A DNA stretch of 22,144 nucleotides from a virus. Position numbers and translations under genes: made by a program. The stretch spans positions 1-22,144 of IMG/VR virus record IMGVR_UViG_3300013372_001457; one strand, given 5' to 3'. The notes under the pieces are model-generated. The model saw only the letters and a program-made list of their open reading frames with translations. It searched no databases and was not told the DNA's origin. Positions 1-22,144 of this stretch are shown here, one piece after another; positions within the stretch are counted from its first letter, which is position 1; every line of letters starts with the position of its first letter.

Positions 1-275
1 AGCCTATCCAGATCAATAGCGGCTACAGGTCTTTGAAGGTGAACGCGGCGGTAGGCAGTAAATCAACCTCCCAGCACGTTACAGGCCAAGCGTGTGACTT
101 CATCTGCCCCGCTTACGGAATGCCTGAATTGATTATGAAGGCAATCATTGATAGCCAAATCGATTACGACCAGTGCATTTTGGAGTTCGGGCAATGGGTG
201 CATATCAGCTTTTCCCACGCGCCACGTAAACAAGCGCTAATCATCGACCACTCAGGAACCAGGGGATACAAATGA
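1..275 (+). CDS. Peptidase M15-family endolysin, 5' truncated
   Basis: The reading frame is open from the window edge (first full codon at base 3), so the N-terminus lies outside. The visible part matches the D-Ala-D-Ala carboxypeptidase-like M15 fold: a GYRS segment before the apparent TTG at 33, then SQHVTGQACDF and later WVHISF. These supply the expected zinc ligands His (SQH), Asp (CDF) and His (WVH). Phage members of this family cut peptidoglycan peptide bridges and act as endolysins. The gene overlaps the holin by ATGA (stop 273-275, holin start 272), which supports a lysis cassette with endolysin first. The TTG at 33 is not the true start because conserved residues continue upstream in frame. 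The family call is confident. The exact bond cleaved is inference. Confidence 0.87.
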   Translation, partial: PIQINSGYRSLKVNAAVGSKSTSQHVTGQACDFICPAYGMPELIMKAIIDSQIDYDQCILEFGQWVHISFSHAPRKQALIIDHSGTRGYK

Positions 276-769
276 ATGAACTCGCCGCGCTTGCTCCTAC
301 TATTCTTGGCTTTTTGGGTGGGCCTGCTGGCGGGCTCGCTGGTGCTGGCTTGCAGTGGCTTGCTGGAAAGTTTGGCGCTAAAGATTCGACAGTTGACGCA
401 ATCAAGGAAGCGTTAAACGGCACCAAGCCGGAAGACGTTATCGCGCTGCGAAAGCTGGATATTGAGTTTCATCAGTTCTGCATGGAAAACGCTATCCGGG
501 TTGACCTGGCGCAGATCGAAGTGAACAAGGAAGAGGCCAAATCCTCAAGCATGTTTGTCGCTGGTTGGAGGCCTTGGATAGGTTGGATATGCGGCAATGC
601 CCTGCTGTACGTGGCAATCATCGAACCCATAGCGCGGTTCATTGCAACGATGTACGGCTACACCGGCACGTTCCCAACGATTGACACTAGCCTGACCATG
701 CAAGTGCTTTTAGGTATGCTGGGCTTGGCTGGTTTGCGCAGCTACGACAAGAAGCAGGGGACGGCATAA
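272..769 (+). CDS. GTA-type three-TM holin
   Basis: This 165-aa protein has a Gly/Ala-rich hydrophobic N-terminus (about residues 8-30), a charged helical middle (about 50-92), a strongly hydrophobic segment after WRPWIGW (about 98-127) and a last hydrophobic helix (about 141-156). That layout, with the WRPW motif before the second membrane segment, is typical of the holin family first described for gene transfer agents (three transmembrane holin). Holins form inner-membrane lesions that release the endolysin at lysis. It is translationally coupled to the M15 endolysin by an ATGA overlap. It ends in TAATG, shared with the following short ORF. No Rz/Rz1 spanin pair is visible on this side of the window. 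Confidence 0.85.
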   Translation: MNELAALAPTILGFLGGPAGGLAGAGLQWLAGKFGAKDSTVDAIKEALNGTKPEDVIALRKLDIEFHQFCMENAIRVDLAQIEVNKEEAKSSSMFVAGWRPWIGWICGNALLYVAIIEPIARFIATMYGYTGTFPTIDTSLTMQVLLGMLGLAGLRSYDKKQGTA

Positions 770-900
770 TGGGACTACTAGACGCAGCAACAGACCCACA
801 GTTTCAAAGCGACATTGTAAGCCGTGCTAGGCGGTTTGCTCATTTCAAAACCTCGTGTGTAAGTACCGTCAGAACCTTGTCCAAGTCTTCCAGCAGGTAA
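769..900 (+). CDS. 43-aa late-operon remnant or small protein
   Basis: An ATG at 769 shares bases with the holin stop (TAATG) and opens a 43-codon frame that begins MGLLDAATDPQFQSDIVSR and ends at TAA 898-900. The first ~25 residues look like a natural phage protein start. The rest is Ser/Arg-rich and lies over the 3' end of the opposing gene at 840-986, so it is probably read-through of antisense sequence. I interpret it as the N-terminal stub of a longer late gene cut off where the leftward early module was joined, but a genuine mini-protein cannot be excluded. No function is recognised. Confidence 0.4.
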   Translation: MGLLDAATDPQFQSDIVSRARRFAHFKTSCVSTVRTLSKSSSR

Positions 901-986
901 TCCGGCAGACGGTGCTTCTCTGCAAAGCTCCACGCTTCCAATGCGCTGAGCAGCTTGATCGTTTCTAGGATTTCTGGCTTAGTCAT
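840..986 (-). CDS. Small hypothetical protein, last gene of leftward operon
   Basis: This 48-aa acidic, Leu-rich protein starts MTKPEILETIKLLSALEAW. The start at 986 is chosen because it overlaps the upstream stop as ATGA (983-986) and has an AGGAG Shine-Dalgarno just upstream on the minus strand; a longer frame to 1043 would run into the preceding gene. It looks all-helical, with no motif of known function. It is the promoter-distal gene of the leftward early operon, and its 3' end overlaps the opposing late remnant by about 60 bp. Function unknown. Confidence 0.6.
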   Translation of the reverse strand: MTKPEILETIKLLSALEAWSFAEKHRLPDYLLEDLDKVLTVLTHEVLK

Positions 987-1318
987 TCGGCTTTCTCCTT
1001 TGTGCTGGGTGCTGCGGGTAGTGGCATCCAATGCGTGGCCCATTCACACGGGCAATCAGTGTCGCCATACCAACGCTGTTCACGCTGGCTGTAGATGGCA
1101 CAAGTCACTGAGCCGCATTTGCCGCCCAGCAATACCTCCGTCCCATCCTTCGGCGCACTCTCAATCGGCAACCAGCCGGGCATCTGTGCTGGCTGCGCGG
1201 CTTGTGCGGCTTGCCATGCGATGCCAGCTTCAAAAGCCTCTTGATAGCTTGGCTCACCGTGAACCGAGTCGTACCATTTTGAGAATGCCATCCCCGTCTT
1301 TGATGTTAGTGTTTCCAT
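983..1318 (-). CDS. DUF551-containing phage protein
   Basis: The 111-aa protein has an N-terminal helical part (FSKWYDSVHGE, then YQEAFEAGIAWQAAQ). A C-terminal DUF551-like domain follows, marked by WLPIESAPKDGTEVLLGG and then W and CEWATHWMPLP. DUF551 proteins are common small phage-encoded proteins of unknown role. The start at 1318 (METLTSK) is preferred because it lies four bases after the preceding stop (1323-1325). The longer GTG start at 1354 would lie inside that gene. It is coupled by ATGA to the last gene of the operon. The family call rests on the IESAPKDGT motif; function unknown. Confidence 0.75.
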   Translation of the reverse strand: METLTSKTGMAFSKWYDSVHGEPSYQEAFEAGIAWQAAQAAQPAQMPGWLPIESAPKDGTEVLLGGKCGSVTCAIYSQREQRWYGDTDCPCEWATHWMPLPAAPSTKEKAE

Positions 1319-1322
1319 GTCA

Positions 1323-1490
1323 TTACTCGGTCTGTGAGTGGTGCAAATGATCACCTCGGACTGTCGCGCCGCATTTGACGCACCGCCATAGTGATCTGCA
1401 ATTCCTGTCGTTGATTTCGTCGCCGTACACGTTGCGAATGAACGTCAATTTGTAGTGCTTGCAGAACAAGCGCTTGAGGAAGGCGATCAT
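1323..1490 (-). CDS. 55-aa zinc-ribbon-like phage protein
   Basis: The minus-strand frame starts at ATG 1490, overlapping the upstream stop as ATGA (1487-1490), and gives a 55-aa product ending at TAA 1323-1325. It begins MIAFLKRLFCKHYKLTFIRN and contains YGDEIN and WRCVKCGATVRGDHLHH. Cys10, His12, Cys37 and Cys40 (CxxC) could bind one zinc, as in a ribbon. Similar tiny proteins starting FLKRLFCKHYK with YGDEIN are familiar from phage genomes, without known function. The coupling at both ends and the natural amino-acid composition make it a real gene. Confidence 0.72.
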   Translation of the reverse strand: MIAFLKRLFCKHYKLTFIRNVYGDEINDRNCRSLWRCVKCGATVRGDHLHHSQTE

Positions 1491-2197
1491 GATTGCTCCT
1501 TAGCATTGATGGCTGCGCGTTTCCCACAGTGGTGGCAGTAAGTAACGCGGTTCTCTGCTGGCCCACCGTCGATAAAGCTCCAGAGTTCGCCACACGAGCT
1601 TGCCCATGTACCGGATTCGTCATCGTCAAGAGTCCATTCGCATGGCTCCCCCGCTTGGCTTGGCTGCGCATTCAACCGCTCAATCTCCCGCTCTGCTTTT
1701 ATAAGCTCGTCGCGCTCGTTGCAGTCGCTCCCGCACGCTTGGCATTGCGCTTGGATTGGCTCCACCGGGGATGCGCCTGCTGATGCGTAAATCTTTTCCT
1801 TGAGCGTTGGGTTGTAGCCCTTGTCAAAGTAAAACCCGAAGAACTCGCTTGTGCCGTTAGGCTCTATTCGCTTTCCGCAGATTATTCCGATAGGCTCCTG
1901 CTTCTTCATCGCCGCCAGCCGCGCCCGTAGCTCTGCATTCTCAGTGCGCAGCGCGTCATTGCCGATGTGCTTGATGTGCAGCTTGTGCTTGTTGATTTCT
2001 TTAATATCTTCGTCGTGCATTTCTTGCAAAACAGTTGCATTGCAGTTCAACCGCTCATTCTCCTCCTGCAAAGCCGCCAGCTTGTCCTCTTGTTGGCGCA
2101 GTAGGGCAGCAGCTTTTCGTGCGCTGTGGTTGCTGACTCGGTTGCCTACTGACTCGGTTTCGAGTTCGTTGGCAAGGTCTTGTGTGTCTGTGGTCAT
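1487..2197 (-). CDS. Coiled-coil protein with C-terminal zinc-ribbon-like domain
   Basis: The start at 2197 (MTTDTQDLANELE) is chosen because it forms an ATGA overlap with the upstream gene and follows AAAGGAAA on the minus strand. The frame open to 2248 would add an Arg-rich, unlikely N-terminus. The 236-aa product has a coiled-coil N-terminal half (AALLRQQEDKLAALQEENERL and later LRTENAELRARLAAM). A middle segment is of the EPIGIICGKR/FYFDKGYNP type. A C-terminal module has paired cysteines (CxxC around QCQACGSDC, then EPCEWTL, SSCGELW, YCHHCGKRA). The CEWxxD...CG...DGGPAEN...YCxxCG pattern recurs at the C-termini of phage accessory proteins. A DNA- or host-factor-binding role is only inference. 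Confidence 0.75.
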   Translation of the reverse strand: MTTDTQDLANELETESVGNRVSNHSARKAAALLRQQEDKLAALQEENERLNCNATVLQEMHDEDIKEINKHKLHIKHIGNDALRTENAELRARLAAMKKQEPIGIICGKRIEPNGTSEFFGFYFDKGYNPTLKEKIYASAGASPVEPIQAQCQACGSDCNERDELIKAEREIERLNAQPSQAGEPCEWTLDDDESGTWASSCGELWSFIDGGPAENRVTYCHHCGKRAAINAKEQS

Positions 2198-2475
2198 GGT
2201 GTTTCCTTTTGGATTGCGGCGTCGATGGCGGCGTCTAGGTGCTGACAAACATCGCCCTTCATGATGTTGCCAATTGGCGGCAGTCCTATGCCAGTTGGAA
2301 ACCCGAAATACTTGTATCCATCGCCGCTACGGTGGCCGCTTGTCTTGCGACGCACCCATTCATATCTGGCGGAGTTCTTGCGCAGCTTCTCAATCTCCAC
2401 CGCCTGCGCCGCTATCAGTTCTTTCAGCTTGTCGGCAGAGTCCATGCCTTCACCTGCTGTTTGTAGTGTGTTCAT
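2194..2475 (-). CDS. Hypothetical phage protein
   Basis: This 93-aa product starts at ATG 2475, preceded on the minus strand by AAAGGA at about 7 bases. An internal ATG (MDSADKLKEL) is a possible alternative start. It has a short coiled-coil N-terminus (DKLKELIAAQAVEIEKLRKN), a RYEWVRRK motif and a C-terminal LDAAIDAAI. This arrangement is typical of small accessory phage proteins with no assigned role. It ends in ATGA with the next gene. Function unknown. Confidence 0.68.
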   Translation of the reverse strand: MNTLQTAGEGMDSADKLKELIAAQAVEIEKLRKNSARYEWVRRKTSGHRSGDGYKYFGFPTGIGLPPIGNIMKGDVCQHLDAAIDAAIQKETP

Positions 2476-2563
2476 TTTGCGTCCTTTGCCGCTATATTAG
2501 GTATAGCAGTGTTTCTATATTCCACGGGGGCTAGAGGCTGGTTTTATGGGTGGTCGCGCCACG

Positions 2564-2896
2564 TTATATTGCAGGTTTTGCGGGATACATTGCGTTATAT
2601 GGCCCCAAACTTGGCTTGTAGTCGCTCAAACTCGGCGCGTTCACAAATGGTCGCGCTTGCCGTGCCTGCTGCTCCAAGCCCAAGCGGTGGGCCATCTCTG
2701 CATCTGTCTCTGGCGTGGGCTTCAGCAGCGCCATGTACCAGCCATCTTGGTATTGGTGTGGCTCTTTGCTCACCTGTGCCGTGTCGCCGTACTCTGCCAG
2801 CAACTCGGTCAAGTTCTTCACTACGTCCTTTAGCAAGTAGCCATCAATATCAAGGGTCGTCACTTCCTTGAGAATCATTTTCCGTTCAGTCATCAT
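2564..2896 (-). CDS. Hypothetical phage protein
   Basis: This 110-aa product starts MMTERKMILKEVTTLDIDG after a good GGAGAAAG Shine-Dalgarno on the minus strand. The N-terminal ~45 residues (LKDVVKNLTELLAEYGDTAQVSK) read as helix, loop and strand. The C-terminal ~40 residues are Pro-rich (PSLSDYKPSLGPYNAMYPAKP) and probably flexible. It is separated by 88 bp from the next gene and by 36 bp from the previous one, so it is not overlap-coupled like most neighbours. I do not recognise the family. Confidence 0.65.
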   Translation of the reverse strand: MMTERKMILKEVTTLDIDGYLLKDVVKNLTELLAEYGDTAQVSKEPHQYQDGWYMALLKPTPETDAEMAHRLGLEQQARQARPFVNAPSLSDYKPSLGPYNAMYPAKPAI

Positions 2897-2932
2897 CTTT
2901 CTCCGTGTTGTGTTTCAAGCCACATAACAGGT

Positions 2933-3280
2933 TCATGGACTTGGAGCCTTCGGCCCAGTCATGACCGCGTTATGCGACGATCCAATCTCAGCGGCTGCAC
3001 GCACGATTGCCCGACGGGTGGCTGCTGCGTCCCGAAACCCCGGCTCGTCTATGTCAACAGTCTCGCCATAGCAAACGCGCGTTGCATGAGTGTCGATTGC
3101 AAGACCTAGCTTCACAGCCAGCCTCATCGCATCACCATCGTCTGTGAGTGGGTTCCACACATCCCCATTTCCGGGCCTGCACTCGGATTTTTCACCAAAT
3201 GTCCAAGCACCAGAAGTCCATGCAATCTCGGGTAGACCCGCAGCCCTAGCGGCTGTTTCCAGTAGTTCTTCATCAGTCAT
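2933..3280 (-). CDS. NinX-like (DUF2591-type) hypothetical protein
   Basis: The start at 3280 (MTDEELLETAARAAGLP) has GGAGAG at ideal spacing on the minus strand; the frame extends to 3319 but without such a site. The 115-aa protein has WTFGEKSECRPG, then DVWNPLTDDGDAMRLAVKLG and a basic helical C-terminus (AATRRAIVRAAAEIG). The WNPLTDDGDAM... pattern recalls NinX/DUF2591-type proteins, where a WNP followed by a DA(W/M) segment is characteristic, but the match is weak and from memory. Function unknown. Confidence 0.65.
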   Translation of the reverse strand: MTDEELLETAARAAGLPEIAWTSGAWTFGEKSECRPGNGDVWNPLTDDGDAMRLAVKLGLAIDTHATRVCYGETVDIDEPGFRDAAATRRAIVRAAAEIGSSHNAVMTGPKAPSP

Positions 3281-3352
3281 ATATCTCTCCGGTGTGTAGT
3301 TATCGGCATAACAGGTCAATCAAGGCCGACCTGCGGCGGCTTATCTCCGGCG

Positions 3353-3475
3353 TTAAATATCATCAGTCATCCACCACTTACCAGTCACCACACGGCACAC
3401 GCACATAAACACCAGACCCCACAGGGCGATGATTACCGCGCCGACTAGTGCGCCGAGGATGTGTTGCAACTTCAT
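3353..3475 (-). CDS. 40-aa single-TM membrane protein
   Basis: ATG 3475 overlaps the upstream stop as ATGA (3472-3475) and opens a 40-codon frame ending TAA at 3353-3355. The product starts MKLQHILGALVGAVIIALWG and has one hydrophobic helix (about residues 5-27). A short basic, Trp-containing tail (CRVVTGKWWMTDDI) follows. The positive-inside rule favours a cytoplasmic C-terminal tail. It lies just downstream of the recombination genes. The tight coupling and clean membrane profile support a real gene. A role in membrane modification or exclusion is speculation. Confidence 0.6.
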   Translation of the reverse strand: MKLQHILGALVGAVIIALWGLVFMCVCRVVTGKWWMTDDI

Positions 3476-3675
3476 AAACTCTGCCAATCTGGCCTGCTAT
3501 CAGCACACAAATTCATCCAGCCGGTGTACTGTTTTGGCGTCTTGACCTGTTCACGCCGAGCTTTGTCTTTGATGCTCCGGCAAAGGTTGCACATTGATCT
3601 AGGGCGGTTGTTTCCGTCCTGAGTTGCAAAGTGAACTACAGGCTCAGACTTTCCGCAGCATTTGCATGTGTGCAT
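3472..3675 (-). CDS. Small zinc-binding protein, HNH-associated type
   Basis: This 67-aa protein starts MHTCKCCGKSEPVVHFA after AGGAGCC on the minus strand. It has two CxxC knuckles, CKCCGK (Cys4/Cys7) and MCNLCRSIK (Cys29/Cys32), with a basic KDKARREQ helix after the second. This spacing resembles the treble-clef zinc domain found at the N-terminus of some phage HNH endonucleases and as free-standing small proteins. No HNH catalytic His-Asn-His is present, so nuclease activity is unlikely for this protein alone. It lies ten bases after the exonuclease gene and is probably co-translated with it. Confidence 0.7.
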   Translation of the reverse strand: MHTCKCCGKSEPVVHFATQDGNNRPRSMCNLCRSIKDKARREQVKTPKQYTGWMNLCADSRPDWQSL

Positions 3676-3685
3676 GGCTTGGCTC

Positions 3686-4312
3686 CTATGCGGCTTGCTG
3701 AATGCTGTTCAGATCGTCAACCATCTTGCTTACTTCGCCCAAGAAGTCGATAACTTCGCTCTCTAACATCTTGATGTATAGGTCATCACGCGGAACCCGC
3801 ACAACCAGCAAGTGCAAATGCAGTGGAAACCTTGGATCAAAGGAAACAAAGTCGCACCATTTCCTGCCAGTGCATGCCATTTGCCACATCATTTGAGTGA
3901 TGTATTTGTTTTCAGGCTTGCGAGACAAAAGCGATTTGGCGTGTGTTGCTTGGTTGGGGCATTTGATTTCTAGCAATCCATCGGCGTCAATAGTTCCGTC
4001 AGGCGAAGCGCCAGCCATAGCAATCCTTGGGTGCTGGACCATTGCAACCTCTTCAACAATCGCGCCCGTTCTGGCTTCATATGCGGCTCTAGCTAGTGGC
4101 TCAGTCTCAGTACCCCATCGCATGGCGTCATTGCTGAACGATGCGGCATGCGTGCCAGTGATGCGCTCCAGCGCAAGTTCTACGCAGTAGTTCTCGCGGC
4201 TGGTGCTGTACCCGCTTTTGGTCTTGGCGATCACGTCTGCAATGCGGCTTGCAGTTGCGCGGCCTAGTCTCTGCGCGAACCATTCAGGGCTACCCTGGAT
4301 AACGTTGATCAT
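3686..4312 (-). CDS. exo: YqaJ/lambda-Exo-type recombination exonuclease
   Basis: The 208-aa product matches the YqaJ viral recombinase (lambda exonuclease-like) family. It has GSPEWFAQRLGRATASRIADV at the N-terminus and WGTETEP (66-72). The PD-(D/E)XK core comprises ASPDG with Asp105 and LLEIKCPN with Glu115 and Lys117. A downstream helix carries QMMWQM (140-145). The enzyme resects dsDNA 5' to 3' to give the 3' single strand used by the annealase. It overlaps the Bet/RecT gene by ATGA (4309-4312), directly downstream of it, the usual pairing of a phage single-strand annealing system. No Gam or SSB is evident next to it. The length fits the family. Confidence 0.93.
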   Translation of the reverse strand: MINVIQGSPEWFAQRLGRATASRIADVIAKTKSGYSTSRENYCVELALERITGTHAASFSNDAMRWGTETEPLARAAYEARTGAIVEEVAMVQHPRIAMAGASPDGTIDADGLLEIKCPNQATHAKSLLSRKPENKYITQMMWQMACTGRKWCDFVSFDPRFPLHLHLLVVRVPRDDLYIKMLESEVIDFLGEVSKMVDDLNSIQQAA

Positions 4313-5076
4313 GCTGGCACCTCGTCAACTGTACGGGCGGTGGCTTCTGCTTCTAGTGCGGCCTTCTTGTCCTTTACGGCCTGTTTCAGCGCTGCATGCC
4401 CGTTCTTGTCCTGCGCGGCTACAGCCTTAGCGCCCTCGGCCTTCCAAACCATTTCTAGCGATTCCTTGGAAACGCAGCATTCAACGGCTTCTAGTGCGCC
4501 GATCACATCAAACAGAATTGGCGTCAATTCGCCTGTGTCTGGGTCTACACGCTTTGGCGCGTCTGCTTCAATAATCCGCTCTGCCTCGTCCTGTTCGTAG
4601 ATTCCAGCAAACCCAAAGGCCAACCGGGCGCATTGAATCATTGCCTTGTGGCGCAGCATGCGGTACGGGTGCGACTGCCAAGGGCCAGCGTTAGGGCGCT
4701 TGCATTCAGCCATCCATTCAGTCACCTTTATAGGGTGGCTGCGGTCCTTGCGGTAGATGGTGCAAGTGCAACTATCGGCGTCCTGCGTAAAGTCCATGCC
4801 GTCAAACTCGGGGCGGCTGTTGATGATGCGGGACCAGCCATCCAAGCCGACAACAGGAACAATGCCGCCCTTATCTGGGAAGGCGTAAATCTCTTTTGTG
4901 AACGGATTTAAGCCGTATTGCTGCGCCACGATTAGCAAAGCCGTCATCTGCGCATCAGATACAGGCGTTCCACTCTTAAAGCATGTTTGCTTGAGCGTTG
5001 CGGCCAACTCAGAGCCATCGCCCATGTTGAACTGCTTTGCCAGATTGCTTGTCAATGTTGCTAGTGCTGTTGTCAT
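4309..5076 (-). CDS. bet: Bet/RecT single-strand annealing protein
   Basis: This 255-aa product belongs to the RecT/Bet family. It has AQMTALLIVAQQYGLNPFTK, then EIYAFPDKGGIVPVVGLDGW, WMAECKRP, and YRMLRHKAMIQCARLAFGF followed by IYEQDEAERI, all in the usual order. A charged Ala/Lys-rich tail forms the C-terminus (about 205-255). Bet anneals complementary single strands and is loaded by the exonuclease encoded immediately downstream; together they drive phage recombination and concatemer formation. The start at 5076 overlaps the upstream stop as ATGA and follows GAGGTGAAGG on the minus strand. Confidence 0.94.
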   Translation of the reverse strand: MTTALATLTSNLAKQFNMGDGSELAATLKQTCFKSGTPVSDAQMTALLIVAQQYGLNPFTKEIYAFPDKGGIVPVVGLDGWSRIINSRPEFDGMDFTQDADSCTCTIYRKDRSHPIKVTEWMAECKRPNAGPWQSHPYRMLRHKAMIQCARLAFGFAGIYEQDEAERIIEADAPKRVDPDTGELTPILFDVIGALEAVECCVSKESLEMVWKAEGAKAVAAQDKNGHAALKQAVKDKKAALEAEATARTVDEVPA

Positions 5077-5243
5077 GCCTTCACCTCTACTAGTGTTCCA
5101 AAATCATCTGTAACCGCACGGCCATCCTTGGAGAACTGCGAGTGACCGCAGACCCACCATTCACCCCATACTTCGTTAATTGGCCTCCACCAGCTAAAAG
5201 CGCCAGAAAAGCCGTGTGCGTCTTCCACATATCCTGTTTTCAT
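5073..5243 (-). CDS. 56-aa Trp-rich hypothetical protein
   Basis: The start at 5243 (MKTGYVEDAHGFSG) is preferred to the ATG at 5255 because it forms ATGA with the upstream stop (5240-5243). The product is compact and Trp-rich (FSWWRPINEVWGEWWVCGHS) with an acidic C-terminus (DDFGTLVEVKA). It reads like a small beta-rich domain, and I do not recognise it. It lies directly upstream of bet and is coupled to it by ATGA, so it is expressed with the recombination genes. An accessory recombination or host-takeover role is only a positional guess. Confidence 0.6.
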   Translation of the reverse strand: MKTGYVEDAHGFSGAFSWWRPINEVWGEWWVCGHSQFSKDGRAVTDDFGTLVEVKA

Positions 5244-5443
5244 TTCATACCCCATTGGTTGCCAGCCCGTACCCGTGGCCGGTGGTTGTGTTCTTCGTTC
5301 ATGCTCTTGATTAGCGCTTCCATGTCACGCTTGCCTTGTGCTTCTTCGTCTTCTGCGCTTGGCAGTTGGCTATCAAGCCACCAGATAGCGCCAACAATGA
5401 AAGCGATCAGCAGGCCAGTTAGAACGAGTGATGCGTAGGTCAT
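5240..5443 (-). CDS. 67-aa single-TM membrane protein with charged tail
   Basis: The start at 5443 (MTYASLVLTGLLIAFIVGAI) overlaps the preceding stop as ATGA (5440-5443). The frame stays open to 5506 but that extension is the upstream gene in another frame. Residues 4-24 form one hydrophobic helix ending IWWLD. A soluble, charged C-terminal part follows (EDEEAQGKRDMEALIKSMNEEH, then HRPRVRAG). It is the second of two adjacent mini membrane proteins upstream of the recombination genes. Function unknown. Confidence 0.65.
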   Translation of the reverse strand: MTYASLVLTGLLIAFIVGAIWWLDSQLPSAEDEEAQGKRDMEALIKSMNEEHNHRPRVRAGNQWGMK

Positions 5444-5538
5444 ACAGGCCCCCACACGAACAAGCAGTGATAAAGAGTGACCATCGCTGCAAGGTAGGTG
5501 CAGCACAGAACGCGCTCATAGGCGGTTAGCGTTTTCAT
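5440..5538 (-). CDS. 32-aa mini membrane protein
   Basis: ATG 5538 overlaps the stop of the Ala-rich repeat gene as ATGA (5535-5538) and has GAGGTGAAG just upstream on the minus strand. The 32-codon frame ends at TGA 5440-5442, which again overlaps the next gene as ATGA. The product is MKTLTAYERVLCCTYLAAMV followed by TLYHCLFVWGPV, essentially one Cys-containing hydrophobic helix. The ribosome site and coupling at both ends support translation. Such short ORFs can also serve mainly to couple neighbours, so confidence is moderate. Confidence 0.5.
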   Translation of the reverse strand: MKTLTAYERVLCCTYLAAMVTLYHCLFVWGPV

Positions 5539-6122
5539 GCTTCACCTCGCTGTTCAATTTCAGCGCAGACGATGCGCAACAAGTCTGCCTGCACGGCACT
5601 AGCAGCGTCCCTAGCAACGGCCCAAGCAGCGGACCCAGCAGCGTCCCTAGCAACGGCCCAAGCAGCGGAACTAGCAACGGCCCAAGCAGCGGACCTAGCA
5701 ACGATCCAAGCAGCGTCCCTAGCAACGGCCCAAGCAGCGTCCCTAGCAGCGTCCCTAGCAGCGGACCCAGCAGCGTCCCTAGCAACGGCCCAAGCAGCGG
5801 CCCAAGCAGCGGCTAACTCTGCATCTGTTGCTAACCCGTCTGCATGCCGCTCGGCAACATCAATGGCCGCTATGCTTCGTGCAGCCGTCATAAGGTGCTG
5901 CACGCTTCTAGCGCAATCCACTGCATACAAACGCATTTCGCGTTGATGGCCTTCAACTGCACGAAGGCACCATAGAGCGTCATCCAAACCATTGCTATCC
6001 AGAATGGTTGTGATTGCCAGCGGCGCATCGTCTGCTTTGGTTTTGCCAAGGTTTCTCAGCAGCTTTGTCCATCCGTCATGGCAAGGGCCGAGCGCCCGGA
6101 TTTGGTTAAGTGTTGTTTTCAT
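5535..6122 (-). CDS. Phage protein with Ala-rich tetrapeptide-repeat tail
   Basis: The 195-aa product has a globular N-terminal half (about 1-105) with features I associate with a recurring phage family: LNQIRALGPCHDGWTKLLRN, GKTKADDAPL, TILDSNGLDDALWCLRAVEG and AAIDVAERHADGLATDAEL. A tail of about 70 residues follows, built from four-residue units such as AAWA, VARD, AAGS and AARD, and then a short ending (QADLLRIVCAEIEQRGEA). The repeat is likely a long Ala-rich helix. Start 6122 overlaps the upstream stop as ATGA. Similar proteins are often labelled 'putative immunity protein' in databases, a label I cannot confirm. Function unknown. Confidence 0.75.
   Translation of the reverse strand: MKTTLNQIRALGPCHDGWTKLLRNLGKTKADDAPLAITTILDSNGLDDALWCLRAVEGHQREMRLYAVDCARSVQHLMTAARSIAAIDVAERHADGLATDAELAAAWAAAWAVARDAAGSAARDAARDAAWAVARDAAWIVARSAAWAVASSAAWAVARDAAGSAAWAVARDAASAVQADLLRIVCAEIEQRGEA
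5597..5815 (-). repeat. 12/24-bp tandem repeat encoding Ala-rich units
   Basis: On the plus strand the units read like gcagcgtccctagcaacggc and variants, with a period of 12 bp and a dominant 24-bp higher-order unit, running about 18 units. On the minus strand they encode AAWA-VARD-type tetrapeptides within the 5535-6122 gene. Because the period is a multiple of three, all frames stay open here, which creates several spurious ORFs on both strands. Copy number can change by slippage or recombination without a frameshift. End points are approximate. Confidence 0.8.
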
Positions 6123-6535
6123 TCCTGCTCTCCAATCGGGTCTGCGTCATCAGCACGCTCGTCTTGCAATTGCTCAATCTCATTAACCCATGAATCGGCG
6201 TAAGCCGTCGCAAGTGCTTCGCGGTACGCTGCAACCAATGGGCAGTCAGAGCGCTCCATAACGGCCATCAGTGCAGCCTCTGGGCCTGTATTGCTGCTGT
6301 AGTCCCGCACTACTTCAACAATCGGGTACTGGTCGATGAATCCACCGACAGCAGCGCCGCGAAACTTGACGAACGGCACCGACAAGCTAGACGCGCTGAC
6401 CTTGCGGATTGATTGGGTCAAAGTCTCGACAATCTCGTCACGCACGCGGGTCGATTTGTCTTTGCCGTAGAAGCGGTTTAGCTCTGCGTCGGTGGGCGCT
6501 CTATCCCATGCTGTGGTTGGCATACGTGCATTCAT
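6119..6535 (-). CDS. Hypothetical phage protein
   Basis: The start at 6535 (MNARMPTTAWDRAPT) is chosen because it overlaps the upstream stop as ATGA (6532-6535); the frame extends to 6586 but inside the preceding gene. The 138-aa product has a TDAELNRFYGKDK segment, a central GGFIDQYPIVEVVRDYSS, a helical PEAALMAVMERSDCPLVAAY and an acidic C-terminus (NEIEQLQDERADDAD). No known family is recognised. It is the second gene after the leftward early promoter, a position where phages often encode host-takeover or anti-defence proteins, but nothing in the sequence shows this. Confidence 0.68.
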   Translation of the reverse strand: MNARMPTTAWDRAPTDAELNRFYGKDKSTRVRDEIVETLTQSIRKVSASSLSVPFVKFRGAAVGGFIDQYPIVEVVRDYSSNTGPEAALMAVMERSDCPLVAAYREALATAYADSWVNEIEQLQDERADDADPIGEQE

Positions 6536-6807
6536 GCTGCACCGCCAATCTTTGCAATACGCTCTTTCGCGGTGGCGTATGCCCAATTGGTTGCAGCGGC
6601 TTGCGAAGCAAGCTTTTTGCTGCGCTGTGGAACTCCAAAGTCTCTGAACTCGCCTTTAACTAAACGGGCGTTTTGCACCCATGCGTAGAAATCAACACCG
6701 TTATCACGCAGGCCAACTATGTAGCCAATTGCGCGGCCTTTTGAGTCGTTTTTTCCTGCACGGATGTGGGCTTCAAAGGTATCTCCGAGTGGCGCTGTTT
6801 GTGTCAT
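6532..6807 (-). CDS. Hypothetical protein, first gene of leftward operon
   Basis: The start at 6807 (MTQTAPLGDTFEAHIRAGKN) has a strong AGGAGT about seven bases upstream on the minus strand. The open frame to 6918 would run through the promoter region and is discarded. The 91-aa product has GRAIGYIVGLRDNGVDFYAW, then VKGEFRDFGVPQRSKKLASQ and a helical C-terminus (AYATAKERIAKIG). It is basic with alternating strand and helix, and I do not recognise the family. It is the first gene read from the leftward promoter at 6843-6871, so it should be among the earliest proteins made. Confidence 0.72.
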   Translation of the reverse strand: MTQTAPLGDTFEAHIRAGKNDSKGRAIGYIVGLRDNGVDFYAWVQNARLVKGEFRDFGVPQRSKKLASQAAATNWAYATAKERIAKIGGAA

Positions 6808-6842
6808 TTCGTTTACTCCTGGTTGTTTGCTGCGATGTAGAG

Positions 6843-6871
6843 ACTGTAATACGCAAATAAGCGTAACGCAA
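6843..6871 (-). promoter_or_regulatory. Leftward early promoter (sigma70-like)
   Basis: On the minus strand, -35 TTGCGT (6871-6866) and -10 TACAGT (6848-6843) are separated by 17 bp. Transcription would start near 6836, giving a leader of about 28 nt to the first gene with its AGGAGT site. The -10 box overlaps one copy of the 9-bp inverted repeat (6846-6854). Its layout mirrors the divergent rightward promoter exactly. Confidence 0.6.
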
Positions 6872-6930
6872 TAGGTTTCTGCAAATAAATTAAAAATAAA
6901 TCGCTTGCGATGTTGCAAAAAGCGTATTAC
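6846..6930. promoter_or_regulatory. Operator candidate: paired GTAATACGC / GCGTATTAC sites
   Basis: A perfect 9-bp inverted repeat consists of GTAATACGC at 6846-6854 and GCGTATTAC at 6922-6930, centre to centre 76 bp. Each copy begins 17 bp after the start of the -35 of its promoter and covers the start of the -10. Within the region there is also TACGC-N6-GCGTA (6850-6865), and ATCGC-TT-GCGAT (6900-6911) on the rightward -35. These are good candidates for binding by a regulator that controls both early promoters together, perhaps the RHH-like product of the gene at 6941. Confidence 0.5.
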
Positions 6931-6933
6931 TAT
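6905..6933 (+). promoter_or_regulatory. Rightward early promoter (sigma70-like)
   Basis: -35 TTGCGA (6905-6910), a 17-bp spacer and -10 TACTAT (6928-6933) form a good sigma70 promoter. The expected start of transcription is around 6939-6941, which coincides with the ATG at 6941. The transcript would therefore be leaderless or nearly so. The -10 overlaps the second copy of the 9-bp inverted repeat. Confidence 0.62.
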
Positions 6934-6940
6934 CTACCTC

Positions 6941-7093
6941 ATGAAAACAAATCAACCAACTATAAACAACAGCATACGCCTGCCGGTATCCTACTGGGCC
7001 AAGCTGCGTGCTGTGTGGCAAAAATCAGGCGGCGGATGGTTATTAAAAGCCATAGACCGGGAGCATAAACGCATTTTTGGAGTTACCAAATGA
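6941..7093 (+). CDS. Ribbon-helix-helix-like early regulator candidate
   Basis: The start at 6941 gives a 50-aa product beginning MKTNQPTINNSIRLPVSYWA. The frame is open to 6905, but that part is promoter. The layout matches an Arc/MetJ-type ribbon-helix-helix: a short strand (NSIRLP), helix A (VSYWAKLRAVWQKS), a GGG turn and helix B (WLLKAIDREHKRIF). RHH proteins bind DNA as dimers through the strand. It is the first gene of the rightward early operon and lies beside paired operator-like sites, so an Arc- or Cro-like role in the switch is plausible. No Shine-Dalgarno is visible, which fits a leaderless mRNA. The RHH call is by pattern only. Confidence 0.65.
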   Translation: MKTNQPTINNSIRLPVSYWAKLRAVWQKSGGGWLLKAIDREHKRIFGVTK

Positions 7094-7218
7094 AACACGC
7101 TCTAGCCCTTGCCGTAGCTCTCCTAGTCGCTGGATGTGGTGGTCAGTCAAATCCGCTGAATATCTGCAATGAACAGGCAGAGGCCGAAATTCAAGCGCGC
7201 AAAGAGGTGGCGGCATGA
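7090..7218 (+). CDS. 42-aa early lipoprotein
   Basis: ATG 7090 overlaps the preceding stop as ATGA, with GGAG seven bases upstream; the frame ends TGA 7216-7218, again ATGA with the next gene. The product begins MKHALALAVALLVAGCGGQS, a textbook lipoprotein signal: basic start, hydrophobic core and lipobox LVAGC with the acylated Cys at 16. The mature part would be only 27 residues (GGQSNPLNICNEQAEAEIQA...), so it is probably lipid-anchored to a membrane facing the periplasm. It is not paired with an Rz gene, so a spanin role is unlikely. Superinfection exclusion is a possible role for early phage lipoproteins, but is inference here. Confidence 0.65.
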   Translation: MKHALALAVALLVAGCGGQSNPLNICNEQAEAEIQARKEVAA

Positions 7219-7487
7219 ACTTCACCAAACCCCTTGGCCCTTTTGCGATCTTGTACGAACCACGCAATACACCAGCACCCGCACCAATCAAAAAGAACAA
7301 ATACAAGACCAAGAAAGAGCGTGCAGTTATTGCACTGGAAACGCCACTAGAACGGCGCACACGCCACGCAGCAGAGCGACAGGCGGTGATGGCCGCGATT
7401 CTGCGCAAGAACCCATACACCGAAATCGGCTTATCAACAGTAGTCGCGGGTGATCGCGCCGCAGCAATTAGGAGCGCAGCTATATGA
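7215..7487 (+). CDS. Basic hypothetical protein
   Basis: This 90-aa product starts MNFTKPLGPFAILYEPRNTP, followed by a Pro-Ala linker, a very basic KKNKYKTKKERAV stretch and a helical Ala/Arg-rich C-terminus (RRTRHAAERQAVMAAILRKN, then AGDRAAAIRSAAI). The overall charge is strongly positive, which suggests nucleic-acid contact. It overlaps its neighbours by ATGA at both ends and sits immediately before the methyltransferase gene. No family is recognised. Confidence 0.65.
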   Translation: MNFTKPLGPFAILYEPRNTPAPAPIKKNKYKTKKERAVIALETPLERRTRHAAERQAVMAAILRKNPYTEIGLSTVVAGDRAAAIRSAAI

Positions 7488-8143
7488 CACAGCCTGTAGT
7501 CATTGGTAGCGCTACTTTGTACCTAGGCGATTGCATGGACATATTGCCGACGCTGCCAAAGGTTGACGCGGTGATTACTGACCCGCCTTATGGGCTGGCC
7601 GATAAATTGTGCGGCGGCACTTGGGGCAAGCAGTACGAGGGAGAAAGCAAGGATTGGGATGCAAAGCCGTGGGAGGTGACACCGCTATTTTTATCAAGTG
7701 CTGAGAAGTTTGTAATTTGGGGTGGTAACTATTTCAACCTGCCACCTTCGCGTTGCTGGCTTATCCACGACAAAACTATTCGAGGCATGACCTTTGCAGA
7801 TGCAGAGATGGCTTGGACAAATTTCGATAAAAACACGCGCGTGTTTTCGTATTTGGTACCGCGAGGGTTTTTAGGCGGGCAACGCGAGCACCCAACCCAA
7901 AAGCCACTGGCCTTGATGCACTGGTGCATTGAGCAAGCAGGCAACCCCGAAACCATCCTAGACCCATTCATGGGCAGCGGAACAACAGGGGTAGCAGCCA
8001 TCCAGCTAGGCCGCAAGTTCATCGGCATAGAGCGCGAACCCAAGTATTTCGACATTGCCGTGAATCGCATAGAGCAAGCAGTCGCACAAGGCCAGCTATT
8101 CGCACCCGAACAACCCAAGCAAGTACAGGAGTCCTTTATATGA
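7484..8143 (+). CDS. Orphan DNA methyltransferase (beta class, DPPY)
   Basis: The 219-aa product has the order of a beta-class amino-methyltransferase. YLGDCMDILPTLP is followed by catalytic motif IV DPPY (33-36), then HPTQKP (136-141) and the AdoMet-binding motif I DPFMGSGTTG (160-169), with GIEREPKYF at 181-189. DPPY fits N6-adenine or N4-cytosine methylation; I cannot tell the target site. No restriction endonuclease lies beside it, so it is an orphan enzyme, as often carried by phages to protect their DNA from host restriction or to alter regulation. It is short for the class and has only a small target-recognition region between motifs IV and I. It overlaps both neighbours by ATGA. Confidence 0.93.
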   Translation: MTQPVVIGSATLYLGDCMDILPTLPKVDAVITDPPYGLADKLCGGTWGKQYEGESKDWDAKPWEVTPLFLSSAEKFVIWGGNYFNLPPSRCWLIHDKTIRGMTFADAEMAWTNFDKNTRVFSYLVPRGFLGGQREHPTQKPLALMHWCIEQAGNPETILDPFMGSGTTGVAAIQLGRKFIGIEREPKYFDIAVNRIEQAVAQGQLFAPEQPKQVQESFI

Positions 8144-8331
8144 CACAGCACGAAAGCATCATCAAACGCCTACGCAAAGGCTGGACAACGGGCCTAGACG
8201 CCCTCCAGACATGCGGAACCATGAAGTTAGCTACTCGGGTATCAGAACTGCGCCGGGACGGTTACACGGTCTTGGATAAGTGGGTGGAGGCTAACGGGAA
8301 AAGATTCAAGGCATATCGCATCTGCAAATGA
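8140..8331 (+). CDS. Helix-turn-helix protein (HTH_39-like)
   Basis: The 63-aa product starts MTQHESIIKRLRKGWTTGLD. The pattern is IIKRLRKG-(W/L)T, ALQTCGTMKLATRVSELRRD, GYTVLDKWV and KAYRI. This matches a small winged helix-turn-helix type seen in phages, in which a helix ending in RVxELRxxGY leads into the wing. It probably binds DNA. Its position just before the DUF1376 replication gene suggests a role in replication or in early-operon control, which is inference. ATGA overlaps lie at both ends. Confidence 0.72.
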   Translation: MTQHESIIKRLRKGWTTGLDALQTCGTMKLATRVSELRRDGYTVLDKWVEANGKRFKAYRICK

Positions 8332-9107
8332 ATTACTACGAGCGCCACATTGGCGACTACCTGAAAGACACCGCGCACCTCACGCTCTTAGAGCATGGTG
8401 TTTACACACGTTTGATGGATGTGTATTACACAAAAGAGAGCCCATTGTCTGGAAGTGATGTCGCAAGACTCATTGGCGCACGTTCTAAAGATGAACGCGC
8501 AGCCCTTGACGCTGTGTTGTCTGAGTTCTTTGTATTGGTTGACGGTTCACACGTTCAAGAGCGTTGCTCCCGTGAGATCGCCAAGTACCAAGCCAAGGCA
8601 CAGAAAAACCGCGAGGTTGGAAAACTTGGCGGCAGACCACGCAAAACAGAAACCACGGTGGTTACAGAAACAGAACCCACAAATAACCATGATGGTTTTA
8701 AAACAGAACCCACAAATAACCCTCCCCAGTACCCAGTAACCAGTAACCAGAAACCAGTATTAAAGAATACAAGCGCACCGCCTGACGGCGTTTCGCAAAA
8801 AGTCTGGACCGATTTCCTCAAGACCCGAAAAACCAAGGTCACAGACACGGCTATCGACGGAATACGCCGCGAGGCAACCAAAGCCGGAATCTCGTTGGAG
8901 ACGGCTTTGGAGACGAGTTGCGCTAGAGGCTGGCAATCGTTTCGAGCCGACTGGATGAGAGAGGCCCGGCAAGGCACCGCAATGCCTGCGTGGCGCGTCG
9001 AACAACGCAACCGAACCCTGGAGGCAGTACCGAGCATTTCGGAGGCTCCTGCACAACAATTTTTTGAAGTAGAGGCCCGTGATGTCACTCCCGCAAGACT
9101 GGGTTAA
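8328..9107 (+). CDS. DUF1376 (YdaU-like) replication-associated protein
   Basis: The 259-aa protein begins with a clear DUF1376 domain (about 1-92): YYERHIGDYLKDTAHLTLLE, then GVYTRLMDVYY and DVARLIGARSKDER. A basic GKLGGRPRK follows (99-106). The linker at about 107-148 is low-complexity and repeat-bearing (TETEPTNN twice). A C-terminal domain ends in CARGWQSFRADWMREARQ, typical of these proteins. DUF1376 proteins occupy the replication-initiator (O-like) position in many lambdoid phages. A helicase-loader-like gene follows, which supports that role here. Start 8328 overlaps the previous stop as ATGA. The replication role is inferred from position and family habit. Confidence 0.85.
   Translation: MNYYERHIGDYLKDTAHLTLLEHGVYTRLMDVYYTKESPLSGSDVARLIGARSKDERAALDAVLSEFFVLVDGSHVQERCSREIAKYQAKAQKNREVGKLGGRPRKTETTVVTETEPTNNHDGFKTEPTNNPPQYPVTSNQKPVLKNTSAPPDGVSQKVWTDFLKTRKTKVTDTAIDGIRREATKAGISLETALETSCARGWQSFRADWMREARQGTAMPAWRVEQRNRTLEAVPSISEAPAQQFFEVEARDVTPARLG
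8668..8721 (+). repeat. 21-bp direct repeat in the DUF1376 linker
   Basis: The 21-bp sequence starting aaacagaacccacaaataac is present twice without mismatch, at 8668-8688 and 8701-8721, a 33-bp (11-codon) period. It encodes the repeated TEPTNN. Short ccagtaac/ccagaaac units follow (about 8727-8758). The period is in frame, so copy-number change would only lengthen or shorten the linker. Confidence 0.85.
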
Positions 9108-9546
9108 CCGCATTTTTGACAAGCTGACGCTGACCTATGGCCAATCGTTTTTGGACCGTTGGCGAGACATTGACCTGAAAGCTGTAAAGGCTGATTGGGG
9201 TTTTGAACTGGCGACATTTGAAAAAGTACCGCACTGCATTGCTTTTGCTTTGGCAAACCTTCCTGCAACTTCGCGGGGTCCTAGTGTTGTGGAGTTCAAA
9301 GCACTTTGCCGACAAGCGCCAGAGTTGGAAAAGCCACGGTTGCCAGAACCGAAGGCAGACCCCGAGCGGGTTGCGGCAGAACTTGCGAAGCTGGCACCAA
9401 TCATTGCGCAAACAAAGGCCGCAGACCCCATGAAATACGACAGCCGAGCATGGGCTAAAAAGATTCTCATTGACCACAAAGGAGGCTTGCGCAGGACTCC
9501 AACTGTTGTAGCGATGGCGCGTCGAGCGATGGGGGAAGAAGTATGA
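9082..9546 (+). CDS. Replication protein P-like helicase loader candidate
   Basis: ATG 9082 follows AGAGG at about six bases; a GTG at 9079 directly before it is an alternative. The 154-aa product overlaps the DUF1376 gene by 26 bp. Its central part reads LTYGQSFLDRWRDIDLKAVK, then CIAFALANLPATSRGPSVVE and FKALCRQAPE. This Trp-spaced helical pattern ending in P-(S)-x-x-E-F-x-x-x-C-R resembles lambda P and its relatives, which load the host DnaB helicase at the origin. The C-terminal part (about 90-154) is helical and basic. The match is by pattern and gene order, so the function is probable rather than certain. Confidence 0.65.
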   Translation: MSLPQDWVNRIFDKLTLTYGQSFLDRWRDIDLKAVKADWGFELATFEKVPHCIAFALANLPATSRGPSVVEFKALCRQAPELEKPRLPEPKADPERVAAELAKLAPIIAQTKAADPMKYDSRAWAKKILIDHKGGLRRTPTVVAMARRAMGEEV

Positions 9547-9731
9547 CCCGCACCTACGCACTTCGCAAGTTGCTGGAGCATGGCCCGCTAACTTTCCCCG
9601 AACTGCTGCAAATCACCAGATGGGAAAGAGAGCAGCTTGCTATGGCTCTGGATGAATTGGACATGAATAGAGAAGTCATGACAACAACCGAAAACTTCCG
9701 ATTCAACACACGTTACGAGATTGCATCATGA
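9543..9731 (+). CDS. Small winged-helix-like protein
   Basis: The 62-aa product reads MTRTYALRKLLEHGPLTFPE, LLQITRWEREQLAMALDELD, a short NREVMTTT turn and FRFNTRYEIAS. Helix, HGPLTFPELLQIT, recognition-type helix and two closing strands fit a minimal winged helix-turn-helix. It is translationally coupled to the P-like gene (ATGA 9543-9546). DNA binding is likely; the target is unknown. Confidence 0.65.
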   Translation: MTRTYALRKLLEHGPLTFPELLQITRWEREQLAMALDELDMNREVMTTTENFRFNTRYEIAS

Positions 9732-9896
9732 ATGAAAACCCATCCTTATCTGACGCACTACATACGGATAGCCAAGCAAGACAAGGCTTATGCGTGGTGG
9801 GCGGTCAACCAGTTGGCGCAATCGAATCCGCGAGATCACATCGATCTTCCGCGCCTGCTAACCGAGGCGATGCGCCAACAAAGCAGCAAATCATGA
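9732..9896 (+). CDS. 54-aa Trp-rich hypothetical protein
   Basis: The start at 9732 lies immediately after the preceding stop (TGA 9729-9731). The product begins MKTHPYLTHYIRIAKQDKAY and continues AWWAVNQLAQSNPRDHIDLP, ending RLLTEAMRQQSSKS. It is a well-balanced, helical, tryptophan-containing sequence that reads like a natural protein. The overlapping frame from ATG 9728 gives a Ser/Gly/Ala-rich sequence over the same bases and is judged false. The stop overlaps the next start as ATGA (9893-9896). No function is recognised. Confidence 0.65.
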   Translation: MKTHPYLTHYIRIAKQDKAYAWWAVNQLAQSNPRDHIDLPRLLTEAMRQQSSKS

Positions 9897-10009
9897 CCGC
9901 AGTAGACGAGCACGCCGCGGCATCACGTGCATGGTGCGGCCACGGCCCGGAAGTGACGGCAAAGCGTGCAGTTGTGGCGCAGATGCTTTTTCAGGCAGGG
10001 ATTGTCTGA
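9893..10009 (+). CDS. 38-aa hypothetical protein
   Basis: ATG 9893 overlaps the preceding stop as ATGA. The product is MTAVDEHAAASRAWCGHGPE followed by VTAKRAVVAQMLFQAGIV, an amphipathic helical mini-protein. Its stop (TGA 10007-10009) shares a base with the next ATG at 10009. The same frame continues upstream to 9728, so automated callers may report one 93-aa gene. The coupling argues for the short version. Function unknown. Confidence 0.5.
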   Translation: MTAVDEHAAASRAWCGHGPEVTAKRAVVAQMLFQAGIV

Positions 10010-10290
10010 TGCGCTACGCCCTACGCACCGACAACAACGCCGCCGCCATTGTGGAGGCCCTGCGCACTGCTGGCGCTGTGGTCGAGGTAATCCATGAACC
10101 CGTAGACCTGAAAGTCTGGGCAGACGCTACCAAGGCCAAATTTATGTATGTGGAGGTCAAAAACTTATCCACAGCTTATGGACGTAAGGGCTTGAACGCC
10201 AAGCAGTTGCAAGACATGGCAGGACATGCCTATGTGATGGTCACTGATGAACAGGGCGCATTAGGCGCATTAAAGGTGCTACGCGCATGA
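10009..10290 (+). CDS. PD-(D/E)XK-type phage nuclease
   Basis: The start at 10009 shares a base with the previous stop (TGATG). The 93-aa product has the core of the restriction-endonuclease-like fold: helix with Glu16 (AAAIVEALRT), strand, PVDLKV with Asp33, and FMYVEVKN with Glu49 and Lys51. A downstream LNAKQLQDMAG helix contains Gln66, followed by the strand AYVMVT. This is the minimal layout of small phage nucleases of the VRR-NUC or resolvase type. It could process replication or recombination intermediates. It is coupled to the Ref-like nuclease by ATGA, so two nucleases are made together. Confidence 0.72.
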   Translation: MRYALRTDNNAAAIVEALRTAGAVVEVIHEPVDLKVWADATKAKFMYVEVKNLSTAYGRKGLNAKQLQDMAGHAYVMVTDEQGALGALKVLRA

Positions 10291-10556
10291 CCAAAGCAGA
10301 AAAAGCACACAAGGCGCGGCTGGCAGAACTTGGCTGCATCGTTTGCCGAAAGGAATACGGCATTACTGACGGACCCGTACAGCTTCACCACTTGCGCTCT
10401 GGTGGCTGGGGAAGGGGCGACTACACAACGCTTATCCCGCTTTGTTATGAACACCATCTTGGCGACACCGGCATTCACGGGATGGGGACCAAAGCATTTG
10501 AGCGCCGCTATGGGCCGCAGTCTGAATTATTAAAAACAGCAAAGGAGTTGATATGA
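10287..10556 (+). CDS. Ref-like RecA-dependent HNH nuclease
   Basis: The 89-aa product has a Cys17-x-x-Cys20 knuckle (GCIVCRKE), the catalytic-type VQLHHLRSGG (His34-His35) and LIPLCYEHH (Cys53, His56-His57). GIHGMGTKAFERRYG follows at 62-76. That last motif is characteristic of the family typified by phage P1 Ref (recombination enhancement function), an HNH nuclease that cuts within RecA-formed D-loops. Most of the protein is this domain. It is coupled to the PD-(D/E)XK gene upstream. Family membership is confident from the motif; RecA dependence is known for Ref and inferred here. Confidence 0.85.
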   Translation: MTKAEKAHKARLAELGCIVCRKEYGITDGPVQLHHLRSGGWGRGDYTTLIPLCYEHHLGDTGIHGMGTKAFERRYGPQSELLKTAKELI

Positions 10557-10744
10557 CCACATGGCTAAAGAAGCTACGCCTGTACCTGCTGCGTAGGCAG
10601 TTGAAATCCACAACGCGCAGGCTGATTCAACTTGCTCTTAATGACAAGCAGAGGTATTCGGGCTACTCATTTGTATCGCTGTACGTAATGCAGCAGCGAA
10701 ACGACCTGATGGACCGCATTGCAGAAATCGAGAAGACGCTATGA
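10553..10744 (+). CDS. Small basic helical hypothetical protein
   Basis: This 63-aa product starts MTTWLKKLRLYLLRRQLKST. It is rich in Leu, Arg and Lys, and appears to form two amphipathic helices joined by a Tyr/Ser segment (RYSGYSFVSLYVMQQRNDLM). It could be a coiled-coil or a membrane-surface peptide. No family is recognised. It is coupled to the Ref-like gene upstream and to the next gene by ATGA on both sides. Confidence 0.62.
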   Translation: MTTWLKKLRLYLLRRQLKSTTRRLIQLALNDKQRYSGYSFVSLYVMQQRNDLMDRIAEIEKTL

Positions 10745-10965
10745 ACCATCAACAAATCATCGATTTAGCCAGAGAAGCTGGCCTATTTTTTGTGCCGGAG
10801 GCCAACAGCCCACTAGTGAAGATCGTCATGCGTGCGGTGGAAATGGAGCGGGAGGATTGCATCTTGGACATAAAAATGCATACGCCAAGGGATGGTCACG
10901 ACTCTCCCGGCTGGAAGCGAATGAATAGCCTTATCGACGCCATCAACGCAAGAGGCCAGCAATGA
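10741..10965 (+). CDS. Hypothetical phage protein
   Basis: This 74-aa acidic product starts MNHQQIIDLAREAGLFFVPE and continues with VKIVMRAVEMEREDCILDIK and a C-terminal SLIDAINARGQQ. Proteins with an N-terminal IIxLAREAG segment and an EREDC-type helix are common as small accessory proteins in phages. No catalytic residues are evident. ATGA couplings lie on both sides. Confidence 0.65.
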   Translation: MNHQQIIDLAREAGLFFVPEANSPLVKIVMRAVEMEREDCILDIKMHTPRDGHDSPGWKRMNSLIDAINARGQQ

Positions 10966-11408
10966 GCGCCATACCTTGCGCAAGCGTGAACATGAAAACT
11001 ATGGCCGATGGCACTTTGCGCATCAGCTTTGACATTGAGCCAACCCACGCACAGGACGCTTTTCGATTGTTCGCGTCACCTGGCACACCTGCAGCGATTG
11101 CTGCGCTACAGGTGGGCTATGCATCTGCATCAAATACCCAAAGTTATCCAGGAAAAGATATTCAGCCTGAAAAGCCAAAGGGCGGGCCACTGTCAATAGA
11201 AGCCGCTGCAATGTGCCGCAATCCAGAGTATCTAGCGTGGACGGGGGCAATCTCCGAAGTGGAAGCCGCCGATGCAATGAAGCTTTATTTGGGTATTAAA
11301 AGCCGGTCACAGCTAGACCACAACGAAACCGCCAAGGCACTGTTTATCAGAGATTTTCGAGGGCCATTCATGAAACACATGCTGTCACGCGGCAAGAGTA
11401 ACCAATAG
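10962..11408 (+). CDS. Conserved-type phage hypothetical protein
   Basis: The 148-aa product has two parts. The N-terminal domain (about 9-52) reads NMKTMADGTLRISFDIEP, then AQDAFRLFASPGTPAAIAAL. The C-terminal part (about 73-148) carries KGGPLSIEAAAMCRNPEYLA, then AMKLYLGIKSRSQLDHNETA and FRGPFMKHM. I know this type as a recurrent protein near replication and Ref-like genes in phages, with no assigned function. LDHN and the conserved helices could point to a nucleic-acid role, which is inference. Start 10962 overlaps the previous stop as ATGA. Confidence 0.7.
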   Translation: MSAIPCASVNMKTMADGTLRISFDIEPTHAQDAFRLFASPGTPAAIAALQVGYASASNTQSYPGKDIQPEKPKGGPLSIEAAAMCRNPEYLAWTGAISEVEAADAMKLYLGIKSRSQLDHNETAKALFIRDFRGPFMKHMLSRGKSNQ

Positions 11409-11416
11409 GAGAAACC

Positions 11417-11623
11417 ATGTACCAAGACTACCAACCATCCAAGCCTTTCGAGGACTTCCGAAACATCGTCGTAGGCCAAGCCCGTGTGATTTACGAGGGT
11501 GATTCATGGTGCGGGCTGACAGGCTGGCGACTACCAGGGGGACGGATGACGCAAGACCGCGAGGAAGCATACGCATACGCCGTGCGCATGAATCAGTTGC
11601 TAGGTGGAGTGCAGACAGCATGA
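11417..11623 (+). CDS. Hypothetical protein
   Basis: The start at 11417 follows a good AGGAGAAACC site. The 68-aa product reads MYQDYQPSKPFEDFRNIVVG, then VIYEGDSWCGLTGWRLPGGR and a C-terminal helix REEAYAYAVRMNQLLGG. It appears to be a small alpha/beta domain with a Trp/Gly-rich hairpin. I do not recognise it. It lies nine bases after the previous stop and is coupled by ATGA to the HTH gene that follows. Confidence 0.65.
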   Translation: MYQDYQPSKPFEDFRNIVVGQARVIYEGDSWCGLTGWRLPGGRMTQDREEAYAYAVRMNQLLGGVQTA

Positions 11624-11970
11624 CAACGCTAAGAAGCGAATGCAGGGCAACCCTCGCATGGTGTCTTGAGCAACCCGACGGCTTTACGCAGCGCGAGTGC
11701 TTTGAGCATTTCCAAATCCATCAAGTTGCTATCAGTAAGAACTTCTGCCGACTTGAGCGAATGGGCGTTCTAAGCCGCGAACGGCTGACAGGCAATCAAT
11801 TTGTATTCACAGTGACAAACAAGCAACTAGCAACAGATTTGGTAGAGGAAAAGCCTAAGCCAAAGAACGGCTATATCCCGGTCACAAAAAGATCGAACAG
11901 GGAAGCCAAACCAGCCAAGCGCACCCGCTGGACTGGCGTATCTAGCGTTTTTTCAATGGGGGCAATGTGA
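11620..11970 (+). CDS. Helix-turn-helix DNA-binding protein candidate
   Basis: The start at 11620 (MTTLRSECRATLAWCLEQPD) overlaps the previous stop as ATGA; the same frame is open from 11506 but inside the upstream gene. In the 116-aa product, FTQRECFEHFQIHQVAISKN followed by FCRLERMGVLSRERL and NQFVFTVT fits a winged helix-turn-helix of MarR or phage type. The C-terminal half is very basic (KPKPKNGYIPVTKRSNREAK, then KRTRWTGV), probably a flexible DNA-contacting tail. It lies shortly before the Q-like antiterminator, so a role in timing of late expression is possible but unproven. Confidence 0.68.
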   Translation: MTTLRSECRATLAWCLEQPDGFTQRECFEHFQIHQVAISKNFCRLERMGVLSRERLTGNQFVFTVTNKQLATDLVEEKPKPKNGYIPVTKRSNREAKPAKRTRWTGVSSVFSMGAM

Positions 11971-12122
11971 ACCAGTACGGGTGCCACAACAGGCCACCCA
12001 TCGTCACCTTTGGCGCTACATCGTGCCAGTACACCATAACAAAGCTGGGGCAGTCTGATAAGCGATGCCACGGCTGCAAGGAGATGCGAATATTTCCTCT
12101 AGCCCCCGCAAACATTGACTAA
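11967..12122 (+). CDS. 51-aa cysteine-rich zinc-binding-like protein
   Basis: A GTG start at 11967 overlaps the upstream stop as GTGA (11967-11970), and the 51-codon frame ends TAA 12120-12122. The product begins MNQYGCHNRPPIVTFGATSC and continues through QYTITKLGQSDKRCHGCKEM. Four cysteines (6, 20, 34 and 37) plus His7 suggest a single zinc site. Proteins starting with YGCHNRPP and ending in a CxxCK are familiar small phage proteins near Q genes, as far as I recall. Without this gene the stretch would be an unexplained gap. Function unknown. Confidence 0.6.
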   Translation: MNQYGCHNRPPIVTFGATSCQYTITKLGQSDKRCHGCKEMRIFPLAPANID

Positions 12123-12153
12123 GCAGCTATCAACTTACTAGCAGAAAGAACAT

Positions 12154-12672
12154 ATGAGCATCAAGGAACGATACGCCAGCGCAGTGAATAGTTCTAACCT
12201 GTCAGTGAAGTACGAGACGAATTTTAGCGACACCGATTGCCTGGCAGCCATGGGCATCGCCGCGCGCCACCACCCGCTAGGAGCAGCCCTGCAGCGCCTG
12301 TTTGTGGACGGCAAGGCCAGGGAATGCGTGGATCTGATGGCCAAGATGGCCAGGGACCACAGCTTTAAGGTCAAGGCCCGCATTTCCCCATATCAAAGCC
12401 AGCGACTGGCCGAGAAGGTTTTGGCATGGTATCGGCACGGGGTGTGCACGGAATGTGGCGGAACTGGAAAGGAAATCATCATCGAGCCCAAGCCGCATCT
12501 GTCAGAAGACGACTGCCAGCACTGCCTGGGCACCGGCCGCAGGCTGTTTGAGCCGAACTTTACCGCGGAGACTCTGGCGGTTGCATGCTGGTTGCGGGAC
12601 GAGGTAAGCAAGCACCAGGCGATGGCCGGAAAAACCGCAATGATCGCAATCGGCGTGAATATGGATTTATAG
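12154..12672 (+). CDS. Q-like late antitermination protein
   Basis: The 172-aa product has a helical N-terminal region. A zinc-knuckle pair follows: VCTECGGTGKE (Cys98, Cys101) and DCQHCLGTGRR (Cys121, Cys124), separated by about 20 residues. A helical C-terminus (ETLAVACWLRDEVSKHQAMA) ends the protein. The CxxCxGTG pair inside a protein of this length, last in the early operon and directly before the late promoter and terminase, is characteristic of phage Q-type antiterminators. These let RNA polymerase from the late promoter read through terminators. DnaJ-type zinc proteins share CxxCxGxG but have four knuckles and a J domain, absent here. Confidence 0.78.
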   Translation: MSIKERYASAVNSSNLSVKYETNFSDTDCLAAMGIAARHHPLGAALQRLFVDGKARECVDLMAKMARDHSFKVKARISPYQSQRLAEKVLAWYRHGVCTECGGTGKEIIIEPKPHLSEDDCQHCLGTGRRLFEPNFTAETLAVACWLRDEVSKHQAMAGKTAMIAIGVNMDL

Positions 12673-12682
12673 ACGGAAGGGC

Positions 12683-12711
12683 TTGCAAAGCTCTAATTTG
12701 TAGTGTAGGAT
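12683..12711 (+). promoter_or_regulatory. Candidate late promoter (pR'-like)
   Basis: -35 TTGCAA (12683-12688), a 17-bp spacer and -10 TAGGAT (12706-12711), with TG directly before the -10. It lies 11 bp after the Q-like stop codon, where lambdoid phages have pR'. Transcription from about 12718 would run through the leader and the two terminators before reaching terminase. It was found by inspection only. Confidence 0.5.
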
Positions 12712-13130
12712 ATGCGCACCTACTAATGCTCTGTATCGGGGCGCATAAAAGCAGAGGACGATTTTTAGGGCACAGGTGCCTTTGAAATCGGCCAAACGCA
12801 TGCTGATTGCAATGGGTGTAGCGGACCGACGCTCACCAAGTCTTATGGCGAAGAGCAGTCAGCAGCCGTTTGGTGAATGCGCAGGCTGATGTGCTAATGA
12901 CTCCGCTAGATGTGATGGATCAGGCCCAGGTGAAGCGCGAAAGCGTGAGGTATACCTTCAAAGCCGACCAGAGTAGAGGAAGCAACCATCCATCATTCCA
13001 GAGATCAGCACTGGACACCAAAAGATCAGCCGCAAGGCAAAAGCCTGTTTGCCTGAACGTCGCATCCTAGTGGTCAAGGGGGGAAATCCCCAAGGGACGT
13101 TATGACAGCCGGAAAGACGGCACAAATTCC

Positions 13131-13167
13131 AAAGCCACTCAGTAGCATACCGGGTGGCTTTTTTTGT
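13131..13167 (+). terminator. Intrinsic terminator before terminase (first)
   Basis: An 8-bp perfect stem, AAAGCCAC (13131-13138) with GTGGCTTT (13154-13161), encloses a 15-nt loop and runs into T-rich sequence (TTTTTTTG to about 13166). It would end early transcripts, and late transcripts when Q is absent. Confidence 0.8.
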
Positions 13168-13339
13168 TTACGCCGGGTCGCTAATCACCCTCACAAATGC
13201 TTATTGCACAAGAGAGCGCACCCGGCACCCTAGTTCCCGCTCTGCGAAAGCATCGGGCTTAAGAGTGTGACGACACGCAGCCAGTGAAAGCCTGGCACCT
13301 TTACTTCTTGGTTGGTTTCCTGAAAAGTTCCAGCCCTTC

Positions 13340-13371
13340 GCAGCTCCGCAGCAATGCCGAGTTGCTTTTTT
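13340..13371 (+). terminator. Intrinsic terminator before terminase (second)
   Basis: GCAGCTC (13340-13346) pairs with GAGTTGC (13359-13365), including one G-U pair, around a 12-nt loop and is followed by six T. It lies only 37 bp before the small-terminase start, so any late transcript must read through it. Confidence 0.6.
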
Positions 13372-13408
13372 ATTTGAGGCGAACAATCCGTAAGGAACTC
13401 GTACAGCA

Positions 13409-13690
13409 ATGGTTAAAGAAACCAAGAGGAAACCGACAGGAGCTGCAGCGTTAGGCGCTGGCCCCGGACGGCCCAAAGGTTTGCCAAACAAGAATAGCGC
13501 ACAACTCAAGCAGATGATTCTTGATGCGCTCACCCGATCTGGCGGCGTTGACTACTTGGTTGAATGCGCAAACAACGAAAAGACAAAGGGCGCATTCTTG
13601 GCATTGATTGGCAAAGTGTTGCCGATGACCATTGCGGGGGATGGTGAAAACCCGGCAAAGATTGTTTTCGAGTGGAAACAAAGAGAATAG
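13409..13690 (+). CDS. terS: Small terminase subunit candidate
   Basis: This 93-aa product starts MVKETKRKPTGAAALGAGPG, then RPKGLPNKNSAQLKQMILDA, a GGVDYLVECANNEKTKGAFL helix region and LIGKVLPMTIAGDGENPAKI. The GRPKG...NK basic start with a helical core ending in LIGKVLPMT is a pattern I associate with phage small terminases or their short DNA-recognition variants. Its place directly before large terminase, overlapping it by 19 bp, agrees. It is much shorter than P22 gp3 (about 160 aa). An AAGGA site lies some 13 bases upstream of the ATG, a loose spacing. Confidence 0.65.
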   Translation: MVKETKRKPTGAAALGAGPGRPKGLPNKNSAQLKQMILDALTRSGGVDYLVECANNEKTKGAFLALIGKVLPMTIAGDGENPAKIVFEWKQRE

Positions 13691-14943
13691 TCATTGACTA
13701 CACGCCACGCGCAGCATTTCAGCCGTATCACGATAGTGACAAGCGATACAGCCTGACGGTTGCGCATCGGCGTGCAGGCAAGACAGTTGCACGCATTAAC
13801 AAGCTGATTCGGTGCGCAGCTACTGCAACGGTTGACGCGCCCAGGTTCGGTTATCTGGCTCCGTACTACATCCAAGCAAAGGATATTGCTTGGGCCTACT
13901 TACAAAGCTATTGCAGGCCAATTCTTGAGTGTGGTGGAAAGGTCAATCAATCTGAGTTGTCCGTCACCTTCGGACACAACGGCGCACAGATAAGGCTATA
14001 CGGCGCTGAGAACGCTGAACGGTTACGCGGCTTGTACTTTGACGGCATCGTTGCTGATGAAGCACAGGACATTGCGCCAAGTGCTTTAACTCAGGTAATC
14101 ATGCCTGCGCTTGCAGACCGCAAGGGATGGCTAGACCTGTCAGGCACTCCAAAGGGTTGGGGCAACTTGCTTGGCGAAAGCTACAAGCGTGCTAAGGATG
14201 ACCCTGAATGGCATGTGCAGCTATTAAAGGCCAGCGTCACAGGGCTGATTGATGCTGATGAATTACGCAGGTTGCGCACGATGATGCCGGAAAACGAGTA
14301 TATGCAAGAGTTTGAATGTTCGTTTGATGCGGCAATTACTGGCGCTTACTACGCCAAAGAATTGCAGAAGGCGCAGGATGACGGGCGAATTACCCGCGTT
14401 CCGTATGACACAGCGTTGAAAGTGCATACAGCTTGGGATTTGGGCGTATCGGACTCTACAAGCATCTGGTTCTATCAGCAGGTGGGGCGCGAGATTCGCG
14501 TTATTGATTACCTAGAAGCTGCGGGGCATGGTCTTGACTACTACGCCAAAGAGCTAGACAAAAAGGGCTATCTGTACGGCACGCACTATGCACCTCACGA
14601 CATCCAGGTGCGCGAGCTGGGCACAGGTAAAAGCCGATGGGACATTGCCAAAGGGCTAGGCATCACGTTTAAGACGCTGCCTGCTGATTCAGTGCAAGAC
14701 GGCATTAGCACCGCGCGATTGCTGATAAGCCGGATGTACTTTGACGAAAAGAAGTGCGCGATTGGTATTGATGCGCTGCGCCAGTACAGAGAAAAGCGCG
14801 ATGAAAAGCGCGGTATTAACTTGGGGCCGCTGCACGATTGGTCAAGCCATGCGGCTGACAGCTTCAGATATTTGGCTATGGGGTTTTCAGAGACTCAGCC
14901 TAAGAAACACATACAAGCCCGTTCACTATCTTGGATGGGCTAA
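13672..14943 (+). CDS. terL: Large terminase subunit (packaging ATPase/nuclease)
   Basis: The 423-aa product carries the ATPase motifs: Walker A HRRAGKT (32-38), Walker B GIVADE (125-130) and the coupling motif SGTPKG (157-162). The RNase-H-like nuclease domain has AWDLGVSDST (Asp256, Asp261) and the C-terminal HAADSFRY (Asp396). It cuts phage concatemers and pumps DNA into the prohead through the portal. The GTG start at 13672 lies within the end of small terminase (19-bp overlap) and gives an N-terminus (RIVIDYTPRAAFQPYHDSDK) like that of relatives. The length is typical of compact terminases and no domain is missing. Confidence 0.95.
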   Translation: METKRIVIDYTPRAAFQPYHDSDKRYSLTVAHRRAGKTVARINKLIRCAATATVDAPRFGYLAPYYIQAKDIAWAYLQSYCRPILECGGKVNQSELSVTFGHNGAQIRLYGAENAERLRGLYFDGIVADEAQDIAPSALTQVIMPALADRKGWLDLSGTPKGWGNLLGESYKRAKDDPEWHVQLLKASVTGLIDADELRRLRTMMPENEYMQEFECSFDAAITGAYYAKELQKAQDDGRITRVPYDTALKVHTAWDLGVSDSTSIWFYQQVGREIRVIDYLEAAGHGLDYYAKELDKKGYLYGTHYAPHDIQVRELGTGKSRWDIAKGLGITFKTLPADSVQDGISTARLLISRMYFDEKKCAIGIDALRQYREKRDEKRGINLGPLHDWSSHAADSFRYLAMGFSETQPKKHIQARSLSWMG

Positions 14944-14978
14944 CCCTTTATTAACGTTGTGAAACGCTGTAACCAAAC

Positions 14979-17258
14979 ATGGATGACACCCTTAAAGATG
15001 ACCTAGCAGCTTTTAAGCTGGTCAATGACGCTGAGAAAGAGCAGCGCAAGACCATGCTTGATGTGTTGGAGTTCGTGAAGCTCGGAAAGCAATGGCACCA
15101 GAGCGACATGGACAAGCGTCAGAAAGAAGGCCGTCCATGCCTGGTGATTAACCGCCTGCCAGCATTTGGCAAGCAAGTGACGAACGATGCTAGGCAGAAC
15201 CGCCCCGCGATCATGTGCCATCCGATTGGAGACAAGGCAGACCGCGAAACCGCTGAGATTCTGAACGGCCTAATCCGTAACATCGAGTACACATCAAACG
15301 CAGATGTAGCCTATGACACAGGCCTAGACTTTGCTGTGAATTGCGGCATTGGTTACTGGACAGTCAATATTGATTACGCATGCGAAGACAGCTTCGATAA
15401 GGATTTGCGCATTGAGCGCGTGAGCAACCCATTCAGCATTTACGGCGACCCAGCGAGTACCGCGGCAGATTCCAGCGACTGGAACACCGCGTTTATCACT
15501 GACCGCATTAGCGAAAAAGAGTTTAAGAAGCGCTACCCAGGCGCAAGCATGGCTAACTTTGAAGCTGACGATTCGCGTGATTCGGATTGGTACGAAGAAG
15601 ACATGATTCGCATTGCGGAGCGCTGGAGCCGTGAGAAGGTGGGCGTCAAGCTGCTGAAATTGTCTGACGGTTCACTGATGATGGAGCCTGAATATCTCAA
15701 GCTGCGCGACATTTTGGAAGTGCGTCAGGTTTCCGTTACTGGCGACCGAGCAACAGAAATGTACAAGGTAACGCAGCGCATCATCACAGGCGCTGAGATT
15801 CTGGAAACCAACAATTGGCCTGGTAAGTACATCCCTATCATTCCTTGCTACGGCGATGAAGTGAACATTGAAGGTAAGCGCACGTTTCAGAGCCTTTTCC
15901 ACTTCGCACTTGATCCGCAGCGCAATTACAACTATTGGCGCACGGCTACGACTGAGCTTGTGGCCTTGGCTCCTAAAACGCCATTCATTGGGCCTGCTGG
16001 TGCATTTGATACAGACGCGGAGAAGTGGCAAACGGCTAACGTTGATTCTCACCCTTACATCCAGTTTGATGGCCCGCAGATGCCACAGCGTCAAGGCTTC
16101 GCTGGGCCTCCGGCTGGTGCATTGCAAGAGGCATTGAACGCTTCGGATGACTTGAAAAACATCATGGGCCTGCACGATGCAAGCCTAGGCGCTCAGAGTA
16201 ACGAAACATCAGGCCGCGCAATCATGGCCCGACAGCGTGAAGGCGATGTAGCAACGTTTAACTTTATCGACAACCAATCGAGAGCTATTCGCCACACAGG
16301 GCGCATTCTGGTTGACCTGATACCCAAGATATATGACGTTGCTCGGATTGTTCGCGTGATTAAAGAAGACGGAACCAATTACAGTGTGCCAGTGAATCAG
16401 CCTGTGATGCCGAAGCCGCCAGAAGACGGACAACAGAACGCACCACAAGGCCAGCCACAGTTCCAGCCGATACCAGAAGAACTAAAGGCAAAGCTTGAAG
16501 GCGTGTCAAAGGTGTTCGACTTGGCCGCTGGCAAATATGATGTTACCTGCGAATCAGGCCCATCGTTCACTAGTCGTAGAGAAGAAGCATCGCAGCAGAT
16601 GATGGAATTTATTCGAGTATTCCCACAAGCGGCTCCGTTTGTTGGTGACCTGATGGCGAAGAATCTCGATTGGCCCGGTAGCGATGAGATTGCAAAACGT
16701 TTGCAATCCATGCTCCCACCACAATCGCAGGGCGAGAAGCCGCCACAACTGATGCAGGCAGAGCAAGCCATTAACCAGCTTAAACAACAATTGGGACAGG
16801 CCACACAAGCATTGCAAGAAAAGCAGACGCAAGACCAGTTTAAAGCACAGGAGTTGCAAATCAAGCAATTCGAGGCCGAGACAAAGCGCATGGCCGAATC
16901 TGCAAAAGCGCAGCCACAACAAGAAACACAAGAGCAGCCAGCAGATCACAGCTTTGAGGCTTGGTCGATCCAGTTCAAAGAAGAACAAGCAAACCTTCGT
17001 AAGAAGATGGAAATCGAAGCGGCTATGCGTCTGGAGCTAATCAAGCAACAACAGCAGCCTATACTTGGCGAGGAATTGATGGAGCCAGAAGAAGAGTACG
17101 ACCCAGAAACCGGCGAACTGATGGAAAGGCCAGAGAAGCCGGAAAAGGTAGACCCAATCGCACAACTAGCGCAGATGCACGGAGAGTTAATGCAGCACTT
17201 GGCAAAGCCAAAGACCATCATTCGTGACGGCAGCGGTAGAGCGGTAGGGGTTCAGTAA
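14979..17258 (+). CDS. P22-type portal protein
   Basis: The 759-aa product matches the P22 portal (gp1) family in order and length (P22 gp1 is about 725 aa). It has KQWHQSDMDKRQKEGRPCLV, NRLPAFGKQVTNDARQNRPA, GNGR-like helices, RVSNPFSIYGDP, then LHDASLGAQSNETSGRAIMA and RQREGDVATFNFIDN. A long Gln-rich coiled-coil C-terminus (about 575-700) corresponds to the barrel or helical crown of P22 portals, and an acidic tail follows. The dodecameric ring at the vertex receives DNA from terminase. No Shine-Dalgarno is evident at the start (a 35-bp gap after terL). The stop overlaps the next ATG (TAATG). Confidence 0.93.
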   Translation: MDDTLKDDLAAFKLVNDAEKEQRKTMLDVLEFVKLGKQWHQSDMDKRQKEGRPCLVINRLPAFGKQVTNDARQNRPAIMCHPIGDKADRETAEILNGLIRNIEYTSNADVAYDTGLDFAVNCGIGYWTVNIDYACEDSFDKDLRIERVSNPFSIYGDPASTAADSSDWNTAFITDRISEKEFKKRYPGASMANFEADDSRDSDWYEEDMIRIAERWSREKVGVKLLKLSDGSLMMEPEYLKLRDILEVRQVSVTGDRATEMYKVTQRIITGAEILETNNWPGKYIPIIPCYGDEVNIEGKRTFQSLFHFALDPQRNYNYWRTATTELVALAPKTPFIGPAGAFDTDAEKWQTANVDSHPYIQFDGPQMPQRQGFAGPPAGALQEALNASDDLKNIMGLHDASLGAQSNETSGRAIMARQREGDVATFNFIDNQSRAIRHTGRILVDLIPKIYDVARIVRVIKEDGTNYSVPVNQPVMPKPPEDGQQNAPQGQPQFQPIPEELKAKLEGVSKVFDLAAGKYDVTCESGPSFTSRREEASQQMMEFIRVFPQAAPFVGDLMAKNLDWPGSDEIAKRLQSMLPPQSQGEKPPQLMQAEQAINQLKQQLGQATQALQEKQTQDQFKAQELQIKQFEAETKRMAESAKAQPQQETQEQPADHSFEAWSIQFKEEQANLRKKMEIEAAMRLELIKQQQQPILGEELMEPEEEYDPETGELMERPEKPEKVDPIAQLAQMHGELMQHLAKPKTIIRDGSGRAVGVQ

Positions 17259-17551
17259 TGGCAAACGGCACAGGTACCGCGACGATTGACTTTGGGGCAT
17301 TTCCCGGAAGCAACGAAGCATCTGTAGCAGTGGCAGACCAAACGTCAATCACTGCGACTAGCAAGGCCGAGGCGTTTGTCATGGGCGATGACACAAGCGG
17401 AACACACACCGCCAACGATCACCGCTATTTTTCTGCATTGGCTGGCTTGACATGCGGGACACCTTCCGCTGCAACTGGTTTCACTATTTACGCCCGAAGC
17501 ACTGAAAAGCTGCAAGGCACATTTGCCCTTCGCTGGGTATGGACTGACTAA
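17258..17551 (+). CDS. Small beta-rich virion-region protein
   Basis: The 97-aa product starts MANGTGTATIDFGAFPGSNE and has alternating strands rich in Thr, Ala and Gly: ASVAVADQTSITATS, EAFVMGDDTSGTHTANDH, LTCGTPSAATGFTIYA, then LQGTFALRWVWTD. Similar small proteins occur among head genes of phages, usually as unnamed structural proteins. Start and stop share bases with both neighbours (TAATG at each junction), so it is co-translated with the portal and the large protein after it. A head decoration or fibre role is possible but unproven. Confidence 0.7.
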   Translation: MANGTGTATIDFGAFPGSNEASVAVADQTSITATSKAEAFVMGDDTSGTHTANDHRYFSALAGLTCGTPSAATGFTIYARSTEKLQGTFALRWVWTD

Positions 17552-19050
17552 TGGCACTAGATTCAATCATTCGCGGCGTTACGTCAGGCACTGGCGTTGA
17601 AGTTAACGCATCCAATCAAGTCAAGGTTGTGCCTGAGACTGACGCAACCGCAAACCCCGGAAATGTCGGGGCTGTGCGTCACTTTGGCGAAAACGACAGC
17701 GGCGCTTTGACTGGCGACATTCTGTTGCGCTCTCCAGAAGTGGACGTTGATTACCGTCAGCGGGTGTCGCATGATGTGATCTTTGATGACCACATTTTCA
17801 ACACCACGGCGCAGGATACAGGTAAGCACAACTACCTGAATACCACGATGACCAACACGTGGACGGCTGGGCAGTTGACTACCAATGGATCGTCAATCAC
17901 CACGACCACGACAGGAACGGTGCTAGCTACTTACGCACAATTCCCAATTCAAGGCACGACCACTGTATCAGCCGACACTGAAATTGGGTTTTCTGCGCAG
18001 CCACAGTCAAACGTATTTATTGAGTTCGGCATTGGCGTTCCCGGTGCGCAAACTGTAGCGCCGACTGATGGAGTGTTTTTCCGGCTTAACGCTTCTGGGA
18101 TGCAGGGTATTGCATCATTCAATGGCTCAGAGGCTACAACTGGACTTTTCCCATTGGCCGACGGTGCAGGTACTTGGGCATACACAAATTCAAAGCGATA
18201 CCAATTCATCTGCTACGTTACAGCAGTCGAAGCTCAGTTCTGGGTGAATGACGGCACAGGCGCAAACTGCTTGGGAACCATCCTACTACCCGCAGGACAA
18301 AGCCGCATGTGCATGTCCAGCTATGGCGCGTATTTCCTCAAGCATCGGATTACAGGCGGTGCGGCAGGCGGCATCATCCAAGCAACATTGGGTGCGTACA
18401 ACGTGCGTATCGGTGGCACTAACCTAATATCTAGCGTTTCAACGGCAGGTAATCGCATCCAGGGATCCTACCAAGGTGGCAGCGGCGGAACACTTGGATC
18501 GCTGGCGCGTGTCGGAGCCATCACAACCGGTAACGAGGCAAACGTTACGGCAGCGGTTCCAACGACGACTACAGCGGCTCTAGGCTCAGGTCTAGGCGGT
18601 ACATTCTGGGAGACTGTATCACTCGCAGCGAATACGGACGGAATCATCATGTCGTACCAAGTACCTGTCGGTACTGTAAATATTCCAGGTCGTAGGCTGT
18701 GCTTGCGTGGCATGTATCTATCGAGCTACGTTCAAACGGTAATTGTCGGTGGGCCGTACACAGCCGAATACTTTCTGGCGTTCGGCCACACAGCAGTATC
18801 ATTGGCAACAACGGAGGCAGCAACGACAAAAGCGCCACGGCGTATCGCCTTGCCTTTCGTTCAACAGGTGACACTCGCGCAAGCAGTGCAGACCACTATC
18901 GCACAAACGCAAACATTCTGCGACTTCGGAGACGCGCCCGTTTACGTGAACCCTGGCGAATTTATCCAACTGTGCACGCGGCACATCGGAACCGCTGGCA
19001 CAACCGGAACAGTAGTTCACCGCGTTACTTCCGTGTACGGTTGGGAGTAA
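17551..19050 (+). CDS. Large beta-rich probable virion protein
   Basis: The 499-aa product is rich in Thr, Gly, Ala and Val, with few charged residues, typical of a beta-structured virion surface protein. It starts MALDSIIRGVTSGTGVEVNA and has PETDATANPGNVGAVRHFGE, then a middle part (about 95-280) resembling a lectin or jelly-roll-like sandwich (SADTEIGFSAQPQSNVFIEF, then RYQFICYVTAVEAQFWVNDG). A C-terminal domain ends PVYVNPGEFIQLCTRHIG and VVHRVTSVYGWE. It lies between portal and scaffold, where P22 has no such gene. Head fibre, decoration or receptor-contact roles are possible; none is shown by motif. Confidence 0.68.
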   Translation: MALDSIIRGVTSGTGVEVNASNQVKVVPETDATANPGNVGAVRHFGENDSGALTGDILLRSPEVDVDYRQRVSHDVIFDDHIFNTTAQDTGKHNYLNTTMTNTWTAGQLTTNGSSITTTTTGTVLATYAQFPIQGTTTVSADTEIGFSAQPQSNVFIEFGIGVPGAQTVAPTDGVFFRLNASGMQGIASFNGSEATTGLFPLADGAGTWAYTNSKRYQFICYVTAVEAQFWVNDGTGANCLGTILLPAGQSRMCMSSYGAYFLKHRITGGAAGGIIQATLGAYNVRIGGTNLISSVSTAGNRIQGSYQGGSGGTLGSLARVGAITTGNEANVTAAVPTTTTAALGSGLGGTFWETVSLAANTDGIIMSYQVPVGTVNIPGRRLCLRGMYLSSYVQTVIVGGPYTAEYFLAFGHTAVSLATTEAATTKAPRRIALPFVQQVTLAQAVQTTIAQTQTFCDFGDAPVYVNPGEFIQLCTRHIGTAGTTGTVVHRVTSVYGWE

Positions 19051-19055
19051 TCTAA

Positions 19056-19412
19056 ATGTCTCTGCTGCTGGCGCTAGTAGGGCAAGAGCCTGCACCGCAG
19101 CCACAACCAGAAACAGTTTATAGCGGCGGCTGGACGCACTCACAGGCTAGACGCAAAAGCAAGAAAGAGATTTACGCAGAGCGCGTAAGGCTAGGAATAT
19201 TGCCACCGGCTGTAGTAGAAGCCGCTAAGAAGGTTGCCGAGGTAATAGAAGTACCTCCTGTTTACAAGGCAGATCAGCAATTCATGCAGATGCTGATGAT
19301 GGAAGAACTAAAGGTAACCACTTGGCTACCTGACTACTCCAGAGCGATACAGATTCAATTAGCGATTAGAAGGCAAGAAGAGGACGACGAAGAAGTCTTG
19401 CTTTTGATGTGA
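19056..19412 (+). CDS. Hypothetical late protein
   Basis: This 118-aa product begins MSLLLALVGQEPAPQPQPET and has SGGWTHSQARRKSKKEIYAE, then RLGILPPAVVEAAKKVAEVI. A helical segment (QQFMQMLMMEELKVTTWLPD) precedes an acidic end (RRQEEDDEEVLLLM). Short proteins with a GGWxxxQxRRKxKKE segment occur in phage late regions, often beside fibre or decoration genes. No function is known. It starts five bases after the preceding stop and is followed by two hairpins, the second a terminator. Confidence 0.62.
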   Translation: MSLLLALVGQEPAPQPQPETVYSGGWTHSQARRKSKKEIYAERVRLGILPPAVVEAAKKVAEVIEVPPVYKADQQFMQMLMMEELKVTTWLPDYSRAIQIQLAIRRQEEDDEEVLLLM

Positions 19413-19462
19413 CAACCAAGCCGCAACGGTACGCGGAGTTGTAGCCCTACGGGGCTTTTTTT
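19412..19462 (+). terminator. Hairpin plus UACG-loop terminator before scaffold gene
   Basis: First hairpin: ACAAC (19412-19416) with GTTGT (19438-19442), and inside it CCGC (19421-19424) with GCGG (19433-19436). Second: AGCCC (19443-19447), loop TACG, GGGCT (19452-19456), followed by about seven T. The C-UACG-G loop belongs to the very stable UNCG class. The second hairpin is an intrinsic terminator lying inside the late operon. Confidence 0.78.
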
Positions 19463-19501
19463 GTACCAAAAACGCAGTGATGCGCAGTGAAAGAAGACCC
19501 A

Positions 19502-20356
19502 ATGGAACAACTGGGAAACCCAGACTCCGAAGTTCAGGACATCCCTGAGACTCCCGAAGCACAGCCAATCTTTGAAGGCCACGACGATGATGTTCAAGCC
19601 GAAACGCTTGATCAGGAAGTTGTGGACGACTCCGAAGAAGTGGACTATGACGGGGAGAAGTACAAAGTTCCGAAGAAGCTAAAAGATGCCTTTTTGCGTC
19701 AACAAGACTACACAGTCAAGACGCAAGCACTAGCAGAGCAGCATCGGAACTTTGAGGCGCAGCAGCAGCAATTTGAAGCTGCACGCCAATTTCAATCGCA
19801 ATACCTGGACGCTGTTTCGGAAGTGCGCGCAATAGACCGGCAACTGACGCAATTTCAGAAGCTGGACTGGAACGCACTATCGGATGCAGACCCAGTGCAG
19901 GCGATGAAACTAGACAGGCAAATGCGGGAACTGCAACAGCAGAGAACCCAGCAAGTGCAGTCTATCGAGCAGGCACAGGCAAAAAACCAATTTGATTCGT
20001 CACAGGCGACTGCACGACAACTCGAAGAGGCTAAAGCGCAACTGTCCCGCGAAATTAAAGGGTTCGGTACGCCGGAAGTGACAAAAGCACTAACGGACGT
20101 AGGGCGTGAAATGGGCTACAAGCCGGAGGAATTGGCAAACGTCAAAGACCCCCGCGCTATCAAGCTATTGCACGAAGCCTATTTGTATCGGCAGTTGGTA
20201 GCGAAACAAAAACCCGCTGCAACGTCTGAGGCGATCAAACCGATCACCCGCGTATCAGGGGCAAGCGCTACCAACACCAAAAGTCTAGGCGATGCGAACC
20301 TCAGCGATGCTGAGTACAACCGTATGCGTCGAGAGTACATCCGTAAAAACCGTTAA
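19502..20356 (+). CDS. Scaffolding protein
   Basis: The 284-aa product (ATG 19502; a GTG at 19487 would add five residues) is acidic at the N-terminus (EVQDIPETPEAQPIFEGHDD) with VDYDGEKYKVPKKLKDAFLR and DYTVKTQALAEQ. A long Gln-rich coiled coil follows (about 80-190). The C-terminus is basic (SDAEYNRMRREYIRKNR). This is the usual profile of P22-type scaffolding proteins, whose basic helix-loop-helix C-terminus binds coat. The gene lies directly before coat, as in P22. DYTxKTQ together with a KVPKKLKDAFL segment is common in phage scaffolds. Confidence 0.82.
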   Translation: MEQLGNPDSEVQDIPETPEAQPIFEGHDDDVQAETLDQEVVDDSEEVDYDGEKYKVPKKLKDAFLRQQDYTVKTQALAEQHRNFEAQQQQFEAARQFQSQYLDAVSEVRAIDRQLTQFQKLDWNALSDADPVQAMKLDRQMRELQQQRTQQVQSIEQAQAKNQFDSSQATARQLEEAKAQLSREIKGFGTPEVTKALTDVGREMGYKPEELANVKDPRAIKLLHEAYLYRQLVAKQKPAATSEAIKPITRVSGASATNTKSLGDANLSDAEYNRMRREYIRKNR

Positions 20357-20383
20357 CGCCGAGAGGCGCTGCAAGGAAAACAA

Positions 20384-21640
20384 ATGGCTAATACCAATAC
20401 CGTGCTCGACATGGTGGCTCGCGAGTCACTGCGCATTGCACACGAAAAATCCACCTTTATCTCTACCGTCAATCGTTCCTACGATGACCAGTACAAGAAA
20501 ACCGGCTGGAAAACCGGCTCTGTACTGCGTGTAGCTAACCCAAACCAGTACACACGTCGCCAAGGTAGCCGAGTGATGGACGTTCAAGACCAGAACGAAA
20601 CCACACAAGCAATCACCATGGCAACTCAAGATGGTGTGGATATGCGCTTCAACTCTGCTGAATTGACCTTGAACGTCAATTCTCCCGCAGAAGTGGACGC
20701 ATTCAGCCGTCGCTACATCGAACCTGCCATGTCCGTGCTTATGAGCGGCATTGATGGCGACATGTTGGCTCAAGCCACCAAAGACACTTACAACCTGGTT
20801 GGCACGTTCGGCACGGTTGTTGGTGCTGCTGGTGACATTACCGCTCTTGGCAATGCTCGCGCAAAGCTGAACCAGCAGTTGGCACCAAAGGACATGAACC
20901 GCAATCTGCAAATTGATTCGGTGACTATGGCCTCAATCGTCAACGGCAACAAGGCGCTGTTCAGTCCAGAAAATCAAGTTAAGAAGGCGTTTACAGAAGG
21001 CTACTATGCCCGCTCTGCAATGGCCGACTTTTACGAGAATGAGCGGACCTGGACACAGGCTTATGGCTCTGACGTAACCGGCACGACTGATGCTGCCGCG
21101 TTGGTGACAGACGGCGGCACTACATTGAGCATGAACTCTACTCTGGCGGTTGGTACGCTGGTTGTAGGTGAAGTGTTCACCATTGCCGACGTGTACGACT
21201 GCCACCCAGAGACAAAGCAGGCTTATGGTCACTTGAAACAGTTTGTGATTACCGCCATCGGCGCATCGACTGTTACGGTTTCGCCTGCTATCACTCTGGG
21301 CTTGTCGCCATCCACAGCAGCCAAGCGCAATGTCTGCAAGTCAACCGGCGCACCGCTGGCCCTGACTGACTTCAACTCGAAAACTATCACGTTTTTCGGT
21401 GCTGCAAACACCAGCTACCGCAACAACCTGATGTATCACCAAGATGCATTCACGTTCGTTACGGCTGACTTGCCACTGATGGACGACGCTCACAAGTGCG
21501 TGCGCAAAGAGCAGGACGGCCTGTCTATTCGCGTGTGGATGGCATCTGACATCCGAAACGATGAATTGCTGATGCGTTTGGATATCTTGTACGGCTTCAA
21601 GACTCTGCGCCCTGAGTGGTCATGCAGAATAACGAATTAG
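20384..21640 (+). CDS. Major capsid protein, P22 coat (gp5) family
   Basis: The 418-aa product, close to P22 gp5 (430 aa), matches the P22 coat family. It has MANTNTVLDMVARESLRIAH, STFISTVNRSYDDQYKKTGW, then RQGSRVMDVQDQNETTQAIT, VDMRFNSAELTLNVN and FSRRYIEPAMSVLMSGIDGD, with FFGAANTSYRNNLMYHQDAF and a C-terminal FKTLRPEWSCRI. It is expected to adopt the HK97 fold with an inserted domain (about 220-330), as P22 coat does. AAGGAAAACAA before the ATG is a strong site, suiting the high demand for coat. A short CGCC-GAGA-GGCG hairpin lies in the gap after scaffold (about 20359-20370) but has no T run. Confidence 0.95.
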   Translation: MANTNTVLDMVARESLRIAHEKSTFISTVNRSYDDQYKKTGWKTGSVLRVANPNQYTRRQGSRVMDVQDQNETTQAITMATQDGVDMRFNSAELTLNVNSPAEVDAFSRRYIEPAMSVLMSGIDGDMLAQATKDTYNLVGTFGTVVGAAGDITALGNARAKLNQQLAPKDMNRNLQIDSVTMASIVNGNKALFSPENQVKKAFTEGYYARSAMADFYENERTWTQAYGSDVTGTTDAAALVTDGGTTLSMNSTLAVGTLVVGEVFTIADVYDCHPETKQAYGHLKQFVITAIGASTVTVSPAITLGLSPSTAAKRNVCKSTGAPLALTDFNSKTITFFGAANTSYRNNLMYHQDAFTFVTADLPLMDDAHKCVRKEQDGLSIRVWMASDIRNDELLMRLDILYGFKTLRPEWSCRITN

Positions 21641-21656
21641 GTATTACAAACTAAAC

Positions 21657-21676
21657 AAAGGGCTTCGGCCCTTTTT
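21657..21676 (+). terminator. UUCG-loop terminator after coat gene
   Basis: AAAGGGC (21657-21663) pairs with GCCCTTT (21668-21674) around TTCG, the most stable tetraloop class, followed by T's. It is a strong intrinsic terminator 16 bp after the coat stop. Late transcripts must read through it to reach the following virion genes, or be partly stopped there. Confidence 0.88.
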
Positions 21677-21702
21677 GTTAATTCAATTTCAAAGGAAAAA
21701 TC

Positions 21703-22144
21703 ATGGCAATTTCATCTAATGTTGAACGTCTTGGCTACGGCTCCCCTGATGGATGCGTAGCATTTGGCATCCGTCGCGAAGTAATTCCAGTCACAGCAAG
21801 CACAACACTGACAGCAGAGCAATCTGGTGCACTGGTGACGCTTGGTGTTGCTTCGGGTTGCACACTAACCCTGCCTGCTGCTGAGGAAGGTTTGCAGTTT
21901 GACGTAGCCGTCACCGTCTCTCGCACTAGCAACAGCTACAAAATCATCTGCACAACTGGTGATTTCTTGCTGGGCGCTTACATGGCTGGCGATAACGCGA
22001 TTGCTACTTCTGGCGATGTGTTTCCCGGCAACGGAACAACCCACCTGGCGCTGACGTTTGACGGCGACACCAAGGGCGGTTTGATCGGTGGGCGTCTGCG
22101 CTTCACTGCCATTAGCTCGACACAGTGGTATGTAGAGGGCCTAG
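21703..22144 (+). CDS. Virion-region protein, 3' truncated by window end
   Basis: ATG 21703 follows AAAGGAAAAATC, a strong ribosome site, and the frame stays open to the window end (147 complete codons). It starts MAISSNVERLGYGSPDGCVA and continues VIPVTASTTLTAEQSGALVT, LTLPAAEEGLQFDVAVTVSR, then FLLGAYMAGDNAIATSGDVF. The sequence is strand-rich, small-residue-rich and of low charge, typical of head decoration or capsid-associated proteins. Its place right after coat agrees. Specific function unknown. Confidence 0.8.
   Translation, partial: MAISSNVERLGYGSPDGCVAFGIRREVIPVTASTTLTAEQSGALVTLGVASGCTLTLPAAEEGLQFDVAVTVSRTSNSYKIICTTGDFLLGAYMAGDNAIATSGDVFPGNGTTHLALTFDGDTKGGLIGGRLRFTAISSTQWYVEGL

Follow-up and report, generated by a model that had tools for sequence, protein, structure and literature searches.

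Genes and candidate promoters at the divergent interval

The stretch of DNA analysed here (the window) is a 22-kb fragment from an uncultured tailed phage (IMG/VR virus record) that encodes a portal protein of the P22 type (PF16510). A 133-bp interval, spanning positions 6808–6940, separates a leftward from a rightward gene set (Table 1). The first leftward gene is preceded by an SD-like AGGAG (6820–6816), while the rightward set begins with a 50-aa open reading frame and has the terminase and portal genes among its later members, after the DUF1376/primosomal-type gene. Elsewhere in the window, the leftward ORF at 5535–6122 encodes a long alanine-rich repeat of the AAWAVARDAA type, and other repeat-rich ORFs occupy similar places in contigs G001 and L032. 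The product of 12154–12672, which bears a CXXCXGXG zinc motif, is weakly similar to Q-like antiterminators and is a possible late-gene regulator.

Table 1. Positions of the genes, candidate promoter elements and candidate operators in the window
Feature	Position	Strand	Remarks
YqaJ exonuclease and RecT (leftward recombination genes)	3686..5076 (exonuclease 3686–4312, RecT 4309–5076)	−	
First gene of leftward operon, 91 aa	6532..6807	−	ATG at 6807
Exchangeable control cassette, 366 bp	6802..7168	.	Near-identical in G001 and G002; flanking genes differ on both sides
Leftward −10, TACAGT	6848–6843	−	Intact in L001 and L002
Left operator candidate, GCGTATTAC	6854–6846	−	Overlaps −10; intact in both near relatives
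Dyad TACGC-AAATAA-GCGTA at left site	6850–6865	.	Half-site centres 11 bp apart
Leftward −35, TTGCGT	6871–6866	−	N17 spacer
Rightward −35, TTGCGA	6905–6910	+	N17 spacer
Right operator candidate, GCGTATTAC	6922–6930	+	Overlaps −10
Rightward −10, TACTAT	6928–6933	+	Ends 7 nt before ATG at 6941
50-aa RHH-like regulator candidate	6941..7093	+	First gene of rightward operon; predicted leaderless
Rightward early genes under right promoter	7484..9107	+	Methyltransferase, HTH_39 and DUF1376 genes
DNA methyltransferase	7484–8143	+	
HTH_39 winged-helix protein, 63 aa	8140–8331	+	1.2 kb downstream, in rightward operon
DUF1376/primosomal-like protein	8328–9107	+	

The original prediction placed twin promoters in this interval, each with GCGTATTAC in the same register over its −10 and with the two sites 76 bp apart. 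All of its coordinates agree with the sequence, the 76 bp being the distance from start to start. Specifically, each 9-mer begins 17 bp past the first base of the −35, and its last three bases are the first three of the −10, so that the composite TTGCG-N12-GCGTATTAC occurs at 6871–6846 (−) and 6905–6930 (+). The window contains only these two exact copies of GCGTATTAC, and the G001 and G002 contigs likewise contain only two each. Over 14 nt (6841–6854/6922–6935) the inverted repeat still holds at 86%. The dyad at the left site (TACGC-N6-GCGTA) is absent from the right site. A strict sigma-70 scan detects no promoter in the region, and neither putative promoter is close to the sigma-70 consensus.

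For a single register, the sharing of six bases upstream of the −10 has a P of ~5e-4 in shuffled intervals, at a site picked after reading the sequence. The composite pattern TTGCG-N12-GCGTATTAC, likewise written after inspection of the data, is found twice in the window with up to two mismatches (≤2), against 0.18 expected. Within the window alone, the excess over chance is moderate and only suggestive, as promoters in general have consensus bases in common. The earlier argument that unrelated promoters should not share such a site is only modestly borne out by the window, and draws its force from the relatives described below. The half-site repeats GCGTA and CCGTG are no commoner in the intervals than in shuffles, and the argument from them was dropped.

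Conservation of the paired sites and the 50-aa gene among relatives

Homologues of the 50-aa protein were found in nine other phage contigs, at 40–98% identity. Two of them, G001 (L001) and G002 (L002), are near relatives that are 95–96% identical to the window over 366 bp, a cassette that spans the interval and the 50-aa gene. On either side of this cassette the genes have been exchanged: the first leftward genes of the three contigs are mutually unrelated, and their second rightward genes have only a signal-peptide start in common, with different structural genes. Both GCGTATTAC 9-mers are nevertheless intact in all three contigs, and the sole change near a site is a T to C at 6864 in G002, which turns the distal half-site of the left dyad into GCGCA. 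The proposed alignment of the interval with related phages thus shows conserved sites between swapped neighbours, and the loss of the repeats that had been named as a refutation is not seen. The lipoprotein signal sequence directly after the 50-aa gene (7090–7219) is only ~42 codons long in the window, whereas in G001 and G002 the same signal heads proteins of 268 and 285 aa, as if the window had lost a cargo.

The other seven contigs (L132/L140, L133/L138, L134, L135/L142, L139, L141 and L143) are diverged, with 40–58% identity to the window protein, and were found by a degenerate codon pattern for the protein followed by a profile scan. In all nine contigs the homologue heads the rightward operon, divergent leftward genes lie upstream of it in all seven diverged ones, and a −10-like hexamer ends 6–7 nt before its ATG in ten of ten contigs, the window included. 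Five of these seven have CYGTGNTACANT at both −10s, a site that differs from but is related to GCGTATTAC and stands in the same register. The site shared by the two −10s is CCGTGCTACA in L139/L141, ACCGTGCTACA in L143, CnGTGnTACAnT in L140, and in L138 is given as CTGTGNTACANT and as CTGTGnTACAnT. Register 0 is the best match among all offsets in the window, L138, L140, L139, L141 and L143, and alignment of GCGTATTAC with CCGTGCTAC yields SCGTRYTAC. Part of the identity in the CYGTGNTACANT clusters is accounted for by the TG-N that precedes the hexamer, as it doubles as an extended −10 motif. The arrangement of a regulator gene heading one operon and a common site on both promoters is weaker in L134/L142, where the left site fits clearly (TTGTGCTACATT) but the right promoter (TTAGGCTAAGAT) is a weak match, with a better fit at an offset other than 0.

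The site pair is also specific at the scale of whole genomes. In G008, G010, G011 and G013, YGTGNTACANT has exactly two copies, one on either strand, both at this locus and nowhere else. A search blind to the protein, over 2.9 million viral contigs, returned three matches for the TGTAGCACGG..CCGTGCTACA pair, all three of which encode the protein. The GTAATACGC..GCGTATTAC pair, sought in the same 2.9 million contigs, recovered the two near relatives and two matches within coding genes; the latter (L007 and L008, exact 9-mer pairs) were set aside as chance. These comparisons turn the modest excess in the window into a strong case, which we find convincing.

The 50-aa gene is the only window gene matched in all nine other contigs, some of which are fragments in which the absence of a gene is incomplete evidence. 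A search for HTH_3 (CI/Cro-type) genes was negative in ten of ten contigs and positive in control genomes, in agreement with the earlier remark that no such gene is nearby, although an HTH_39 protein is encoded downstream. A tyrosine integrase is present in three contigs (G001, G008 and G010), and none was found in the window, itself a fragment. In G001 the integrase gene (24941–25999) has the lysis genes on one side and the leftward operon on the other, and the syntenic stretch of the window is without one. Searches of whole-genome contigs, phage records and plasmid records returned no convincing homologue of the 50-aa protein.

Properties of the 50-aa protein

The 50-aa ORF is a real gene, because its length and residue pattern are kept across 40–58% identity. 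Residues R13, L14, P15, W19, G30, W33 and R40-E41 are invariant among the homologues. Close pairs differ at few nucleotides. Of six pairs compared, four show changes that are mostly, or by a clear majority, synonymous, whereas those in the L139/L141 pair mostly alter the amino acid.

The protein matches no Pfam or PHROG family. In particular, the window, G001 and G002 proteins do not match Arc (PF03869) or RHH_1 (PF01402) at E≤10, and hmmscan assigns none of seven homologues to an RHH family. Direct BLASTP against P22 Arc returned nothing, a PDB sequence search was empty or meaningless, and Foldseek gave zero matches with the first, three-sequence model. The predicted monomer structure (mean pLDDT 67.5) has an extended N-terminus followed by helices at residues 16–29 and 32–46. 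Furthermore, hhalign against an Arc/Mnt alignment built in this analysis gives a score of 20.3 (P 0.0014), where the highest of 200 column shuffles reached 17.3. It lines up the R-x-P motif and the turn glycine with their Arc/Mnt counterparts, in a weak match with a probability of just 17%. Arc reads DNA via Q9, N11 and R13. By the same alignment, N9, S11 and R13 of the window protein sit at these positions; S11 and R13 are nearly invariant among the homologues, and position 9 differs between phage types. A ribbon-helix-helix fold is thus only suggested by these models, and because the hhalign probability is so low we label the protein RHH-like and keep it out of the Arc family. The original prediction that a single regulator acts over both −10s, for which it named the adjacent 50-aa protein as candidate, is well supported by the comparison among relatives, whereas its RHH label stays unproven.

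A proposed early control switch

We consider it likely that 6808–6940 is an early control switch, in which an Arc-like protein, encoded where Cro would be, is predicted to be made from a leaderless mRNA and act as an autoregulatory dual repressor through predicted binding at both sites. Two back-to-back promoters would be read by the host polymerase, and a single operator would cover the −10 of each. The ATG stands where transcription should begin, so the mRNA of the first rightward gene, for the 50-aa and probably RHH protein, is probably leaderless; a published account describes −10 regions adjoining reading frames as one way in which leaderless genes are expressed (PMC12340547). As it accumulates, the 50-aa protein would bind both operators and block RNA polymerase at both −10s, shutting down its own operon, with the methyltransferase and replication-type genes, together with the leftward RecT/exonuclease operon. 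Because the site covers the start of the −10, binding would exclude RNA polymerase, and repression is a simpler reading than activation. A regulator encoded first in one operon would limit its own synthesis as well as the opposite operon, following the logic of Cro and Arc.

The shared bases might instead be an element of the promoters themselves, an extended or atypical −10 read by the same polymerase with a host sigma factor. The overlap of the site with the −10 fits this explanation, as do the shared core of the diverged clusters, which holds TGn-TACAnT, an extended −10, and the presence of CGTGCTACAGT at a promoter in L003/L004, which are without the 50-aa gene. However, the GCGTAT of the window lacks the TG and lies outside the sigma-70 consensus, the −35s share a non-consensus CG, YGTGNTACANT is confined to one divergent pair in four genomes, and the pair occurs only with the 50-aa gene, which together make a promoter element unlikely. 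A different phage or host regulator binding both sites is less likely still. One example, the 63-aa HTH_39 protein, has a DNA-binding fold, shares the operon and is kept in both near relatives, G001 and G002. None of the seven diverged contigs that encode the 50-aa protein yielded it, however (some of them are fragments), and the 50-aa gene alone is common to all ten. Being confined to the window cluster, the HTH_39 protein was rejected as the common regulator.

Inverted duplication or chance could also produce a likeness without regulatory meaning, and the in-register P value from the window alone, for a site chosen after inspection, leaves some room for this. Yet the likeness is limited to the bases next to the −35 and −10 and does not extend over whole promoters; it recurs in register, with changed sequence, in diverged phages; and both copies are retained while neighbouring genes are exchanged. 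We regard this explanation as very improbable, and favour control of both promoters by the 50-aa protein.

Such control resembles that of P22 Arc (immI, arc/mnt), in which a ~50-aa repressor gene is also first on the rightward transcript of divergent promoters and the operator lies inside the promoters, as the candidate sites here lie over promoter elements. In P22, however, a single arc operator in overlapping promoters is accompanied by a separate mnt operator, whereas here there is one site per promoter, 76 bp apart; ~40 nt separate Pant from the arc ATG, as compared with 6–7 nt from −10 to ATG here; and Arc acts at the antirepressor gene, whereas the operons here are the main early ones. 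Arc and the 50-aa protein show no homology at the sequence level. As with lambda Cro, the gene is the first rightward early gene and its product is expected to act on both early promoters. The lambda cI mRNA is reported to be leaderless, as is predicted here. In contrast to lambda CI/Cro, the ten contigs lack an HTH_3 protein, and whereas PL and PR flank the repressor gene and have triple operators, the promoters here are directly back to back with one site each. RHH regulators typically autoregulate their own promoters. The small size and predicted strand-helix-helix order of the protein are like those of CopG/Mnt-type RHH regulators, but it matches neither the RHH_1 nor the Arc profile. Other RHH regulators include CopG, Mnt and archaeal-virus factors (review PMC5569661).

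Repeats over −10 hexamers also occur at several loci without a 50-aa homologue. In the RecT-bearing L032, promoters at ~1830–1890 (−) and 3690–3720 (+) share GCTACCTTTTTGGTATTAGAAT over the −10, with a dyad TACC-N5-GGTA, and the CATCGCA leader is the same as in the leftward transcript of the window. In the divergent intervals of L072 (1440–1510) and L082 (4980–5050), the 11-bp inverted repeat GGTGTACTTAT covers the rightward −10 and possibly a leftward one too, again with a CATCGCA leader. In L003/L004, TTGACT..TAGCACGTGCTACAGT just upstream of 6001 precedes a homologue of the leftward 91-aa protein; TAGCACGTGCTACAGT is a perfect dyad over the −10 and resembles the family operator. L003–L006, which were found via the 91-aa protein, are not relatives of the divergent switch.

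Since an HTH_3 repressor is lacking and G001, G008 and G010 carry an integrase, the 50-aa protein might also be a lysogeny repressor. More speculatively, and in our view rather doubtfully, the 49–56 aa protein could be the main, possibly the sole, immunity repressor, forming with two phage-type-specific operators a minimal lysis-lysogeny switch in a ~370-bp cassette passed between unrelated integrase-bearing phages.

From the sequence evidence, early control in these phages would be Arc-like or Cro-like in kind and exerted by a family of ~50-residue proteins apparently unrecognised before. Where the usual early repressor is absent, such phages may encode ~50-residue regulators that Pfam and PHROGs miss, together with their probable operators. 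Protein and site vary together across the phages, so the specificity of a minimal DNA-binding protein would be testable by swapping pairs, and a paired-site search may find regulators below the length that profile methods reach.
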